Below are positions 1 through 64,000 of a stretch of 64,000 nucleotides of DNA, one piece after another (position 1 is the first letter of the stretch; every line of letters starts with the position of its first letter). The position numbers and the translations under genes are program-made. The notes under the pieces were generated by a model, which worked only from the letters and a program-made list of their open reading frames with translations, was not told the DNA's origin and did not search any database. This stretch comes from Streptomyces davaonensis JCM 4913 (GTDB lineage Bacteria > Actinomycetota > Actinomycetes > Streptomycetales > Streptomycetaceae). Location: NCBI RefSeq assembly GCF_000349325.1, contig NC_020504.1, forward strand, positions 9,094,326 to 9,158,325. Direction: 5' to 3'.

Positions 1-141
1 CCAGAAGCGGTCGGCCTGCCCGCCCTCGTCGAACAGCCGGGCGCCCTGCGGGAAGCGCATCTCGCGGCCGACGCGGAGCAGCCGGTCGCGGTGCTCGCCG
101 GGCAGGGCGTGGTTCATGCGCAGGGCGATCGAGGGAGGCAT
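1..141 (-). CDS. Cyclic nucleotide-binding domain protein, N-terminal part (cut by window edge)
   Basis: Only the first 47 codons are inside the window; the frame runs off the left edge. The start ATG at 141-139 lies one base after the TGA of the upstream ferredoxin-type gene, so the two are translationally coupled. The visible residues (RLLRVGREMRFPQGARLFDEG) match the beginning of a Crp-type cyclic-nucleotide-binding beta barrel. Genes of this kind sit between the iron-sulfur beta subunit and the flavin subunit in actinobacterial group 3b-like NiFe hydrogenase operons, which fits the maturation genes just upstream. Whether it binds a nucleotide cannot be judged from this fragment. Confidence 0.75.
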   Translation of the reverse strand, partial: MPPSIALRMNHALPGEHRDRLLRVGREMRFPQGARLFDEGGQADRFW

Positions 142-142
142 C

Positions 143-1282
143 TCAGGTCTCCGTTCCAGGGTCGAGGGACGGGTCGGCTTCGGCCGCGAGCGCGGTGACT
201 TCCTCCGTGATGTCGATGCCGGCCGGGCACCATGCGATGCAGCGCCCGCAGCCGACGCATCCGGAGGTGTCGAATTGGTCGTGCCAGGTGGAGAGTTTGT
301 GGGTGAGCCACTGCCGGTAACGGCTGTGCCCCGAGGCGCGCACCGGGCCGCCGTGCAGATGGGAGAAGTCCAGGTCGAAGCAGGAGTCCCAGCGCTGCCA
401 TCGCTCGGTGTGGTCGCCGGTGAGGTCGGTGACCTCCTCCGTGGTGGTGCAGAAGCACGTCGGGCAGACCATCGTGCAGTTTCCGCAGGTCAGGCAGCGG
501 GCGGCGACATCGTCCCAGCGGTCGGCGGCCAGGCTCGCGCCGAGCAGCGCCCGTACGTCGACCGGGGGCAGGGCGCGTCCCATCCGGTTGCGTGCCGCGT
601 CCACGGCGGCACGTGCGGCGTCCTCGGTGTCCGGATCCGCGGCACCGTGGGGCACCTGCGCCAGGAGGGCGGCGCCCTCGTCGCTGCCGACGCGCACCAG
701 GAACCGGCCGGCCACCTCGGTGAGCGCCAGGTCGTAACCGGGGTCCGCTGCCGGGCCGCCGCCCGTCGAGACACAGAAGCAGGTCGCGCCGGGCTCGGTG
801 CACTCGGCGGCGATCAGGAAGGCCCCGCCCCGACGCCGCGTGTACCCGGTGTCCTCGTACCGCCCGCCGCTCAGCACCCGGTCCTGGATCGCGATGGCCC
901 GCAGATCACAGGGCCGGACCCCGAGGAAGGCGTACGACGGGGTCCTGGGCTCCTCCGGGGTGAAGTCGATGCCGCCCGACGGCGTGCGGTCGGCGCTCCA
1001 CAGCCGTTCCCGCGCGGGGTGCAGGAAGTTCTTCCAGGACTGCGGGCCTGCGCTGTGCGCGAAGGCGGCCCCGTCCTCGCGCCGGACCAGCCGATAGCGT
1101 CCGGCGTCCAGCTCGACGCCCCAGCCGAAGGGGAGTTCGTCCGCCGACGCCAGCTCGGCGAGCACGATCGCACCGTCCCGCACGGTCGGCCCGACGACGG
1201 TCCGCCCCTGCGCCACCAACGCCGTGACCAGGGCGTTCAGGCCATCGCGGTCGAGCACTGCCGAGCCTTGAGCGACGGTCAT
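143..1282 (-). CDS. Two [4Fe-4S] cluster ferredoxin-type subunit of a NiFe hydrogenase/sulfhydrogenase (beta subunit)
   Basis: A 379-residue cytoplasmic electron-transfer protein. Near the C terminus are two ferredoxin cysteine clusters, CLTCGNCTMVCPTCFC and CVGCGRCIAWCPAG, which should hold two [4Fe-4S] centres. The N-terminal two thirds match the beta subunit of soluble group 3b hydrogenases and the anaerobic sulfite reductase A family. It should pass electrons between the NAD(P)-linked flavin subunit and the small hydrogenase subunit, both presumably encoded to the left of the window. The ATG at 1282 has a strong GAGGAGG site. Stop and next start are one base apart (TGA-G-ATG with the downstream gene). 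Hydrogenase rather than sulfite reductase is favoured by hypC, hypF and the maturation protease next door. Confidence 0.85.
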   Translation of the reverse strand: MTVAQGSAVLDRDGLNALVTALVAQGRTVVGPTVRDGAIVLAELASADELPFGWGVELDAGRYRLVRREDGAAFAHSAGPQSWKNFLHPARERLWSADRTPSGGIDFTPEEPRTPSYAFLGVRPCDLRAIAIQDRVLSGGRYEDTGYTRRRGGAFLIAAECTEPGATCFCVSTGGGPAADPGYDLALTEVAGRFLVRVGSDEGAALLAQVPHGAADPDTEDAARAAVDAARNRMGRALPPVDVRALLGASLAADRWDDVAARCLTCGNCTMVCPTCFCTTTEEVTDLTGDHTERWQRWDSCFDLDFSHLHGGPVRASGHSRYRQWLTHKLSTWHDQFDTSGCVGCGRCIAWCPAGIDITEEVTALAAEADPSLDPGTET

Positions 1283-1356
1283 GACAGACCTCCTCGGGCG
1301 TGGGCGCCTCCACCCTCAGCTTCCGGCTCGGCGGCCCCAGGACGGCAGGGGCTGAC

Positions 1357-1384
1357 CGGCCCTCTTGACGGGCCGACCGGGTCA
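1357..1384. promoter_or_regulatory. Inverted repeat and OsdR/DevR-like half-palindrome before the ferredoxin-type operon
   Basis: The 114-bp gap between hypC and the ferredoxin-type gene contains CGGCCC-N7-GGGCCG (1357-1375). Overlapping it is GGGCCGACCGGGTCA (1370-1384), which agrees at 11 of 15 positions with the GGGCCGAACGGTCCC palindrome at 4996-5010. It lies 88 bp upstream of the 1282 start codon. It could be an operator or the stem of an intrinsic terminator after hypC; there is no clear T tract. Confidence 0.4.
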
Positions 1385-1396
1385 CCTCCCACAGGT

Positions 1397-1654
1397 CTAG
1401 GGCAGTGGTTCCCCCAGCTCGCCCTCGACCGCGTCGGCCATCGCCCGGAGCACCTCCAGCGTCCGGTGCGCCTCCACCTCGTCGACCTCGGTGATCGCGA
1501 ACCCCACATGCACGATGACGTACGACCCGACCCCCGCGTCCGGCGTGCAGTCGAGGCACACCTCGCGCCGGATGCCGCCGAAATCGACCGTGGCCATCCG
1601 CAGGCCCGCGTCGTCGTGGACCTCCAGGACCCGCCCCGGGATACCCAGGCACAT
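1397..1654 (-). CDS. hypC: HypC/HybG-family hydrogenase assembly chaperone
   Basis: An 85-residue protein starting MCLGIPGRVLEV. The Cys right after the initiator Met is the conserved residue by which HypC binds HypD and the iron carrying CN and CO, and the immature large subunit. Length and the internal VDFGGIRREVCLD segment are typical. It is transcribed after hypF with a 6-bp gap (hypF stop at 1661), so it belongs to the protease-hypF-hypC operon. HypA, HypB, HypD and HypE are not in the window and are probably further left or elsewhere. Confidence 0.95.
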   Translation of the reverse strand: MCLGIPGRVLEVHDDAGLRMATVDFGGIRREVCLDCTPDAGVGSYVIVHVGFAITEVDEVEAHRTLEVLRAMADAVEGELGEPLP

Positions 1655-1660
1655 CCGCGC

Positions 1661-3949
1661 TCACCTCTCCCCGGCCAGCCGGGCCGCGGCGACCGCGGCC
1701 TGGCCGTAGCTGATACCGCCGTCCCCGACCGGGACCTGGCCGCCCACCAGCACCCGCAGGCCATGGGCGCGCAGCCGGCGCCGCACCTCGGTCAGCAGCC
1801 GCCGGTTGACGAAGCAGCCGCCGCCCAGGCACACCGTGCGCGGCGCGCCCTCGGCCACGGCCCGCGCGACCAGCTCCGCCGTGGCGATCGCCAGCGTCAG
1901 ATGGAAGGCCGCGGCCAGCCGTCCCACCGGCTCCCCGGCCAGCCGTCGCGCCAGCAGATCGGCCAGCGTGGGCGCGGAGTCGTACACCCACAGCCCCCGA
2001 GTTCGCACGATGCGATGAGCCAGCGGTACGGCGTGCGTGTCGCCCGCCGCCGCCTCCACCCGGACGGCCGCCTCACCTTCGTAGCTCACCCGGTCGGCGA
2101 GGCCGAGCAGCGCGGCCACCGTGTCGAAGAGGCGTCCGGCGCTGGAGGCGCGCGGGCAGTTGACGTTGTGGGCGACCATGGCGCGCACGGCGTCGACCTC
2201 GCTGCGGTCGAGCCGGTCGACGAAGGGCTGGACGAGCCACGGGTAGGGGCGCGGGGAGCCCAGCGGCTCGCCGCCCAGCAGGTGGCCGAGGGCGGTGCGG
2301 GAGGGATGGCGTACCGCCGCGTCGCCGCCTGGCAGGGGCGCGGTCGCGAACCTGCCCACGCGGCGGTAGCCGGTCAGATCGGCGACGAGGATCTCGCCGC
2401 CCCACAGAGTGCCGTCGTCACCGAGCCCCAGACCGTCGTAGGCGACGCCCACGAACGCGCCCCGCACCCCGTGCTCGGCCGCGCAGGCGGCCACGTGCGC
2501 GTGGTGGTGCTGCACGGGCATCAGACGCACCGACTGCTCCTTCGCCCACTGTGTGGACAGATAGCCGGGATGCAGATCGTGGGCCAGGGCCACCGGTTCG
2601 ATCCCGCTGAGCCGCTTCAGGTGCGCGTACGAGGTCAGGAACGCGTCGTGGGCCGACTGGTCGGACAGGTCACCGGTGTGCGGTCCGATCAGGGCCCGCC
2701 CGTGGGCGGCCAGCGTGAAGGTGTGCTTGAGCTGCGTCCCGGCCCCGGCGACCGGCTCATCGACGGCGAGCGGCAGCGGTGCCGGTGCCAGACCCCGGGC
2801 CCGGCGGACCGTGATCCGGGTGCGGCCGGCGAACTGCACCACGGAGTCGTCGTAGCGGTTGCGGATGGGCCGGTCGTGGGTCAGGAAGCCGTCCGCGATG
2901 CCGCCCAGCGAGCGCCGGGCCTCGGTGTCGTCGACGGCGATGGGCTCGTCGCTGAGGTTGCCGCTGGTCACCACGAGCGGCCGGGCCAAGCGGTCGAGGA
3001 GCAGCTGGTGCAGTCCCGTGGTGGGCAGGAAGAGGCCGACCCGGGACAGCCCCGGATGCACCTCGGGCGCGAGCGCGGACGTCGCGTGCCGACGGTGGCG
3101 GGTGAGCAGGACCACCGGACGCTCGGGGGCGAGCAGGGCCTGGCGCTCGGCGGTGCCGATGACGGCCAGCCGGGTGGCCGCCGCGAGGTCGGGCACCATC
3201 ACGGCGAAGGGCTTCGCCGGGCGCCGCTTGCGGCGGCGCAGCTCCGCCACGGCCCGTGGATCACCCGCGTCGCACACCAACTGGTAGCCGCCCAGCCCTT
3301 TCAGCGCGACGATGCCGCCCTCGGCGACCGCCTGAACCGCCGCCCGCAGCGCCTCCTCGCCGCGCAGGTCCGCCCAGGCGAGCCGGGGCCCGCAGGTCGG
3401 GCAGGCGACGGGCTCGGCGTGGAAGCGGCGGTCGGCGGGGTCGGCGTACTCGGCCGCGCACCGCGGGCAGAGCGGGAAGCGGCGCATGGTGGTGCGGCCG
3501 CGGTCGTAGGGGAGGTCCTCGATGATCGTGGCGCGCGGTCCGCAGTCGGTGCAGTTGATGAACGGGTAGCGGTAGCGGCGGTCACGAGGGTCGCGCAGTT
3601 CGCGCAGACATGCCTCGCACAGGGCGGCGTCGGGCGGGATCTCGCGCGTGGCCCGGTCCGCGGCGCCGGGGGCGCTGGGGCGGACCTCGAAGCCGCTGTC
3701 GTACGCCGGATGCGCCGAACCCGCGGTGAGGTGGACGTCCCGCACCCGGGCCAGGGGCGGTGCGTCGGCACGCAGCCGGGCGGCGAACTCCTCGATCCTG
3801 GCGGGCGGTCCGGCGACCTCGCCCTCGACATGGCCGTTGACATTGGCCACCCAGCCGTCCAGGCCGAGCGCACGCGCGGTGCGGTGGACGAAGGGCCGGA
3901 AGCCGACGCCCTGCACGATGCCGTCGACCCGGAAGTAGCGCGTGCTCAT
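1661..3949 (-). CDS. hypF: Carbamoyltransferase HypF
   Basis: 762 residues, normal for the family. HypF uses carbamoyl phosphate and ATP to load a carbamoyl group onto HypE, the source of the cyanide ligands of the NiFe centre. Domains in order: acylphosphatase-like (about 1-90, with VQGVGFRPFVHR), two zinc-finger-like stretches (CEACLRELRD, INCTDCGPR, LCPRCAAEY, ACPTCGPR; about 105-190), YrdC-like (about 200-390, KRRPAKPFAVM), and a Kae1-like C-terminal domain with VQHHHAHVAA and YDGLGLGDDGTLWGGE. The ATG at 3949 overlaps the stop of the protease gene in an ATGA. A much longer upstream reading of this frame has no domain support. Confidence 0.97.
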   Translation of the reverse strand: MSTRYFRVDGIVQGVGFRPFVHRTARALGLDGWVANVNGHVEGEVAGPPARIEEFAARLRADAPPLARVRDVHLTAGSAHPAYDSGFEVRPSAPGAADRATREIPPDAALCEACLRELRDPRDRRYRYPFINCTDCGPRATIIEDLPYDRGRTTMRRFPLCPRCAAEYADPADRRFHAEPVACPTCGPRLAWADLRGEEALRAAVQAVAEGGIVALKGLGGYQLVCDAGDPRAVAELRRRKRRPAKPFAVMVPDLAAATRLAVIGTAERQALLAPERPVVLLTRHRRHATSALAPEVHPGLSRVGLFLPTTGLHQLLLDRLARPLVVTSGNLSDEPIAVDDTEARRSLGGIADGFLTHDRPIRNRYDDSVVQFAGRTRITVRRARGLAPAPLPLAVDEPVAGAGTQLKHTFTLAAHGRALIGPHTGDLSDQSAHDAFLTSYAHLKRLSGIEPVALAHDLHPGYLSTQWAKEQSVRLMPVQHHHAHVAACAAEHGVRGAFVGVAYDGLGLGDDGTLWGGEILVADLTGYRRVGRFATAPLPGGDAAVRHPSRTALGHLLGGEPLGSPRPYPWLVQPFVDRLDRSEVDAVRAMVAHNVNCPRASSAGRLFDTVAALLGLADRVSYEGEAAVRVEAAAGDTHAVPLAHRIVRTRGLWVYDSAPTLADLLARRLAGEPVGRLAAAFHLTLAIATAELVARAVAEGAPRTVCLGGGCFVNRRLLTEVRRRLRAHGLRVLVGGQVPVGDGGISYGQAAVAAARLAGER

Positions 3950-4422
3950 GACCGCTCCCCGGTGGCGATCTCGTGCGCGACGGCCCCCACCAGCTCGGGC
4001 ACGGCCGCGGCGACGGCGGGCGTCAGGCCGGTGCCGAACTCGCTGTCGGCGCCTTCTACGGCGTAGACGACCAGCCGTTCGGGCAGCAGGCCGAGGACCC
4101 GGGCGAGCTCGACCGCCTCGCCGAGTCCAAGACCGTGGGAACTGGTCGCCGAGGGCCGTGGCAGTTGTCCGGCGTCGAGGGCCAGGCGATGCACCCGGCC
4201 AGGCGTCCCGGGGTGCGCGTGGGCCGCGTCCACGACCACGGCCAGCCGGGCGCCCTCCCACAGGCCGATCAGCCGGCCGGGGTCGCCGTCGCAGGTGGCC
4301 AGTACGGTGTCCGGCGCGAGCGGCCGCTCCCGCAGCCGGGCGATCACCGCCCAGCCCACACCGTCGTCGCGCCGGTAGTCGTTCCCGACGCCGATCACGG
4401 CGATCCGCGCACCTCCGCTCAT
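3946..4422 (-). CDS. Hydrogenase maturation endopeptidase (HycI/HoxW-type, peptidase M52)
   Basis: 158 residues beginning MSGGARIAVIGVGNDYRRDDGVGW. The GVGNxxRxDDGVG signature is that of nickel-dependent proteases which clip the C terminus of the hydrogenase large subunit after the metal centre is inserted. The VVVDAAHAHPGTPG stretch carries the second acidic metal ligand region, and SSHGLGLGEAVELA matches the family's conserved His region. It is the first gene of a protease-hypF-hypC operon, overlapping hypF by 4 bp. Two GGGCCG palindromes lie 37-75 bp upstream, suggesting induction together with the stress proteins. Confidence 0.88.
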   Translation of the reverse strand: MSGGARIAVIGVGNDYRRDDGVGWAVIARLRERPLAPDTVLATCDGDPGRLIGLWEGARLAVVVDAAHAHPGTPGRVHRLALDAGQLPRPSATSSHGLGLGEAVELARVLGLLPERLVVYAVEGADSEFGTGLTPAVAAAVPELVGAVAHEIATGERS

Positions 4423-4458
4423 ACCCTCCACCCTGACCCGGGGCCGCCCGGTCCCACA

Positions 4459-4473
4459 GGGCCGAACGGACCC
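4459..4473. promoter_or_regulatory. OsdR/DevR-like palindrome (GGGCCGAACGGACCC)
   Basis: A 15-bp imperfect palindrome 37 bp upstream of the maturation protease start. It differs by one base from the site at 4996-5010 between the divergent stress-protein genes. Binding by a DevR/OsdR-type response regulator is inferred from gene content and motif sharing. Confidence 0.45.
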
Positions 4474-4479
4474 GCTCCC

Positions 4480-4496
4480 AGGGCCGGTACGGCCCT
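4480..4496. promoter_or_regulatory. Perfect palindrome AGGGCCG-GTA-CGGCCCT
   Basis: A 7-bp arm perfect inverted repeat ending next to the stop codon of the universal stress protein gene (4497-4499) and 58 bp upstream of the maturation protease start. It may be a second operator copy for the hyp operon, or a terminator stem for the stress-protein gene. The resemblance to the neighbouring GGGCCG boxes favours a regulatory role. Confidence 0.4.
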
Positions 4497-4919
4497 TTAC
4501 GACGGCACCACCACGACCGGGCAGTGCGCCTGCCGCACCAGCGCGAGCAGGGTGTCCTCGGAGCTCCGGCCGAGCACCACCAGTGCCGCGTGCGCGGACG
4601 CGTGGGCGAGTGCGTCGGCCGTGGGGAGCAGGACGACGTCCGCCAGCACCTCGACGCCGGGGTACTTCTCCCGCCAGGGCCGCAGCGCGTCCGACAGAAG
4701 CTGGACCTCGTGGTCCTCCCAGGTCGCGCGGGTCTCCTCCGGCACCGGCCAGGGCAGACAGCCGCTGCTCTCCGGAAGCCGCCAGGTGTGCACGGCGTGC
4801 AGGAGGGCGCCGTTCTGCCGGGCCGCGGAGAAGGCGAATTCGAGCGCCTCGCCCGCGGGATCGCGCGCGTCGACTCCGACGACGACCCGGTCGGCACCGG
4901 TGATGATCTCTCGCTCCAT
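4497..4919 (-). CDS. Universal stress protein, single UspA domain
   Basis: 140 residues, one UspA fold. It starts MEREIITGADRVVVGVDARD and ends CPVVVVPS, as UspA domains do. The ATP-binding GxxG-N9-G(S/T) motif is degenerate (LGRSSEDTLLALVRQ), so nucleotide binding is doubtful. The sequence is closest in style to the second half of two-domain actinobacterial Usps. It is divergently transcribed from the two-domain Usp at 5099, with a GGGCCGAACGGTCCC palindrome midway. An upstream in-frame ATG at 5084 would add a hydrophobic leader and run across the palindrome, so I prefer 4919. Confidence 0.85.
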   Translation of the reverse strand: MEREIITGADRVVVGVDARDPAGEALEFAFSAARQNGALLHAVHTWRLPESSGCLPWPVPEETRATWEDHEVQLLSDALRPWREKYPGVEVLADVVLLPTADALAHASAHAALVVLGRSSEDTLLALVRQAHCPVVVVPS

Positions 4920-4995
4920 GGTCTGCCGCCTTCCGGCCGGGGAACCCGGGGGTTCCAGCACGCCAAGACTCGTCGCGCGGCCCGCCCCGGGGCAG

Positions 4996-5010
4996 GGGCC
5001 GAACGGTCCC
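4996..5010. promoter_or_regulatory. OsdR/DevR-like palindrome (GGGCCGAACGGTCCC) between divergent stress-protein genes
   Basis: A near-perfect palindrome placed 76 bp from the start of the minus-strand Usp and 88 bp from the start of the plus-strand Usp. It matches the 4459-4473 site at 14 of 15 bases. A shared hypoxia or dormancy regulator is the natural reading, but no such regulator is encoded in the window. Confidence 0.5.
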
Positions 5011-5098
5011 GGGCCTGTGCCCTGCGGCCCATGCGGGGCGGCGAGGGCCGGGGCGAAGCTGGAGACGAGGAGCAGCCCGACCACAGGAGGTGCGTGCC

Positions 5099-6001
5099 AT
5101 GCTGGTGCCCGTCGTCGCCGGAGTCGACGGTTCCGCCGAGAGTCTTTCCGCCGCCGAGTGGGCCGCCCGTGAGGCGGTACGCCGGGGGCGTCCCCTGCGT
5201 CTTGTGCACGCCCGGAGTTGGCATCCCGGCCAGGAGGACGGCCATCTGGCCACCGCCGCCCAGCGTCACCTCGCCCGGCGCACCCTGCGCCAGGCCGAGG
5301 AACGCATCAGCCGCACCACCCCCGCCGTCACCCTCCACGACGAACAGGTCGACGGCCCCGCGACCGCGGCCCTGCTGAGCGCCGCCAACCAGGCCGACCT
5401 GCTCGTCCTCGGCTCCCGGGGCCTGAGCGGCTTCACGGGTTTCCTGCTCGGCTCGGTGGCCCTCGGCGTGGTGGGCCGCGCCACCCGGCCCGTCGTCCTG
5501 GTCCGGGCGGGCGAGGAGCCCGCGGACGAGCACCTGCCGGCGCCGGACGGCAGCGGCTCCGTCCGCACCGGCTACCGCGACGTCGTCCTGGGACTCGACC
5601 TCGGCGACCCCTGCGACGACGTGCTCGCCTTCGGCTTCGAGGCGGCCCAACTGCGCGGCGCCCGCCTGCACGTCGTCCACGCCTGGCAGCCCGCCTCCCC
5701 GCTCGGCCTCGGCCCCGGCGAGATCGGCCTGGCCGAAGGTCCCGGGCAGGCCGAGGAGTGGCTGGGGTTCATGACGGCCGTGCTCCAGGTGTGGCGCGAG
5801 AAGTTCCCGGAGGTCGAGGTCGTCGAGACCGTCACCGCCGGGCGCGCACGGTCCGCGCTGGTGCGGGCCGCGTCCGGAGCGAGCCTGCTCGTCGTGGGCC
5901 GCCGCGTCACGGAACGCCCGGTGGGACCGCGCACGGGTCCCGTCACCCACGCCGCCATCCAACACGTCGGCTGCCCCGTGGCCGTCGTACCCCACCTCTG
6001 A
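5099..6001 (+). CDS. Universal stress protein, two tandem UspA domains
   Basis: 300 residues. Domain 1 (about 1-145) begins VVAGVDGSAESLSAAEWA and ends with the complete ATP-binding motif VLGSRGLSGFTGFLLGS. Domain 2 (about 155-300) begins DVVLGLDLGDPCDDV and ends CPVAVVPHL, with a weaker nucleotide motif. I chose the ATG at 5099 because AGGAGG lies 8 bp upstream (5085-5090); a GTG at 5090 would overlap that site. Pyruvate phosphate dikinase follows 14 bp later, probably in the same transcript. Two-domain Usps of this type are hypoxia-induced in actinobacteria. Confidence 0.92.
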   Translation: MLVPVVAGVDGSAESLSAAEWAAREAVRRGRPLRLVHARSWHPGQEDGHLATAAQRHLARRTLRQAEERISRTTPAVTLHDEQVDGPATAALLSAANQADLLVLGSRGLSGFTGFLLGSVALGVVGRATRPVVLVRAGEEPADEHLPAPDGSGSVRTGYRDVVLGLDLGDPCDDVLAFGFEAAQLRGARLHVVHAWQPASPLGLGPGEIGLAEGPGQAEEWLGFMTAVLQVWREKFPEVEVVETVTAGRARSALVRAASGASLLVVGRRVTERPVGPRTGPVTHAAIQHVGCPVAVVPHL

Positions 6002-6015
6002 AAGGCCGACCGACG

Positions 6016-8718
6016 ATGACCGCGCCGATCAAGTTCGTGTACGAATTCGCCGAAGGCAGCCGGGACATGGCCGGTCTGCTCGGGGGCAAGGGAGCCGGTC
6101 TCGCCGAGATGACGAGGATCGGCCTGCCGGTCCCGCCCGGCTTCACGGTCACCACCGAGGCGTGCAAGGTCTATCTGGCCACCGGTGAGGAGCCCGCCGA
6201 ACTCGGCGTCGAGGCCGCCCGCGCCCTGGCCGGCCTGGAACGCGCCATGGGCCGCGAACTCGGCGCCGTCGAGGACCCGTTGCTGGTCTCCGTGCGCTCC
6301 GGCGCCCGCTTCTCCATGCCCGGCATGATGGAGACCATCCTCGACATCGGCCTCAACGACCGGTCCGTCACCGGCCTCGCCAAGGCCTCCGGACAGGAGC
6401 GGTTCGCCTGGGACTCCTACCGCAGGCTCATCCAGATGTTCGGTCACACGGTGATGGGCGTGGACGGCGACCTGTTCGAGCACGCCATCGCCGAGCACAA
6501 GCGGCAGCGCGCGGTCGCCGCCGACCACGAGCTGGACACCGGTGAACTCATCAAGATCACCGACGAGTTCAAGGCCATCATCCGCAAGGAGACCGGCGAG
6601 GACTTCCCGCAGGACCCCGCCGACCAGCTCGCCCGCGCCATCCGCGCCGTCTTCGACTCCTGGAACGGCGAACGCGCCCGCGTCTACCGCCGCCGCGAAC
6701 ACATCCCCGAGGACCTCGGCACCGCCGTCAACGTCCAGGCCATGGTCTTCGGCAACCTCGGCCACGACTCCGGCACCGGAGTCGCCTTCACCCGCGACCC
6801 CGCCACCGGCGAACGCGGCGTCTACGGCGACTACCTGCCCGACGCCCAGGGCGAGGACGTCGTCTCCGGAGTCCGCGACGCGCTGCCGCTGACCGAGCTG
6901 AAGGCGATCGACCCGCGCGCGTACGTCCAACTCGGCGATCACCTGCGCACGTTGGAGAACCACTACCGCGACCTGTGCGACGTCGAGTTCACCGTGGAGC
7001 GCGGCCGGCTGTGGATCCTCCAGACCCGCGTCGGCAAGCGCACCGCCGAAGCCGCCTTTCGCATCGCCCACGATCTCGGCGAGGAAGGCACGATCAGCGC
7101 CGACGAGGCCCTGATCCGCGTCGACGGCGCCGAACTGACCCGGCTGATGTTCCCGCGCTTCGGCACCACCGACGACAACGTGCCGTTGGCCCACGGCGTG
7201 CCCGCCTCACCCGGCGCGGCCGTCGGCGTCGCGGTGTTCGACTCCGCGGAGGCGGTACGGCGGGCCGCCGCCGGTGAGCACACCGTCCTGGTCCGCCGCG
7301 AGACCACCCCCGACGACCTGCCCGGCATGATCGCCGCCGAGGCCGTGCTCACCAGCCGCGGTGGCAAGACCAGCCACGCCGCCGTGGTCGCCCGCGGCAT
7401 GGGCAAGGTGTGCGTGTGCGGCGCCGAGGCGCTCGCCGTCGACCCGGCCGCCCGCCGCTTCACCACCCCGGACGGGACCGTCGTCAACGAGGGCGACACC
7501 GTCTCCGTCGACGGCACCGCGGGCACCGTCCACCTCGGTGAACTCCCGCTCACCGCCTCCGACGTGGGCCGCGCGCTCGAGTCGGGCACGTCCACCGGCC
7601 CGCTCACCGACGCGGTCCTCGGCGCCCTCACCCACGCCGACTCCGTACGCCGTCTTGAGGTGCGCGCCAACGCCGACACCCCCGAGGACGCCGCACGCGC
7701 GCGTGCGCTCGGCGCCCAGGGCATCGGCCTGTGCCGTACCGAGCACATGTTCCTCGGGGAGCGCCGGGCGCTGGTGGAGGCGATGATCCTGGCCCGCGAC
7801 GACACCGCGCGCGAGGAGGCGCTGGCCGCGCTGCTGCCGCTCCAGCGGGCGGACTTCACCCGGATCCTGGCGGCGATGGACGGGCTACCGGTGACGATCC
7901 GGCTGCTCGACCCGCCCCTGCACGAGTTCCTGCCCGACCGCACCGACCTCGCCGTCCGCCTCGCCTCCACCGCCCACCCCGACCCGCACGACCGGGAACT
8001 GCTCGCGGCCGTCGAGCGGATGGACGAGCAGAACCCGATGCTCGGCCTGCGCGGCGTCCGTCTCGGCCTGGCCGTGCCCGGCCTGACCGCCATGCAGGTG
8101 CGGGCCGTCGCCGAAGCGGTGACCGAACGGCTGCGGGCCGGCGCAGATCCGCGCGCGGAGATCATGATCCCGCTCGTCGGCACGGTCGAGGAACTCCGCC
8201 TGGCTCGCGCCGAGGCGGAGGAGGTCCTCGCCCGGGTCGCCGCCGAGACAGGCACGAGCTTCGACTGCCCGATCGGCACGATGATCGAGCTGCCGCGCGC
8301 CGCGCTCACCGCCGGACGCATCGCCGAGGCCGCCGACTTCTTCTCCTTCGGCACCAACGACCTCACCCAGACCACGTGGGGCCTGTCCCGCGACGACGCC
8401 GAGGCATCGTTCTTCCCGCTCTACCTGGAGAAGGGAGTCTTCGGAGTGTCGCCGTTCGAGACGATCGACCAGGAGGGCGTGGGACGGCTGGTGGAGCTGG
8501 GTGTCGAGGCCGGACGTGCCGTCAACCCCCGTCTGGAGACCGGGGTCTGCGGCGAGCACGGCGGCGATCCGGAGTCGATCCACTTCTTCCACGGGGTCGG
8601 CCTTGACTACGTCTCCTGCTCCCCGTTCCGGATCCCGGCGGCCCGTCTGGAGGCGGGCCGGGCGGCGCTCACCGAACCGGGTTTGGCACCCGGAGCCGCG
8701 GCTACCCGCTCCCTGTGA
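6016..8718 (+). CDS. ppdK: Pyruvate, phosphate dikinase
   Basis: 900 residues, the expected length. It interconverts pyruvate + ATP + phosphate with phosphoenolpyruvate + AMP + pyrophosphate and can save energy by using pyrophosphate in slow or oxygen-limited metabolism. Features: N-terminal ATP-grasp region (VYEFAEGSRDMAGLLGGKGAGLAEM), the PPDK-typical GARFSMPGMMETILDIGLN, the central phosphohistidine motif GGKTSHAAVVARGMGKVCV, and a C-terminal TIM barrel with RTEHMF, GTMIELPRAA, FSFGTNDLTQ and a TGVCGEHGGDP ending containing the catalytic Cys region. The stop codon overlaps the next start in a GTGA. Confidence 0.97.
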   Translation: MTAPIKFVYEFAEGSRDMAGLLGGKGAGLAEMTRIGLPVPPGFTVTTEACKVYLATGEEPAELGVEAARALAGLERAMGRELGAVEDPLLVSVRSGARFSMPGMMETILDIGLNDRSVTGLAKASGQERFAWDSYRRLIQMFGHTVMGVDGDLFEHAIAEHKRQRAVAADHELDTGELIKITDEFKAIIRKETGEDFPQDPADQLARAIRAVFDSWNGERARVYRRREHIPEDLGTAVNVQAMVFGNLGHDSGTGVAFTRDPATGERGVYGDYLPDAQGEDVVSGVRDALPLTELKAIDPRAYVQLGDHLRTLENHYRDLCDVEFTVERGRLWILQTRVGKRTAEAAFRIAHDLGEEGTISADEALIRVDGAELTRLMFPRFGTTDDNVPLAHGVPASPGAAVGVAVFDSAEAVRRAAAGEHTVLVRRETTPDDLPGMIAAEAVLTSRGGKTSHAAVVARGMGKVCVCGAEALAVDPAARRFTTPDGTVVNEGDTVSVDGTAGTVHLGELPLTASDVGRALESGTSTGPLTDAVLGALTHADSVRRLEVRANADTPEDAARARALGAQGIGLCRTEHMFLGERRALVEAMILARDDTAREEALAALLPLQRADFTRILAAMDGLPVTIRLLDPPLHEFLPDRTDLAVRLASTAHPDPHDRELLAAVERMDEQNPMLGLRGVRLGLAVPGLTAMQVRAVAEAVTERLRAGADPRAEIMIPLVGTVEELRLARAEAEEVLARVAAETGTSFDCPIGTMIELPRAALTAGRIAEAADFFSFGTNDLTQTTWGLSRDDAEASFFPLYLEKGVFGVSPFETIDQEGVGRLVELGVEAGRAVNPRLETGVCGEHGGDPESIHFFHGVGLDYVSCSPFRIPAARLEAGRAALTEPGLAPGAAATRSL

Positions 8719-9089
8719 CCTCGACTACGACACAGCAACAGCTCTTCCAGTACCTGGAGGACCGCTTCTCGTGCGCGCAGGCGTGTACGGCATGTGCCCG
8801 CGCCTGCGCGCTGCGCGCGAGCCTGGCGGCGTCGGACGGGACGGCGGAGGAGGAACTCGTCCGGCGCAAGGGCATCCTGTGCGCGGAGGTGTGCGACGCC
8901 ACCTGCCGGGTGCTGTCCGAGCAGGGGCCGGCCGACGAGGCCGGTGTCCGCGTCCGGTTGGAGTGGTGCCGCACGGTGTGCCTGGAGTGCGCCCACGCCT
9001 TCGACGGGCAGCCCGGCGCGGAGGACGGCGCGAAGGCCTGCCGCGAATGTGCGCAGTCCTGCACGGACTTGCTCGCGTCACTGGCGTGA
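8715..9089 (+). CDS. Cys-rich four-helix-bundle protein, possible copper-storage (DUF326/Csp-like)
   Basis: 124 residues with 13 cysteines in CxxxC/CxxC patterns, one set per predicted helix: FSCAQACTACARAC, CAEVCDATC, CRTVCLECAH and CRECAQSC. This regular placement is that of DUF326 and Csp-type proteins, which line a helix bundle with Cys to hold Cu(I). It is not a ferredoxin pattern. There is no signal peptide, so it would be a cytosolic type. The GTG start overlaps the ppdK stop by 4 bp, so the two are co-translated. Metal identity is inferred; zinc or iron binding is not excluded. Confidence 0.75.
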   Translation: MTSTTTQQQLFQYLEDRFSCAQACTACARACALRASLAASDGTAEEELVRRKGILCAEVCDATCRVLSEQGPADEAGVRVRLEWCRTVCLECAHAFDGQPGAEDGAKACRECAQSCTDLLASLA

Positions 9090-9143
9090 GACCTGCTTCC
9101 CTCCGACGTGCGGCATCCGGCATCCCTGGGCATTCCCAATTTC

Positions 9144-9157
9144 TGGAACACGTTCTA
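9144..9157. promoter_or_regulatory. KstR/TetR-like palindrome TGGAACACGTTCTA
   Basis: This 14-mer fits the mycobacterial KstR consensus TnnAACnnGTTnnA completely and lies 44 bp before the GTG of the acyl-CoA dehydrogenase. KstR-type TetR repressors release such sites when steroid- or fatty-acyl-CoA is present. No KstR-like gene is in the window, so the regulator is inferred. Confidence 0.5.
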
Positions 9158-9201
9158 CGGTGTGCGCCGTCAGGACCGGCCGAGGGAGACCTGGAGGCGC
9201 C

Positions 9202-10380
9202 GTGCATCTGGACCACACGCCCGAACAGCAGCGGCTGCGCACCGAACTGCGCGCCTACTTCGCCGAGCTGGTGCCGGACGACGCCCACGCCCGCCACACC
9301 GAACCCGCCGCCCAGAAGCGCTTCTACCGCGAGACGATCCGGCGCCTCGGCGCGGACCGCTGGCTCGGCATGGGCTGGCCCAAGGAGTACGGCGGACGCG
9401 GCCTGACCGCGATGGAACAGTTCATCTTCTTCGACGAGGCCGCCCAGGCGGGCGTACCGCTGCCGCTGATGGCGCTGAACACCGTCGGCCCGACGATCAT
9501 GCAGTTCGGCACCGACGAGCAGAAGGCGTTCTTCCTGCCGCGGATCCTCTCCGGCGAGATCGACTTCGCGATCGGCTACAGCGAGCCCGACGCGGGCACC
9601 GACCTCGCCTCCCTGCGCACCCGCGCGGTGCGCGACGGCGACGAGTACGTCGTGAACGGGCAGAAGATCTGGACCACCAACGGCGACACGGCCGACTGGG
9701 TCTGGCTCGCCGTGCGCACCGACCCGGCCGCCCCCGCCCACAAGGGCATCACCATGCTCCTCGTGCCGACCAGTGACCCCGGCTACTCCTGCACCCTGAT
9801 CAACACCCTCGCCGGGCACGACACCACCGCCAGCTACTACGAGAACGTCCGCGTCCCCGTCTCGCGCCGCGTCGGCGCCGAGAACCAGGGCTGGCGGCTG
9901 ATCACCAACCAGCTCAACCACGAGCGCGTCACCCTCGCCGCCCACGGCACCATGGCCATCCGCGCCCTGCACGACGTGCAACGCTGGGCGACCGGGACCA
10001 AGCTCGCCGACGGCCGCCGCGTCATCGACCTGCCCTGGGTCCGCCGCCTCCTCGCCCGCACCCACGTCCGCCTCGACGCCCTGAAACTCCTCAACTGGCA
10101 GATGGTGCAGGCCGTCCAGGACGGCACCCTCACCCCGCAGGACGCCTCGGCGGTGAAGGTCTACGGCTCCGAGGCCCGCCGTGACGCCTACGCCTGGCTC
10201 ATGGAGATCGTGGCCGCGCCGGGTGCGCTGAAGGAGGGATCCGCGGGCGCGATCCTCCGGGGCGAGCTGGAACGCGGCTACCGCTCCGCCGTGATCTTCA
10301 CCTTCGGCGGCGGCAACAACGAGATCCAGCGCGAGATCATCTCCTGGATCGGTCTGGGGATGCCGCGGGTCCGGCGTTAG
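9202..10380 (+). CDS. Acyl-CoA dehydrogenase family protein
   Basis: 392 residues, the full acyl-CoA dehydrogenase length. N-terminal helical domain, then the flavin-contact stretch IGYSEPDAGTDLASLRTRA and KIWTTNGDTADW (middle beta domain), then the C-terminal helical domain ending FTFGGGNNEIQREIISW. The last motif is the GGTxEIQR variant in which the usual catalytic Glu of MCAD-type enzymes is Gly; many actinobacterial steroid or branched-chain enzymes share this. The GTG at 9202 has GGAGG 4 bp upstream; the frame extends further left but without family similarity. A KstR-like palindrome precedes it. Substrate unknown. Confidence 0.9.
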   Translation: MHLDHTPEQQRLRTELRAYFAELVPDDAHARHTEPAAQKRFYRETIRRLGADRWLGMGWPKEYGGRGLTAMEQFIFFDEAAQAGVPLPLMALNTVGPTIMQFGTDEQKAFFLPRILSGEIDFAIGYSEPDAGTDLASLRTRAVRDGDEYVVNGQKIWTTNGDTADWVWLAVRTDPAAPAHKGITMLLVPTSDPGYSCTLINTLAGHDTTASYYENVRVPVSRRVGAENQGWRLITNQLNHERVTLAAHGTMAIRALHDVQRWATGTKLADGRRVIDLPWVRRLLARTHVRLDALKLLNWQMVQAVQDGTLTPQDASAVKVYGSEARRDAYAWLMEIVAAPGALKEGSAGAILRGELERGYRSAVIFTFGGGNNEIQREIISWIGLGMPRVRR

Positions 10381-10383
10381 CCT
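10378..10383 (+). promoter_or_regulatory. Probable -10 element TAGCCT of a leaderless promoter
   Basis: TAGCCT is followed by exactly 6 bases and then the ATG at 10390, the spacing expected when transcription starts at the start codon. Its TAG is also the stop codon of the acyl-CoA dehydrogenase. The downstream gene has no ribosome-binding site, consistent with a leaderless mRNA. Confidence 0.5.
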
Positions 10384-10389
10384 GCGGAC

Positions 10390-11232
10390 ATGGGCGATCC
10401 CGGGCTGTTCACACCGAACTCCGTCACCTGGCAGATGCACGGCGATCCCATGATGTGGATCGCCGGTGTCCGCGCACTGTACTTCCAGGCCCTGCACCCA
10501 CGGGCGGTGCGCGGAGTGATCCAGAACTCCGACTTCCGGCACGACGCCTGGGGCCGCCTGCTGCGCACCGCCAACTTCGTCGGCACCATCACCTACGGCA
10601 CCACCGAGTCCGCCGAGCGGGCCGGGGCCCGGGTCCGGAAGATCCACTCCAAGCTGACGGCCACCGATCCCGACACCGGCGAGGAGTACCCGGTCGACGA
10701 ACCCGAACTGCTTCTGTGGGTCCACTGCGCGGAGATCGACTCCTATCTGAGCGTCATGCGCCGCTCGGGCTTCCGGCTCACCGACGCCGAGGCCGACCGG
10801 TACATCCGCGAACACCTCGTCAGCGCCCGCCTGGTGGGCCTCGACCCCGACGCCGTACCCGCCGACCGGGCCGAGCTGGCGGCGTACTTCGAGAAGGTGC
10901 GCCCCGAACTCGCCGCCGGAGCCGAGGCACGCGAGGTGGACGACTTCCTGCTCCGCCCGCCGACGCACCCGCTCCTGGTCCCTGCGCGTGACCTGGTATG
11001 GCGGCGCGTGGCGCACCTGGCGTACGCCGCGCTGCCCCCGTACGCCCATGAGCTGTACGGCAGGACAGCGCCCGAACCCGCCGTGGTGGACCGCCGGTTG
11101 CGTACCGCGGGGCATGTGCTGCGGGCCATTCCGGAACGGGTGCGCTGGCAACTGCCGCCCAAACACATCCTGCGCGCGATGGCGAGACTCGGCCCCGGCG
11201 CGCGCCCGGCACCGTACAAACTCGGACGATAG
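10390..11232 (+). CDS. Oxygenase MpaB family protein (DUF2236)
   Basis: 280 residues. The N terminus MGDPGLFTPNSVTWQMHGDP followed by ALHPRAVRGVIQNSDFRHDAWGRL is typical of the DUF2236/MpaB family, which includes heme-dependent oxygenases such as latex-clearing protein and fungal MpaB. The internal His and Arg residues are those the family uses around the heme. No signal peptide or membrane segment is obvious. It probably has its own leaderless promoter within the end of the acyl-CoA dehydrogenase gene. The physiological substrate is unknown. Confidence 0.85.
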   Translation: MGDPGLFTPNSVTWQMHGDPMMWIAGVRALYFQALHPRAVRGVIQNSDFRHDAWGRLLRTANFVGTITYGTTESAERAGARVRKIHSKLTATDPDTGEEYPVDEPELLLWVHCAEIDSYLSVMRRSGFRLTDAEADRYIREHLVSARLVGLDPDAVPADRAELAAYFEKVRPELAAGAEAREVDDFLLRPPTHPLLVPARDLVWRRVAHLAYAALPPYAHELYGRTAPEPAVVDRRLRTAGHVLRAIPERVRWQLPPKHILRAMARLGPGARPAPYKLGR

Positions 11233-11292
11233 CTCGCCATACTGGACGAGCCAGGGGAGGGCGGGGCACCACAGCGACGGGGGCGAGCGCGG

Positions 11293-13530
11293 GTGGGGGA
11301 GAGCAGGCTGATCCAGGGCCGGTACCGGCTGCTGGACCTGATCGGGCGCGGCGGCATGGGCGAGGTGTGGCGGGCGCGCGACGAATCGCTCGGCCGGCAG
11401 GTCGCCGTGAAGTGCCTCAAGCCGCTCGGCCCGCATCACGACCAGTCCTTCACCCGGGTCCTCAGAGAGCGGTTCCGGCGCGAGGCCAGGGTCGCCGCCG
11501 CGCTCCAGCATCGCGGCGTCACGGTCGTCCATGACTTCGGCGAGTCGGACGGCGTCCTGTATCTCGTCATGGAGCTGCTGGAGGGCCGCAACCTCAGCCA
11601 GCTGCTGGAGGACAACAAGCACCATCCGCTGCCCGTGCCCGCCGTCGTCGAGATCGCCGACCAGGTCACCGCCGCCCTCGCCTACACCCACCAGCAGGGC
11701 ATCGTGCACCGGGACCTGAAGCCCGCGAACATCGTGCGGCTGACCGACGGCACCGTGAAGATCTGCGACTTCGGCATCGCCCGCCTCGGCGCCGACATCG
11801 GCTTCACCTCCCGGCTGACGGGCACCGGCATCGCCATGGGCACCCCGCACTACATGTCCCCGGAACAGATCGGCGGATCCGAGGTCGACCAGCGCAGCGA
11901 CCTGTACTCGCTGGGCTGTGTGCTCTACGAGATCGCCACCGGCGTACCGCCCTTCGACCTCGACGACGCCTGGGCCGTCCTCGTCGGACACCGGGACACC
12001 CCGCCGCGTCCGCCCCGCGAACACCGCACGGAACTCCCCGAGTTCCTGGAGAAGGTCATCCTGGACCTGCTCGCCAAGCGCCCCGAGGACCGGCCGCACG
12101 ACGCCCGCGAGGTGGGCCGCCGGATCGGCCTCGGCCGCGGCACCCCGACCTATGTCCCGACCGTCCTCACCCCGCGCCCGGAACCACGCCCGCCCGAGCC
12201 GGCCGGCCGCGAGGCCCGGCTGCCGTCCTGGACCCAGGGCATGACCACCGGCCACAAGGCCACCGGCGCCGGGCTGCGCCCCACGCCCCCGGATGCCGGG
12301 GCCGCGCTCACCGGCGAATGGATTCCCCGCCCCGCCGCCGGCCGACCCGCGGAACCGGTGACCCAGGACCCGCCCGCCCCCGACCCGGCGGCGCTCACCG
12401 CGCTGGCCGGCCGGCACAACGCCGGACTCAGCCTCGGACGGCTCGGCCGCTGGGCGGAGGCCGGGGAGGTCCACCGCGCGGTCGCCGCCGAACGCGAGCA
12501 TCTGCTCGGACCCGAGCACCCCGACACCCTCGCCAGCCGCTACGAGGTCGCCTTCACCCTCAGCCGCACCGGCCGCGCGGCCGATGCCCTGCGCGAGTAC
12601 AAGCACGTCGCCCGCGCCAGAAGCCTCGCCCTCGGCCCCGACCACCCGGAAACCCTCGCCGCCCGCCAGGAAATGGCCTACGTGCTGGGCCAGTTGGGCC
12701 GCCACTTCGACGCCCACCAGGTGTACCTCTCGGTACTCGCGGCCCGCGAGCGGGCCATGGGCGCCGAGCACCCCGACACCCTGCGCTGCCGGCACAACCT
12801 GGCCTTCAACCTCAGCAGGCTCGGGCGCCTGGAGGACTCGTACCGCATGGCCTGCGAGGTCGCCGCCGCGCGCGCCCGGGTGCTCGGCCCCGACCACCCG
12901 GAAACCCTCGTCACCCGCTACGAAGTCGCCTACGCGCTCGGTCAGTTGGGCCGCTGGGCGGAGGCCCTGCACACCTACCACGAGGTCGCCGGGGCCCGCG
13001 CCCAGGCGCTCGGCCCCGACCACGCCGACACCCTCGCCGCCCGCTACGAGGTCGGCATCAGCCTGGGGCGCCTCGGTCGCAGCGCGGAGGCGCTCCAGCT
13101 GTACCGCGAGCTGATCGAGGACCGCACCCGGGTGCACGGCCCCACCCACCCCGAGACCCTGCGCGCCCGCCACGGCCTGGGCGTCAACCTGGGCCGCCTC
13201 GGCCGCTGGGAGGAGGCCCTCGCCGAGTCCCGCGACGTCTGCGCGATCCGTGAGCGGGTGCTCGGACCCGAGCATCCGGACACCCTCGTCAGCCGCCGCG
13301 AGGTCGCCGTCGGCCTGGGCTGGCTGGGCCGCTGGCCCGACGCGCTCGCCGAGTACCGCAGGGTGGCCGCCGCCCGCGAACGCGTCCTCGGCCCCGCCCA
13401 CCCCGACACCCTGGCCAGCCGCAACGACGAGGCCCACTGCCTCGAACAACTCGGCCGCGCGGCAGAGGCGGTGGAGCTGTACCGGAGGGTTGCGGCGCTA
13501 CGGCAGCAGGGGACGTCGGGCGGGCGGTGA
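11293..13530 (+). CDS. Serine/threonine protein kinase with C-terminal NphP/TPR_10-type repeats
   Basis: 745 residues. The kinase domain (about 12-275) is complete: glycine loop GRGGMGEVWRARD, VAVK lysine, HRDLKPANIV catalytic loop, DFGIARL and GTPHYMSPEQ. A Pro-rich linker (about 285-365) follows, then about nine 42-residue repeats (about 370-740), each with a GPEHPDTLxxR...LGRLGR core. There is no transmembrane segment, unlike PknB, so it is probably cytosolic and docks partners through the repeats. It is convergent with the CHAT operon (36-bp gap). The GTG at 11293 is the first start in frame; the ribosome-binding site is weak, so the start could shift by a few codons. Confidence 0.93.
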   Translation: MGESRLIQGRYRLLDLIGRGGMGEVWRARDESLGRQVAVKCLKPLGPHHDQSFTRVLRERFRREARVAAALQHRGVTVVHDFGESDGVLYLVMELLEGRNLSQLLEDNKHHPLPVPAVVEIADQVTAALAYTHQQGIVHRDLKPANIVRLTDGTVKICDFGIARLGADIGFTSRLTGTGIAMGTPHYMSPEQIGGSEVDQRSDLYSLGCVLYEIATGVPPFDLDDAWAVLVGHRDTPPRPPREHRTELPEFLEKVILDLLAKRPEDRPHDAREVGRRIGLGRGTPTYVPTVLTPRPEPRPPEPAGREARLPSWTQGMTTGHKATGAGLRPTPPDAGAALTGEWIPRPAAGRPAEPVTQDPPAPDPAALTALAGRHNAGLSLGRLGRWAEAGEVHRAVAAEREHLLGPEHPDTLASRYEVAFTLSRTGRAADALREYKHVARARSLALGPDHPETLAARQEMAYVLGQLGRHFDAHQVYLSVLAARERAMGAEHPDTLRCRHNLAFNLSRLGRLEDSYRMACEVAAARARVLGPDHPETLVTRYEVAYALGQLGRWAEALHTYHEVAGARAQALGPDHADTLAARYEVGISLGRLGRSAEALQLYRELIEDRTRVHGPTHPETLRARHGLGVNLGRLGRWEEALAESRDVCAIRERVLGPEHPDTLVSRREVAVGLGWLGRWPDALAEYRRVAAARERVLGPAHPDTLASRNDEAHCLEQLGRAAEAVELYRRVAALRQQGTSGGR
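12400..13490 (+). repeat. Nine tandem 126-bp repeats coding TPR units in the kinase gene
   Basis: Within the kinase gene a unit of about 126 bp (42 codons) recurs about nine times. Each copy encodes a variant of R-x-E-V-A-x-x-L-G-x-L-G-R-W-A-E-A and ends in LGPxHPDTLA. The repeats are diverged and therefore old. They could promote unequal recombination and copy-number change. Confidence 0.85.
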
Positions 13531-13566
13531 CGGGGGCGGCGGAGTCCGGCCCTCCCGGTCGCGCCC

Positions 13567-14127
13567 TCAGACGGTGCCCGGAGGGTCGGTCGGCCCCTGC
13601 CCCGGCCCGAGGGCGCCCGGGTCGGTGGGCGTCGTGCCGCCGCCCTGGCCGAGGATCCGCTGGTACAGGTCCGCGAGCTGCATCAGCGTCGACCCCTTCG
13701 TGGCCTCCTTGGTCAGCTCGAAACTGACCTTGCCCTTGGAGGTCTTGCGCTCCATCTTCACGCTGACCTTGGTCTGGAGGAAGGCGACCAGCGCGACCAG
13801 CACCACCACCCCGGCCGACACCTCGACGACGGCCAGCTGATCGTCCACGGGCGGCTCGGCCAGCAGCGGCTCCGCCAGCGAACGGGTCCCCGGGTCCTCG
13901 GCCAGCGCGTCCAGGAGCCGCCGACCGGTGTCGAGAGCCAGCCCCTCGTCGTCCAGCAGCCACGCCGCTGACCCCGGGGCGTCGGCGTGCGTGAGCAGCG
14001 CTTCGACGATCTGCAACGCCTCGTCGTCGTTCTCCGCCGCCAGACCGTGCTGGGCGGCGAGATCCTCGGTGATCTCCTGAAGCGCCAGCACCACGGAACG
14101 GCGGGCCATCGGCGGGGACATGGTCAT
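13567..14127 (-). CDS. Small single-pass membrane protein of unknown function, third gene of the CHAT operon
   Basis: 186 residues. I recognise no family. About 1-100 is acidic and helical (ALQEITEDLAAQHGLAAEN). One hydrophobic segment, VVEVSAGVVVLVALVAFL (about 108-126), is followed by a basic, beta-prone stretch (KVSVKMERKTSKGKVSFELT), a short helix and a Gly/Pro-rich tail. The layout (soluble sensor-like part, one membrane helix, charged beta segment) is reminiscent of small constant components that accompany caspase-like and STAND effectors in actinobacterial conflict systems; this is inference. The ATG at 14127 has AAGGAG 5 bp upstream. It lies 40 bp after the CHAT gene and is very likely cotranscribed. 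Confidence 0.7.
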   Translation of the reverse strand: MTMSPPMARRSVVLALQEITEDLAAQHGLAAENDDEALQIVEALLTHADAPGSAAWLLDDEGLALDTGRRLLDALAEDPGTRSLAEPLLAEPPVDDQLAVVEVSAGVVVLVALVAFLQTKVSVKMERKTSKGKVSFELTKEATKGSTLMQLADLYQRILGQGGGTTPTDPGALGPGQGPTDPPGTV

Positions 14128-14167
14128 ACGGACTCCTTGTGACGTCGTACTGCGAGGCGGCCGGGGA

Positions 14168-17100
14168 TCAGCGCCAGTCCCCGGTGAGGGTGAAGGCGCC
14201 CCAGTGGAAGACATGGCCGAGCCAGGGACGGTCCGGGTCCTGGGCGAGTTCGCGCTGCGCCTCCCACAGGGCCCGCCAGGCGGGTGTGCCGCGCCCCAGT
14301 CGCCGGTAGAAGGCGGCGAGCAGCTCGCGTGAACTCTCCTGGTTCACATCCCAGCGCGGGGCGATCACACTGCGGCTGCCCGAGCGCAGGAACGCCCAGG
14401 TCAGCCCGGTGAGATCGGCGCCCGGATGGTCGGCCTCGCCCCAGCCCGCCGAGCAGGCGCGCAGGACCAGCCGCCGCGGCGCGGCGTCCGCGGCCGTCAC
14501 GTCCCGCACCCGCAGCAGATAGCGGGCCTGGGCGGGGACGTTGTGCGGCTCCCAGTTCCGGCTGGGGCGTGAGCGGCCGTCGGAGAACAGCAGCGCCGCC
14601 TCCAACGGGTCGTCGGTGTCGGTGAAGCCATGGCATGTCACATGGGCGAGATCGGCCTCGCCGAGGGCGGTGCGTACCGCGCCCGGGGTCGCGGCGAGCC
14701 CGGCCACCCGGGACACGGCACTCCAGGGACCCTCGCTCAGCAGCGCGTCGTCCTCCTCGAACAGCGCGGTGTCGTCCTCTCGGCCCGCGCAGCCCACGGC
14801 GACCGCTGTGCGGGGCGGGGCGGCGGGATGCGCCAGGAGATAGCGCAGACTGCTCACGCCGGGGACGCTGACCACGGCGTTCGACTCCCCGAGCCGACCG
14901 CCCGACGGGAGGGGGAGCGCGGCGAACGGCACCCCGGTCAGGGGCCCGTGCCCCGAGACGGCCACCAGGCGCCGCTCGGTGAGGAGATCGGCGAAGGGCT
15001 CCAGCAGGGGAGTCAGCTCGGCGAGGAACGAGGTGTCGCGCTTGTCGGGCCGCCGAGCGGGCAGCGGGCGGAGCAGGACACCGGAGTCCGGGTCCCGGCC
15101 GCCGTTGAAGACGGTGCGCAGCCGACGGACGAGGGCCTTGATCCGGTCCCGCCCGAGCGGGACGCGGCGCACACGCAGCGGCTCGCCGTCGGACGTCAGC
15201 ACGAAGCAATAGGTGTGGCGGTTCCCGCAGAAGTAGGAGGCGAGGACCATGCCCTCGGGCGGGGCGTGCCGGGTGAGCAGGGCGCGGACCTCTTCCAGCC
15301 GCGCCGGGGCTCCCGCGCGCAGCCGCGCGTACTGCGGGGCGTGGTCGCCGATCGCGGTGTGCACCGCGGACAACTGGGACGTGAGCCGTTCGGCCTCGTC
15401 CTCGGACGCCGGGCCCAGCGAGCCAAGTGCCGACCGGGTCATCTCGTGCCGCAGCGCCGTCAGCAGCTGGCGCTCCGCGGAGACCAACTGCTCGGGCACC
15501 GCCGGGGGTTCGGGCAGCGGACCGAGAGCCAGGTCGGCCAGCAGATCCCGGGCCTTCACCTCCTCATGGAGGTCGAAGCACCGCTCCGCCACGGACCGCT
15601 CGTCGGGCGAGGGCAGTTCGTCGCCGTGGTCGTGCAGCAGGGTCAGCAACGGCTCGTACTCGTGCAGCGCCTGTCCACCGGCCTCGGCGCGCAGAACGGG
15701 CCACGGGGCCCGCTCGATCCGGCCCAGTGCCGCGTCCCGGCACCACTGGAGGAGCGTGAGGCATTCACCCCGCAGTTCGGGCCGCTCGCCCAGCTTGTCG
15801 ACGAAGGCCATGCGCTCCTTGACGCTGTCGGCGTCCACGCCGTCGACACTGCCTTCGGCGAGCGTGGCGGCGCGCTCGTCGGCCTCGCCGATCAGCCGCC
15901 GGGACAGCTCCGCGGCCTCCGTCCAGCGGTCCAGCCGGACCAGGCAGGTCATCAGGGCCCGTCCGGTCACGAACTCGCCCACGGAGGTGCCCCGTTCGCG
16001 GGCCTCGGCGTGGAGTTCGGTGAGCCGGGGGAGCAGTTCCCGCGCCGTCGCGGGGCGCTCGTCGCGTTCGATGCGGCGATTGAGCGCGTTGGCCAGGATC
16101 ACGGCGCCGTCGATCGTACGGCGGAACTCCAGGGACGTCCGATTGCTCTCCTCGTACCAGGCCAGGGCCCGGTCGTCGTCGCCGCGCTCCTCGGCGATCT
16201 CCCCGAGCCCGGCCAGACACGCGACCTCGTTCACACTCCGGGTGCTCGCGTCCTGACGCATCTCCGCCAGCGCCGCGCGGTACTCCTCCTCCGCCTCGTC
16301 CAGATACCCCATGCGGCACAGGTGCTGCGCCAGCGCGCCGCGGAACGTGTGGGACATCAGGATCCCGCCGCGCAGCGCCGTGGCCAGGTTCTCCTGGAAG
16401 ACGCGCAGCGCCTCCCTGCTGCGGCCCCTGCTCTGGAGCGAGTTCGCCCACAGCGCCCGCGCCCGCAGCACCATCGGGATGTCGTGCACCGCCTCGGCGG
16501 TCTCGACGGCCTGCCGGAAGTCCGCCGACGCGGCTTCCAGGGTGCCGTGATGCAGATGGGTCTTCCCGCGTTCGACCAGCAGATCGAGGTACAGCGGATG
16601 GGGGCGGTCGAGAGCGAGGTCACCGGAGATGTCGCGGGCGCTCTCCAGGGCCCGGTCGAAGTGGTGCAGAGCGCCGCGGTGCAGGCCCTGCGCGGACATC
16701 TCGATCGCCACGATCCGGTCGAACTCCAGCCAGCGCTGCCGGTCGTCGTCCAGATGCCGCAACTCGCGCTGACAGTCCAGCAGGACCTTCAGACCCTGCC
16801 GGAGGTCGCCCAGACTGCGGTGTGCCTGCGCCAGCATCGAGTACGCCCAGTAGGTGACCTCCGGGTTCTCCGCGATACGTCCGCTGCCGTGCAGCGCGAC
16901 GACGGCCCGGCCGGCGTGGAAGCGCGCGTGCCGCCGGTCACGCATCCGGTCCAGGTCGGCCATTCCGGCCCGCTCCGCACGGCGGGCGCGCTCCATCAGG
17001 CCGTACGCCCACCAGGTGCGGGCCCGCACCACGGCCAGCGGCGAGTCCGGGGCGGCCATGGCGACCGCCGCCAGCACGGCCGAGCGCTGGTAGTCGTGCA

Positions 17101-17485
17101 GGCCCTTGTAGTGGCCGAGGAGGTGCTGGGCGACCGGCACCGGATCGTCGGGCAGCGCGCCCGGCTGGGCACGGAAGACGAGGAAGGCCTCCATCAGGTT
17201 GAGCCGGGCCGCGCGGTCCAGCAGCGCCGCGAAATCGGGGTGGCCCCGGTCGTTCACCTTGAGCTGCCAGCGCTCGCGGGCCTGTCCGGCCAGGAACTCC
17301 AGCAGCTCGGCCTCGGCCGCCCGTCCCGCGCCGACCGCTGCGGCGGCCTGCGTCCGCAGCGAGGTCAGCACGAGCGGCCGTACGGACTCGGACAGCCGGT
17401 CCAGGTTGCCGACCATGGTGTCGTAGTCCGTCGAGCGGATCACGAGGAAGTCCACCAGCGACTCCCCGGCGCCGGGGCTGGTCAT
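14168..17485 (-). CDS. CHAT-domain protein with TPR-like helical repeats (caspase-like protease candidate)
   Basis: 1105 residues. About 1-700 is alpha-helical with TPR-like units (for example ACLAGLGEIAEERGDDDRAL and CRMGYLDEAEEEYRAALAEM). The C-terminal CHAT domain spans about 770-1105. The caspase-type dyad is intact: His952 in HVTCHGF and Cys1011 in VLRACSAGWG, so catalysis is expected. CHAT proteases are related to separase and gasdermin- or Craspase-activating enzymes and act in cell death or defence. Its start overlaps the stop of the upstream helical gene in an ATGA, and a small membrane protein follows. Substrate unknown; no gasdermin-like gene is visible nearby. Confidence 0.92.
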   Translation of the reverse strand: MTSPGAGESLVDFLVIRSTDYDTMVGNLDRLSESVRPLVLTSLRTQAAAAVGAGRAAEAELLEFLAGQARERWQLKVNDRGHPDFAALLDRAARLNLMEAFLVFRAQPGALPDDPVPVAQHLLGHYKGLHDYQRSAVLAAVAMAAPDSPLAVVRARTWWAYGLMERARRAERAGMADLDRMRDRRHARFHAGRAVVALHGSGRIAENPEVTYWAYSMLAQAHRSLGDLRQGLKVLLDCQRELRHLDDDRQRWLEFDRIVAIEMSAQGLHRGALHHFDRALESARDISGDLALDRPHPLYLDLLVERGKTHLHHGTLEAASADFRQAVETAEAVHDIPMVLRARALWANSLQSRGRSREALRVFQENLATALRGGILMSHTFRGALAQHLCRMGYLDEAEEEYRAALAEMRQDASTRSVNEVACLAGLGEIAEERGDDDRALAWYEESNRTSLEFRRTIDGAVILANALNRRIERDERPATARELLPRLTELHAEARERGTSVGEFVTGRALMTCLVRLDRWTEAAELSRRLIGEADERAATLAEGSVDGVDADSVKERMAFVDKLGERPELRGECLTLLQWCRDAALGRIERAPWPVLRAEAGGQALHEYEPLLTLLHDHGDELPSPDERSVAERCFDLHEEVKARDLLADLALGPLPEPPAVPEQLVSAERQLLTALRHEMTRSALGSLGPASEDEAERLTSQLSAVHTAIGDHAPQYARLRAGAPARLEEVRALLTRHAPPEGMVLASYFCGNRHTYCFVLTSDGEPLRVRRVPLGRDRIKALVRRLRTVFNGGRDPDSGVLLRPLPARRPDKRDTSFLAELTPLLEPFADLLTERRLVAVSGHGPLTGVPFAALPLPSGGRLGESNAVVSVPGVSSLRYLLAHPAAPPRTAVAVGCAGREDDTALFEEDDALLSEGPWSAVSRVAGLAATPGAVRTALGEADLAHVTCHGFTDTDDPLEAALLFSDGRSRPSRNWEPHNVPAQARYLLRVRDVTAADAAPRRLVLRACSAGWGEADHPGADLTGLTWAFLRSGSRSVIAPRWDVNQESSRELLAAFYRRLGRGTPAWRALWEAQRELAQDPDRPWLGHVFHWGAFTLTGDWR

Positions 17486-18600
17486 CCCGCCTCCTTGCGC
17501 GCGCGTGCGGAGGGGGCGACCGTCAGCCCCAGGGCGGCGAGTCCCGCGCAGTCGCGGTCGCCGAGCGGGCCGTCCGTGAAGTCCAGTGCCTGTTGGGCCT
17601 TTGTGTGCTCGCCCTTGCCCAGATGGATCAGGGCCGCGGCCACGGCGCAGTGCGGCTGATCGGGGTGGGCGCGCGCCATGAGGAACAGCCGGTCGAGGAA
17701 GGGCCGGGCCTGGTCCGGGTCCTTGGCCGCCTCGGCCAGGAACCCGAGGATGCCCGCGGTGTGCTGCGTTTCCAGATTGCGCAGCACTCGGCTGCCGTCG
17801 TCGGCGTCCGCGCCCTCGCGCAGCACCGCCGAGTGCGGGCGGACCCGGTGGAGTTTGCGGCGCGACCGCTCCCGCAGCTCCCGGTCGCGGGTACCCGCCC
17901 GCAGATGCATGCCGACCAGCAGCTCCAGAGCGACGTCGCCGACCTCCTCGTCCTCACCGAGAGGCACCAGCACGTCCTCTGCCGCGTCGAAGTCGGCGAT
18001 CGAGTGGTCCAGGTCCCCGAGTGCGAGCAAGGACTTGGCGTGCTCCAGCCGGTGCAGGGAGCCCGCCTCGCCCCGCTCGGACAGTTCCGCGAAGTAGGCG
18101 GACCGTAATCGGTGCAGCGAGCGCTCCGGGTTCCGCTTGTTGAGGGCGGTGGTCAGCTCCTCGCCCCGCTGCATCAGCTCCACCCACTCCCCGTCCGGGC
18201 CCTGGAGGCACTTGGACGCCTCCAGAAGCTGGTTCACGGCGAGGTCCCCCAGGCCGCAGCGGGCGGAGGCGGTGGCGAGGTCGGCCCGCAGCGCGCGCAC
18301 CGTCGGGTCGTCGTCGGCGCCCTCCGGCAACAGGCCCTGGCTCTTGCCGCCCGCCGCCTCGGACGCCGCGTACTCAGCCTCTCTGAGCTCCTTCCACGCC
18401 GCGAACGGCAACCCCGCGGCGAGCAGTGCCACGCCGTACAGATGCCGTTGCTCGGGTCCGGCCTCGGCCCGCCGCTCGGCCCCGCGCACCGCACGCCACG
18501 CCTCGTGCCGGTTCCGGGTGATCCACTGCGCCACGGCCGCGCTCTCCGGAAACGCCCGCGCGGAGAACGGCACACGCCACGCCGACGACGGATCCTGCAT
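17482..18600 (-). CDS. Alpha-helical (TPR-like) protein, first gene of the CHAT operon
   Basis: 372 residues, rich in Ala/Leu/Glu and predicted nearly all helical. Units such as GVALLAAGLPFAAWKELREAE, HAKSLLALGDLDHSIADFD and AAALIHLGKGEHTKAQQALD look like degenerate TPRs. I do not recognise a named family and see no catalytic motif, signal peptide or membrane segment. The stop overlaps the CHAT gene start by 4 bp, so the products are made together and may interact, perhaps as sensor or inhibitor of the protease. The start ATG at 18600 is preceded by AAGGGGG. The upstream region carries three 20-21 bp direct repeats. Confidence 0.8.
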   Translation of the reverse strand: MQDPSSAWRVPFSARAFPESAAVAQWITRNRHEAWRAVRGAERRAEAGPEQRHLYGVALLAAGLPFAAWKELREAEYAASEAAGGKSQGLLPEGADDDPTVRALRADLATASARCGLGDLAVNQLLEASKCLQGPDGEWVELMQRGEELTTALNKRNPERSLHRLRSAYFAELSERGEAGSLHRLEHAKSLLALGDLDHSIADFDAAEDVLVPLGEDEEVGDVALELLVGMHLRAGTRDRELRERSRRKLHRVRPHSAVLREGADADDGSRVLRNLETQHTAGILGFLAEAAKDPDQARPFLDRLFLMARAHPDQPHCAVAAALIHLGKGEHTKAQQALDFTDGPLGDRDCAGLAALGLTVAPSARARKEAG

Positions 18601-18693
18601 GCGCGCCCCCTTGCGCCCGGTGACCGAGTGGCCTCAGAAGCAAGAACGGCATCCGAAGGGCCGTCGGTTCCCGGTTCCGGCAGACGACTGGAT

Positions 18694-18753
18694 CTGATCG
18701 ACAGCAGTCGGACCTGATCAATTCGCAGCCGAACCTGATCGCTCCGCAGCCCT
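18694..18753. repeat. Three tandem 20-21 bp repeats (CTGATC-N5/6-GCAG) in a divergent promoter region
   Basis: CTGATC starts at 18694, 18714 and 18735, each followed 5-6 bases later by GCAG and a variable tail. The spacing of 20 and 21 bp places the copies on one face of the helix, as expected for cooperative binding of a regulator. The region lies between the CHAT operon (start 18600) and the oxidoreductase gene, just ahead of a TAGATC -10-like element at 18762. Confidence 0.5.
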
Positions 18754-18787
18754 GGCCGACCTAGATCATCCCGTGTTACGAAGAACC

Positions 18788-20365
18788 ATGCCTGCACACG
18801 AGGGACACCCGGGACATCGCGCCTACGACGCCGTCATCGTCGGCGGCGGCCACAACGGCCTGGTCGCCGCCGCCTATCTGGCCCGGGCCGGCCGCTCCGT
18901 ACTGGTGCTGGAGCGCCTGGACCACACCGGCGGCGCCGCCGTCTCCACCCGCCCCTTCGCGGGCATCGACGCCCGGCTGTCCCGCTACTCCTACCTGGTC
19001 AGCCTGCTGCCCAAGAAGATCGTGCGGGACCTGGGCCTCACCTTCCGCGTCCGCGCCCGCACCGTCTCCTCGTACACCCCCGTGGAGCGGGCCGGACAGG
19101 CCACCGGACTGCTGGTGGGCGGCGGCGAGCGGCGCACCCGGGAGGCGTTCGCGAGACTCACCGGCGGCGAACGCGAGTACGCGGCCTGGCAGCGGTTCTA
19201 CGGCCTGACCGGCGAGGTCGCGAAGCGGGTCTTCCCCACGCTCACCGAACCGCTGCCCAGCCGCGAGGAACTGCGCCGCCGTATCGACGACGAGGAGGCC
19301 TGGCGGCTGCTGTTCGAGGAGCCGATCGGCGTCGCCGTCGAGGACCGCTTCGCGGACGACCTGGTGCGCGGCGTCGTCCTCACCGACGCCCTCATCGGCA
19401 CCTTCGCCGACGCCCACGACGCCTCCCTGAAGCAGAACCGCTGCTTCCTCTACCACGTCATCGGCGGCGGCACCGGAGACTGGGACGTGCCCGTCGGCGG
19501 CATGGGCGCCCTCACCGACGCCCTCGCGGCGGCGGCCCGCACGGCCGGGGCCGACATCGCCACCGGCCACGAGGCCGTACGCATCCAAACCGACGGCACG
19601 ACCGCCGAGGTCACCTACCGCACCGCCGACGGCGAGGGCGTCGCCGCCGCCCGCCACGTCCTGGTCAACGCCTCCCCGCAGGAACTGGCCGCACTGACCG
19701 GCGGCACCGCGCCGGAGCCCGCCGAGGGCGCCCAGCTCAAGGTGAACATGCTGCTCAAGCGGCTGCCGAGGCTCAAGGACGCCTCGGTCGACCCCCGTGA
19801 GGCGTTCTCCGGGACCTTCCACATCGCCGAGGGCTACCAACAGCTCGCCACGGCCCACGCCCAGGCCGCCGCCGGTGAACTGCCTGCCGCCCCGCCCTCG
19901 GAGATCTACTGTCACTCCCTCACCGACCCGACGATCCTCGGCCCGGACCTCGTCGAGCGTGGCTACCAGACCCTCACCCTCTTCGGGCTGCACACCCCCG
20001 CCCGGCTCTTCGAACGGGACAACGACGCCGTACGCGAGGAACTCCTGAAGTCGACGCTCGCGCAGCTCGACGCCCACCTGGCCGAACCGCTCGCCGACGT
20101 TCTCGCGACCGACGCCGAGGGACGGCCCTGCATCGAGGCGAAGTCCCCACTGGACCTGGAGCGCGACCTGCGGCTGCCCGGCGGCAACATCTTCCACCGC
20201 GAGCTGTCCTGGCCCCATGCCCAGACCGGCACCGGCCGCTGGGGCGTGGAGACGGAACACCCGAACGTCCTGCTGTGCGGCGCGGGCGCGGTGCGCGGCG
20301 GGGGAGTGAGCGGCGTGCCCGGACACAACGCGGCGATGGCCGTGCTGGAACGGGGCGACAGCTGA
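18788..20365 (+). CDS. FAD-dependent phytoene desaturase-like/PYROXD2-like oxidoreductase
   Basis: 525 residues. The N-terminal FAD-binding Rossmann motif is clear (YDAVIVGGGHNGLVAAAYLARAG followed by VLVLERLDHTGGAA), and the C terminus has the second flavin motif LLCGAGAVRGGGVSGVPGHNAA. The family covers carotenoid desaturases and PYROXD2-like proteins; there are no carotenoid genes nearby, so a carotenoid role is doubtful. The ATG at 18788 has only a weak AAGA site. A GTG at 18773, 5 bases after TAGATC, would give a leaderless 530-residue form. Convergent with the SDR gene, with a 4-bp gap. Confidence 0.88.
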   Translation: MPAHEGHPGHRAYDAVIVGGGHNGLVAAAYLARAGRSVLVLERLDHTGGAAVSTRPFAGIDARLSRYSYLVSLLPKKIVRDLGLTFRVRARTVSSYTPVERAGQATGLLVGGGERRTREAFARLTGGEREYAAWQRFYGLTGEVAKRVFPTLTEPLPSREELRRRIDDEEAWRLLFEEPIGVAVEDRFADDLVRGVVLTDALIGTFADAHDASLKQNRCFLYHVIGGGTGDWDVPVGGMGALTDALAAAARTAGADIATGHEAVRIQTDGTTAEVTYRTADGEGVAAARHVLVNASPQELAALTGGTAPEPAEGAQLKVNMLLKRLPRLKDASVDPREAFSGTFHIAEGYQQLATAHAQAAAGELPAAPPSEIYCHSLTDPTILGPDLVERGYQTLTLFGLHTPARLFERDNDAVREELLKSTLAQLDAHLAEPLADVLATDAEGRPCIEAKSPLDLERDLRLPGGNIFHRELSWPHAQTGTGRWGVETEHPNVLLCGAGAVRGGGVSGVPGHNAAMAVLERGDS

Positions 20366-20369
20366 GCGG

Positions 20370-21152
20370 TCAGGCCAGCATGCCGCCGTCGACCCGCAGA
20401 ACCGTGCCGGTGACGTAGGAGGCGCGGTCGCTCAGCAGCCAGGCGGCCGCCTCGGCGACCTCCTCCGGGGCGGCGGCACGGCGGAGCGGCGTCCGGGCGT
20501 TGAACTGGTCGATGGTTCCGGGAGCCGTCTCGTCCCACTCGTACATCATCTCGGTGAGCGTGGTGCCCGGCGCGATGGCGTTGACCCGGATGCCCTCCGG
20601 GCCGTAGGTGGCGGCGGCGGACGCGGTGAGGCTGTCGACCGCCCGCTTCATGGCGCCGTACGCGGGCAGCCAGGGGTTGGCCATCAGGCTGCCGACGCTG
20701 GAGGTGTTCACGATCGCCCCCTGCCCCGCGGTGGCCCGGATGGCGGTGATCTCGGCCTTCATGGCGAGCCAGACGCCCTTGAGGTTGACGGTGTAGACGT
20801 GATCGAAGTCGGACTCGGGCAACTGGTCCATGGGGCCCGGCTGTTGGGCGGTCGCGGCGTTGTTGAAGGCGATGTCGAGCCGGCCGTACAGCTCCACGGC
20901 CCGGTCCACGGCGGCGCGGAGACTGTCCGGGTCCGCGAGGTCGCAGCGGATGTGGTCGGCCGTGCCCCCGGCGGCCCGGATCTCCTCGGTGACCGCCTTG
21001 AGCTGGTCCTCGGTGCGGGCGGCGAGCAGGACGCGGGCGCCCTCGCGGGCGAACAGCCGGGCGGCCGCGGCGCCGATGCCCCGTCCGGCACCGGTGACGA
21101 AGGCGACCTTGTCGGCGAGCAGGGATGTGCGGGCGGTGGTGGTGTCTGTCAT
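20370..21152 (-). CDS. Short-chain dehydrogenase/reductase
   Basis: 260 residues, classical SDR length. NAD(P)-binding motif TGAGRGIGAAAARLFAREG (about 17-36), substrate-side motif FNNAATAQ (usual NNAG), catalytic Ser in NTSSVGSL and the YxxxK pair in PAYGAMKRAVDS. The C terminus YVTGTVLRVDGGMLA is typical of 3-oxoacyl reductase-like SDRs. The ATG at 21152 was preferred to an upstream in-frame start because it begins at the usual distance before the nucleotide motif. It is divergent (87-bp gap) from an XRE regulator, which probably controls it. Substrate unknown. Confidence 0.92.
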   Translation of the reverse strand: MTDTTTARTSLLADKVAFVTGAGRGIGAAAARLFAREGARVLLAARTEDQLKAVTEEIRAAGGTADHIRCDLADPDSLRAAVDRAVELYGRLDIAFNNAATAQQPGPMDQLPESDFDHVYTVNLKGVWLAMKAEITAIRATAGQGAIVNTSSVGSLMANPWLPAYGAMKRAVDSLTASAAATYGPEGIRVNAIAPGTTLTEMMYEWDETAPGTIDQFNARTPLRRAAAPEEVAEAAAWLLSDRASYVTGTVLRVDGGMLA

Positions 21153-21239
21153 GCCGTCGAGCCTGCGACCGGGCCCGCCGCGCATCCAGGCACCGCCAGT
21201 ACCTGGCTGCCGTCACCCGCGCCCGCGCACACTGGGAGC

Positions 21240-22091
21240 GTGGACCGACGAGAACTGGCCGACTTCCTGCGCAGCCGGCGCGAGCGCATCACCCCCGCCG
21301 ACGTGGGCCTGCCCGCCGGGCCGCGCCGCCGCACCCCGGGGCTCCGGCGCGAGGAGGTGGCCCAGCTGGCGTACATCTCCACCGAGTACTACACCCGTCT
21401 GGAACAGGCGCGCGGCCCGCACCCCTCCCGCGAGGTCCTCGGTCAGCTTGCCCGCGCGCTGCGCCTGTCCGACCCCGAGCGGGACCACCTCCACCACCTC
21501 GCCGGGACCCCGCCCGGCCCGCCGCCCGGACCCTCCCGGGAGGTACGGCAGAGCATCGTCGACCTGCTGGCCCGGCTGCCGCGGGCCGCGGCGATCGTGA
21601 TCTCGGCGACGTACGAGGTCATCGCCTGGAACCAGTCGGCCGCCGCGCTCATGGAGGACTTCTCCGCGCTCTCCCGCCGCGACCGCAACCTGATTCGTCG
21701 CTGCTTCCTCGGCCCTTACCGCGAGGGACGACCCCTGTACGGCATCTCCGACGCGGGCGACTTCGCCGCCGCGGCCACCAACGACCTGCGCGCCGCGGCG
21801 GCCCGCTACCCGAACGACCCCGACGTGACCGCTCTGGTCGCCGAACTCGTCGCGGGCAGCGAGGAGTTCGCCCGTCTCTGGGACCAGCACTGCGTGATCC
21901 CCCGACCCACCCTGCGCAAGACCTTCGAGCACCCGCTGGTCGGAACGGTCGAGGTCAACTGCGATGTCCTGGACATCACCGACCGCGACCAGCGCGTCGT
22001 CATCTACACCGCCGACCCGGGTTCACGCTCCGAGGAGGCCCTGAGCCTGCTCTCGGTCATCGGCACCCAGCGCATGGACGTACCCGGCTGA
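21240..22091 (+). CDS. XRE-family regulator with MmyB-like ligand-binding domain
   Basis: 283 residues. The N-terminal helix-turn-helix (about 1-80) has the actinobacterial signature RRTPGLRREEVAQLAYISTE and YYTRLEQARG. The C-terminal domain (about 100-270) contains VIAWNQSAAALMEDFSAL and HPLVGTVEVNCDVLDI, as in MmyB-like PAS-related domains proposed to bind fatty acids or related ligands. These regulators commonly control a divergent SDR, exactly the layout here. The GTG at 21240 gives the expected N terminus (VDRRELADFL), lacks a ribosome-binding site and may be leaderless. Confidence 0.92.
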   Translation: MDRRELADFLRSRRERITPADVGLPAGPRRRTPGLRREEVAQLAYISTEYYTRLEQARGPHPSREVLGQLARALRLSDPERDHLHHLAGTPPGPPPGPSREVRQSIVDLLARLPRAAAIVISATYEVIAWNQSAAALMEDFSALSRRDRNLIRRCFLGPYREGRPLYGISDAGDFAAAATNDLRAAAARYPNDPDVTALVAELVAGSEEFARLWDQHCVIPRPTLRKTFEHPLVGTVEVNCDVLDITDRDQRVVIYTADPGSRSEEALSLLSVIGTQRMDVPG

Positions 22092-22108
22092 CCTTCCTGC
22101 CCTGACAC

Positions 22109-22128
22109 CGCCGCGGCTTCACGCGGCG
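22109..22128. terminator. Hairpin between convergent XRE and LysR genes
   Basis: CGCCGCG-N6-CGCGGCG (22109-22115/22122-22128) forms a perfect 7-bp GC stem across the end of the LysR gene. It could end transcription from both sides. There is no T tract, as is usual in Streptomyces. Confidence 0.4.
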
Positions 22129-23036
22129 TGCAGCTGCCGATCGTGTCCGGTGACCGCGCGGACCTCGGCGATCAGGCGCGAGATCAGATGCTGCGGAGCG
22201 CGGTCGTGCCACACCACCGCGAGGTCGTGGGGCTCCGCGTCCGTGACCGGGATCCAGCGCACGTTGCCGGCGGGCAGCAGGGCGTGCAGCGGTTGCGGGG
22301 CGAACCAGACGCCGCGGCCGCGGCCGACTTCCAGCAGGCAGTCCTCCACACCGGGTACGAGCGGGCCGCGTGGTGCCGGCCGGCCGTCGGGCCGGGGGTC
22401 CGCGAGCCAGAACCGCTCGGCCACCGGCGAGGTGAGGACGTCGGGACGGATCACCGGATCGTCGGCGAGATCGGCGAGGGCCAGGGTGGGACGGTCGGCC
22501 AGGGGATGGCGGGTGGACAGCACCACGGCACGGGGATCGGCGCGGACGACCGCGGTGTGCAGCCCGACCTCGCCGACCGGCAGCCACATGAAGGCCGCGT
22601 CCGCGTGTCCCCCGTTGAGGAGTTCGAGCTCCTGCCTCGGGGTCTGGGCCCCCTTCAAGGACACCCGCAGACCGGGGACCGCCGCCTCCAGGGCGTCGGC
22701 CACATCGACGGCGAACACCGTGGTGGCGGCGGGGCAGCAGGCCAGCCGAAGGGTGCCTGTCCGGGCGTTCGCCACCGCGCGCACCCGTGCCGACAGTCGG
22801 GCGACATCGTCGACGACGGTCGCGCCCCCGGCGGCCAGCTCCTCTCCGGCGGCCGTGAGCAGCACTCCGCGTGAGGTGCGCACCAACAGGTCGACGCCCA
22901 GGGAGCGTTCCAGCTGCCGTACATGTGTCGACACCGCCTGCTGGGTCAGATGGAGCGTCGCCCCGGCGGCGGTGATGGACCGGTGACGGGCCACGACCAG
23001 AAACGAGCGCAGGTGCCGCAGGTCGATGTCACTCAC
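22119..23036 (-). CDS. LysR-family transcriptional regulator
   Basis: 305 residues. The N-terminal winged helix begins VSDIDLRHLRSFLVVARHRS and includes AGATLHLTQQAVSTHVRQLE, the standard LysR DNA-binding signature. The rest is the periplasmic-binding-type effector domain with TGTLRLACCPAAT near its start. The GTG at 23036 places Leu-Arg-His-Leu at the usual position; the frame continues upstream without similarity. It is divergent from a three-gene hydrolase/reductase/metallohydrolase operon (246-bp gap), the usual arrangement of a LysR gene and its target. Confidence 0.93.
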   Translation of the reverse strand: MSDIDLRHLRSFLVVARHRSITAAGATLHLTQQAVSTHVRQLERSLGVDLLVRTSRGVLLTAAGEELAAGGATVVDDVARLSARVRAVANARTGTLRLACCPAATTVFAVDVADALEAAVPGLRVSLKGAQTPRQELELLNGGHADAAFMWLPVGEVGLHTAVVRADPRAVVLSTRHPLADRPTLALADLADDPVIRPDVLTSPVAERFWLADPRPDGRPAPRGPLVPGVEDCLLEVGRGRGVWFAPQPLHALLPAGNVRWIPVTDAEPHDLAVVWHDRAPQHLISRLIAEVRAVTGHDRQLHAA

Positions 23037-23282
23037 GTCGAACACCCTAACCGCCACAGCGATTTGAGGTGCCTGGCACAAGATTTCACTGTTTCCTCCG
23101 ACACCGCCGCCACCTCCAGAATCTTCCTGTCCCGAAAGCGGTCGACGTGAGTGGGAGGCGCTGAAGGCCGCCCTGCCGGCCGCCCTGTTCCTCGCCTCCG
23201 CCTGAGCGTTGAACGACTCCGGCGCCGCCATCACCCACGCCGATCTCACCTACGCCGACTCACCATCCTGAGAGGACTGTTC

Positions 23283-24170
23283 GTGACGACCCAGCAGAAA
23301 GTCACCTTCCCCGGCGCCGAAGCCACCCTGGCCGGCAACCTGTTCCTGCCCGACGGCGGGAGTCCAGCGCCGGGGGTCGTGGTGGCCGGGACCTGGACCA
23401 GCGTCAAGGAGCTGATGGCCGACCGGTACGCCGCAGCACTGGCCGACCGCGGATATGCCGCCCTGTCCTTCGACTTCACCGGCTTCGGCGAGTCAGGCGG
23501 CACACCACGGGATGTGGAGGACCCGGCGCGCAAGGTCCGCGACATCCATGACGCGGTGACGTTCCTGACCTCCCACCCGTCGGTCGACGCCGAGCCGCTG
23601 GGTGCCCTGGGCATCTGTGCGGCCGCGATGTACATGGCCGACGACGCGGCCCACGACCCTCGCATCGGCTCCCTCGCCCTGGTCGCCCCCTGGTTGCACG
23701 ACGCCGCCGTCTGCGCGGACGCCTACGGCGGCGCCGACGAGGTGGCCCGGAAGATCACGCTCGCCCGCGAGGCCCGCGCACGGTTCGCGCGGACCGGCGA
23801 GATCGACTACGTGCCCGTGGTCAGTGGCACCGACGAACGCGCTGCCATGCCCTACGACATCGACTTCTACCTCAACCCCGAACGCGGCGCCGTCCCGGCC
23901 TGGCCCAACCGCTTCGCCGTGATGGCCTGGGAGGACTGGCTCACCTACGACTCCATCGCCCTGGCACCCCGGATCACCCAGCCCACCCAGCTCGTCCACA
24001 GCGTGGACGCCGCCATCCCCGACGGCGCCCGCCGCTTCCACGCAGGGCTGGCCGGCCCCAAGGCGATCCTCTGGACGGAGGGCACCCAGTTCGACTTCTA
24101 CGACCAGGATCCGCAGGTCACCCTCGCCGCCGACACGGTGGCCGCGCACTTCGGCAGGAGCCTGCGATGA
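23283..24170 (+). CDS. Alpha/beta hydrolase, dienelactone-hydrolase-like, with Cys at the nucleophile elbow
   Basis: 295 residues, alpha/beta hydrolase fold. VVVAGTWTSVKELM is the oxyanion-hole region, LSFDFTGFGESGG is conserved in the family, and the nucleophile elbow reads GALGICAAAMYMAD. The position normally held by Ser is Cys, as in dienelactone hydrolase and YcjY-like proteins. The first gene of an operon divergent from the LysR gene; the ATGA overlap couples it to the next gene. The GTG at 23283 has GAGAGGA upstream. Substrate unknown. Confidence 0.88.
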   Translation: MTTQQKVTFPGAEATLAGNLFLPDGGSPAPGVVVAGTWTSVKELMADRYAAALADRGYAALSFDFTGFGESGGTPRDVEDPARKVRDIHDAVTFLTSHPSVDAEPLGALGICAAAMYMADDAAHDPRIGSLALVAPWLHDAAVCADAYGGADEVARKITLAREARARFARTGEIDYVPVVSGTDERAAMPYDIDFYLNPERGAVPAWPNRFAVMAWEDWLTYDSIALAPRITQPTQLVHSVDAAIPDGARRFHAGLAGPKAILWTEGTQFDFYDQDPQVTLAADTVAAHFGRSLR

Positions 24171-25021
24171 TCCTTGTCACCGGAGCCACCGGCCAGGTCG
24201 GCGGCGAAGTCGTCCAGGCCCTCGTCCGGGCCGGGCACCCTGCCCGCGCACTGGTCCGCAGGACCGTCGAACTGCCGGTCGCGCAGGCCGTCGGTGATCT
24301 GAACGATCCGGATTCGCTCGCTCCGGCTCTCGACGGCGTCCGAGGGGTGTTCCTGCTGCCCGGCTACCACGACATGCCGGGCCTGCTCGCCAGGATGCGG
24401 CGGGCCGGGGTGGAACGAGTGGTGCTGCTGTCGAGCCTGGCCGCGGTCGCCACCGACACCCGCAACGCCGTCTCGGAGTACATGATCCGCTCTGAGACGG
24501 CGGTCCGCGAGTCCGGACTGCCCTGGACGTTCCTGCGTCCCAACGCCTTCATGTCCAACGCCCTGCGCTGGCTGCCCCAACTGCGCGAGGGCGACGTCGT
24601 CAAGGACGCCTTCGGCGACGTTCCCATCGCCTCCGTCGACCCGTTCGACATCGCCGCTGTCGCCGTCCGCTCGCTGCTCGACCCCGGTCACGAGGAGCGT
24701 GTCCACGAGCTGAGCGGGCCGGAACGGCTGCTCCCCGCCCAGCGCCTGGCCGTTCTGGCCGAGGTGCTCGACCGCGATCTGCGCTTCCACGCCCTCACCG
24801 ACGAGGAGGCCCGCGAGGACATGGCCGGGCGCATCCCGCAGGAGTACATCGACGCGTTCTTCAGCTTCTACGCCGACGGGACCATCGACGAGTCCCGGAT
24901 CCATCCCACCGTGCAGGAGGTGACCGGCAGTCCGCCCCGCTCGTTCCGGCGCTGGGCCCTCGCGCACCGCGACGCCTTCACCGCTCCCTCGCACCCTCGA
25001 CGCGACGAGGGCTCCCGATGA
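24167..25021 (+). CDS. NmrA-like/atypical SDR NAD(P)-binding protein
   Basis: 284 residues. The N terminus MILVTGATGQVGGEVVQALV is the GxxGxxG motif of atypical SDRs. VVLLSSLAAVA and the downstream WTFLRPNAFMSN are typical of NmrA-like and NAD(P)H:quinone-oxidoreductase-type (QOR2) members. No YxxxK catalytic pair is in the usual place, so it may sense the redox state of NAD(P) or reduce a quinone-like substrate. It overlaps both neighbours by 4 bp and so is tightly coupled within the operon. Confidence 0.88.
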   Translation: MILVTGATGQVGGEVVQALVRAGHPARALVRRTVELPVAQAVGDLNDPDSLAPALDGVRGVFLLPGYHDMPGLLARMRRAGVERVVLLSSLAAVATDTRNAVSEYMIRSETAVRESGLPWTFLRPNAFMSNALRWLPQLREGDVVKDAFGDVPIASVDPFDIAAVAVRSLLDPGHEERVHELSGPERLLPAQRLAVLAEVLDRDLRFHALTDEEAREDMAGRIPQEYIDAFFSFYADGTIDESRIHPTVQEVTGSPPRSFRRWALAHRDAFTAPSHPRRDEGSR

Positions 25022-25995
25022 ACCGAGGACTGCGGCGCCTGACGGCGGCGGGCTCCGCCCTCGTGTGCGCCCTCGCATCGACGGTGGCGTGTTCGAACGA
25101 CGACACCTCCGAAGCCCCGGGCGCCGGGGCGGTGCGGCCGGGACGGTTCGCCTCGGCCGACCCGGGCTCCGTCAACACTTACTGGATCAAGGCGCCGGAA
25201 GGTCTGGTTCTCGTCGACACCCTGCGCACACCGGCCGACGCCCGGAAGGCCGTGGCGCGGATCAGGAAGACCGGCGAACCGGTCGTCGCCATTCTGCTGA
25301 CCCACTCCCATCCCGATCACGTGGGCGGCGCGGGCGCCTTCCACCAGGCGTTCCCGCACGCCCCCATCCACGCCTCCCGCGCGACCGACAAGGTGATGCG
25401 CGAGGACAGACGGGGCTTCTATCCCCTGGCCCGCTCGGCGCACCCCGGGTTTCCCGCCGAGCTCGTCCACGCCGACCGGATCTTCGAGGACGGCGCGCCG
25501 CTGCGGGTGGGCGGCCTGCGTGTGGAGACCGCCCAGTTCGCCGCGGGCGAGTCCGACACGGCGACCGTCTACTACCGTCCCGCCACCGCGGACCTGTTCT
25601 CCGGTGACCTGGCGGGCCGCGAGGTCACCCCGGCGCTGATCGAGGGGAACACCTGCGGCTGGCTCCGGATCCTCACGCGGCTGGAGAGCCGCTTCCCCGA
25701 TGCGAGGACGATGTACCCGGGGCACGGAGTCCCGGGTCCGGCCGCCGCACTCATCGACGAACAGCGCCGGTACCTCCAGCGGTTCCGCGGCCTGGTCCGT
25801 CCGGCCGTCGGCCCGGACTCGCCCGAGGGTGCCACGGTCACTCCCGGTGAGCAGAAGTCGATCACCGCGGAGCTGGAGCGCGCCTACCCCGACCACCCCC
25901 CGGTCGCGGACCTTCCGAACCTCGTGCGGGAGAACATCAGGGCCGTCGGTCGGGAGCTGACCGCCGAGGGTGCCGCCCGCCACGACAGATGCTGA
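25018..25995 (+). CDS. Secreted lipoprotein with metallo-beta-lactamase fold
   Basis: 325 residues. The N terminus MNRGLRRLTAAGSALVCALA is a lipoprotein signal ending in STVAC, with Cys as probable lipidation site, although the -3 residue (Thr) is unusual. The metal-binding motif HSHPDHVGG (HxHxDH) is intact and a later GDLAGREVTP and YPGHGVPG supply the remaining ligands. The metallo-beta-lactamase superfamily covers many hydrolases; the fold alone does not imply antibiotic resistance. Last gene of the LysR-divergent operon (ATGA overlap with the preceding gene). Confidence 0.9.
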   Translation: MNRGLRRLTAAGSALVCALASTVACSNDDTSEAPGAGAVRPGRFASADPGSVNTYWIKAPEGLVLVDTLRTPADARKAVARIRKTGEPVVAILLTHSHPDHVGGAGAFHQAFPHAPIHASRATDKVMREDRRGFYPLARSAHPGFPAELVHADRIFEDGAPLRVGGLRVETAQFAAGESDTATVYYRPATADLFSGDLAGREVTPALIEGNTCGWLRILTRLESRFPDARTMYPGHGVPGPAAALIDEQRRYLQRFRGLVRPAVGPDSPEGATVTPGEQKSITAELERAYPDHPPVADLPNLVRENIRAVGRELTAEGAARHDRC

Positions 25996-26061
25996 GCGTC
26001 GGCCCATGCGACTGGAGCACCCCGTCGTGCGCGCCGCCCGCCCGACCGGCACGCTGGCCTC

Positions 26062-26277
26062 ATGGTCACCGATCAGCCAGTCGCGGTCCTGCCGCCCGCC
26101 GCGGACGGTGGTCGACGCGTCCGTATCGGCGGCCGGTACGTCGGCATCGCCTACGGTCTGCTCGACGTCGCGGCGTTCGTCCAGGAGGCCGGGTTGCAGG
26201 ACTGGGACGAGATGGACGTCGTGCAGTCCTCGCTGATCGACTGGCAGGGCGGCGGGCCCGAGGCGTGGGGCACCTGA
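26062..26277 (+). CDS. Small conserved hypothetical protein (71 residues)
   Basis: 71 residues ending LIDWQGGGPEAWGT. The core VRIGGRYVGIAYGLLDVAAF and the GGGPEAW ending look like a small family I have seen in streptomycetes, but I know no function. Codon usage is typical, which supports it as real. No ribosome-binding site is obvious. It sits between the lipoprotein gene and the convergent serine hydrolase. Confidence 0.65.
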   Translation: MVTDQPVAVLPPAADGGRRVRIGGRYVGIAYGLLDVAAFVQEAGLQDWDEMDVVQSSLIDWQGGGPEAWGT

Positions 26278-26304
26278 AAGGGGCCATCAGCTCCGGCCGA
26301 GCCG

Positions 26305-28068
26305 TCATTCGGTCGATGCCGTCCAGCCGGATGCCGAGATCCGCGCCGCGTCCGCCGGGCGCGCCTCGTCGAACAGGATGCCGTCGGCGTCCTCGACGCG
26401 CAGTCCGTCGACGTATGCTCCCCGGCCCACGTACAGCCGGTCCGTGGCGTACCGCCAGCGCACCGCGAGTTGGTGGGCGGGTGGGAGTGGCGCGGTCAGC
26501 CGGTGCCAGGCGCGGCCCGACCAGCCGGTGACCGAACCCGACGGACGCTCCTCGGACTCTCCGCCCGGGCGCACGGTGGTGAACGGCACCGGCTGCCAGC
26601 TCGTCCCGCCGTCCGTGGACGCCTCCAGGACCAGGACGTCCGCCTGCGGTTCGGTGTCCCACCACAGCGCGCAGCGCAGCCGCGCCCCGCCCGCCGAGGT
26701 GTCCAGCGCGGGGAGGGCGAGCGTGGCCGTGGCGGCGCTCGCCATGCCGGAGAACCAGGCGGTACGGCCATGGCGTGGGCGGACCGGAACGGCTCGGGCC
26801 AGGTTGTTGGCCGCGGCCACCCGGGGTGCGGAGCCGGAGCGCCAACTCCGCACCGGATGGACCGAGTTGCCGAGCACCACCAGGAAGGAGTCCGTCGTCG
26901 GGTCGAGGACCAGCGAGGTGCCGGTGAACCCGGTGTGGCCCGCGGTGCGCGGAGTGGCCATGGCGCCCATGTACCAGTGCTGGTAGAGCTCGAAGCCGAG
27001 ACCGTGCTCGTCGCCGGGGAAGTCGGTGTTGAAGTCGGTGAACATCAGCTCCACCGACTCCGGTTCCAGGATGCGGGTCCTGCCGTACGCACCGCCGTTG
27101 AGCAGCGTCCGGCCGAGCACCGCCAGGTCCCAGGCGCAGGAGAACACGCCCGCGTGGCCGGCGACGCCGCCGAGGCTGAAGGCGTTCTCGTCGTGCACCT
27201 CGCCCCACACCAGTCCCCGGTCGAGGCCCGACCAGGGCTTGCGGGCGTCCTCGGTGGCCGCGATCCGGGGTTTCCAGGCGGCAGGCGGGTTGTAGCGGGT
27301 GCGGTCCATGCCCAGCGGCCCGGTGATCTCCTCGTGGAGCAGGGTGTCCAGCGGGCGGCCGGTGATCCTCTCCAGTACCAACTGGAGCGAGATCAGGTTC
27401 AGGTCGGAGTAGAGATAACGGGTGCCCGGCGGGTTGAGCGGGGCCTCGTTCCAGATCAGCCGGAGTTTGTCCTCGTGGGTGGGAGCGTTGTACAGCGGGA
27501 TCCAGGCCCGGAACCCCGAGGTGTGGGTGAGCAGTTGGCGGACCGTCATGTCCTGCTTGCCCGCCGCCCCGAACTCCGGCAGATAGGCGGCGACCTTCGC
27601 CTCCAGTTCCAGCGTGCCCCGCTCGATCTGTTGCACGGCCAGCAGGGAGGTGAACAGCTTGGAGACCGAGGCGAGGTCGAAGACGGTGTCCTTCGCCATC
27701 GGGATCCGCTCGTCGGCGGGGAGTTCGACGCCGGTGTCGGTCTTCTCGTCGTACGCCGAGTAGCGCACCGCCATGCCGATCGGCTCGTGCAGCGCCACGG
27801 TGCCGCCCCGCCCGGCGAGCAGGACGGCGCCCGCGTACCAGGGGTGCTTGGGGGAAGGGCCGAGGAACGCCTCGGCGTCGGTGACGAGTTGCCGCAGATG
27901 CGCCGGGAGCAGTCCGGCCCGCTCCGGGGAGCCGTACCGCAGGGTGCTGCGGCCGGAGGCGGCGGCCGCCGGGCCCGCCGGGAAGGGGGCGATGGCCACG
28001 GCACCGCCCAGGGCCAGGGCACTTCGGGTCAGTTGACGCCGGGTCAGGCCGCGTCTGCTGTCGGTCAT
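26305..28068 (-). CDS. Tat-exported serine hydrolase (beta-lactamase/PBP4*-like) with C-terminal extension
   Basis: 587 residues. The twin-arginine signal (GLTRRQLTRSALALGG, cut near AAAAS) predicts folded export. The catalytic domain (about 45-400) has Ser134-x-x-Lys137 (DLASVSKLFT), YSDLN as the second motif, and GHTGFTG as the third (KTG-equivalent). It resembles class C/EstB-type esterases or DD-peptidases. The C-terminal part (about 410-587) is beta-rich (for example SGWTASTE at the end) and may bind carbohydrate or protein. The ATG at 28068 has GGGAGGAA upstream. Activity (esterase or peptidase) cannot be told from sequence. Confidence 0.88.
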   Translation of the reverse strand: MTDSRRGLTRRQLTRSALALGGAVAIAPFPAGPAAAASGRSTLRYGSPERAGLLPAHLRQLVTDAEAFLGPSPKHPWYAGAVLLAGRGGTVALHEPIGMAVRYSAYDEKTDTGVELPADERIPMAKDTVFDLASVSKLFTSLLAVQQIERGTLELEAKVAAYLPEFGAAGKQDMTVRQLLTHTSGFRAWIPLYNAPTHEDKLRLIWNEAPLNPPGTRYLYSDLNLISLQLVLERITGRPLDTLLHEEITGPLGMDRTRYNPPAAWKPRIAATEDARKPWSGLDRGLVWGEVHDENAFSLGGVAGHAGVFSCAWDLAVLGRTLLNGGAYGRTRILEPESVELMFTDFNTDFPGDEHGLGFELYQHWYMGAMATPRTAGHTGFTGTSLVLDPTTDSFLVVLGNSVHPVRSWRSGSAPRVAAANNLARAVPVRPRHGRTAWFSGMASAATATLALPALDTSAGGARLRCALWWDTEPQADVLVLEASTDGGTSWQPVPFTTVRPGGESEERPSGSVTGWSGRAWHRLTAPLPPAHQLAVRWRYATDRLYVGRGAYVDGLRVEDADGILFDEARPADAARISASGWTASTE

Positions 28069-28177
28069 CGAGGTTCCTCCCGCGAGTCCGCCTGAAAGTA
28101 TCTTTCCGGGATCACCTTGCGCGCTGAAACTTTCCTGTCAGACGGGGGCCGTGTCAACCAGGCATTCGGAAGACGAA

Positions 28178-28194
28178 TCTGACGGACCATCAGA
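28178..28194. promoter_or_regulatory. TetR-type operator TCTGAC-N5-ATCAGA
   Basis: A 17-bp inverted repeat (11 of 12 arm bases palindromic) 43 bp upstream of the nitronate monooxygenase start. Same length and arms as the perfect palindrome at 49293-49309 upstream of another acyl-CoA gene set. TetR repressors of acyl-CoA catabolism bind sites of this kind. Confidence 0.5.
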
Positions 28195-28236
28195 GAACCC
28201 CTTCCGTCCTCCGGAGGACTCCGGCATCCTGCGCCC

Positions 28237-29346
28237 ATGCAGACGGAGCTGAGCAAGCAACTGGGAGTCGAGCACGCCGTCTTCGGTTTCACCCCGTTCC
28301 CCGCCGTCGCCGCGGCCATCAGCCGGGCCGGGGGTTTCGGGGTGCTCGGCGCGGTCCGCTACACCGCCCCGGACGACCTCAAACGCGACCTCGACTGGGT
28401 GGAGGCCCATGTCGACGGCAAGCCCTACGGGCTGGACGTCGTCATGCCCGCGAAGAAGGTGGAGGGCGTCACCGAGGCCGACGTCGAGGCGATGATCCCC
28501 GAGCAGCACCGGGCCTTCGTCCAGGACACCCTCGCCAAGTACGGCGTGCCCGAACTCGCCGAGGGCGAGGCGTCCGGCTGGCGGATCACCGGCTGGATGG
28601 AGCAGGTCGCCCGCACCCAGCTCGACGTCGCCTTCGACTATCCGATCCGACTGCTCGCCAACGCCCTCGGCTCACCGCCCGCCGACGTCGTGGACCGCGC
28701 CCACGGCCAGGACGTCCTGGTCGCCGCCCTCGCGGGCAGCGCCCGCCACGCCCGTAAGCACCAGGAGGCGGGCATCGACATCGTCGTCGCCCAGGGCTAC
28801 GAGGCGGGCGGCCACACCGGCGAGATCGCCTCCATGGTGCTCACCCCCGAGGTCGTCGACGCCGTCGACCCGCTCCCCGTGCTGGCCGCGGGCGGCATCG
28901 GCAGCGGACGACAGGTGGCGGCGGCACTCGCCCTCGGCGCCCAAGGAGTGTGGCTGGGCTCGATCTGGCTGACCACCACCGAGGCCGATCTCCACTCACC
29001 GGCCCTCACCCGCAAGCTCCTCGCCGCGGGATCCGGCGACACGGTCCGCTCCCGCGCCCTGACCGGAAAGCCGGCCCGCCAGTTGCGCACCGAGTGGACC
29101 GACGCCTGGGACGACCCGGCCGGACCCGGCACCCTCCCGATGCCCCTCCAAGGACTCCTGGTCGCCGAGGCCGTCTCCCGCATCCAGCGCTACGAGGTCG
29201 AGCCGCTGCTCGGCACACCCGTCGGCCAGATCGTCGGCCGGATGAACAGCGAACGCAGTGTCCAGGCCGTCTTCGACGACCTCACCCGGGGTTTCGAGCG
29301 GGCGGTGGACCGCGTCAACCGCATCGCCGGAAGGAGCGGCCAGTGA
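28237..29346 (+). CDS. Nitronate monooxygenase (2-nitropropane dioxygenase family)
   Basis: 369 residues. The flavin TIM barrel is recognisable from AAISRAGGFGVLGA at the N terminus, VAQGYEAGGHTGEI (the conserved catalytic-His region) and VLAAGGIGSGRQVAAALALGAQGVWLGS (phosphate/FMN loop). The family oxidises alkyl nitronates such as propionate-3-nitronate. It overlaps the acyl-CoA ligase gene in GTGA, a pairing known in actinobacterial lipid catabolism, so the natural substrate may be an acyl derivative. No ribosome-binding site is visible at ATG 28237; a leaderless message is possible. TetR-like operator 43 bp upstream. Confidence 0.92.
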   Translation: MQTELSKQLGVEHAVFGFTPFPAVAAAISRAGGFGVLGAVRYTAPDDLKRDLDWVEAHVDGKPYGLDVVMPAKKVEGVTEADVEAMIPEQHRAFVQDTLAKYGVPELAEGEASGWRITGWMEQVARTQLDVAFDYPIRLLANALGSPPADVVDRAHGQDVLVAALAGSARHARKHQEAGIDIVVAQGYEAGGHTGEIASMVLTPEVVDAVDPLPVLAAGGIGSGRQVAAALALGAQGVWLGSIWLTTTEADLHSPALTRKLLAAGSGDTVRSRALTGKPARQLRTEWTDAWDDPAGPGTLPMPLQGLLVAEAVSRIQRYEVEPLLGTPVGQIVGRMNSERSVQAVFDDLTRGFERAVDRVNRIAGRSGQ

Positions 29347-30896
29347 CCAGCGCACCCCCCATCGGCTTCTGGGCCCAGGCGGCCCGCGAACCCCACCGCA
29401 CGGTCCTCGTCGCCCCGGACGGCGAGGAGTGGACCGCCGGCCGACTGCACTCGGCCGCCAACCGTCTCGTCCACGGCCTGCGCGCGGCGGGACTCGAACG
29501 CGGGGACGCCTTCGCCGTCGTCCTCCCGAACGGGGTCGAGTTCCTCACCGCCTATCTCGCCGCCAGCCAGGCCGGGTTCTACCTCGTGCCCGTCAACCAC
29601 CACTTCGTCGCCCCCGAGATCGCCTGGATCGTCGCCGACTCCGGCGCCAAGGTGCTCATCGCCCACGAGCGGTTCGCCGAACCCGCCCGCCAAGCCGCCG
29701 ACGAGGCCGGGCTCCCCGCCACCCACCGCTATGCCGTCGGCACGGTCGAGGGATTCCGGCCGTACGCCGAACTCCTCGACGGACAACCGGACTCGGCGCC
29801 CGCCGACCGCACCCTCGGCTGGGTCATGAACTACACCTCGGGCACCACCGGCCGCCCCCGCGGCATCCGCCGCCCGCTGCCCGGAAAACTCCCCGAGGAG
29901 GCCTATCTCGGCGGCTTCCTCGGCATCTTCGGCATCAAGCCGTACGACGACAACGTGCACCTCGTCTGCTCGCCGCTCTACCACACGGCCGTGCTCCAAT
30001 TCGCGGGCGCCTCCCTGCACATCGGGCACCGGTTGGTGCTGATGGACAAGTGGGCGCCCGAGGAGATGCTCCGCCTGATCGACACCCACCGGTGCACCCA
30101 CACCCACATGGTCCCGACCCAGTTCCACCGGCTGCTGGCCCTCCCACAAGAGGTACGGCACCGCTACGACGTCTCCGCCATGCGGCACGCCATCCACGGT
30201 GCCGCGCCCTGCCCCGACCATGTGAAGCGGGCGATGATCGACTGGTGGGGCAACTGCGTGGAGGAGTACTACGCGGCCAGCGAGGGCGGCGGGGCCTTCG
30301 CGACCGCCGAGGACTGGCTGAAGAAGCCGGGCACGGTCGGCAAGGCGTGGCCCATCAGCGAACTTGCGGTCTTCGACGACGACGGCAACCGGCTGCCGCC
30401 CGGCGAACTCGGCACCGTCTACATGAAGATGAGCACCGGCGGCTTCGCCTACCACAAGGACGAGACCAAGACCCGCAAGAACCGCATCGGTGACTACTTC
30501 ACCGTCGGCGACCTCGGCCTGCTCGACGAGGACGGCTATCTGTTCCTGCGCGACCGCAAGATCGACATGATCATCTCGGGCGGGGTGAACATCTACCCCG
30601 CCGAGATCGAGTCCGTGCTGCTCGCCCACCCGGCCGTCGCCGACGCCGCCGCCTTCGGCATCCCGCACGACGACTGGGGCGAGGAGGTCAAGGCCGTCGT
30701 GGAACCCGCCCCCGGCCGCACCCCGGGCCCCGACCTCGCCGCCGACCTCCTCGCCCACTGCGCCGCACGGCTCGCCGGGTTCAAGTGCCCGAAGAGCGTC
30801 GACTTCGTCGCGGAGATGCCCCGCGACCCCAACGGCAAGCTCTACAAGCGACGGCTGCGCGACCCGTACTGGGAGGGACGCACCCGAACGATGTGA
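29343..30896 (+). CDS. Acyl-CoA synthetase (FadD-like, AMP-forming)
   Basis: 517 residues of the ANL superfamily. Motifs: NYTSGTTGRPRGIRR (P-loop-like A3), the VGDLGLLDEDGYLFLRDR region (A7/A8), SGGVNIYPAEIE and the C-terminal catalytic Lys region DPNGKLYKRRL. It should activate a carboxylic acid with ATP and CoA. It is translationally coupled to the nitronate monooxygenase. The GTG at 29343 is the natural start; a reading of the frame further upstream only overlaps the monooxygenase. Chain length or ring specificity is not visible. Confidence 0.93.
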   Translation: MTSAPPIGFWAQAAREPHRTVLVAPDGEEWTAGRLHSAANRLVHGLRAAGLERGDAFAVVLPNGVEFLTAYLAASQAGFYLVPVNHHFVAPEIAWIVADSGAKVLIAHERFAEPARQAADEAGLPATHRYAVGTVEGFRPYAELLDGQPDSAPADRTLGWVMNYTSGTTGRPRGIRRPLPGKLPEEAYLGGFLGIFGIKPYDDNVHLVCSPLYHTAVLQFAGASLHIGHRLVLMDKWAPEEMLRLIDTHRCTHTHMVPTQFHRLLALPQEVRHRYDVSAMRHAIHGAAPCPDHVKRAMIDWWGNCVEEYYAASEGGGAFATAEDWLKKPGTVGKAWPISELAVFDDDGNRLPPGELGTVYMKMSTGGFAYHKDETKTRKNRIGDYFTVGDLGLLDEDGYLFLRDRKIDMIISGGVNIYPAEIESVLLAHPAVADAAAFGIPHDDWGEEVKAVVEPAPGRTPGPDLAADLLAHCAARLAGFKCPKSVDFVAEMPRDPNGKLYKRRLRDPYWEGRTRTM

Positions 30897-30914
30897 CGAC
30901 CAGCAATTGGTCGT
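30896..30914 (+). terminator. Hairpin ACGACCA-N5-TGGTCGT after the acyl-CoA synthetase
   Basis: A perfect 7-bp inverted repeat beginning on the last base of the acyl-CoA synthetase stop codon. It lies between that gene and the leaderless promoter of the DUF418 gene. No T tract. It might instead be an operator. Confidence 0.4.
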
Positions 30915-30991
30915 AGGCGTCGGCCCGGACGTCATCCTTTCGTCGGCCCGCGGTCGACCTTCGGCCGATCCCCGGCGCCGACCGGCCTTCC

Positions 30992-30997
30992 TAGCGT
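30992..30997 (+). promoter_or_regulatory. Probable -10 element TAGCGT of a leaderless promoter
   Basis: TAGCGT plus 6 bases plus ATG at 31004, with no ribosome-binding site. The pattern matches those at 10378 and 54887. Confidence 0.5.
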
Positions 30998-31003
30998 GGA
31001 CGC

Positions 31004-32260
31004 ATGACGACCACGTTGACGGACGGCCGGCTGCGGCGCGGCGGCGTACAGCCCGGGGAACGGGCGCTCGCCCCCGATCTCGCCCGCGGCATCATGCTGC
31101 TGGGCATCGTCATGTCCAACACCGCCTTCCACCTCTGGGCCGCCCGGCACGGACCGTCCGGATGGCAGCCCGTCTCCGGCTCCTGGCTCGACCACACGGT
31201 GCAGTTCACCATGATCACCGTGCTCGACCTGCGGATCTACCCGCTCTTCGCGTTCCTCTTCGGCTACGGCATGATGCAGCTCTACCTCCGCCAGACCACC
31301 GCCGGGACCGCGGGACGCGACGCGGTGCGGATCCTCCGCCGCCGCAGCCTCTGGCTCGTCGTCATCGGTCTGGCCCACTCCACCCTCCTCATGGCGGGCG
31401 ACATCATCGGCTTCTACGGCGTGCTGAGCCTCATCCTGGGCCTTGCCTTCCTGCGGCGCAGTGAACGCGCCCTGAAGTGGTGGATCGGCGTAGCGGTCGC
31501 CCTGCTCCTGTTGACCTCAGCCGAACCAGTCATATCGGCGCTGCTGCGGGGCGAGTTGGGTACGCTGGGCGACGCTGGCGCGGAGCCCGGCTTCAAGGCG
31601 TTCGCGTCGGGCGAGGAGAGCTGGCTCGGCGCCGCGGGCATCCGGGCGCAGACCGGCCTGTTCATCACCTTCGTCGCCGCGCCGCTGTTCCTCGTCGGCG
31701 GCGGGTTCGTGGTGTTCCTGCTCGGCTTCCTCGCCGCCCGGCACCGCGTCCTGGAGGAGCCCGGCCGCCACCGCACCCTGCTGCGCCGGACCGCCGTCAT
31801 CGGCATCGCGGTCGGCTGGCTCGGCGCCCTGCCCGCGGCCCTCGCCCACGTCGGTGCCCTGGACGTGCCCGCAGACGCCCAGAGCGAGACCGGCGCGCTG
31901 ACCATCCTGCGGGACGCCACCGGCTACGCCGCCGGACTCGGCTACGTCGCGGCCGTCGCCCTCTTCGCCCACTGGTGGACCACCCGCGAACACCGCCGGG
32001 GCGCCACCGCCGTGGCCGCGGTGACCTCCGTCGGCAAACGCTCCCTGTCCTGCTACCTCGGCCACTCCCTGCTCTTCGCCCCTCTGCTGGCCGCCTGGGG
32101 GCTCGGCCTCGGCGCCCACCTCGGCAGCGCTGGGATGGCCCTGTTCGCCGCCGCGGTCTGGCTGGTCACCGTGGCGGGCGCGTACGCCCTGGAACGCACG
32201 GGCCGCCGCGGCCCCGCCGAAGCGGTGCTGCGACGGCTCATGTACGGCCGTACCCGCTGA
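31004..32260 (+). CDS. DUF418 integral membrane protein
   Basis: 418 residues with about nine to ten hydrophobic segments, beginning APDLARGIMLLGIVMSNTAF. The C-terminal half has the DUF418 pattern (GKRSLSCYLGHSLLFAPLL). DUF418 proteins are related to YeiB and to acyltransferase-like membrane proteins; function unknown, possibly transfer of acyl groups or transport. Probably transcribed from its own leaderless promoter. Convergent with the acylase gene, 6-bp gap. Confidence 0.85.
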   Translation: MTTTLTDGRLRRGGVQPGERALAPDLARGIMLLGIVMSNTAFHLWAARHGPSGWQPVSGSWLDHTVQFTMITVLDLRIYPLFAFLFGYGMMQLYLRQTTAGTAGRDAVRILRRRSLWLVVIGLAHSTLLMAGDIIGFYGVLSLILGLAFLRRSERALKWWIGVAVALLLLTSAEPVISALLRGELGTLGDAGAEPGFKAFASGEESWLGAAGIRAQTGLFITFVAAPLFLVGGGFVVFLLGFLAARHRVLEEPGRHRTLLRRTAVIGIAVGWLGALPAALAHVGALDVPADAQSETGALTILRDATGYAAGLGYVAAVALFAHWWTTREHRRGATAVAAVTSVGKRSLSCYLGHSLLFAPLLAAWGLGLGAHLGSAGMALFAAAVWLVTVAGAYALERTGRRGPAEAVLRRLMYGRTR

Positions 32261-32266
32261 GCGGCC

Positions 32267-34678
32267 TCAGCCGTGCTCACGCACCATGACCACCCGCAGC
32301 GCGGGCGACTTGCGGATGTCCTTCTCGCAGAACCGGGACGTCACCCACTTCTCGCCGGAGAACAGCCGCGTCTGGTCGCTGTAGTGGGCCGAGTTGGGGT
32401 TCGAGGACTGGGAGTACGACAGCAGCGTGCGCGCCACCGGGCAGCGGCTGCCGTCCCAGCCGACGGCCTGGATGTAGCTGGAGCCGGTCGTCACCTCGGT
32501 GTAGCCGCCCTTGGCCGCGTCCCACACCGGCTCGACCTTGTTCCACACGCCCAGGCTCTCGGTGCCGCCCGGCACGGGGATGCGCTGACCGTTGCGGACG
32601 ACGAACTGGTGCTGCCCGAGCGGGGAGTCCAGCGCGATGCCCGCCGCCCGCAGCTCGGTGACCGCGTCCGCGAGCGCCGTGGTGAAGCCCGGCGCGCCCG
32701 TGTTGAGGGTGTTGGGGGTGCCCACCGGGTCCGCCGCCGAGAACGGCACCTTCCACAGCTGGGCCGCCGGAACCGAGGCCGTCAGCTTCCGCCAGAACCG
32801 GTCGAAGAGCAGCGCGCCCCGGCTCCCGGTGTCCGTCGTACGGTCCCACGCGGCCAGCACCGCACAGGCGCCCGAGACGTCGACGGCCCTGCCGTCGCTG
32901 CCCGTTGCCGTGCCGCCCGGCAGCGCGGCACAGGCCGCCGCCGCGTCCTGCGCGGCCAGGTCGCCCGCGGGCACCCGGTTGGCGAACTGCTGCGCCTGGA
33001 GGTCCCGCACGGTCAGCTCACCGCGCTCCGCCAGCGCCGCCACGTCCTCGATCGCCCCGCGCGTCCGCATCGAACGCTGCGTCCCGATCGTGCCGAAGAC
33101 CCGCTCGTACCCGGTCAGCGGACGGTCCGCGTTGGACAGCCAGGCACTGTCGTTGGAGTTCTCCGCGTATGGCGCGTCCTTGAGCGTCGGCAGCTTCGCG
33201 GGCCCGAAGATGCCCGGCTGCACGGCGTCGGGATCGGAGCCCAGGGCGCAGGCGCCGCGCGAGCCGTCGAGGATCGCGAGCCCCGAGGAGGGGTAGGTGA
33301 CCCGGCCGAGCGGAGTGGAGCAGGACTGGGCCAGCTCGTCGGTGATCCGAGGGAGCACCTGGGACTGGGTGAACAGGGTGTGGCCGGAGGAGTCCGCGGC
33401 GATCGTGTTCACCCACGGCAGGCCCTGGGTGCGCCGGAGGGAGCCCAGCACCTCCGCGGTGCTGCGGGCCTTGCTGAAGCCGAGCGCGGTGTCGGAGGCG
33501 CGCAGGTTCAGGGAGTTGGGGTCGTTCACCGCGTACGCCGTCGTGGCCGTCCACGGCAGCGGCAGTGAGGCACCGAGCGAGGTGACCACCGGCCCGTACC
33601 GGGTCCACCACTGCATCCGCGACACCGGTGCGCCGTCCCGCACGTCCACGGTGACCGTGCGCTTCGTCATCCGCTCCGGCTTGCCGTCGACGAGATACAC
33701 GGTCGGATCCGCCGGGTCCAGCGTCAGCTGGTGCAGGTTGAGGGTGATGCCCGTCGCGACCGTGTGGCTCCAGGCGACCTGAGCGTTGTGGCCTATGGAC
33801 ACCGTGGCGCTGCCGAGCAGCGAACCGCCCGCGACGTTCAGCTCACCGGGGATGGTCTGCTGCGACTGCCAGAAGCGGCGGCCGCCCTGCCACGGGTAGT
33901 GCGGATTGCCCAGCAGCAGCCCGCGGCCGTCGGCCGTGGTGGTCCCGCCGAAGGCCACGGCGTTGGAGCCCATGTCGGCGGTGTCCGCGGCGAGCAACTC
34001 CCGCGCCGCGCGGGCGGAGTCCTGAGCGTCGGGCGCCGCGGCAGCCGTGGCCGTCGTCGGCGGCTGCGCGGCCGTGATGCCGTCCACCGCGCGGCCCTCG
34101 CCGCCCAGTACCGCGAGCGCGTAGGCGCGGGTGGCGACGTCGAGCGTGCTGACCGGGCGCACCCAGGCGGCTCCCTTGCACGCCGGGTCGGTGATCCGGT
34201 TCTGCTTCAGCCAGGCGTTGTACCCGGCCGTGAAGCCGCGGATCAGTTCCTTCGACTGGCGGCTCGGCCCGCGCGGCGCCGGTTCGGCGAGCAGCTTCTC
34301 CACCGTGCCCGCCTCCCGTACGCCGCGGAAGTACAGGTCGCTGGAGAGGTTGCGGCTCGCCGAGGACAGCGAGAAGTCGGTGGCCGCGTCGGGCCCGAAG
34401 AACCGGGAGCGGTCGCCGCTCACGGTCAGGAAACCGTCGGCGAGCGTGCACACCTGATCGGCGGCCTGCGCCCAACCGGTGCCGAAGCCCAGGTTCGCGT
34501 AGTCCTTGGCGACGATGTGCGGAATGCCGTACTCGGTGTAGCGGATCACGGCCGACAGGCCGCCGTGCGAGGGATGTTCGTCGCGGTCATGGCGCTCGGC
34601 CGCGGCCGCCGGCAGCGTGGCGGTGGCGGTGAGCAGGGCGACGGCCGCGACGACGAGCCGTCTTGGGCGGATGCGCAT
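32267..34678 (-). CDS. Secreted penicillin acylase-family Ntn hydrolase (aculeacin/acyl-homoserine-lactone acylase type)
   Basis: 803 residues. A Sec signal (MRIRPRRLVVAAVALLTATA, cut near AAAA-ERHD) is followed by an alpha chain with YGIPHIVAKDYANLGFGTGW and a beta chain that should begin at about Ser238 in ADMGSNAVAFGG, the N-terminal nucleophile released by self-cleavage. SIGHNAQVAWSHTVATG supplies the usual substrate-site His and Val. It is of the PvdQ/AhlM/aculeacin A acylase type, so it may hydrolyse lipopeptide antibiotics or N-acyl-homoserine lactones. Start at 34678 has GGGAGG 4 bp before; the ATG at 34696 has none. Preceded by acyl-CoA ligase in the divergent orientation. Confidence 0.9.
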   Translation of the reverse strand: MRIRPRRLVVAAVALLTATATLPAAAAERHDRDEHPSHGGLSAVIRYTEYGIPHIVAKDYANLGFGTGWAQAADQVCTLADGFLTVSGDRSRFFGPDAATDFSLSSASRNLSSDLYFRGVREAGTVEKLLAEPAPRGPSRQSKELIRGFTAGYNAWLKQNRITDPACKGAAWVRPVSTLDVATRAYALAVLGGEGRAVDGITAAQPPTTATAAAAPDAQDSARAARELLAADTADMGSNAVAFGGTTTADGRGLLLGNPHYPWQGGRRFWQSQQTIPGELNVAGGSLLGSATVSIGHNAQVAWSHTVATGITLNLHQLTLDPADPTVYLVDGKPERMTKRTVTVDVRDGAPVSRMQWWTRYGPVVTSLGASLPLPWTATTAYAVNDPNSLNLRASDTALGFSKARSTAEVLGSLRRTQGLPWVNTIAADSSGHTLFTQSQVLPRITDELAQSCSTPLGRVTYPSSGLAILDGSRGACALGSDPDAVQPGIFGPAKLPTLKDAPYAENSNDSAWLSNADRPLTGYERVFGTIGTQRSMRTRGAIEDVAALAERGELTVRDLQAQQFANRVPAGDLAAQDAAAACAALPGGTATGSDGRAVDVSGACAVLAAWDRTTDTGSRGALLFDRFWRKLTASVPAAQLWKVPFSAADPVGTPNTLNTGAPGFTTALADAVTELRAAGIALDSPLGQHQFVVRNGQRIPVPGGTESLGVWNKVEPVWDAAKGGYTEVTTGSSYIQAVGWDGSRCPVARTLLSYSQSSNPNSAHYSDQTRLFSGEKWVTSRFCEKDIRKSPALRVVMVREHG

Positions 34679-34798
34679 CAAGCCTCCCAACGTCATTGGG
34701 GGAAGGGGCGGTTGAGCGTACCAACGGGTATGTGCCCGTGGAACATGTCGATCGCCGATGCTTGACCTCCCTTCGGCGGGGGCCGAGGATCAACTGTC

Positions 34799-36298
34799 AT
34801 GACGCCCGGACACGGCAGCACGGTTGACGGGGTGCTGCGGCGCAGCGCCCGGCGCACCCCGGCACGCGTCGCGGTCGAGTACCGCGACCGGACCTGGACG
34901 TACGAGGAGTTCGACGAGGCCGTCTCCCGCGCGGCGAGCGTCCTGCTCGGCCAGGGGCTGGCCCCCGGCGACCGGGTCGGCTCCTACGGCCACAACTCCG
35001 ACGCCTATCTGATCGGCTTCCTCGCCTGCGCCCGCGCCGGCCTGGTGCACGTGCCGGTCAACCAGAACCTCACCGGCGACGATCTGGCCTACCTGGTCGG
35101 CCAGTCCGGCAGCTCGCTCGTCCTCGCCGACCCCGACCTGGCGGACCGGCTCCCCGGCGGCGTACGGACGTTGCCCCTGCGCGACGCCGACGGCTCACTG
35201 CTGGAACTGCTCGCCTCGGCACCCGCGTACGACGGTCCCGAGCCGCGCGGCGAGGACCTCGTGCAACTGCTCTACACCTCGGGCACGACGGCCCTGCCGA
35301 AGGGCGCGATGATGACGCACCGCGCGCTGGTGCACGAGTACCTGAGCGCGATCACGGCCCTCGACCTGAGCGCGGGCGACCGGCCCGTGCACTCGCTGCC
35401 GCTGTACCACTCCGCGCAGATGCACGTCTTCCTGCTGCCGTATCTCGCGGTCGGCGCGACCAACATCATCCTCGACGCCCCCGACGGCGACCGGCTCTTC
35501 GAGCTGATCGAAGAGGGCCGCGTGGACAGCCTGTTCGCACCGCCCACGGTGTGGATCGGCCTGGCCAACCGCCCCGACTTCGCCACCCGCGACCTCGGCG
35601 CGCTGCGCAAGGCGTACTACGGCGCCTCGATCATGCCGGTGCCCGTGCTGGAGCGGCTCCGCGAACGGCTGCCGGAGCTGGGCTTCTACAACTGCTTCGG
35701 ACAGAGCGAGATCGGCCCGCTCGCCACCGTCCTCGCCCCCGACGAGCACAAGGGCCGCATGGACTCCTGCGGCCGCCCGGTGCTGTTCGTCGACGCACGC
35801 GTGGTCGACGAGGACGGCAAGGACGTGCCCGACGGCACACCCGGCGAAATCGTCTACCGCTCCCCGCAGTTGTGCGAGGGCTACTGGGACAAGCCCGAGG
35901 AAACGGCCGAGGCCTTCCGTGACGGCTGGTTCCGCTCCGGCGACCTCGCGGTGCGGGACGCCCACGGCTACTTCACGATCGTGGACCGGGTCAAGGATGT
36001 CATCAACTCCGGTGGTGTGCTGGTCGCCTCGCGCCAGGTCGAGGACGCCCTGTACACCCACGACGGCGTCGCCGAGGTCGCGGTGGTCGGGCTGCCCGAC
36101 GAACGCTGGATCGAGGCCGTCACCGCCGTCGTCGTCCCGCGCGGCGAGATCACCGAGGCCGAACTGATCGACCACACACGGGAGAAGCTCGCCCACTTCA
36201 AGGCGCCCAAGCGGATCGTCTTCGTCGACGCGCTGCCCCGCAACGCCAGTGGCAAGATCCTGAAAAGGGAGCTGCGGGACCGGTTCGCCGACTCCTAG
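34799..36298 (+). CDS. Fatty acyl-CoA synthetase (AMP-forming)
   Basis: 499 residues. Motifs: LLYTSGTTALPKGAMMTHRAL, YNCFGQSEIGPLA, SGDLAVRDAHGYFTIVDR, VINSGGVLVASRQVED and the C-terminal catalytic Lys in NASGKILKRELRDRF. It activates a carboxylic acid as acyl-CoA; specificity unknown. The ATG at 34799 has no ribosome-binding site; GAGGAT 8 bases before suggests leaderless transcription. Its TAG stop is part of the putative -10 element of the next gene. It is divergent from the secreted acylase, which could supply free fatty acids. Confidence 0.92.
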   Translation: MTPGHGSTVDGVLRRSARRTPARVAVEYRDRTWTYEEFDEAVSRAASVLLGQGLAPGDRVGSYGHNSDAYLIGFLACARAGLVHVPVNQNLTGDDLAYLVGQSGSSLVLADPDLADRLPGGVRTLPLRDADGSLLELLASAPAYDGPEPRGEDLVQLLYTSGTTALPKGAMMTHRALVHEYLSAITALDLSAGDRPVHSLPLYHSAQMHVFLLPYLAVGATNIILDAPDGDRLFELIEEGRVDSLFAPPTVWIGLANRPDFATRDLGALRKAYYGASIMPVPVLERLRERLPELGFYNCFGQSEIGPLATVLAPDEHKGRMDSCGRPVLFVDARVVDEDGKDVPDGTPGEIVYRSPQLCEGYWDKPEETAEAFRDGWFRSGDLAVRDAHGYFTIVDRVKDVINSGGVLVASRQVEDALYTHDGVAEVAVVGLPDERWIEAVTAVVVPRGEITEAELIDHTREKLAHFKAPKRIVFVDALPRNASGKILKRELRDRFADS

Positions 36299-36301
36299 GA
36301 T
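36296..36301 (+). promoter_or_regulatory. Probable -10 element TAGGAT of a leaderless promoter
   Basis: TAGGAT contains the TAG stop of the acyl-CoA synthetase gene and is followed 7 bases later by GTG at 36309. Same arrangement as at 10378. Confidence 0.45.
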
Positions 36302-36308
36302 CACGGTC

Positions 36309-37178
36309 GTGCCGACCTTCACAGCAGCCGACGGAACCCGACTCGCCTACCACCAGCACGGGGAGGGCGAGCCCCTGCTCGTCGTGCCCGGCGGGCCGAT
36401 GCGTGCCTCCTCCTACCTCGGGAACCTGGGCGGACTGGACGCCGGGCGCCGGGTGATCCGGCTCGATCTGCGCGGCACGGGCGATTCGTCGGTGCCGGCG
36501 GATCCGGGGACGTACCGCTGCGACCGGCTCGTGGCCGATGTGGAGGCGCTCCGGGCCCACCTGGGCCTGGACCGGATCGACCTGCTGGCCCACTCCGCGG
36601 GCGGCAGCCTCGCCCTGCTCTACGCCGCCCGGTACCCGGAACGCATCCGGCGCCTGGTCCTGGTCACCGCCAACCCGTGGGCGCTGGGCATCCCCGCGGC
36701 CCCCGAGGACCGCCTGGCCGCCGCCCGGCTCCGCAAGGACCAGCCCTGGTTCGAGGAGGCGTTCCCGGCGCTGGAGTCCTGGCTCGCGGGCACCGGCGAG
36801 GCCGGCCCGGAGATCTCCCCGTTCTTCTACGGCCGCTGGGACACCGCGGCCCAACGGCACGACGCCCTCGCGGACCAGGAGTTCAACGACGAGGCCGCGG
36901 GCGTGTTCGGCTCCGAGGGTGCCTACGACCCACCCGCGACCAGCGCCGCCCTGGCCCTGCTGACCGCCCCCGTCCTGGTCCTCGCGGGCGAGGCCGACGG
37001 CGCCCCGAACCCCGAACTGGCCCGCCGCATCACGGAGTTCCTCCCGAACGCCGAACTCGCGGTCCAGCCCGGAGCCGGGCACTTCCCCTGGCTGGACGAC
37101 CCGGAGTGGTTCGTGCGCCGGGTGGCCGGGTTCCTCGACGCCGGCCTCAGCCGCCGTCCGGGCCGTACGCCGTCATGA
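36309..37178 (+). CDS. Alpha/beta hydrolase (proline iminopeptidase-like)
   Basis: 289 residues. LLVVPGGPMRASSYL (oxyanion hole), LDLRGTGDSSVP and the nucleophile elbow LLAHSAGGSLALLYA show a classic Ser hydrolase; the last HFPWL supplies the catalytic His. The resemblance is to proline iminopeptidases, but esterase activity is equally likely. GTG start 36309 with a leaderless-type promoter. Its last 32 bp overlap the 3' end of the convergent sulfatase-like gene. Confidence 0.9.
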   Translation: MPTFTAADGTRLAYHQHGEGEPLLVVPGGPMRASSYLGNLGGLDAGRRVIRLDLRGTGDSSVPADPGTYRCDRLVADVEALRAHLGLDRIDLLAHSAGGSLALLYAARYPERIRRLVLVTANPWALGIPAAPEDRLAAARLRKDQPWFEEAFPALESWLAGTGEAGPEISPFFYGRWDTAAQRHDALADQEFNDEAAGVFGSEGAYDPPATSAALALLTAPVLVLAGEADGAPNPELARRITEFLPNAELAVQPGAGHFPWLDDPEWFVRRVAGFLDAGLSRRPGRTPS

Positions 37179-38892
37179 ACCGGTCCCGGAACTTGTCCAT
37201 CGGCCACTGAGGCGCGTCCTTCGCCGGTTTCAGGCCGTCCGTCCAGCCCCAGTCCTCGACCCGCTCCAGGACCTTCGGGTCGCGGGCGACGATGGTGACG
37301 GGGACGTCCTTGCTCCGGCTGCCCGCGGTGACCGTCGGCACCGGCTGGTGGTCGCCGAGGAAGACCAGGACCGTGTCGTCGTCGCCGTAGCGCTCGACGT
37401 ACTCGACGAGGCTGCGCAGCGAGTACTCGATGGCGTTGGCGTACTCGGCGCGGACGTCGTCCGGGTTCTTCCAGACCTCCTTGGGGTCCTTGCCCTCCTC
37501 CTTGATCCCGTGGAAGACCGAGCCGTCGCCGAGGTCCTCCCAGTCGATCATGCGGGCGACCGGCGCCCAGGGGTTGTGGCTGGAGGCCAGGATGATCTCG
37601 GCCATGATCGGCTCGCGGTCCTTCTTGCCGTGCTCAAGGCGCTCGAAGGCCTCCAGGCTGAACTGGTCCGGCACCGGGGTCCAGCTGAAGTAGGGGCCGT
37701 GGTAGCCGAGATGCTCGGAGTCGTAGATGCGGTCCAGGGCGAAGAACTCGCCCTCCGGCCAGGCCCGGCGGACCCCGGGCACGACGCCGACCGTGCGCCA
37801 GGCGCCGGTCTTGCGGAAGTAGCTGTTCAGCGTGGCGCGGTCGCTGGTGGTCAGACTCCGGTACCGCTGCTGGTTCTTGATCCACAGGCCGGACAGGAAC
37901 GTGGAGTGGGCGAGCCAGCTGCCCGCGCCGGTCACCGGCGACTTGAGCCAGCCGCTGCGCGAGGCGAACCCGGCCGCCTTCAGCCTGCCGGTGCCCTCGT
38001 CGAGCACCGAGTCGATCTGCCGGGACATCGCCGGATCGTCGATCGCGACCCGGCCGTAGCTCTCGATGAAGGTGAACAGCACGTCCTTGCCGCGCAGTCC
38101 GGTGAGCAGCTGGTCGGGCGGGGTGTCGGCGAAGGCGTCGACCGCGGCCTGCTTCCGGAAGACCTCCGCGTCCCGCAGCCCGGCCCGCACCTGCTCGACG
38201 CGGTTGTCGACGTAATCGGCGTTGATCTTCGAGGCGAGCGGCACCTCGGTGACCTGCACGCCCAGCGTGACGCAGGTGATCCACGCGGTGCCGAGGATCA
38301 GCGTGGTCCGGGTGGCCACCGGCCGGTGCCGGACCATGAGTTCGGTCAGCCGCACGGTCGCCAGCGTCGTCGCGACGAGGACGACCACCAGCAGCACCAG
38401 CACCCCCGCCACGGCGAGGACCTGCCCGGTCCGCCCGAACGACTCCCGCACGAACTCCGCCGCGTCGTCCAGCAGGATCCAGTCCAGGACCAGGTCGAAG
38501 GGGCGGGCCAGCACCTGGTAGAAGCCCATGTCCAGGAACTTCAGGACGGAGAGCAGACCGAGCAGGACTCCGGTCGCCACCGCGACGATCCGCCGTGGCC
38601 GAGGGGGCAGCGAGAGGAGCAGTCCCGCGAGGAGGACACCCTCGGCGGGGATCCGGAAGAACGCGCCGAACGACAGCCGTTCGACGCGGTTCGGCAGCAG
38701 CAGCGCGCACAGCACCAGGGCACCGGCGAGCACGGTCGTCGCCACGGTGACGCCCCGGGCCGCCCGGGGATGGCGTAGCCGCCATCCGAACAGTCCGGGG
38801 CGCTGAGGCGCGTCCTCCGCCCGGCTCTCCTCCTTCGTCCCCTCCGTCTCCTCCGTCTCGGTGTCCGGCAGTTGGCCCGTGACTTGCGACAC
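37147..38892 (-). CDS. Membrane-bound sulfatase/phosphoglycerol-transferase-like enzyme (alkaline phosphatase superfamily)
   Basis: 581 residues. An N-terminal charged tail (about 1-45) and five hydrophobic segments (about 50-205) precede an extracellular catalytic domain starting KDVLFTFIESYGRVAID, the Thr/Ser-containing metal site of LTA-synthase-like and sulfatase-like enzymes. LASSHNPWAP and the VLVFLGDHQPVP stretch provide the remaining metal ligands. It could transfer phosphoglycerol or cleave a sulfate/phosphate ester at the surface. The GTG at 38892 has AAAGGGA upstream. Its 3' end overlaps the alpha/beta hydrolase gene by 32 bp. Confidence 0.85.
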   Translation of the reverse strand: MSQVTGQLPDTETEETEGTKEESRAEDAPQRPGLFGWRLRHPRAARGVTVATTVLAGALVLCALLLPNRVERLSFGAFFRIPAEGVLLAGLLLSLPPRPRRIVAVATGVLLGLLSVLKFLDMGFYQVLARPFDLVLDWILLDDAAEFVRESFGRTGQVLAVAGVLVLLVVVLVATTLATVRLTELMVRHRPVATRTTLILGTAWITCVTLGVQVTEVPLASKINADYVDNRVEQVRAGLRDAEVFRKQAAVDAFADTPPDQLLTGLRGKDVLFTFIESYGRVAIDDPAMSRQIDSVLDEGTGRLKAAGFASRSGWLKSPVTGAGSWLAHSTFLSGLWIKNQQRYRSLTTSDRATLNSYFRKTGAWRTVGVVPGVRRAWPEGEFFALDRIYDSEHLGYHGPYFSWTPVPDQFSLEAFERLEHGKKDREPIMAEIILASSHNPWAPVARMIDWEDLGDGSVFHGIKEEGKDPKEVWKNPDDVRAEYANAIEYSLRSLVEYVERYGDDDTVLVFLGDHQPVPTVTAGSRSKDVPVTIVARDPKVLERVEDWGWTDGLKPAKDAPQWPMDKFRDRFMTAYGPDGG

Positions 38893-39028
38893 CCGTGGTC
38901 CCTTTCCCTACGTCCCGTCATCATGCGTACGGTCGGCCGTCGACTTGCGTTCATGTGCCGGGCCGGTCGAACGCACACGGTACGCGCGCACGGGGCAGGT
39001 CACCGCGGGACACCGCGGTCGTGTCGGC

Positions 39029-39448
39029 TCAGTCGACGGGACTGGGGCCGCGCCGCACGCACAGGGCCCAGATGATCAGCGCCGATATCGCGATCAGCAC
39101 CACCGACCACACCGGGTAGTACGGCAGGGACAGGAAGTTGGCGATGATCACGAGGGCGGCGATCGCCACCCCGGACACCCGCGCCCAGGTCTGCTCGCTG
39201 AACAGGCCGAGGGAGACCAGTACGGCGACCGCGCCCAGGATCAGATGGATCCAGCCCCAACTGGTCAGATCGAACTCGAAGACGTAGTTGGGGGTGCTGA
39301 CGAAGACATCGTCCTCGGCGATCGCCATGATGCCGCGCGTGATGTCGAGTATGCCGGCGATCATCAGCATCACGGCGGCGAAGACCGTCAGGCCCTCGGC
39401 CCAGCCCTGCTTCGCGGTTTGGGGTGGTGCGCTGTGTGTCGCAGTCAT
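39029..39448 (-). CDS. Four-helix DUF7144-type membrane protein
   Basis: 139 residues with four membrane segments (LTVFAAVMLMIAGILDITRG, WIHLILGAVAVLVSLGLF, VAIAALVIIANFLSL, VVLIAISALIIWAL). The LxGxxxxxxG-like pattern with ITRGIMAIAEDD and FEFDLTSWGWIHL is found widely in stress-associated actinobacterial proteins. Function unknown. The start overlaps the SHOCT gene stop (ATGA), so the two are one operon, second in order. Confidence 0.87.
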   Translation of the reverse strand: MTATHSAPPQTAKQGWAEGLTVFAAVMLMIAGILDITRGIMAIAEDDVFVSTPNYVFEFDLTSWGWIHLILGAVAVLVSLGLFSEQTWARVSGVAIAALVIIANFLSLPYYPVWSVVLIAISALIIWALCVRRGPSPVD

Positions 39449-39894
39449 GCTGCCGCCTCCTTACGGGCGCCCGCGGGGCCGTAGTCGGTGAAGATCAGGG
39501 CCTTGGCCCGCTGGAACTCTTCCTCCGTGATGTGGCCGCTCTCCTTGAGCCGCGACAGCTTGGTCAGCTCGTCGGCGCTGCTGGGCCGGCCGCCGGCGGT
39601 CTCACGCACGTAGGAGTCGAAGGCCTCCTGCTGCTCGCGGGCCTGCGCGATCTCCCGGCGTCCCATGTTCTTGCCCCGTGCGATGACGTAGACGAACACG
39701 CCCAGGAAGGGCAGCACGACGACGAAGACGAGCCAGCCGGCCTTGGCCCAGCCGCTCAGCGCGTCGTCGCGGAAGATGTCCACGATGATCCGGAACAGCA
39801 GGATGAACCACAGGATCCACAGGAAGAACCAGAGCATCGCCCAGAAGGTGCTCAGCAGCGGGAAGTCGTACGCGAGGTACATCGCTGTGCTCAT
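39445..39894 (-). CDS. SHOCT-domain membrane protein with PLDc_N-like region
   Basis: 149 residues. Two hydrophobic segments (FWAMLWFFLWILWFILLFRI and AGWLVFVVVLPFLGVFVYVI) form a cardiolipin-synthase N-terminal-like region; the C terminus is a SHOCT helix hairpin (ELTKLSRLKESGHITEEEFQRAK). SHOCT modules link membrane proteins to oligomers. The ATG at 39894 has GGAGG 8 bp upstream; a longer upstream reading has no support. A TCACCC-N5-GGGTGA palindrome lies 78 bp upstream, with DUF7144 next in the operon. Confidence 0.88.
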   Translation of the reverse strand: MSTAMYLAYDFPLLSTFWAMLWFFLWILWFILLFRIIVDIFRDDALSGWAKAGWLVFVVVLPFLGVFVYVIARGKNMGRREIAQAREQQEAFDSYVRETAGGRPSSADELTKLSRLKESGHITEEEFQRAKALIFTDYGPAGARKEAAA

Positions 39895-39971
39895 GTTGTC
39901 GCCTCCGTCCGGGCCCAGGCCCGACTGTCGTTGTCCGTTTTGAGCGTGCCCACGGCAAGGTGGGGGCGGCC

Positions 39972-39988
39972 TCACCCTCCGGGGGTGA
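39972..39988. promoter_or_regulatory. 17-bp palindrome TCACCC-TCCGG-GGGTGA
   Basis: Lies 78 bp ahead of the SHOCT gene start and 9 bp after the end of the HdeD-like gene. It shares arms and spacing with sites at 40724, 42568 and 44832. Confidence 0.55.
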
Positions 39989-39997
39989 TCTGGCGGC

Positions 39998-40621
39998 TCA
40001 GGCGGTGATCCGCCGGATCGCCGCACGCCAGGCGAAGGCCACCGCGAGTTCCATCAGGCCGAGCAGCACCAGCCACAGGCCGAGCAGCCGGGTCAGGGCC
40101 ACCGCCGACTCGCTCGGCAGGGCCAGCACCACGATCCCCGCGACGATGCCGAGGAGCGCCGCGCCGAAGAGGACGCCCCGGTGCGGCAGATCCTTCGCGG
40201 CGAGCGCCGCGTAGGCGGTCAGCAGCCCGGAGACCAGCCACACCACACCGACGATCACCGACAGGGCGGCGATGGTCTGAAGCGGGTTCCGCATGCACAG
40301 CACCCCGGCCAGCACGTACAGCACCGCGGTCAGCAGCCCCGGCACCCGCTCACCCCGGTCCTGGCCGAAGACCGCCACGAACCGGAACGCGCCCGTGACC
40401 AGCAGATACAGTCCGAAGAGCACGGCGACCACCTGGAGGGTGGCGTCCGGCCAGACCAGCAGCAGGATGCCCGGCAGCAGGGTGGCGAGCGCCGATCCCA
40501 GCATCCAGGTCCAGGAGCCGCCGAGCCGGCCGAGGACGTCCTCGGGGTCCTCGCGGGCCGTCCCGCCGGGGGGCTGCCCGGGCGCGGCCCCCGGCCGTGC
40601 CGAGGCATGCGATTCGGTCAT
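39998..40621 (-). CDS. HdeD-like membrane protein (DUF308)
   Basis: 207 residues with six hydrophobic segments after a 35-residue Gly/Pro-rich N terminus. Paired segments ALATLLPGILLLVWPDATLQ and GVLFGAALLGIVAGIVVLAL match the repeated DUF308 units of HdeD, an acid-resistance membrane protein of enteric bacteria. Role in Streptomyces unknown, probably general stress. The ATG at 40621 has GAGGAGG upstream, and a large palindrome lies 102 bp upstream, between this gene and the divergent DUF2252 gene. Confidence 0.88.
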   Translation of the reverse strand: MTESHASARPGAAPGQPPGGTAREDPEDVLGRLGGSWTWMLGSALATLLPGILLLVWPDATLQVVAVLFGLYLLVTGAFRFVAVFGQDRGERVPGLLTAVLYVLAGVLCMRNPLQTIAALSVIVGVVWLVSGLLTAYAALAAKDLPHRGVLFGAALLGIVAGIVVLALPSESAVALTRLLGLWLVLLGLMELAVAFAWRAAIRRITA

Positions 40622-40720
40622 GGCTCCTCCTCGCCCCGACGGGACACGCCGCCGCCGGGACCGGCGGGGGCGGTGTGTGGAGTTCCCACCGGGCCAGCGT
40701 CGCCCGCCCCGAACCGCACC

Positions 40721-40743
40721 GGATCACCCGTCACGGGTGATCC
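40721..40743. promoter_or_regulatory. 23-bp perfect palindrome (core TCACCC-GTCAC-GGGTGA at 40724-40740)
   Basis: GGATCACCCG-TCA-CGGGTGATCC has 10-bp perfect arms. It stands between the divergent HdeD-like (102 bp) and DUF2252 (74 bp) genes, the best-conserved of four sites of this kind in the region, so both genes may share control. Confidence 0.65.
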
Positions 40744-40814
40744 TCGGCGCCGGGGCGGCGGCGAGGGTGGACTGGGAAGTGCCCCGGCACACGCAGCCGA
40801 CGAGGAGGCCTGCC

Positions 40815-42221
40815 ATGACCCAACGGAGCGCGTACTCCGTACACCTGACGCCGGGCGAACGGGTGACCTTCGGCAGGCAGGCGCGCAGCCGCGTGCCCCG
40901 CTCGGCCCAGGGACGGTTCGACCCCGGCTCCGGCCGCTTCGATCCGGTCGAGGTGATCGAGACCCAGTCGGCGACCCGGCTGCCGGAACTGGTCCCCCTC
41001 CGCTACGGCCGCATGCTGGAGTCGCCGTTCCGCTTCTACCGCGGCGCGGCGGCGATCATGGCGGCGGATCTGGGCGCGACCCCGGACACCGGGCTCACGG
41101 TCCAGCTCTGCGGCGACGCCCATCTGCTGAACTTCCGGCTGCTGGCCTCGCCGGAGCGGCATCTCGTCTTCGACATCAACGACTTCGACGAGACCCTTGC
41201 CGGGCCGTTCGAGTGGGACGTCAAGCGACTGGCCGCCAGCTTCGCCATCTCCGCCCGGGCGAGCGGCTTCACGACCGCGGAACAGGACGAGGCCGTGCGG
41301 GAGTGCGTACGGGCCTACCGGCTGCGGATGCGGGAGCTCGCCGGAATGCGCGCACTGGACATCTGGTACGCCCAGGACGACGCCGACTCCATGCAGGCAC
41401 TGATGGCCTCGTCCATGGACAAGAAGGCCAGACGGCGCACCGCACAGGCCACGGCCAAGGCCCGCACCCGCACCCACATGCAGGCCTTCGCCAAGCTCAC
41501 CGCGGACACCCCCGAGGGACGGCGCATCGCCCCCGACCCACCGCTGATCACCCCGCTCGCCGACCTGACCGACACCAGTGCCGCCGAGACGGAGAAGGAA
41601 CTCGCCACCGTCCTGGACCAGTACACGCACACCCTGTCCGCCGAGCGCCAGCACCTGCTGCGCCACTACCGGCTCGTCGACGTGGCCCGCAAGGTCGTGG
41701 GCGTCGGCAGCGTCGGCACCCGCTGCTGGATCCTGCTCCTGCTCGGCCGGGACGACGACGATCCCCTCCTGCTCCAGGCCAAGGAGGCCCAGCGCTCGGT
41801 GCTCGCCGCGCACACGGGCGGCGACGACTACGACAACCAGGGCCGCCGCGTGGTCGACGGGCAGCGGCTCATCCAGACCACCAGCGACATCCTCCTGGGC
41901 TGGACCCATGTCACGGGCCTCGACGGCCGCGAGCGCGACTTCTACGTACGGCAGCTGCGGGACTGGAAGGGCATCGCCCGCCCCGAGACCATGGACCCGC
42001 CCTTGCTGAACCTCTTCGCCCGGCTGTGCGGCGCCTCCCTGGCCCGCGCGCACGCCCGGTCAGGCGATCCCGTCGCCATCGACGCCTATCTCGGCGGCAG
42101 CGACCGCTTCGACCGAGCGCTGACGGGGTTCGCGCAGCTGTATGCCGATCGGAACGAGCGGGACTTCGAGGCGCTTGGTGCGGCCGTCCGCTCCGGGAGG
42201 GTCACCGCTCGCACCGCTTGA
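40815..42221 (+). CDS. DUF2252 protein
   Basis: 468 residues. The sequence shows the DUF2252 hallmarks QLCGDAHLLNFRLLASPE and DINDFDETLAGPFEWDVKRLAAS, which resemble the kinase-like active-site HxxN/DFD pattern, so an ATP-dependent phosphotransferase-type fold is likely. No function is assigned to the family. The ATG at 40815 has GAGGAGG 6 bp upstream. It is divergent from the HdeD-like gene, with a shared palindrome. The 3' end carries an 11-bp direct repeat. Confidence 0.88.
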   Translation: MTQRSAYSVHLTPGERVTFGRQARSRVPRSAQGRFDPGSGRFDPVEVIETQSATRLPELVPLRYGRMLESPFRFYRGAAAIMAADLGATPDTGLTVQLCGDAHLLNFRLLASPERHLVFDINDFDETLAGPFEWDVKRLAASFAISARASGFTTAEQDEAVRECVRAYRLRMRELAGMRALDIWYAQDDADSMQALMASSMDKKARRRTAQATAKARTRTHMQAFAKLTADTPEGRRIAPDPPLITPLADLTDTSAAETEKELATVLDQYTHTLSAERQHLLRHYRLVDVARKVVGVGSVGTRCWILLLLGRDDDDPLLLQAKEAQRSVLAAHTGGDDYDNQGRRVVDGQRLIQTTSDILLGWTHVTGLDGRERDFYVRQLRDWKGIARPETMDPPLLNLFARLCGASLARAHARSGDPVAIDAYLGGSDRFDRALTGFAQLYADRNERDFEALGAAVRSGRVTARTA

Positions 42222-42241
42222 GACGCCGGTACCGCTTGAGA
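42213..42241 (+). repeat. 11-bp direct repeat ACCGCTTGAGA at the 3' end of the DUF2252 gene
   Basis: ACCGCTTGAGA occurs at 42213 and again at 42231, 18 bp apart; the first copy contains the stop codon. Possibly the trace of a small tandem duplication. Confidence 0.6.
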
Positions 42242-42270
42242 GGCAGTGTCACGACCGTCCGGCCCGGGGC

Positions 42271-42468
42271 TCACTCGGGCCGGCGGCGCATCTCCACGAT
42301 GCGCAGCCCCAGGGACTGGCAGCGGGCCACGAGACCGTAGATGTGGGCCTCGTCGAGCACGCGACCGAACAGGATGGTCTGGCCGGCCATCACCACGTGG
42401 CTCAGTTCCGGGAAGGACTTGGCGAGTGTCTCCGACATCTGCCCGTCGACACGGATCTCATAACGCAT
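42271..42468 (-). CDS. Small conserved hypothetical protein (65 residues)
   Basis: 65 residues beginning MRYEIRVDGQMSETLAKSFP and ending MRRRPE. An alternating beta/helix pattern; no membrane segment or signal. I know no function. The ATG at 42468 with GGGAGAA 6 bp upstream is preferred over a longer reading. A TCACCC-type palindrome lies 100 bp upstream. Its presence in the same putative regulon suggests a stress role. Confidence 0.75.
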   Translation of the reverse strand: MRYEIRVDGQMSETLAKSFPELSHVVMAGQTILFGRVLDEAHIYGLVARCQSLGLRIVEMRRRPE

Positions 42469-42567
42469 GGGCGTTCTCCCGCGGAAGGTGGTGCGCGGGC
42501 GGAGGTGAAAGATGCGCGGGGACGGCACCCCGCCCTTCGATACTCCAGGGCGCACCGTCCGGCGGCC

Positions 42568-42584
42568 TCACCCGGCAGAGGTGA
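42568..42584. promoter_or_regulatory. 17-bp palindrome TCACCC-GGCAG-AGGTGA
   Basis: Five of six arm positions pair. Lies 100 bp ahead of the 65-residue gene start, next to the end of the upstream membrane protein gene (42594). Confidence 0.5.
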
Positions 42585-42593
42585 TAGTGCGCA

Positions 42594-43115
42594 TCAGTGC
42601 TTCACGAACAGCTTGACGCCGACGATCAGCAGACCGAGCAGCAGATTGATGGAGGCGCTGACGACCACCAGCCGCCAGGAGGCGCCCACCCGCTGCGCCG
42701 CCCGCACCGACCAGCCCACCTGCCCCACCACGGCGACACACAGCGCCAGCCAGACGGCGCCCTGCACATCCAGGCCCAGCAGCGGGCTCACGGCGATGGC
42801 GAGCGCCGGAGGCAGGGCGGCGCGCAGGATCGGCCACTCCTCGCGGCACACCAGCAGCACCGTGCGCCGGTCCAGGGCGCGGCGCGCCAGCCGCTCACCG
42901 AACAGCTTGGCGTGCACATGCGCGAGCCAGAAGACGACGCCGGTCAGCACCAGCAGCACGACCAGTTCCACCCGGGGAAAGTTGCCGAGCGAACCGGCGC
43001 CGAGCACCACGGAGGCGGCGAGCAGCGATCCGTAGACGCCCCCGGTGTAGTCGGCGTGGGCCCGCCGCTCGGCGCGGCGCGCGGCACGGGCCGCTTTGGC
43101 TTCCGCGGACTTCAC
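42594..43115 (-). CDS. Small integral membrane protein of unknown function
   Basis: 173 residues. A basic N terminus (KSAEAKAARAARRAERRAHA) and four or five hydrophobic segments, ending LLLGLLIVGVKLFVKH. No family recognised. The start overlaps the MFS exporter stop by 4 bp (ATGA), so it is cotranslated with the exporter and may be an accessory factor. Located second in the operon. Confidence 0.75.
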   Translation of the reverse strand: MKSAEAKAARAARRAERRAHADYTGGVYGSLLAASVVLGAGSLGNFPRVELVVLLVLTGVVFWLAHVHAKLFGERLARRALDRRTVLLVCREEWPILRAALPPALAIAVSPLLGLDVQGAVWLALCVAVVGQVGWSVRAAQRVGASWRLVVVSASINLLLGLLIVGVKLFVKH

Positions 43116-44731
43116 GGCGCCGTTCCGGGACCGCGGTCACCTGCGGGCGGAGTGGTGTCCGGGCGCGTGGGCAGCCGGGTGGTGACCAGGAAGGTCGCCA
43201 GGGTGACACCGCCGGCCGCGAGGATGGCCGCCTTGAGGCCCTTCAGCTGGGCCGAGGCGTAGTCGTCCACGAGGGCGTCGACCTCGGCCGGCGGCAGCCC
43301 GGCCTCCTCCGCCGCCGTGCGCACCTGGTCGGTGGGGACGAAGGAGATCCCGGCCTCCAGGGCGACGCTCGTCCGCTCCTGGGCCTCCTGCGACAGCCGC
43401 GGGTCGTCCTCGACATGCGTGGTGAGGGACTGGGCGAGCGCGCCGATGAGCAGGGAGCCGATCAGCGCGGTACCGAGGGCCGAGCCCAGGTTCTGGGCGG
43501 TGTACTGAAGCCCGCCGACCTCGCTGCGCTCCTCCTCGGTGGCGCTGGACTGCACGACGTTGCCCAGTTGCGAGACGAGCAGGCCCATGCCGAGGCCCAG
43601 CAGGGCCATGGCCCCGGCGAACTGGCTGTCGTCGATCTCCGGGTCGATGGTGGCCAGCAGCCACACGACGGCCGCCGCCAGGGTCACCAGCGAGAGCCTG
43701 ACCAGCCTGCGCGGCGGCACATTGCGCGCGAACCGGGAGGCGCCCAGAGAGGCGACGAGCATCGTGGCCGAGACCGGCAGCAGCCGCAGCCCGGTCTCGA
43801 AGGCGTCGAAGCCCTGGACGACCTGGAGGTAGAGCGGGATGGCGAAGAACAGGCCCAGGAGGATGAGGTTCTGGCTGACCATCGTCAGCAGCCCGGCCCG
43901 CAGAGCGGGGCGCTCCAGCAGCGTCAGATGCACCAGCGGATCCGTGCGCCGGGCGACCCGTCGGCGCTCCCAGGAGACGAAGGCGTACAGCACGAGCGCC
44001 GAGGCGCCGATCACAAACAGGGTCGGGGCGAAGCCGAACACCGTGAACGGCGGGTTCCGCGGCTGGACCCAGCCCCAGGTCCCGCTCTGGAGCACACCGA
44101 GGACCCCGAGGCCGAGACCGGTCGCGGACAGGGTCGCTCCGACGCCGTCCATCCGGGGCCGGGGACCCGTACGGGGAACCTCCTTGATCGCCCGGTGGCC
44201 CACCAGCATGGCCGCGACGACCACGACCTCCCCGGCGAAGACCAGCCGCCAGGTGAGATACGTCGTCACCCAGCCGCCGAGCAGCGGCCCGACCGCGATG
44301 CCCGCGCCGGCCAGTCCGCCGATGACGCCGTAGGCCACGGCCCGGTCGCGTCCCCGGTAGGACTCGGCGACCAGCGCGGCCATGGCCGGCAGCACCAGGG
44401 CCGCGCCGAGCCCCTCGATGACCGACCAGCCGATCGCCAGCACCCACACCGTCGGAGCGACCGAGGTGAGCGCCGAGCCGGTGGCGTAGACGACCAGTCC
44501 GAGCAGGAACAGCCGGCGGCGGCCGAGGATGTCGCCGAGCTTGGCGCCGACGGCCATGAACGCGGCCATCATCAGCGCGTACAGCGTGATGACCGCCTGG
44601 ATGGCGGTGACCTCGGTGTCGAAGTCCTCGACCAGCTGGCTGATCGACACGTTCATCACGGAGGTGTCCAGCACCATCAGGAACTGGGCCGCCCCGAGCA
44701 CGATCAGAGCCCGCCAGTGCGCCACGGTCAC
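43112..44731 (-). CDS. Major facilitator superfamily exporter (DHA2/EmrB type, 14 helices)
   Basis: 539 residues, typical of 14-helix drug:H+ antiporters. FLMVLDTSVMNVSISQLVEDF (helix 1) and LGRRRLFLLGLVVYATG (loop 2-3) are DHA2 motifs. The C-terminal tail (about 450-539) has a long extracytoplasmic loop with LTTHVEDDPRLSQEAQERTS before the last helix. Exports some hydrophobic or amphipathic compound; substrate unknown. A TCACCC-type palindrome is 101 bp upstream of the ATG at 44731 and a small membrane gene is coupled downstream. Confidence 0.93.
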   Translation of the reverse strand: MTVAHWRALIVLGAAQFLMVLDTSVMNVSISQLVEDFDTEVTAIQAVITLYALMMAAFMAVGAKLGDILGRRRLFLLGLVVYATGSALTSVAPTVWVLAIGWSVIEGLGAALVLPAMAALVAESYRGRDRAVAYGVIGGLAGAGIAVGPLLGGWVTTYLTWRLVFAGEVVVVAAMLVGHRAIKEVPRTGPRPRMDGVGATLSATGLGLGVLGVLQSGTWGWVQPRNPPFTVFGFAPTLFVIGASALVLYAFVSWERRRVARRTDPLVHLTLLERPALRAGLLTMVSQNLILLGLFFAIPLYLQVVQGFDAFETGLRLLPVSATMLVASLGASRFARNVPPRRLVRLSLVTLAAAVVWLLATIDPEIDDSQFAGAMALLGLGMGLLVSQLGNVVQSSATEEERSEVGGLQYTAQNLGSALGTALIGSLLIGALAQSLTTHVEDDPRLSQEAQERTSVALEAGISFVPTDQVRTAAEEAGLPPAEVDALVDDYASAQLKGLKAAILAAGGVTLATFLVTTRLPTRPDTTPPAGDRGPGTAP

Positions 44732-44831
44732 CTCACCGGATCGGCCCGGGACGCTCGCGGGGGAGGCCGGGCGGCGACCTCGTGCACACGGCCGCCACCA
44801 CCCATGTCACCCCGTGCGACCGCCGGGCGCC

Positions 44832-44848
44832 TCACCCACCGCGGGGGA
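44832..44848. promoter_or_regulatory. 17-bp imperfect palindrome TCACCC-ACCGC-GGGGGA
   Basis: One mismatch from the TCACCC-N5-GGGTGA arms; 101 bp ahead of the exporter start and close to the end of the LAL regulator gene (44876). Confidence 0.4.
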
Positions 44849-44875
44849 GGCTCCGCCGTCCGCGACCGGCCCGGT

Positions 44876-47533
44876 TCACAGCAGGCCCAGCTCCCGCGCC
44901 CGCCGAACCGCGTCCGTGCGCCGGTTCACGCCCAGCTTGCGGAAGACGCCCTTGAGATGGGTCTTGACCGTGTTCACGGAGACATAGAGATCGGCCGCGA
45001 TCTCCTCCGTGGACATCATCTGTGCGAGCCGCACCAGCACATCGCGCTCCCGGGCGCTCAGCTCCTCCACCACCAGCGGCCCCATCGCGCCGGGCTCGGC
45101 GCCCCGCAGCAGCCAGTCCTCGGCGAGCGGCTCCCGGGCCCCGGTGCCCAGCATCCGCAGGATCCAGGGCCGGGCCTCCAGGACGGGCCTGCGCAGCCGT
45201 TCCCGGCGGGCCTCCAGGAGCGCCCGGTTGAGGACCCGCCGGGCCGCCGCCGGGTCCCCGGCCTCGCCGTGCGCCTGCGCGCGCACCAGCAGGGCGGGCA
45301 CGGTGACCGCGGGACCGGCCTCGCCGTCGGACGGCACGGCGTCGAGCAGTTCGAGGGCCGCGTCGGGATGTCCTACGGCGATCAGGGCCCGCGCGGCCTC
45401 CACGGCACAGGCGGTCTGGTCGTCGGGGGCCGCGAGCAGGGCCCGTGCTGCCGTCTCGGGTCGGCCCTCGGCGAGATGCGCGGCGCAGGCGAGGGCGGCG
45501 GCCCGGCCCCGCTCCCAGGGGCAGACCACGTCGGCGGTGACGGGGGACTCGGTCGCGGCGAGCGCGGCGGCGGTGTCCCCCTGGGCCAGCCGCAGCCGGG
45601 CCGTGGCGAGCGCCCGGCTCGCCGCGGTCACCGGGTCGTCCTGTCCCGCGGGACCGAACGCGGCCGCCTCGTCGAGCAGGCGCTGGGCCTCGTCGAGTTC
45701 ATCGCGCTCCACGGCCACGGCGGCCCGGACCAGATGCCCCACGCTCGACCCCGAGGACGGCGGCAGTCCGTATCGCTCGGTCTCGGTCAGCGCGGCGAGC
45801 GCCTTGTGCTCGGCCCGGTCCAGCCAGCCGTCGAGGTAGTCCATCAGCGCGAGATGGCTGAGGCTCTCCTGCCGGGGCAGCGCCGTCTCGGCACCGGCGG
45901 GGGAGGCGACCACGGCGCCGAGGGCGTCCCGCGCCTCCTCGAACCGCCCGGCCCACAGGTGGGTCGTGCCCAGATCGGTCAGCAGCAGGGCGTTGAGCTC
46001 CGGATGCCGCTTCAGCAGCCCGGCGGGCACGTCGTCCTGGAGGTGCCGAGCCGACCGGGCCGCCTTCTCCGCCCGCCCCGGGGCGCCGGTGAGGCGGGCG
46101 GCACGGGCCTCCAGCAGCGCGCAGCTGAGCTGGGCCGCCGTGGGATCGGACGCCTCGGTGGCCAGGGTCTGCTCGGCGTGGTGCAGATGGGCCAGGCCCC
46201 GGCCGACGTCGCGGTGGTGGAGCGCGCGGGCCGCACGGATCAGCTCCGCGGCGGGGCTGGTGGTCTCGGGAGTCATCCGGGAGAACAGCCCGGCCAGGCC
46301 TTCGGCGCGCAGTCCGGTGAAGAGCTGCCCGATGGCCAGGTCGTCGACCAGGGCGGCGGCGGTGAACTCCCAGTCGCCTGCCGCGGCGCCGTGCGCGAGG
46401 GCATCCGGGAGGTACCCGCAGTGGTGCAGCCAGTGGGCCGCCCGGCGGTGCAGCCGGGGGCGCAGCCCTGGCCGGGTCACCTCCAGGTGGGACCGGAGGA
46501 TCTCCCCGAGCAGGGGGTGCAGCCGGTACCGGGAGTGCCCGAGCGACTCCACGAAGGCGTTGCGGCGACGCAGCCCCTCCAGAATCGGCCCGGCGTCGCG
46601 GCGGCCGGTGAGGGTGTTCGCCAGGCCCGGGGAGAACCGGTCCAGGACGCTGACCCGCAGCAGCAGGTCCTGGGTCTCGGAGGACTGCCGGGTGAGCACC
46701 TCGCCCAGCAGATAGTCGGCGACCGTGCTCTGCCCGGCCTCGAACTCCTTGAGGTAGACCTCGGCGTCGTCGGCGTCCTGCGCGGCCAGGGCGCACAGCC
46801 TGAGGCCCGCGGCCCAGCCCTCGGTCCGCTCCATCAGCGCCCGGGAGGCGTCCAGGGACAGCTCCAGACCGTGCAGGGCGAGCAGGCCCCTGGTCTCCTT
46901 CGGGGTGAAAGCCAGCTCGGCGTTGCGGATCTCCGTGAGCGTGCCGGCCGCGCGGTAGAGGTGCAGCGGGAGCAGGGGCTCGGTGCGGGTGACGAGGACC
47001 AGGCGCAGTCCGGGCCCGGCGTTCTGGAGGACGAACTCCACCTGCTCGGTGATGGCGGGGTCGGTCACCCGGTGGTACCCGTCCAGGACGACCACCACGG
47101 GCCGCTCACGGGCGGCGAGCCCGACCGCCAGCCGGGCCAGCAGCTTGTCGTCCACCTGCTGCGCGTCCGCCGGGGAGCCGACCTCAGCGGGTGTGAGCAC
47201 ACCCTGGCACCGCAGGGCTTGCAGCAGATAGGCCCAGAACAGCCCAGGGGTGAGCTCAGAGTCGACCGTGAGCCAGGCAACCGGGTCGTCGAGGCTGTCG
47301 GCCCAATCGGCGACCAGCAGCGTCTTGCCCGCCCCCGCGGCCCCGTTCACCATGGTCAGCGGCGTGGTCAGGCCCAGATCGAGATGATCGTGCAGCCGCT
47401 TGCGGCGCAGAAAAGTGGGGGGCCTCGCCGGGACGGTGAACCGCCCCGGCAGATACGGAGCGCCCAGCGGATCGACCTCCGAGGCCGCCGCGCCGGGTCC
47501 ACCCGGTTCGATCGCGACCACACCGACCACCAC
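44876..47533 (-). CDS. LAL-type LuxR-family ATPase regulator (MalT-like)
   Basis: 885 residues. Walker A NGAAGAGKTLLVADWADS at about 63-80, Walker B VVVVLDGYHRV at about 150-160, a long TPR-like helical middle, and a C-terminal LuxR helix-turn-helix (SARERDVLVRLAQ...VSVNTVKTHLKGVF). Such LAL regulators sense a ligand and activate large operons in Streptomyces. The GTG at 47533 is the first start; a slightly later one is possible because the ribosome-binding site is weak. Neighbours are the exporter operon (same strand, downstream, 144-bp gap) and the acyl-CoA ligase (upstream). Confidence 0.92.
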   Translation of the reverse strand: MVVGVVAIEPGGPGAAASEVDPLGAPYLPGRFTVPARPPTFLRRKRLHDHLDLGLTTPLTMVNGAAGAGKTLLVADWADSLDDPVAWLTVDSELTPGLFWAYLLQALRCQGVLTPAEVGSPADAQQVDDKLLARLAVGLAARERPVVVVLDGYHRVTDPAITEQVEFVLQNAGPGLRLVLVTRTEPLLPLHLYRAAGTLTEIRNAELAFTPKETRGLLALHGLELSLDASRALMERTEGWAAGLRLCALAAQDADDAEVYLKEFEAGQSTVADYLLGEVLTRQSSETQDLLLRVSVLDRFSPGLANTLTGRRDAGPILEGLRRRNAFVESLGHSRYRLHPLLGEILRSHLEVTRPGLRPRLHRRAAHWLHHCGYLPDALAHGAAAGDWEFTAAALVDDLAIGQLFTGLRAEGLAGLFSRMTPETTSPAAELIRAARALHHRDVGRGLAHLHHAEQTLATEASDPTAAQLSCALLEARAARLTGAPGRAEKAARSARHLQDDVPAGLLKRHPELNALLLTDLGTTHLWAGRFEEARDALGAVVASPAGAETALPRQESLSHLALMDYLDGWLDRAEHKALAALTETERYGLPPSSGSSVGHLVRAAVAVERDELDEAQRLLDEAAAFGPAGQDDPVTAASRALATARLRLAQGDTAAALAATESPVTADVVCPWERGRAAALACAAHLAEGRPETAARALLAAPDDQTACAVEAARALIAVGHPDAALELLDAVPSDGEAGPAVTVPALLVRAQAHGEAGDPAAARRVLNRALLEARRERLRRPVLEARPWILRMLGTGAREPLAEDWLLRGAEPGAMGPLVVEELSARERDVLVRLAQMMSTEEIAADLYVSVNTVKTHLKGVFRKLGVNRRTDAVRRARELGLL

Positions 47534-47606
47534 CGTCGTCCGCCAGGTTCTGGTGACTGTTCAATCTCCAGAATCCCAGCTTCGGCACCACGCGGCCCGT
47601 CGAGAC

Positions 47607-49211
47607 CTAGGCGTCCGCCGCCGCGGCCACCTCCCGTGCCCACCGGTAGTCCGCCTTTCCGCTGGGTGAGCGGCGGACGGCTTCCGTGAGCACCAGCTGG
47701 CGGGGGATCTTGTACCCCGCGAGGTGCGTGCGGCAGTGCGCCTGGATGTCGTCCAGGGAGGGGGGCGCCGCGCCGTCGCGGAGTTGCACCACGGCCGCCA
47801 CATGGTGGCCCCACTTCGCGTCCGGCACCCCGGCGACCAGGGCGTCGTACACATCGGGGTGGGACTTCAGGGCCTGCTCGACCTCCTCCGGGTACACCTT
47901 CTCGCCGCCGGTGTTGATGCACTGCGAACCGCGGCCGAGGACGGTCACCACACCCGCCTTGTCGACGGTCGCCATGTCACCGAGCAGCACCCAGCGCCGG
48001 CCGTCCTTCTCGAAGAAGGTCTCGGCGGTTTTGGCCGGGTCGTTGTAGTAGCCGAGCGGCACGTGCCCGCACTGCGCGACCCGGCCGACCTCGCCGACCC
48101 CGACCGGCTCATGGGTGGCCGGATCGACCACCTGCGTACGGGAGTTGACCCGGATCCGGAAGCCCCGCCGCGGGCCGGAGTCATCGGTGGCCGTGCCGTT
48201 GAAGCCGGACTCGGAGGAGCCGAAGTTGTTGAGCAGCATGACGTGCGGCATGAGGTCCAGGAACTGCCGCCGCACGGTCTCCGACATGATCGCCCCGGAC
48301 GACGACACGGAGAACACCGACGAGCAGTCCGTGCCCTTCATCGGCCCGCCGAGCGCGTCGATGAGCGGCCTCAGCATCGCGTCGCCGACCAGCGAGATAC
48401 TGGAGACCTTCTCCTTCTCGATCGTCCGCAGCACTTCCTCGGGCACGAACTTGCGGTGCAGCACCACGCGTTGGCCGAAGTTGAAGCCGATGAACGCGGT
48501 CAGGGTGGAGGTGCCGTGCATCAGCGGGGGAGCGGGGAAGAAGGTGATCCCGGACCCGCCCGCCGCGACCCGCTCGGCCAGCTCCTCGGGCTTCTTCACC
48601 GGCTCACCGGTCGGTGCCCCGCCCCCGAGCCCCGCGAAGAACAGGTCCTCCTGGCGCCACATGACCCCCTTGGGCATCCCGGTCGTGCCGCCGGTGTAGA
48701 TGATGAACTGGTCGTCGCCCGAGCGCGCCGGGAACCCCCGCTCCGGCGAACCGGCCGCCTCGGCCTGCGCGAACGGCAGACCGGGCGGCCCGTCCGCCCC
48801 CACCCGGACCAGATGCCTCAGCCGCTCGGCCCGTGGCCGCGCCGCCGCCACCCGGTCCGCGAACTCGGCGTCGAAGACCACCGCCACCAGATCGGCGTCC
48901 CGGTAGAGGTAGACCAACTCCTCTTCCACATACCGGTAGTTGACGTTCACCGGCACGATCCGCGCCTTCAGGCAGCCCAGCACGGTCTGGAGGTACTCGA
49001 CGCCGTTGTACAGATGCAGCCCGAGGTGCTCGCCGGGACGGATCCCGCTGTCCAGCAGATGGTGGCCGATCCGGTTGGCCGCCGCGTCCAGCTCGGCGTA
49101 CGTCAGCCTGCGCTCCGCGCCCGTGCCGGGGTGGTCGAGATAGACCAGCGCCTCACGGTCCGGCACCGCGTCCACGACCGACTCGAACAGGTCGGCAAGG
49201 TTGTACTCCAC
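47607..49211 (-). CDS. Acyl-CoA synthetase (FadD-like, AMP-forming)
   Basis: 534 residues. It starts VEYNLADLFESVVDAVPDRE and has IIYTGGTTGMPKGVMWRQEDL (A3 variant with TGG instead of SGT), NNFGSSESGFNGTA, LLGDMATVDKAGVVTVLGRG and a C-terminal RRSPSGKADYRWA with the catalytic Lys. This style is common in actinobacterial steroid and cholate side-chain CoA ligases. The GTG at 49211 has AGGAGG 4 bp upstream; a longer reading to 49286 would cross the operator. Divergent from the enoyl-CoA hydratase operon, 192-bp gap with a palindrome. Confidence 0.93.
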   Translation of the reverse strand: MEYNLADLFESVVDAVPDREALVYLDHPGTGAERRLTYAELDAAANRIGHHLLDSGIRPGEHLGLHLYNGVEYLQTVLGCLKARIVPVNVNYRYVEEELVYLYRDADLVAVVFDAEFADRVAAARPRAERLRHLVRVGADGPPGLPFAQAEAAGSPERGFPARSGDDQFIIYTGGTTGMPKGVMWRQEDLFFAGLGGGAPTGEPVKKPEELAERVAAGGSGITFFPAPPLMHGTSTLTAFIGFNFGQRVVLHRKFVPEEVLRTIEKEKVSSISLVGDAMLRPLIDALGGPMKGTDCSSVFSVSSSGAIMSETVRRQFLDLMPHVMLLNNFGSSESGFNGTATDDSGPRRGFRIRVNSRTQVVDPATHEPVGVGEVGRVAQCGHVPLGYYNDPAKTAETFFEKDGRRWVLLGDMATVDKAGVVTVLGRGSQCINTGGEKVYPEEVEQALKSHPDVYDALVAGVPDAKWGHHVAAVVQLRDGAAPPSLDDIQAHCRTHLAGYKIPRQLVLTEAVRRSPSGKADYRWAREVAAAADA

Positions 49212-49292
49212 CGCTCCTCCTGACCTCGCCCCTCGGTTGCCGGTCATCAGAGCAAAGGGCGGCTCGGCTGTGAAGACTCCGCGCACAACAAA

Positions 49293-49309
49293 TCTGACTG
49301 TCTGTCAGA
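49293..49309. promoter_or_regulatory. Perfect TetR-type operator TCTGAC-TGTCT-GTCAGA
   Basis: 6-5-6 perfect palindrome, 82 bp from the ligase start and 95 bp from the hydratase start, so it can serve both divergent units. Same architecture as 28178-28194. Confidence 0.6.
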
Positions 49310-49336
49310 AAACTCTTGAAGTGCTCGGGCGGCTCC

Positions 49337-49350
49337 TGCAACCTGTTCTC
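49337..49350. promoter_or_regulatory. KstR-like near-match TGCAACCTGTTCTC
   Basis: Fits TnnAACnnGTTnnA except for the final base. Lies 54 bp before the enoyl-CoA hydratase start. A weaker relative of the 9144-9157 site. Confidence 0.35.
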
Positions 49351-49403
49351 GTTCTCACGGGGGCTCATGAGGGCTCACGAGCGCTCCAGAGGGGAGACGG
49401 GCG

Positions 49404-50204
49404 ATGGGTGGAACCGAACACCTCACCGTGCGGCGCGAGGGCGCCACACTCGTGCTCACACTCAACCGGCCCGAGGCCAAGAACGCGCTCTCGCTGTCCA
49501 TGCTGGTCGGCCTGTACGACGGCTGGACCGAGGCCGACGAGGACGACTCGGTCCGCTCGATCGTGCTGACCGGCGCGGGCGGCGCGTTCTGCGCGGGCAT
49601 GGACCTCAAGGCCCTGGCGGGCCGGGGCATGGCGGGTGAGCAGTACCGCGACCGGCTCACCGCCGACCCGGACCTGCACTGGAAGGCCATGCTGCGCCAT
49701 CACCGCCCCCGCAAACCGGTGATCGCCGCCGTCGAGGGCTACTGCGTGGCCGGCGGTACCGAGATCCTCCAGGGCACCGACATCCGCGTCGCCGGTCAGA
49801 GCGCGACCTTCGGCCTCTTCGAGGTCCGGCGCGGACTGTTCCCCATCGGCGGCTCCACGGTCCGGCTGCAACGCCAGATCCCGCGCACCCACGCCCTGGA
49901 AATGCTCCTCACCGGCCGCCCCTACAGCGCCCGCGAGGCCGCCGACATCGGCCTCATCGGCCATGTCGTGCCCGACGGCACCGCCCTCGCCAAGGCCCTG
50001 GAGATCGCCGAGCAGATCAACGCCTGCGGCCCGCTCGCCGTTGAGGCCGTCAAGGCATCCGTGTACGAGACCGCCGAGCTGACCGAGACCGAGGGCCTCG
50101 CGGCCGAACTCAAGCGCGGCTGGCCGATCTTCGACACCGCCGACGCCAAGGAAGGCGCCCGCGCCTTCGCCGAGAAGCGCCCGCCCGACTACCGGCGCCA
50201 CTGA
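49404..50204 (+). CDS. Enoyl-CoA hydratase/isomerase family protein
   Basis: 266 residues, crotonase fold. TLNRPEAKNALSLSM, AFCAGMDLKALA (oxyanion hole) and EVRRGLFPIGGS are conserved. The Glu pair for hydration is at the GTEILQGTD and FEVRRGLF positions. ATG 49404 with AGGGGAG upstream. First gene of an operon with a DUF35 protein (11-bp gap) and two thiolase-like genes, a set matching actinobacterial steroid/fatty-acid side-chain catabolism. Confidence 0.92.
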   Translation: MGGTEHLTVRREGATLVLTLNRPEAKNALSLSMLVGLYDGWTEADEDDSVRSIVLTGAGGAFCAGMDLKALAGRGMAGEQYRDRLTADPDLHWKAMLRHHRPRKPVIAAVEGYCVAGGTEILQGTDIRVAGQSATFGLFEVRRGLFPIGGSTVRLQRQIPRTHALEMLLTGRPYSAREAADIGLIGHVVPDGTALAKALEIAEQINACGPLAVEAVKASVYETAELTETEGLAAELKRGWPIFDTADAKEGARAFAEKRPPDYRRH

Positions 50205-50215
50205 AGGAGACCGGC

Positions 50216-51157
50216 ATGCCCGAAGTCCTCAAAGCCCCGCTCGTCGTCGAGTTCCCCTTCACCCGCTCCCTCGGGCCCGTCCAGAGCGCCTTCCTCACCG
50301 GACTGCGCGAACAAGTCCTCCTCGGCGTGCGCACCACCGACGGCCGCACCCTCGTCCCGCCCGTCGAGTACGACCCGGTCACCGCCGAGGAGATCCGCGA
50401 CCTCGTCGAGGTGGCCCCCACCGGCACCGTCACCACCTGGGCCTGGAACCACCAGCCCCGCCGCGGCCAGCCCCTGGACACCCCCTTCGCCTGGGTCCTG
50501 GTCCGCCTCGACGGCGCCGACACCGCCCTCCTGCACGCCCTCGACGTCCCCGGCCCCGACGCCGTGCACACCGGCCTGCGCGTCCGCGTCCGCTGGGCCG
50601 AGGAACGCACCGGCGCCATCACCGACATCGCCTGCTTCGAGCCGTACGACGGTCCGGAGGCCCAACCCGGCGGCCACACCGGCGAGTTCGAGGACCCGGT
50701 CACCGGCATCGTCGCCCCCGCCCGCCTCGACTACGCCTATACACCCGGCCGCGCCCAGACCGCCTACCTCAACGCCCTCGCCGAACAGCGCAACGTCGGC
50801 GAACGCTGCCCGTCCTGCCGAAAGGTGTACGTCCCACCCCGGGGCGCCTGCCCCACCTGCGGCGTCGCCACCTCCGAGCAGGTCGAGGTCGGCCCGCACG
50901 GCACGGTCACCACCTTCTGCATCGTCAACATCAAGGCGAGGAACCTCGACATCGAAGTCCCCTACGTCTACGCCCACATCGCCCTCGACGGCGCCGGTCT
51001 CGCCCTGCACGGCCGGATCGCGGGCATCCCCTACGACCAGGTCCGCATGGGCCTCAGGGTGGAACCGGTGTGGACCGAGGGCGCCCGCTACCCCGACCAC
51101 TACCGGCCCACCGGTGAACCGGACGCGGACTACGACACCTACCGGGAGCTGCTGTGA
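50216..51157 (+). CDS. DUF35/OB-fold protein with duplicated OB domain and one zinc ribbon
   Basis: 313 residues, about twice the usual DUF35 length. The C-terminal half (about 175-313) has the rubredoxin-like zinc ribbon CPSCRKVYVPPRGACPTC followed by the OB fold HGTVTTFCIVNI...VYAHIALDG. The N-terminal half (about 10-165) repeats the OB fold (TGTVTTWAWNH...FAWVLVRLDG) but has no Cys pairs, so one zinc ribbon was lost. DUF35 proteins work as obligate partners of thiolase-like enzymes (ChsH2/Ltp2-type). The next gene, a thiolase-like protein, overlaps it by 4 bp (GTGA). Confidence 0.88.
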   Translation: MPEVLKAPLVVEFPFTRSLGPVQSAFLTGLREQVLLGVRTTDGRTLVPPVEYDPVTAEEIRDLVEVAPTGTVTTWAWNHQPRRGQPLDTPFAWVLVRLDGADTALLHALDVPGPDAVHTGLRVRVRWAEERTGAITDIACFEPYDGPEAQPGGHTGEFEDPVTGIVAPARLDYAYTPGRAQTAYLNALAEQRNVGERCPSCRKVYVPPRGACPTCGVATSEQVEVGPHGTVTTFCIVNIKARNLDIEVPYVYAHIALDGAGLALHGRIAGIPYDQVRMGLRVEPVWTEGARYPDHYRPTGEPDADYDTYRELL

Positions 51158-52197
51158 CCCGCGACATCGCCGTCGTCGCCTTCGCCCAGACCGACCACCG
51201 GCGCACCACCGAGCACCTCTCCGAGGTCGAGATGCTGATGCCGGTCCTGCACGAGGTCCTCGACCGCGCAGGCCTGAAGACCGCCGACATCGGCTTCACC
51301 TGCTCCGGCTCCAGCGACTACCTGGCGGGCCGCGCCTTCTCCTTCACCCTCGCCCTCGACGGCGTCGGCGCCTGGCCCCCGATCTCCGAGTCGCACGTCG
51401 AGATGGACGGCGCCTGGGCCCTGTACGAGGCCTGGACCAAGCTCCTCACCGGCGACGCCGACACCGCCCTCGTCTACGCCTACGGCAAGTCCTCACCGGG
51501 ATCGCTGCGCGACGTGCTCACCCGCCAGCTGGACCCGTACTACGTGGCACCCCTGTGGCCCGACTCCGTCGCCCTGGCCGCCCTCCAGGCGCAGGCACTC
51601 ATCGACGCGCGCGAGACGGACGAACGAGAGTTGGCGACGATCGCCGCCCGCAGCCGCTCGACCGACAAACCGCACGCCCAGCTACGAGGCCCGGTACCGC
51701 ACGGCGACTATCTCGTACGCCCCCTGCGCACCGGCGACTGCCCGCCGATCGGCGACGGCGCCGCCGCCGTGATCCTCGCCGCCGGTGACCGCGCCCGGGA
51801 CCTGTGCGCCCGCCCCGCCTGGATCCGCGGCATCGACCACCGCATCGAGGCCCACTCCCTCGGCGTCCGCGACCTGACCGACTCGCCCTCGGCCCGACTC
51901 GCCGCCGAGAAGGCGGGCGCCTTCGACCGCCCCGTCGACACCGCCGAACTGCACGCACCCTTCACCGCCCAGGAGGTCGTCCTGCGCAAGTCGCTCCGCC
52001 TCGACGACCGCGTGCGGGTGAACCCCTCCGGCGGCGCCCTCGCCGCCAACCCCGTCATGGCCGCCGGACTGATCCGCATCGGCGAGGCCGCAGCCCGCAT
52101 CCACCGCGGCGACTCCGACCGAGCCCTCGGCCACGCCACCTCCGGCCCCTGTCTTCAGCAGAACCTGGTCGCCGTACTGGAAGGGGACCCGCGATGA
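51154..52197 (+). CDS. Thiolase-fold protein (lipid-transfer protein type), first of a pair
   Basis: 347 residues. DIAVVAFAQTDHRRTTEHLS starts the thiolase fold; the C-terminal domain has NPSGGALAANPVMAAGLIRI and ALGHATSGPCLQQN. At the place of the thiolase nucleophile Cys the sequence reads ISESHVEMDGAWALYEAW, with no Cys, so it is not a classical thiolase; retro-aldolase action as in Ltp2-ChsH2 is the better guess. Overlaps neighbours by 4 bp on both sides. Confidence 0.88.
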   Translation: MTRDIAVVAFAQTDHRRTTEHLSEVEMLMPVLHEVLDRAGLKTADIGFTCSGSSDYLAGRAFSFTLALDGVGAWPPISESHVEMDGAWALYEAWTKLLTGDADTALVYAYGKSSPGSLRDVLTRQLDPYYVAPLWPDSVALAALQAQALIDARETDERELATIAARSRSTDKPHAQLRGPVPHGDYLVRPLRTGDCPPIGDGAAAVILAAGDRARDLCARPAWIRGIDHRIEAHSLGVRDLTDSPSARLAAEKAGAFDRPVDTAELHAPFTAQEVVLRKSLRLDDRVRVNPSGGALAANPVMAAGLIRIGEAAARIHRGDSDRALGHATSGPCLQQNLVAVLEGDPR

Positions 52198-53360
52198 GCA
52201 AGGAACCCGTGGCCGTCGTCGGGATCGGCCAGACCAAGCACGTGGCGGCGCGCCGGGACGTGTCCCTCGCCGGGCTCGTGCGGGAGGCGTCCCGGCGGGC
52301 CCTCGACGACGCCGGGCTGACCTGGGCCGACATCGACGCCGTCGTCATCGGCAAGGCGCCCGACTTCTTCGAGGGCGTCATGATGCCCGAGCTCTACCTG
52401 GCCGACGCTCTCGGCGCGGTCGGCAAACCCATGCTGCGGGTCCACACCGCGGGCTCGGTAGGCGGCTCCACCGCGCTCGTCGCCGCCGGGCTCATCGCCT
52501 CCCGCGTCCACGGCACCGTACTGACCTGCGCCTTCGAGAAGCAGTCCGAGTCCAACGCGATGTGGGGCCTGTCCCTGCCGATCCCCTTCCAGCAGCCCCT
52601 GCTCGCCGGAGCGGGCGGCTTCTTCGCCCCGCACGTCCGCGCCTACATGCGGCGCAGCGGCGCCCCCGACACCGTCGGCTCCCTCGTCGCCTACAAGGAC
52701 CGGCGCAACGCCCTGAAGAACCCCTACGCCCATCTCCACGAACACGACATCACCCTGGAGAAGGTCCAGTCCTCGCCCATGCTGTGGGACCCCATCCGCT
52801 ACTCCGAGACCTGCCCCTCCTCCGACGGCGCCTGCGCCATGGTCCTCACCGACCGCGCCGGAGCCGCGCGCGCCCCCCGCCCGCCCGCCTGGATGCACGG
52901 CGGCGCGATGCGCAGCGAGCCGACCCTCTTCGCGGGGAAGGACGCGGTCTCCCCGCAGGCCGGCAAGGACTGCGCCGCCGACGTCTACCGGCAGGCCGGC
53001 ATCGCCGACCCGCGGCGGGACATCGACGCCGTCGAGATGTACGTGCCGTTCTCCTGGTACGAGCCCATGTGGCTGGAGAACCTGGGCTTCGCCGCCGAGG
53101 GCGAGGGCTGGAAGCTCACCGAGTCCGGGGTGACCGAACTGGACGGGGACCTGCCGGTCAACATGTCGGGCGGGGTCCTGTCGTCCAACCCCATCGGCGC
53201 CTCCGGCATGATCCGGTTCGCCGAGGCCGCCCTCCAGGTGCGCGGACAGGCCGGGGAACACCAGGTGGCGGGCGCCCGCCGGGCCCTCGGACACGCCTAC
53301 GGCGGCGGATCGCAGTTCTTCTCCATGTGGCTCGTCGGCGCCGAGCCCCCCGACTCCTGA
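52194..53360 (+). CDS. Thiolase-fold protein (lipid-transfer protein type), second of a pair
   Basis: 388 residues. EPVAVVGIGQTKHVAARRDV begins the fold and GGVLSSNPIGASGMIRFAE plus ALGHAYGGGSQFFSMW ends it. The usual nucleophile region reads RVHTAGSVGGSTALVAAG, again without Cys. Together with the preceding gene and the DUF35 protein it may form one heteromeric enzyme. ATGA overlap with the previous gene. Similar to Ltp-type proteins of steroid-degrading actinobacteria. Confidence 0.88.
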   Translation: MSKEPVAVVGIGQTKHVAARRDVSLAGLVREASRRALDDAGLTWADIDAVVIGKAPDFFEGVMMPELYLADALGAVGKPMLRVHTAGSVGGSTALVAAGLIASRVHGTVLTCAFEKQSESNAMWGLSLPIPFQQPLLAGAGGFFAPHVRAYMRRSGAPDTVGSLVAYKDRRNALKNPYAHLHEHDITLEKVQSSPMLWDPIRYSETCPSSDGACAMVLTDRAGAARAPRPPAWMHGGAMRSEPTLFAGKDAVSPQAGKDCAADVYRQAGIADPRRDIDAVEMYVPFSWYEPMWLENLGFAAEGEGWKLTESGVTELDGDLPVNMSGGVLSSNPIGASGMIRFAEAALQVRGQAGEHQVAGARRALGHAYGGGSQFFSMWLVGAEPPDS

Positions 53361-53415
53361 GAGCGCTCGGCAAAGGTCCCCCTCACGTGGCCTGTCGGCG
53401 CCCCGGACCGAAAGC

Positions 53416-53421
53416 TAGGCT
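53416..53421 (+). promoter_or_regulatory. Probable -10 element TAGGCT upstream of the DUF397 gene
   Basis: TAGGCT lies 34 bp before the GTG at 53455, which has a proper GGAGGAG site; so a short leader is predicted. Confidence 0.35.
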
Positions 53422-53454
53422 GGCCGCGGACGACGAACCGGGAGGAGCACGGAC

Positions 53455-53697
53455 GTGGCCGAGAGCACCATCCAGCAGCAGCCGCTCATGGGTTGGGACA
53501 AGCCGGAGCTGGACCTCAGCAGCGCCGAGTGGCACTCAAGCAGCCGCGGTCTGGGGGACGTCCAGATCGCCTTTGTCGAGGGCTTCATCGCGATGCGCAA
53601 CAGCGGCCGCCCCGAGAGCCCTTCCCTGATCTTCACACCCGCCGAATGGGGCGCCTTCGTCTCCGGCGCCCGCGAGGGGGAGTTCGACCTGACCTGA
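53455..53697 (+). CDS. DUF397 protein
   Basis: 80 residues. The pattern AEWHSSSRGLGDVQIAFVEGFIAMRNS...LIFTPAEWGAFVSGAREGEFDL is the DUF397 signature. In Streptomyces these small proteins usually sit beside a DUF5753 helix-turn-helix regulator (BldB/WhiJ-like pairs) and act as its partner. Here no such regulator is adjacent, so this one is an orphan. GTG start with GGAGGAG 7 bp upstream. Confidence 0.85.
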   Translation: MAESTIQQQPLMGWDKPELDLSSAEWHSSSRGLGDVQIAFVEGFIAMRNSGRPESPSLIFTPAEWGAFVSGAREGEFDLT

Positions 53698-53702
53698 ACC
53701 GC

Positions 53703-53727
53703 GCCCGCCGGAGCCGGTCCGGCGGGC
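53703..53727 (+). terminator. Strong hairpin after the DUF397 gene
   Basis: GCCCGCCGGA-N5-TCCGGCGGGC is a perfect 10-bp stem starting 5 bp after the DUF397 stop codon. No T tract, as is typical in Streptomyces. Its end overlaps GGGCCGAAC (53724-53732), a half-match to the GGGCCG boxes near other stress-protein genes. Confidence 0.65.
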
Positions 53728-53848
53728 CGAACCGGGGGTGTTCCGACCGTATTTCCGGACACGCGACCTCCAGCACCCTCCCGGAACCGGGGCCTGAGCC
53801 AGGCTGACCCGGGGAGGGCGACGGTCGTCTTCGGGAAGCGAGGAACCC

Positions 53849-54754
53849 ATGAGCACCCTGCCGGTGATCGCGGCGGTCGACGGTTCGGACGACAGTCTGC
53901 GGGCCCTGGACTGGGCCCTCGCCACCGCCCGCGGACGCGAGGCGCCCCTGCGGGTGGTCCATGTGCGACAGTACGCGGCCTGGATGCAGCCCGATGTGCT
54001 GGTGGCGGGCCCGCCCGAAGGGGCCGACGACGCGGTGCTCGACCAGGCCCGCGCCCACCTCGACAAGGTGCCGGACGGGCCCGAGACCGAGTACGTCCCG
54101 CTGGACGGCTCCCCGAGCGCCGTACTCCCCGAACTGGGCACCACAGCCCAGCTGTTGGTGCTCGGCTCGCGCGGCCGGGGCGGCTTCGCCAGCCTCCTGC
54201 TGGGCTCCAACAGCCTGGCCGCCGCACGCGACGCCGAGTGCCCCGTCGTGGTGGTACCCCGGCCCGGACGCGAGGTCCACGACGCACCGCCGACCGCACC
54301 CGGTCCCAGAGTCGTGGTCGGCCTCCAGGTCGACAGCCCCGACGACGCCACCCTCGACTTCGCCTTCGCCGAGGCCGCCCGCCGCGGCGCCCGCCTCCAG
54401 GTCGTGGCCGCCTACGCCTGGCCGGTCCACGTATGGGCGGCCGCCCCCGCCCCGATCCTGCCCCCACCCATCGAACAGGAGCCCATCGAGAACGAAACCC
54501 GAGCCCTGGCCGAGGGCTTCCTGGCCCCCCACGAGTCCCGCTACCCGAACGTGAACACCGAACCGTACGTGGCCCCCGGCGACGCGGCAGGCCACTTGGT
54601 CGCCGCCTCCAAGAACGCCGACCTGCTGGTCGTAGGCCGCTACCGCCGCCGCCTCCTGGCACCGACCCGCATGCTGGGCTCGGTGAGCCACGCGGTACTG
54701 CTGCACGCGGCAAGCCCGATCGCGGTGGTACCACCGACGTCAGGTGACGAGTAA
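53849..54754 (+). CDS. Universal stress protein, two tandem UspA domains
   Basis: 301 residues. Domain 1 (about 1-145) starts VIAAVDGSDDSLRALDWAL and has the full ATP motif VLGSRGRGGFASLLLGSNS. Domain 2 (about 155-300) starts RVVVGLQVDSPDDATLDFAF and ends LLHAASPIAVVP. Third Usp gene of the window and paralogous to the one at 5099. Monocistronic, behind a hairpin and a GGGCCGAAC half-site 110 bp upstream. ATG at 53849 with AGCGAGGA upstream. Confidence 0.92.
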   Translation: MSTLPVIAAVDGSDDSLRALDWALATARGREAPLRVVHVRQYAAWMQPDVLVAGPPEGADDAVLDQARAHLDKVPDGPETEYVPLDGSPSAVLPELGTTAQLLVLGSRGRGGFASLLLGSNSLAAARDAECPVVVVPRPGREVHDAPPTAPGPRVVVGLQVDSPDDATLDFAFAEAARRGARLQVVAAYAWPVHVWAAAPAPILPPPIEQEPIENETRALAEGFLAPHESRYPNVNTEPYVAPGDAAGHLVAASKNADLLVVGRYRRRLLAPTRMLGSVSHAVLLHAASPIAVVPPTSGDE

Positions 54755-54770
54755 GGGGGACTTCTCCCAC

Positions 54771-54845
54771 CTAGGGGCGCGGGGCTGTGTCGATGTGCGG
54801 TTCCGCCGCGTGGGCGCGACAAGCCACGACGTACCCGCACCCGCC
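54771..54845. repeat. Streptomyces dispersed intergenic repeat (GGGGCGCGGGGCTGTG element)
   Basis: The segment CTAGGGGCGCGGGGCTGTGT... up to about GTACCCGCACCCGCC matches, as I know it, a family of short extragenic repeats found in many copies in Streptomyces genomes. It fills most of the 144-bp gap downstream of the Usp gene. Internal complementarity is weak to moderate, with a GCGG-N-CCGC stem. Only one copy is in this window, so repetition is known from the genus and not seen here. Confidence 0.6.
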
Positions 54846-54886
54846 AGACGGCACAGGGCGGCACCCCCGTTACGCGCACGGCCAAG

Positions 54887-54892
54887 TAGCAT
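54887..54892 (+). promoter_or_regulatory. Probable -10 element TAGCAT of a leaderless promoter
   Basis: TAGCAT plus 6 bases plus ATG at 54899, no ribosome-binding site. Same architecture as 10378 and 30992. Confidence 0.5.
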
Positions 54893-54898
54893 GGCGGC

Positions 54899-55396
54899 AT
54901 GTCGTTCCTCCGCCGCCGCAGCGCCACCCCCGCCGGGCCCGACTTCGACGTCCTGGCCATGGATCCGGGCGACTGGCCCGGCAATCTCGGCGCCGGCCTG
55001 CTCCCCGCCCCCGACGGCAGTTGCCAGGGAGTCTTCCTCCGCTACGACCTCTTCGGCGGCCGCGGCCCCGCGATGATCATCGGCAACCTGCCCGAGGGCT
55101 CCCCGGCCCGCGACGTCGCCGAGGGCGAGATCCCCTTCGAGGTGGCCCAGCTGCTGCTGGCCCTGGAGAACGATGAGGAGATCACCGTCGTCGGCACCGA
55201 GGACGTGCCGGTGATGCAGGGCGACAACCTCCTGATCGTGCGCCGCCTGAAGCTCTCCGAGGGCCGCATCTCCTGCGTGCAGTTCGACCGCAGTGACAAC
55301 GTCCTGGTGACCATCGCCGCCTGGGACCGTCCCATCACGGACGACCTGTACGCCCTGCTGAAGCCGCTCCCCGCGGAGCTGTTCCAGCAGGGCTGA
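54899..55396 (+). CDS. Conserved hypothetical protein (165 residues)
   Basis: 165 residues, soluble, mixed alpha/beta. No family recognised. Features: MSFLRRRSATPAGPDFDVLA N terminus, acidic middle, ends KPLPAELFQQG. No signal peptide or membrane segment. Likely leaderless. Convergent with the amidase gene with an 8-bp gap. Codon usage matches neighbours, so it is a native gene. Confidence 0.75.
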   Translation: MSFLRRRSATPAGPDFDVLAMDPGDWPGNLGAGLLPAPDGSCQGVFLRYDLFGGRGPAMIIGNLPEGSPARDVAEGEIPFEVAQLLLALENDEEITVVGTEDVPVMQGDNLLIVRRLKLSEGRISCVQFDRSDNVLVTIAAWDRPITDDLYALLKPLPAELFQQG

Positions 55397-55404
55397 GGCG
55401 GCGG

Positions 55405-57357
55405 CTACCCGGCCGCGGGCACGACCGTCACGTCCGCGGCCCGGACGAAGCCCACCCGGTGGCCGTACTGGATCTCGTAGTACAGGTCCTTTCCGGTCAC
55501 CACCCGGTGCGAGGCCGTATCGAAGGTCACCGCGTAGTAGTACTGCCCGGGCACCTTGTCCCCGACCACGTACTTCTGCCCCTGCGGCAGCCGGTACGGC
55601 AGCGGCGACACCGGCTGTGCGGGCACCCCCGCCGGATAGGCGGATGCCTCCGGGTAGGCCCGCCCGTACACCGGGACACTCTCCAGGCCGTCCTTCGCCG
55701 TCACCACCAGCCCGGTCGCGTTCACGGCCGTCGGCTTCTTCGCCGGGTTGTGGAACCAGGCCTTCTGCCCCAGGTACCAGATCGCCGTCCAGTCCCCGTC
55801 CCGCCCCGCGACCGCGTACTGCTGCCCGGTGGACACCCGGGACGACAGGTCGTTCACGCCGATGGACGGGGTCGTCCCGAGGCCGATGTCCTTGATCAGC
55901 GGGTACGACGTCCCGGGCCCGGAGTACAGCCGTACCGCGCTCGAACCATGGGCCGGGCAGGGGCTGCCCGCGGTCGCGCAGCCCGTGTACTCGGGCTGGT
56001 GCTCGGCGTAGTCCGGGCGGATCGTCACGACGCCGCCCTTCTTGCCGGCGGTCGGCTCGAACGGGCGGTCCAGCAGGTCGAAGTAGTGCGCCCAGTCCCA
56101 GTACGGGCCCGGGTCGGTGTGCATCGTCCGGACCGTCGCGGTGGTCGGGCCCGGCACCGTGTCATGGCCGAGGATGTGCTGCCGGTCCAGCGGGATGCCG
56201 TAGGTGCGCGCCAGGTACTTCACCAGCCGGGCCGAGGAGCGGTACATGGCCTCCGTGTACCAGGCGTCCGGGTTCGCCAGGAACCCCTCGTGCTCCAGGC
56301 CGATCGACTTGGCGTTGACGTACCAGTTGCCCGCGTGCCAGCCCACGTCCTTCGCCTTCAGGTGCTGGGCGATGTGGCCGTCCGTGGAGCGCAGGGAGTA
56401 GTTCCAGGACACGTACGTCGGGTCCTGCACGAGGTCGAGGACACCCTCCCAGGCGCCCTCGGTGTCGTGGACGACGATGTACTCGATGCTCTGGGACTCC
56501 GGCCGGTTCCCCAGATCGTGGTTGCCGTAGTCACCGTCCCCGAACTCCTCGTACGGCGCCGGGATCCACTCGCAGGACACCGACGCGGGGCACTCCGTCT
56601 CCCCGGCGGCGGCAGCACGCAGCCTCGCGCCCGCCAGGGTGCCGGTGTCGGCCGCCAGCTCCGGCTGCGCCGCCAGGACGACCCGCTGCCCGGCGTCGGT
56701 GAACCGCTCGCCGCCGGTCCGCATGACCTCGTAGACGTCGTTGGCGTACGCCGCCGCGGTCGCCCGGTCGTCGGCGCCCGAGAACAGCGCCACCGCGCCG
56801 TACCAGTCCGCGGGGTCCGCGCTCATCGGCTCGCCCAGTTCCCGCTGCGCGGCCGCGAGCAGCGCGGCACCGCCCGCCACATTGGCCGCCGGGTCGGTAC
56901 GCAGCCGCTGCGGGCTCTGCCCGGTCAGTTCCGCGGCCCTCGGCAGCGTTCGCAGCCGCGCCGGAAGATCCTTGGTGTCCGGGATCCGCTCCTCGGGGAC
57001 CAGCGCCGCGCGGGCCTGGTCACCGCGGGCGTCCTCCGCGCCCTCGCTGTGATGGGCCGCCCCGGCGAGCGCGGTGCGGGCGTCGGTCAGATGCATCGGG
57101 CCGTAGCCGCCGGTCACACTCGGCGCTCCGGCGTGCGCGTCCCAGCGGGACTGGAGATAGGAGACGCCCAGCAGCACACTGCGCGGCACGCCGTACTCGG
57201 CGGCGGCCGAGGAGAAGGCAGACTGGAGGGCCTGTGCGGACGACTGGGTCGGGGAAGAAGGGGCCGCGCCGAGCAGTGGGAGTGTCAGGGCGGCGGAGGC
57301 CACCGGACCGGCGGCTCTCTTCGCTGCTCTCTTCAGGGCGGTGACGGATCGTCGCAA
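55405..57357 (-). CDS. Secreted N-acetylmuramoyl-L-alanine amidase with lysozyme-like and SH3-like regions
   Basis: 650 residues. Signal peptide (LRRSVTALKRAAKRAAGPVASAALTL region). Then a lytic-transglycosylase-like helical part (SAAAEYGVPRSVLLGVSYLQ, about 40-250), an amidase_2 zinc domain (about 265-440; IVVHDTEGA, SIGLEHEG, HILGHDTVPG and MHTDPGPYWDW hold the zinc ligands) and two to three SH3-like repeats (about 460-650). It should cleave the glycan-peptide bond of peptidoglycan. I chose TTG 57357, which has AGGAGG 5 bp upstream and directly precedes the signal; an ATG at 57447 would add 30 residues without such a site. Confidence 0.88.
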   Translation of the reverse strand: MRRSVTALKRAAKRAAGPVASAALTLPLLGAAPSSPTQSSAQALQSAFSSAAAEYGVPRSVLLGVSYLQSRWDAHAGAPSVTGGYGPMHLTDARTALAGAAHHSEGAEDARGDQARAALVPEERIPDTKDLPARLRTLPRAAELTGQSPQRLRTDPAANVAGGAALLAAAQRELGEPMSADPADWYGAVALFSGADDRATAAAYANDVYEVMRTGGERFTDAGQRVVLAAQPELAADTGTLAGARLRAAAAGETECPASVSCEWIPAPYEEFGDGDYGNHDLGNRPESQSIEYIVVHDTEGAWEGVLDLVQDPTYVSWNYSLRSTDGHIAQHLKAKDVGWHAGNWYVNAKSIGLEHEGFLANPDAWYTEAMYRSSARLVKYLARTYGIPLDRQHILGHDTVPGPTTATVRTMHTDPGPYWDWAHYFDLLDRPFEPTAGKKGGVVTIRPDYAEHQPEYTGCATAGSPCPAHGSSAVRLYSGPGTSYPLIKDIGLGTTPSIGVNDLSSRVSTGQQYAVAGRDGDWTAIWYLGQKAWFHNPAKKPTAVNATGLVVTAKDGLESVPVYGRAYPEASAYPAGVPAQPVSPLPYRLPQGQKYVVGDKVPGQYYYAVTFDTASHRVVTGKDLYYEIQYGHRVGFVRAADVTVVPAAG

Positions 57358-57599
57358 AGCAGCCTCCTGGGACGGTCGGGCGCGATGAGCCGTGCGGGGC
57401 CGGGCATTGCGTCCGTGGTACCGGCCTGCCGACGATCCGTCAATCATGCCCAGGGACTGGTGAATTCCCTTGTCAACCGGGGTTCCCGGGAGTTTCGCGA
57501 TGACGCCTTCCGGGCCTGCGGGGCGTCAGAGGCGTATACCTGTCGAAGTCGAACGGGACGGGATGCAACCGGACATGTGCGGGGCCGCGCATACGAAGA

Positions 57600-57634
57600 T
57601 CCGCGGTGCGCCGCTGTTCAGGGCGCACCGCGGA
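57600..57634 (-). terminator. Strong 13-bp hairpin downstream of the phosphotransferase gene
   Basis: TCCGCGGTGCGCC-N9-GGCGCACCGCGGA is a perfect 13-bp stem, 13 bp after the phosphotransferase stop. It should end that transcript before the amidase. The rest of the 289-bp gap (57358-57646) holds the amidase promoter; I see no further structure. Confidence 0.75.
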
Positions 57635-57646
57635 CCACCGTCCCCG

Positions 57647-58786
57647 TCAGCGAGTACCGACCGCGGCGCGCACGGCCCGGCGGGCCAGCTGGCAGTCGTC
57701 GTGCAGCCGCCTGAGCAGCAGGCGCTGTTCCTCGCCGGACGGCGCAGCACCCGGGTGGGCCGTGCCCGGTGCCGCCGGGGCCGTGTCGTGCATGGAACGC
57801 TGCACGGCCGTCTCGTAGGTACGGATATCCCGGGTCAGGACGAGCATCAGGTTCACCAGGAACGCGTCCCGTGCGGCCGGGCCCGACGACTGGGCGATCT
57901 GGCTGATCTGTCGACGCGCGGCCGGTGCGTCCCCCAGGATCGACCACAGGGTGGCCAGGTCGTATCCCGGCAGGTACCAGCCTGCGTGCTCCCAGTCCAC
58001 CAGCACTGGACCGGCCGGTGAGAGAAGGATGTTCGACAGCAGTGCCTCGCCGTGGCAGAACTGGCCCATGCCCTGCCGGCCCGCCGAGTGCGCGATGCCG
58101 TGCAGCAGCTTCTGGAGGTCGCCCATGTCCCGGTCGGTGAGCAGCCCCAGCTCGTGATAGCGGGAGATGCGCGCCGGATAGTCCAGCGGCGCGTCGAAGG
58201 TGCCCGCGGGCGGCCGCCAGGCGTTCAGCCGGCAGATCGCCGCCAGCGCCGCCCTGACGTCCGCGCGGGGCGGGGCCTCGGTCGGGTGCCGGTGAAGTGC
58301 CGCGACCCGTCCCGGCATCCGCTCGATCACCAGCGTGCAGTTGTCCGGATCCGCCGCGATCAGCCGGGGCGCCCGCACCGGAGGGCGGTGCCGGACGAAC
58401 GAGCGGTACGCAGCTATTTCGTGCCGGATCCGCTCCGCCCAGACGGGGGAGTGGTCCAGTAAACACTTGGCGACCGCCGTGCTGCGTCCGGTCGTCCCCA
58501 CGAGGAGCACGGACCGCCCGCTGCGCCGCAGCACCTGGACCGGGGCGAACTCCGGGCAGATCCGGTGCACCGACGCGATGGCCGTACGCAGCTGGGCGCC
58601 CTGAGGGCCGGACAAGTCGAGTCTCCCGCTGAGCGGTTGGGTGCCGATCCCCGCGGCACGCCGCGGCCGGCCCGCTCCGAGGGCGGGGGCCGCCGAGCGG
58701 GCGGGGTCGAGGTAGGGGCCGCTGCCCGCCGGGCGGGGGTGCAGGGTCCGGGGCGGGGCGGACACGGAGGACGATGCTGCGTACAT
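57647..58786 (-). CDS. Aminoglycoside phosphotransferase-family kinase-like protein
   Basis: 379 residues. APH/choline-kinase fold: [14 protein letters not shown] (catalytic loop with HGE in place of the usual HGD) and [20 protein letters not shown] (metal-binding DWE). The N terminus (about 1-100) is Ala/Pro-rich. The Asp-to-Glu change at the catalytic base is unusual; it may still act as base or the protein may be inactive. Substrate unknown. ATG 58786 was chosen because the family similarity starts shortly afterwards; divergent from an NsdA-like regulator. Confidence 0.8.
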
Positions 58787-58950
58787 GGGCGAAACAGATC
58801 CCTTCGTGTGCCTGCAATGCCTGCTCAAGCGCAAACGCCTACCCGGCCCGGTCGCCCGGTGCACCCTGGGGAATGCCCCGTTGTGGAGAGCGGCGACCGG
58901 GTCGGGGTGGCGCGTTCCTACCTGACACCCGTTGCCCAGTGGCACACCAT

Positions 58951-58980
58951 CTGGCGCACCCTGGCGAACCCTGGCGAATA
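58951..58980. repeat. Three 10-bp tandem repeats (CTGGCGAACC) in a divergent promoter region
   Basis: CTGGCGCACC, CTGGCGAACC and CTGGCGAATA follow one another at 58951, 58961 and 58971. They lie 60-90 bp before the NsdA-like gene start and ahead of TACTGT (59005-59010), a plausible -10 element. Possible operator. Confidence 0.5.
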
Positions 58981-59039
58981 GTCGCCCGGCAACTCTCACC
59001 GGGCTACTGTCAACTCAGCCGAGAACCTGGGGGCTTGAC

Positions 59040-60530
59040 GTGAACGGACAACCCAACACCCGCCTCGCGGACCTGTTCGGCCTGGCCGGCTGGTCCAAGG
59101 GCGAACTCGCGCGGCTGGTCAACCGGCAGGCGGCGGCCATGGGCCACCCCCAGCTGTCGACCGACACCTCGCGGGTGCGGCGTTGGATCGACATGGGAGA
59201 GATCCCGCGCGATCCGGTGCCGCGGGTGCTGGCGGCTCTGTTCACCGAGCGACTCGGCCGTGTCGTGACCATCGAGGACCTCGGTCTGGTCCGGCACGGG
59301 CGTGCGGGGAAACGGCAGGGCGACGGGAACGTGGAACATCCCGACGGCATGCCGTGGGCGCCCGAACGGACAGCTGCGGTCCTCACCGAATTCACGGGAA
59401 TGGACCTCATGCTCAACCGACGCGGCTTGGTGGGCGCGGGTGCCGCGCTCGCCGCGGGATCCGCACTCAGCAGCGCCATGCACGACTGGCTGCACACCGA
59501 TCCGACTCTGAAGGCCGACGCTCCCCGACTCGACGATCCCCTGCACGCCGACCCCGCTGGGTTCGACCGCTACGAGGCCGCCCCCATCGGGTCGCAGGAG
59601 ATCGAGGAACTGGAGCGCTCGGTGGAGGTGTTCCGCGCCTGGGACGCGGCCCGCGGTGGCGGGCTGCAACGCAAGGCGGTGGTGGGACAGCTCAACGAAG
59701 TGGGCGGCATGCTCGCCTACCGGCACCCCGAACACCTCCAGCGGCGCCTGTGGGGCGTCGCCGCCAATCTCGCCGTACTCGCGGGCTGGATGTCGCACGA
59801 CGTCGGCCTGGAGCCCACGGCCCAGAAGTACTTCGTCATCGCCGCCCACGCGGCCCGTGAGGGCGGCGACCGGCCCCGCGCCGGGGAGGCGCTCTCCCGA
59901 GCGGCTCGCCAGATGGTGCACCTCGGCCGGCCCGACGACGCACTGGACCTGATGAAGCTCGCCCAGTCCGGCTCCGGCGTCGAAGTGCTGCCGCGGACCC
60001 GGGCGATGCTCTACACCATCGAGGCCTGGGCGCAGGCTTCCATGGGCAAGGGCCAGGCGATGCGCCGCACCCTCGGACAGGCGGAGGACCTGTTCGTCTC
60101 CGACAAGGGCGACGTACCGCCCCCGAGCTGGATGCAGACCTTCAAGGAGGAGGACCTGTACGGCATGCAGGCCCTGGCCTACCGCACGCTGGCGGAGTTC
60201 GAGCCCACCGCGGCCGCGCACGCCCAGCACTACGCGGAGAAGGCCCTGGCGCTGCGGGTCGACGGGCGGCAGCGGTCGAAGATCTTCGACTTCCTGTCCA
60301 TGGCCTCCGCCTGCTTCATCGCCGACGACCCGGAACAGGCCGACCGCTACGCGCGACTGGCACTGGTGTCGATGGGATCCAACTCCTCCCACCGCACCTG
60401 GGACCGGCTGCGCCAGATGTACCGGCTGACCGCCGAGTTCTCCAGCTACCCGAAGATCCATGAACTGCGGGAGGAGATCAAGCTGGCCCTGCCGAAGACC
60501 GCAAAGGGCGGGAGCACCGCACGGGCATAG
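59040..60530 (+). CDS. NsdA-like regulator of development and antibiotic production
   Basis: 496 residues. The N terminus NTRLADLFGLAGWSKGELAR and STDTSRVRRWIDMGEIPRDP matches the S. coelicolor NsdA family, whose members repress sporulation and antibiotic synthesis. A helix-turn-helix-like N terminus (about 1-80) is followed by a hydrophobic hinge (RRGLVGAGAALAAGSALSSA, about 122-141) and a TPR-like C-terminal two thirds. Whether it binds DNA is not known. GTG 59040 has GGGGG 6 bp upstream. Divergent from the phosphotransferase; convergent with the SpoIIE-type gene. Alternative: another member of the family, not NsdA itself. Confidence 0.75.
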   Translation: MNGQPNTRLADLFGLAGWSKGELARLVNRQAAAMGHPQLSTDTSRVRRWIDMGEIPRDPVPRVLAALFTERLGRVVTIEDLGLVRHGRAGKRQGDGNVEHPDGMPWAPERTAAVLTEFTGMDLMLNRRGLVGAGAALAAGSALSSAMHDWLHTDPTLKADAPRLDDPLHADPAGFDRYEAAPIGSQEIEELERSVEVFRAWDAARGGGLQRKAVVGQLNEVGGMLAYRHPEHLQRRLWGVAANLAVLAGWMSHDVGLEPTAQKYFVIAAHAAREGGDRPRAGEALSRAARQMVHLGRPDDALDLMKLAQSGSGVEVLPRTRAMLYTIEAWAQASMGKGQAMRRTLGQAEDLFVSDKGDVPPPSWMQTFKEEDLYGMQALAYRTLAEFEPTAAAHAQHYAEKALALRVDGRQRSKIFDFLSMASACFIADDPEQADRYARLALVSMGSNSSHRTWDRLRQMYRLTAEFSSYPKIHELREEIKLALPKTAKGGSTARA

Positions 60531-60560
60531 GGGGCCCGTGCGCTGGATCCCGCACAAGGA

Positions 60561-61985
60561 TCAGGACGTCACCCTGGCGATCAGCACGCAGGCGTCGTGC
60601 TCGCGCTCGGTCGCGCCGAACTCCTCCACGACCATCCGTACGCAGTCCTGTGCGGTGTGCGCCGCGTCGAAGCGCGGGGCCAGGTCGAGGAGACGGTTCA
60701 CCGGATCGGTGTCGCTGTGCCCGGACACCAGTGCGTCGGTGTGCAGGAGGAGCAGATCTCCGGTCTCCAGGGTCACTTCGGCCTGATCGTAGGCGGCACC
60801 GGCCGTCGCGCCCAGCAGGACGCCGTTCGGTGACCGCAAACGGCACCCCGTCCCGTTGCGGAACAGCAGCGGGGCGGGGTGTCCTGCCTGTGCCCAGACC
60901 AGGGCGCGAGTATCGGGCCGGTAGCGGCAGCAGACCGCGCTGCCGAGGGCGGGTTGCACGGTGGCGTCGAGCAGCTGGTTGAGCCAGGACATCAGCTGCC
61001 CCGGTTCGGTGCCGGCCATCGCCATTCCGCGTACGGCACCCAGCAGGGTCGCCATGCCCGAGGCCACGGCGACGCCCTGTCCGGTGAGGTCGCCGACGCT
61101 GAGCAGCGTCTCGCCGCCGGGGAGTTCGAGGGCGTCGTACCAGTCGCCGCCGATCTGGGAGCCGATCGCGGAGGGCAGGTGGTGGGCGGCCAGGTCCAGA
61201 GTCCGCGGGCCCTGGTGCGGGAGCCGCAGGGCGCCGCGCCACGGCGGCAGCACGGCCTCGTGCAGCTCGACCGCCAGCCGGTGCTCGGTGTGCGCCCGGT
61301 GCCGCTGGCGCTGGAGCGAGTCACGGGTCTCGCTCACCGCACGCTGGCTGCGGCGCAGTTCGCTGACGTCCCGCAGCACGGCCCACATGGCGGCGGTGCT
61401 GCCGTCGGTACCGAGCACGGGCTCGCCCATCATGTGGACGGTGCGCACCTCGCCGCCGGGGCGGACGACGCGGAACTCCCCGTCGATCGGCTTGGCGTCG
61501 ACGAGGCAGTCGGTGACCATCGCCGTCAGCCTCGGACGGTCCTCGTCGAGTACCAGGGAGGGCAGTTCGTCGAGGGTGAGCGGGGGAGCGGCGGGGTCCC
61601 GGCCCAGGATCTGGTAGAGCTCGCCGGACCAACTCGCCTCGTCCGTGAGGAGGTTCCACTCCGCGCTGCCGACCCGGCTGAGCAGTGAGCCGCCCGGGGC
61701 GGGCGGTACGGACTCGGCGGCGGGCGTCGCCGGTGCGGTGGGCACCGGCGGCGGTCCCTCCCGCAGCTGGGCCAAGTGGGCATCGAGGTCGTCGAGTTGG
61801 GTCAGCGCGAGATCGCACAGCGCGCGCTGCCAGCGCTCCTGCGGGTCCGAACCGTCACTCGGCGTGTCCCGCCGTACGGCGTCCATCTCGCCCTTGAGCC
61901 GGCGCGCCTGCGATATCAGGGCGTCGACCGAGCCGCGTCCGGGCGGCTGGGCGGCTGGGCGGTCCGCGGAGAGATGGGACGGCAT
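60561..61985 (-). CDS. PAS domain-SpoIIE-type PP2C phosphatase
   Basis: 474 residues. About 1-110 coiled-coil-like; about 120-250 PAS domain (SAEWNLLTDEASWSGELYQI, DGEFRVVRPGGEVRTVHMMG); about 270-474 SpoIIE phosphatase with metal sites in GSQIGGDWYDALELPGG and LLSVGDLTGQGVAVASGMA. The usual TDGLVE near the end is TDALVSGHSD, a slight departure. Such enzymes dephosphorylate anti-anti-sigma factors. ATG 61985 has CGGAG 7 bp upstream. Divergent from the SsgA-like gene; no partner kinase in the window. Confidence 0.9.
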   Translation of the reverse strand: MPSHLSADRPAAQPPGRGSVDALISQARRLKGEMDAVRRDTPSDGSDPQERWQRALCDLALTQLDDLDAHLAQLREGPPPVPTAPATPAAESVPPAPGGSLLSRVGSAEWNLLTDEASWSGELYQILGRDPAAPPLTLDELPSLVLDEDRPRLTAMVTDCLVDAKPIDGEFRVVRPGGEVRTVHMMGEPVLGTDGSTAAMWAVLRDVSELRRSQRAVSETRDSLQRQRHRAHTEHRLAVELHEAVLPPWRGALRLPHQGPRTLDLAAHHLPSAIGSQIGGDWYDALELPGGETLLSVGDLTGQGVAVASGMATLLGAVRGMAMAGTEPGQLMSWLNQLLDATVQPALGSAVCCRYRPDTRALVWAQAGHPAPLLFRNGTGCRLRSPNGVLLGATAGAAYDQAEVTLETGDLLLLHTDALVSGHSDTDPVNRLLDLAPRFDAAHTAQDCVRMVVEEFGATEREHDACVLIARVTS

Positions 61986-62442
61986 GACGCACTCCGGTGA
62001 AGGGAACGGTACGACGAAGATGACGGAGGGACCGTTACGACTGTTGCACAGGCCGCGACGCGCTGTAAGGGATTTGGCAACACACGATACGGTGGTGCTT
62101 CTGGTATATGCCACAGTCTTCACGGGCGGGTCGTGCGGGGCGAATGGTGTACGTCGCCGGGCGGTCAAGTCGTAGGCCGCGTACGTGATTTGAGGCTGCG
62201 GCCGGGCGACGATCGGGGGCCCACGCCTGTGTTCGACGACAGTGCGTTCGGATACTCTCTCGCTCCCCGAGGAGACTTCGGGTGGGTTCGCTCAAGTCGG
62301 AGGCGAAATACCCCTTCTGTTCGTGACGCAGGTCACGTGAGAAATTCCGGCTCCGGTGTAATGCGAGCGGAGTCTGAGAGGTCCTTAAAGACGTGCCGGC
62401 CACTCCTGGCCGACCGCAGTATCGACCACGGGGGAGACAGCT
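61986..62442. other. 457-bp intergenic region between divergent SpoIIE-type and SsgA-like genes
   Basis: No credible open reading frame. It has visibly lower GC than its surroundings in places (for example around 62090-62110), as long promoter regions do. The clearest element is the Crp-like palindrome at 62322-62337. Promoter elements for both genes must lie here, but I cannot place a -35/-10 pair with confidence. Confidence 0.6.
62322..62337. promoter_or_regulatory. Crp-like palindrome CGTGAC-GCAG-GTCACG
   Basis: GTGACGCAGGTCAC fits the Streptomyces Crp motif GTG-N6-GNCAC exactly, and the flanking C/G extend the palindrome to 16 bp. It lies 106 bp upstream of the SsgA-like start. Crp acts in germination and development in Streptomyces. 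Confidence 0.5.
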
Positions 62443-62856
62443 ATGGACATCACCTTGGAGCAGCCAGCCCGTGCTCGTCTGATCACCGCCGATGAGCAGG
62501 AACTGCCCGCGTCCGCCACGCTCCGCTACAGCTCGGCCGATCCGCTGGCCGTGCACATCGAGTTTCCGGCCGAGGTCTCCCTGGACGGGGAGTGCGTCAC
62601 CTGGACCTTCGCCCGGTCGCTGCTGGCGGAGGGGCTGCGCGGACCGGCCGGGGACGGGGACGTGCACATCTGGCCGTGCGGCCGGGCCCGCACGGTGCTG
62701 GAGTTCCACTCGCCGTACGGGCTGGCCCTGTTGCGGTTCGACAGCTCCGCCCTGCGCCGTTTCCTGATGCGCAGCCATGCCGTCGTCGCGGTCGGCCAGG
62801 AGGATGTCGGGTCGGCCGTCGACGAGGGGCTGAGCGCGCTCTTCGGAAGCGTCTGA
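62443..62856 (+). CDS. SsgA-like sporulation/cell-division protein (SALP)
   Basis: 137 residues, standard SALP length. It has the family pattern TLRYSSADPLAVHIEFPAEV, VTWTFARSLLAEGL, GDVHIWPCG and VLEFHSPYGLALLRFDSSAL. SALPs guide septation, peptidoglycan and spore maturation and occur in morphologically complex actinomycetes; this supports Streptomyces. I do not assign it to a specific paralogue (SsgA to SsgG). ATG 62443 has GGGGGAG 7 bp upstream. Likely under Crp-like control. Confidence 0.93.
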   Translation: MDITLEQPARARLITADEQELPASATLRYSSADPLAVHIEFPAEVSLDGECVTWTFARSLLAEGLRGPAGDGDVHIWPCGRARTVLEFHSPYGLALLRFDSSALRRFLMRSHAVVAVGQEDVGSAVDEGLSALFGSV

Positions 62857-62866
62857 CGGGCGCGGC

Positions 62867-63964
62867 TCAGTACCGCAGGATGCCCGCGATACCGGTCGCG
62901 TCGCCCAGTGTGCCGTCCGGTACGAAGCGGACGTCGGCGCCGGTCTCCAGGCACTGCTCGACGATCTCGTCCACGATGTCCTCGCGGGCGTCGAGATCAC
63001 CGCTCGTCGCCGGGATCAGATGGTCGCCGGCGTTGTCGCGGACGGTCGCGCGGTAGTTCTCCTCGACCGCCAGCAGCCGCACCCGGCCGTCGCGGGCGTT
63101 CTGCCAGACCTCGTCGAGACCGGCTGCGTACGACCTGCGGCCCCGGGCCGTCTCCAGCTCCCGGGCGACCGTGTCGACGGTCTTGCGGCCGTCCGCCTCG
63201 ACCATCGGCCGCACCGCCTGCCACACCGCCTCCGGGCTGGCGTCCGACAGACCGCCGTGGCGGACGTGGACGGCGTCGTTCGTGACGCTGCCGACCTCGT
63301 CCAGCAGCGACAGGGCCGCCGTCTCGCCGGTGACGTAGAGCGGGCGCGGATCCTCGCGCAGCAGTTTCCCGATCGCGGTGTCGGCCTCCCGCAGGAAGTG
63401 CCGGGTGGCCTCGTCGCGGAAGGTGCTCGGCCGGTCGCCGATCCGCTCCTGGTGCTCGGCGTCGAAGTTGTCCAGGGTCCGGGTCAGCGGGAAGCCGCCG
63501 ATCTGTTCCTCGGCGACCCGGTCGCCGCCGCCGTTCCACAGCGTGACGCGGTCGGCGGAGACCGACAGCACCCAGAACGGACGCTCGGCGGCCTGCGCCG
63601 AGACCAGGTTGCGGGTGAGGAAGGTGTCGGAGAGGACCACGCGTTCGGGGACCGTGCGGGCCAGTGACCACACCTGGTGCTCACCCGGTGCGGCGAAGAT
63701 CACCAGGCCGTCCTCGGCGTGCGCCAGATCCACCTCGGTGAGCGCTTCCTCCAGCTGCCGGACGACATCGATCCGGCGCTCCCGGCTGACCGCGGGATCC
63801 GCCTCCAGTTGCTTCTTGGCGTCGGCCACGACATTGCGCAGCCGGACCGGGTCCTGGGTCTTCTCGGGCTCCCTGCGGTGTGTCGGGGTCAGGACGGACA
63901 CCGCGGGATACGGGCGCGGGCGGCGCAGCTCGGCGAGCGTGGCGGGACTCAGTGCATGCTCCAT
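62867..63964 (-). CDS. baeRF3-type protein (bacterial/archaeal eRF1-like family)
   Basis: 365 residues. The arrangement of beta/alpha units (YPAVSVLTPTHRREPEKTQD, then VIFAAPGEHQVWSL and LYVTGETAALSLLDEVGS) matches the bacterial eRF1-like baeRF3 domain. Such proteins are proposed to rescue or modify stalled ribosomes; no function is proven in Streptomyces. It is often mis-annotated as a chemotaxis protein. The ATG 63964 lacks a ribosome-binding site; TATCGT 8 bases before it makes leaderless transcription possible. Convergent with the SsgA-like gene. Confidence 0.75.
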   Translation of the reverse strand: MEHALSPATLAELRRPRPYPAVSVLTPTHRREPEKTQDPVRLRNVVADAKKQLEADPAVSRERRIDVVRQLEEALTEVDLAHAEDGLVIFAAPGEHQVWSLARTVPERVVLSDTFLTRNLVSAQAAERPFWVLSVSADRVTLWNGGGDRVAEEQIGGFPLTRTLDNFDAEHQERIGDRPSTFRDEATRHFLREADTAIGKLLREDPRPLYVTGETAALSLLDEVGSVTNDAVHVRHGGLSDASPEAVWQAVRPMVEADGRKTVDTVARELETARGRRSYAAGLDEVWQNARDGRVRLLAVEENYRATVRDNAGDHLIPATSGDLDAREDIVDEIVEQCLETGADVRFVPDGTLGDATGIAGILRY

Positions 63965-64000
63965 GACAGCACGATAGGACTGTTTCGCCGATCGGGCATC

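Follow-up and report, generated by a model that had tools for sequence, protein, structure and literature searches.

What kind of system is formed by a protease gene that lies between the gene for a TPR-like protein and the gene for a small, predicted membrane protein in Streptomyces davaonensis JCM 4913, and do the three genes belong together at all? The window (the whole stretch of DNA that was analyzed, 64,000 nucleotides) comes from a 9.56-Mb genome, and the trio occupies positions 13567-18600 on its minus strand. An initial annotation had described a three-gene operon, and we indeed found three minus-strand open reading frames, with a 4-bp overlap between genes 1 and 2 and a 40-bp gap between genes 2 and 3. 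The open reading frame listed for gene 3 (13567-14214, 215 aa) starts inside gene 2; we set the start at the ATG at 14127 (186 aa), near the start of full-length aligned relatives. The labels sensor, protease and membrane effector, which had been given to the three products, are putative roles. The features are as follows.

17482..18600, minus strand: gene 1, 372-aa TPR-like protein and CHAT partner (open reading frame; homologue by CHAT in 21/22 loci)
14168..17485, minus strand: gene 2, 1105-aa TPR-CHAT protease (Pfam TPR_12 and CHAT PF12770, E=1.8e-31)
14177..14980, minus strand: CHAT domain, residues 836-1103 (Pfam)
14630..14632, minus strand: predicted catalytic His952 (invariant 22/22)
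14453..14455, minus strand: predicted catalytic Cys1011 (invariant 22/22)
13567..14127, minus strand: gene 3, 186-aa predicted small membrane protein with helical N-terminal region and C-terminal EACC1-like module
13657..13929, minus strand: EACC1-like module, about residues 67-157 (hhalign; sub-threshold PF19953 in relatives only)
13777..13833, minus strand: hydrophobic helix, about residues 99-117 (hydropathy)
13690..13776, minus strand: basic stretch following the helix, about residues 118-146, probable beta hairpin (alignments and net charge; beta from pattern)
13531..18772, no strand: stretch absent at the same site in related genomes (empty-site comparison)
11293-13530: left flank, kinase-TPR gene
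18773-20365: right flank, FAD oxidoreductase gene

The gene 2 protein carries TPR in its N-terminal part (Pfam) and a CHAT domain with a score of 110.1 bits against a Pfam cut-off of 24. The dyad that had been called intact, His952 and Cys1011, is present at these residues and does not vary among the CHAT proteins of 22 trio loci, even though their lowest pairwise CHAT identity is 28%. In single-sequence searches of the PDB, the best match of the CHAT part was no better than E 0.34, and the whole protein gave TPR-type matches only. TPR was also the sole match of gene 2 among the PADLOC models (E 0.013), and genes 1 and 3 had no match there at E up to 1.

For the gene 1 protein of the window, the Pfam TPR match is below threshold. 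Its family is more informative, with TPR_19 in 10 of 14 members and a best E-value of 2.5e-11 for any TPR model. Judged by these relatives, gene 1 encodes a TPR protein, as had been supposed; a protein of unknown fold was considered and rejected for the same reason, and the earlier statement that gene 1 belongs to no described family does not hold.

Unity of the trio was assessed in 23 gene 3 loci, pooled from 10 places in the genus, 12 loci of a species scan and one locus of a class scan (L087), none of them picked by context. Repeat loci were counted once (L076=L037, L077=L035, L079=L017, L084=L040), and L075 and L078, with CHAT 96% identical, were both counted. Neighbours were searched with the window's own CHAT domain. 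A CHAT gene was found beside gene 3 in 22/23 loci, directly upstream in 21 and past gene 1 in L073, so that a search across genomes, in which independent occurrence of the genes would have spoken against a common system, found protease and gene 3 side by side. In the only locus without CHAT (L071), gene 3 is shortened at the N-terminal side. The gene 3 of this locus adjoins open reading frames that look, by eye, like transposase pieces.

A gene 1 homologue lies by CHAT in 21/22 loci, a count that comes from an HMM iterated on the same loci (11 loci with the original profile at iteration 0, 21 in later rounds) and that includes L075 and L078, where gene 1 is present only as a 147-aa frame. In the remaining locus, L037, no gene 1 homologue was found and the CHAT frame is short. 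Gene 3 is the last gene of the trio loci except in L073, which has the order gene 3-gene 1-CHAT. With gene starts set by rule, 10 of the 20 loci with proposed starts have a possible gene 3 start codon in a 4-bp overlap with the CHAT stop (L036, L037, L038, L039, L072, L074, L080, L082, L083 and L087, the GTG start of the last being less sure, with a doubtful motif). The other gaps between genes 2 and 3 measure 1-43 bp in eight loci and 199 bp in one, and the two genes are not adjacent in L073.

Pairwise distances of the three proteins are correlated (r 0.867, 0.850 and 0.930 for 19 loci, with 0/2000 permutations as high), as would be expected if they are inherited together; the correlation is no separate proof that they interact. 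The three genes truly form one inherited unit that is acquired and lost whole, and because it recurs across actinomycete genera, it is more than a chance neighbourhood.

How widespread is this unit? A one-sequence search detected gene 3 in 2/121 genus genomes, the same two that hold gene 1. With profiles, gene 3 was found in 9/392 genus genomes (10 places) and gene 1 in 6/392, including one weak case, G050, which was not counted as a trio (gene 1 match with E 9e-4, no CHAT match in the surrounding 12 kb). Class-wide, gene 3 was detected in 2/394 genomes. A scan that took a single genome for each of 84,980 species yielded at least 16 gene 3 loci, a lower bound since the scan was pattern-based, in Streptomyces, Actinacidiphila, Saccharopolyspora, Actinomadura and Nocardia. 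Occurrence as a rare accessory cassette argues against a housekeeping role, which the initial annotation had named as an outcome that would count against its proposal.

A 1.56-Mb Streptomyces plasmid contains a decayed remnant, with the CHAT end and a frame-broken gene 3. No relative was found in viral contigs (one pattern-based scan). Phage-borne cargo was considered and is not supported, given this lack of viral relatives and the single remnant among plasmids. We also scanned 10 flanking genes from six other loci and recognized no known defence gene among them. One of the 10 is a phage integrase.

The insertion site was compared in 16 high-identity genomes out of 61 searched for the oxidoreductase gene (G024, at a contig edge, was left out). 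The trio was absent from this site in all 16 Streptomyces genomes examined (tblastn E 1e-10). In ten of them (L120-L125, L129, L132-L134), no more than about 630 bp separates the flanking genes, and in L128 the distance is about 1.2 kb, all taken from the ends of the best tblastn matches; the kinase gene was not found in the stretches examined of L127, L130, L131 and L135. The same gap is filled by the trio in the window and in L033, L034 and L070. In L126, it contains 7.7 kb of other genes, encoding an EAD8-trypsin protein, an FGE-sulfatase protein with a sub-threshold NACHT match, an AAA protein and a protein without Pfam match. EAD domains are described as part of a conflict network in the accessible text of Kaur et al. 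(2020, PMC7159879; 2021, PMC8195603), and the L126 cargo, as a single case, is suggestive of a hot spot and not proof of one. The kinase-TPR gene (11293-13530) was considered as a member of the system and rejected, because it is found next to the oxidoreductase gene also in many genomes that lack the trio.

Immediate neighbours of the trio in the window are ordinary enzymes and a kinase. Development of Streptomyces uses regulated proteolysis, and in such surroundings TPR-CHAT might cut a membrane-anchored regulator during normal development or envelope stress, with no part in defence. The rare and patchy distribution, the cassette that is either wholly present or wholly absent at the same site and the decayed plasmid copy do not favour such a function, which we regard as quite improbable.

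The gene 3 protein had been described as having one membrane helix and a charged beta segment. A single hydrophobic region spans about residues 94-126, with its strongest 19-residue window at 99-117 (mean Kyte-Doolittle hydropathy 2.65), and hydropathy likewise shows one such region in 10/10 proteins tested. The basic segment was found as well; its beta structure is predicted from the residue pattern, and the N-terminal region is predicted to be helical. Charges are split across the helix in 19/19 loci, with a net charge of -9 to -17 on the N side and +1 to +5 in the segment that follows. The most conserved segment in the alignments is PPxD, located just before the helix, with P92, P93 and D95 invariant.

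By the positive-inside rule of membrane proteins, a constitutive span with acidic N side and basic C side would have the basic end inside and about 100 acidic residues outside. This would be unusual, so it is conceivable that the helix enters the membrane only after activation, which we take to be a real alternative.

At E up to 1, the gene 3 protein of the window has no match among the models of Pfam (EACC1, PF19953, included), NCBIfam and PADLOC. Among its relatives, EACC1 is the Pfam model most often matched when hits with E up to 5 are counted, with 9/17 members of alignment A3 (best E 0.002) and 21/28 members of alignment A4 (best E 3.5e-4), the two member sets overlapping. Where positions were shown (n=16), the matches extend over residues of about 62-156 and profile positions 2-105, and all are below the Pfam cut-off (at best 21.0 versus 23.6 bits). 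Profile comparison by hhalign with 17 EACC1 proteins gave probabilities of 86.5 and 84.3 for full-length proteins and 66.4 for the C-terminal halves; with A4, the probability was 83.4 and the score 37.6. As controls, reversed profiles scored 11.1 and 9.9, 150 block shuffles averaged 17.1 and did not exceed 31.4, and 150 column shuffles did not exceed 16.2. An EAD domain in the N-terminal region was also considered, and no EAD model was among the Pfam matches of 28 members.

Could the EACC1 likeness be a chance similarity between short membrane proteins, the trio then being an unrelated CHAT system? The sub-threshold scores would allow this, an HMM built from the 17 EACC1 proteins matched just 1/28 gene 3 relatives, and another family, Bbp19, gave matches of similar strength (10/28 relatives, best E 1.4e-4, at about residues 40-97 where shown). 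However, EACC1 is the most frequent model in both member sets and covers about the same stretch in the 16 matches with positions, and the hhalign score of 37.6 exceeds every reversed and shuffled control. Chance is an unlikely explanation, and the second half of the gene 3 protein is probably related to EACC1. The earlier statement that gene 3 is of no described family therefore stands in part, for a protein with a divergent, sub-threshold EACC1-like second half, and this match brings the trio close to the EACC1-based conflict systems described by Kaur et al. (2020).

It could be argued that the small membrane protein is itself the effector. CHAT would then cut ahead of the hydrophobic helix, separating it from the acidic, helical N-terminal region, and the freed fragment of helix and basic hairpin would damage the membrane, gasdermin-like in action though unrelated. 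The linkage of gene 3 to the protease, kept across loci, and the strong charge split in 19/19 loci would agree with this, as would the position of PPxD just before the helix; the unusual topology of a constitutive span, for which insertion on activation is conceivable, points in the same direction. Yet PPxD lies within the EACC1-aligned stretch, so it may reflect the fold and not a cleavage site, and in the available text of Kaur et al. (2020, PMC7159879), the role suggested for EACC1 is that of a sensor in the membrane which switches on the caspase, not that of an effector. We consider an effector role of the gene 3 protein improbable. In its fuller form, a gasdermin-free death module in which TPR-CHAT cuts the EACC1-like protein and the basic, helix-bearing fragment permeabilizes the membrane, the proposal is about as improbable; if true, such a module would establish a new class of bacterial killers that attack the membrane after activation by a protease.

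We favour a membrane-anchored, TPR-regulated protease that would cut a target, and place second a gene 3 protein that would be cut into a killer. The trio would be an accessory three-gene conflict cassette, probably for cell suicide or dormancy, on the EACC1 plan, with the caspase exchanged for TPR-CHAT; we put the probability of this reading at roughly 60%. The operon, the co-inheritance, the intact dyad, the divergent EACC1 match and the presence or absence as a unit are computed from the loci and support it. The EACC1-like small protein would hold a complex at the membrane and might have a part in sensing or restraining, and the 372-aa TPR protein would serve as scaffold, sensor or inhibitor. 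A trigger, for example phage infection or membrane disturbance, would release the TPR-CHAT protease, and the freed enzyme would cleave one or more targets, with the effect that growth of the infected hyphal compartment stops. The location at the membrane, the formation of a complex, the trigger, the activity of the protease, its target and the outcome are all predicted elements of this scheme.

The preferred reading can be compared with several known systems. Bacterial gasdermin modules encode a caspase-like protease beside a membrane-acting candidate, and the trio resembles them in this pairing. Gene 3 is unlike gasdermins in having a single hydrophobic region, and neither the protein nor its relatives have a Pfam gasdermin match; the initial annotation, too, had recognized no gasdermin. 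With Csx29 (TPR-CHAT) of the type III-E Craspase, gene 2 shares the fusion of TPR to a CHAT protease. The EACC2/TRADD-N caspase systems, as far as described in the accessible part of PMC8195603, share the plan of a constant component plus caspase; the names EACC2 and TRADD-N did not occur among the Pfam matches of the window proteins and 28 gene 3 relatives. In the open-access literature, we found nothing on CHAT in Streptomyces defence and, among the papers listed, none that deals with a CHAT-EACC1 trio in its title or the start of its abstract. A text search of the main text of Kaur et al. (2020, PMC7159879) did not find the term CHAT.

EACC1 systems were themselves predicted from sequence, in computational work (accessible parts of PMC7159879 and PMC8195603). 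According to the former, EACC1 is the membrane component that stays constant across predicted conflict systems with a caspase; it has a single membrane helix, and its gene lies 5' of the neighbouring caspase gene. In the S. davaonensis genome, canonical EACC1 genes have a Peptidase_C14 neighbour in 4/4 cases, with neighbours seen in full; in one of these loci (L045), the caspase gene is upstream of EACC1 and fused to EAD2 and VMAP-M0. Ten of 21 further EACC1 loci were tested, with one neighbouring open reading frame each, and eight had Peptidase_C14 (the others were nSTAND1 in L061 and a frame without match, perhaps the wrong one, in L054). Pfam CHAT was found in 0/14 canonical EACC1 neighbours (12/14 had Peptidase_C14); for 10 of these neighbours, the sequence covered ended at about 500-600 aa because of the 1.5-kb flanks, so that a CHAT beyond this point would go undetected. 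The same limit applies to an HMM built from the 22 trio CHATs, which also had no match in 25 EACC1 loci.

Within the published descriptions accessible to us, the trio is like EACC1 systems in that a small one-helix protein with short flanking extensions is encoded beside a protease of the caspase superfamily in multicellular actinobacteria. It differs in having a C-terminal CHAT in a TPR protein, where EACC1 systems have an N-terminal caspase and a variable C-terminal domain, and in the added TPR gene, the position of gene 3 as last gene (first only in L073) and the added N-terminal region. Because of these differences in protease type and placement, gene order, TPR gene and N-terminal region, we regard it as a variant of the EACC1 kind, not as a member. 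It looks like an undescribed variant of known predicted immunity or cell-death systems, and as a compact trio, in which a single protease has a constant partner and whose empty sites are clean, it offers a practical model for the role of EACC1-type proteins as sensor, anchor or killer. It would link CHAT proteases to the EACC1 conflict network.

The gene that encodes a kinase-TPR protein next to the trio is a neighbor of the oxidoreductase gene in trio-bearing and trio-free genomes alike. In another Streptomyces (locus L126), four other genes occupy the trio's slot, and this set looks like another conflict system. Its FGE-sulfatase protein has a sub-threshold NACHT match in Pfam, and no Pfam match was found for the 723-aa protein.

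Window 11293-13530, Ser/Thr kinase and eight TPR_10-type repeats in one fusion protein
L126:915-8418, slot gene set by Pfam: EAD8-trypsin, FGE-sulfatase, AAA and the 723-aa protein

Decayed or truncated copies were also detected. The remnant on a Streptomyces plasmid (L136) consists of the CHAT end and of gene 3, the membrane protein gene, with a broken frame. In Actinacidiphila soli (L071), the ORFs adjoining a truncated gene 3 look like transposase pieces. Among trio neighborhoods, the one in Nocardia arizonensis (L082) has a phage integrase gene about 0.9 kb away from the trio, and an encapsulin shell gene is found in its vicinity in Streptomyces sp. CB01373 (L083).

L136:7539-8301, decayed trio remnant, 1.56-Mb plasmid
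L071:2120-3417, truncated gene 3
L082:9422-10525, phage integrase gene
L083:1503-3059, encapsulin shell protein of Type 2A that carries a cNMP-binding domain

In Pfam, a Bbp19-like phage protein (PF25181) matches 10 of the 28 gene 3 relatives below threshold (best E-value 1.4e-4), over residues ~40-97.

The S. davaonensis genome itself contains eight CHAT places and four canonical EACC1-caspase loci (L042, L043, L044 and L045), in one of which (L045) the caspase is fused to EAD2 and VMAP-M0.
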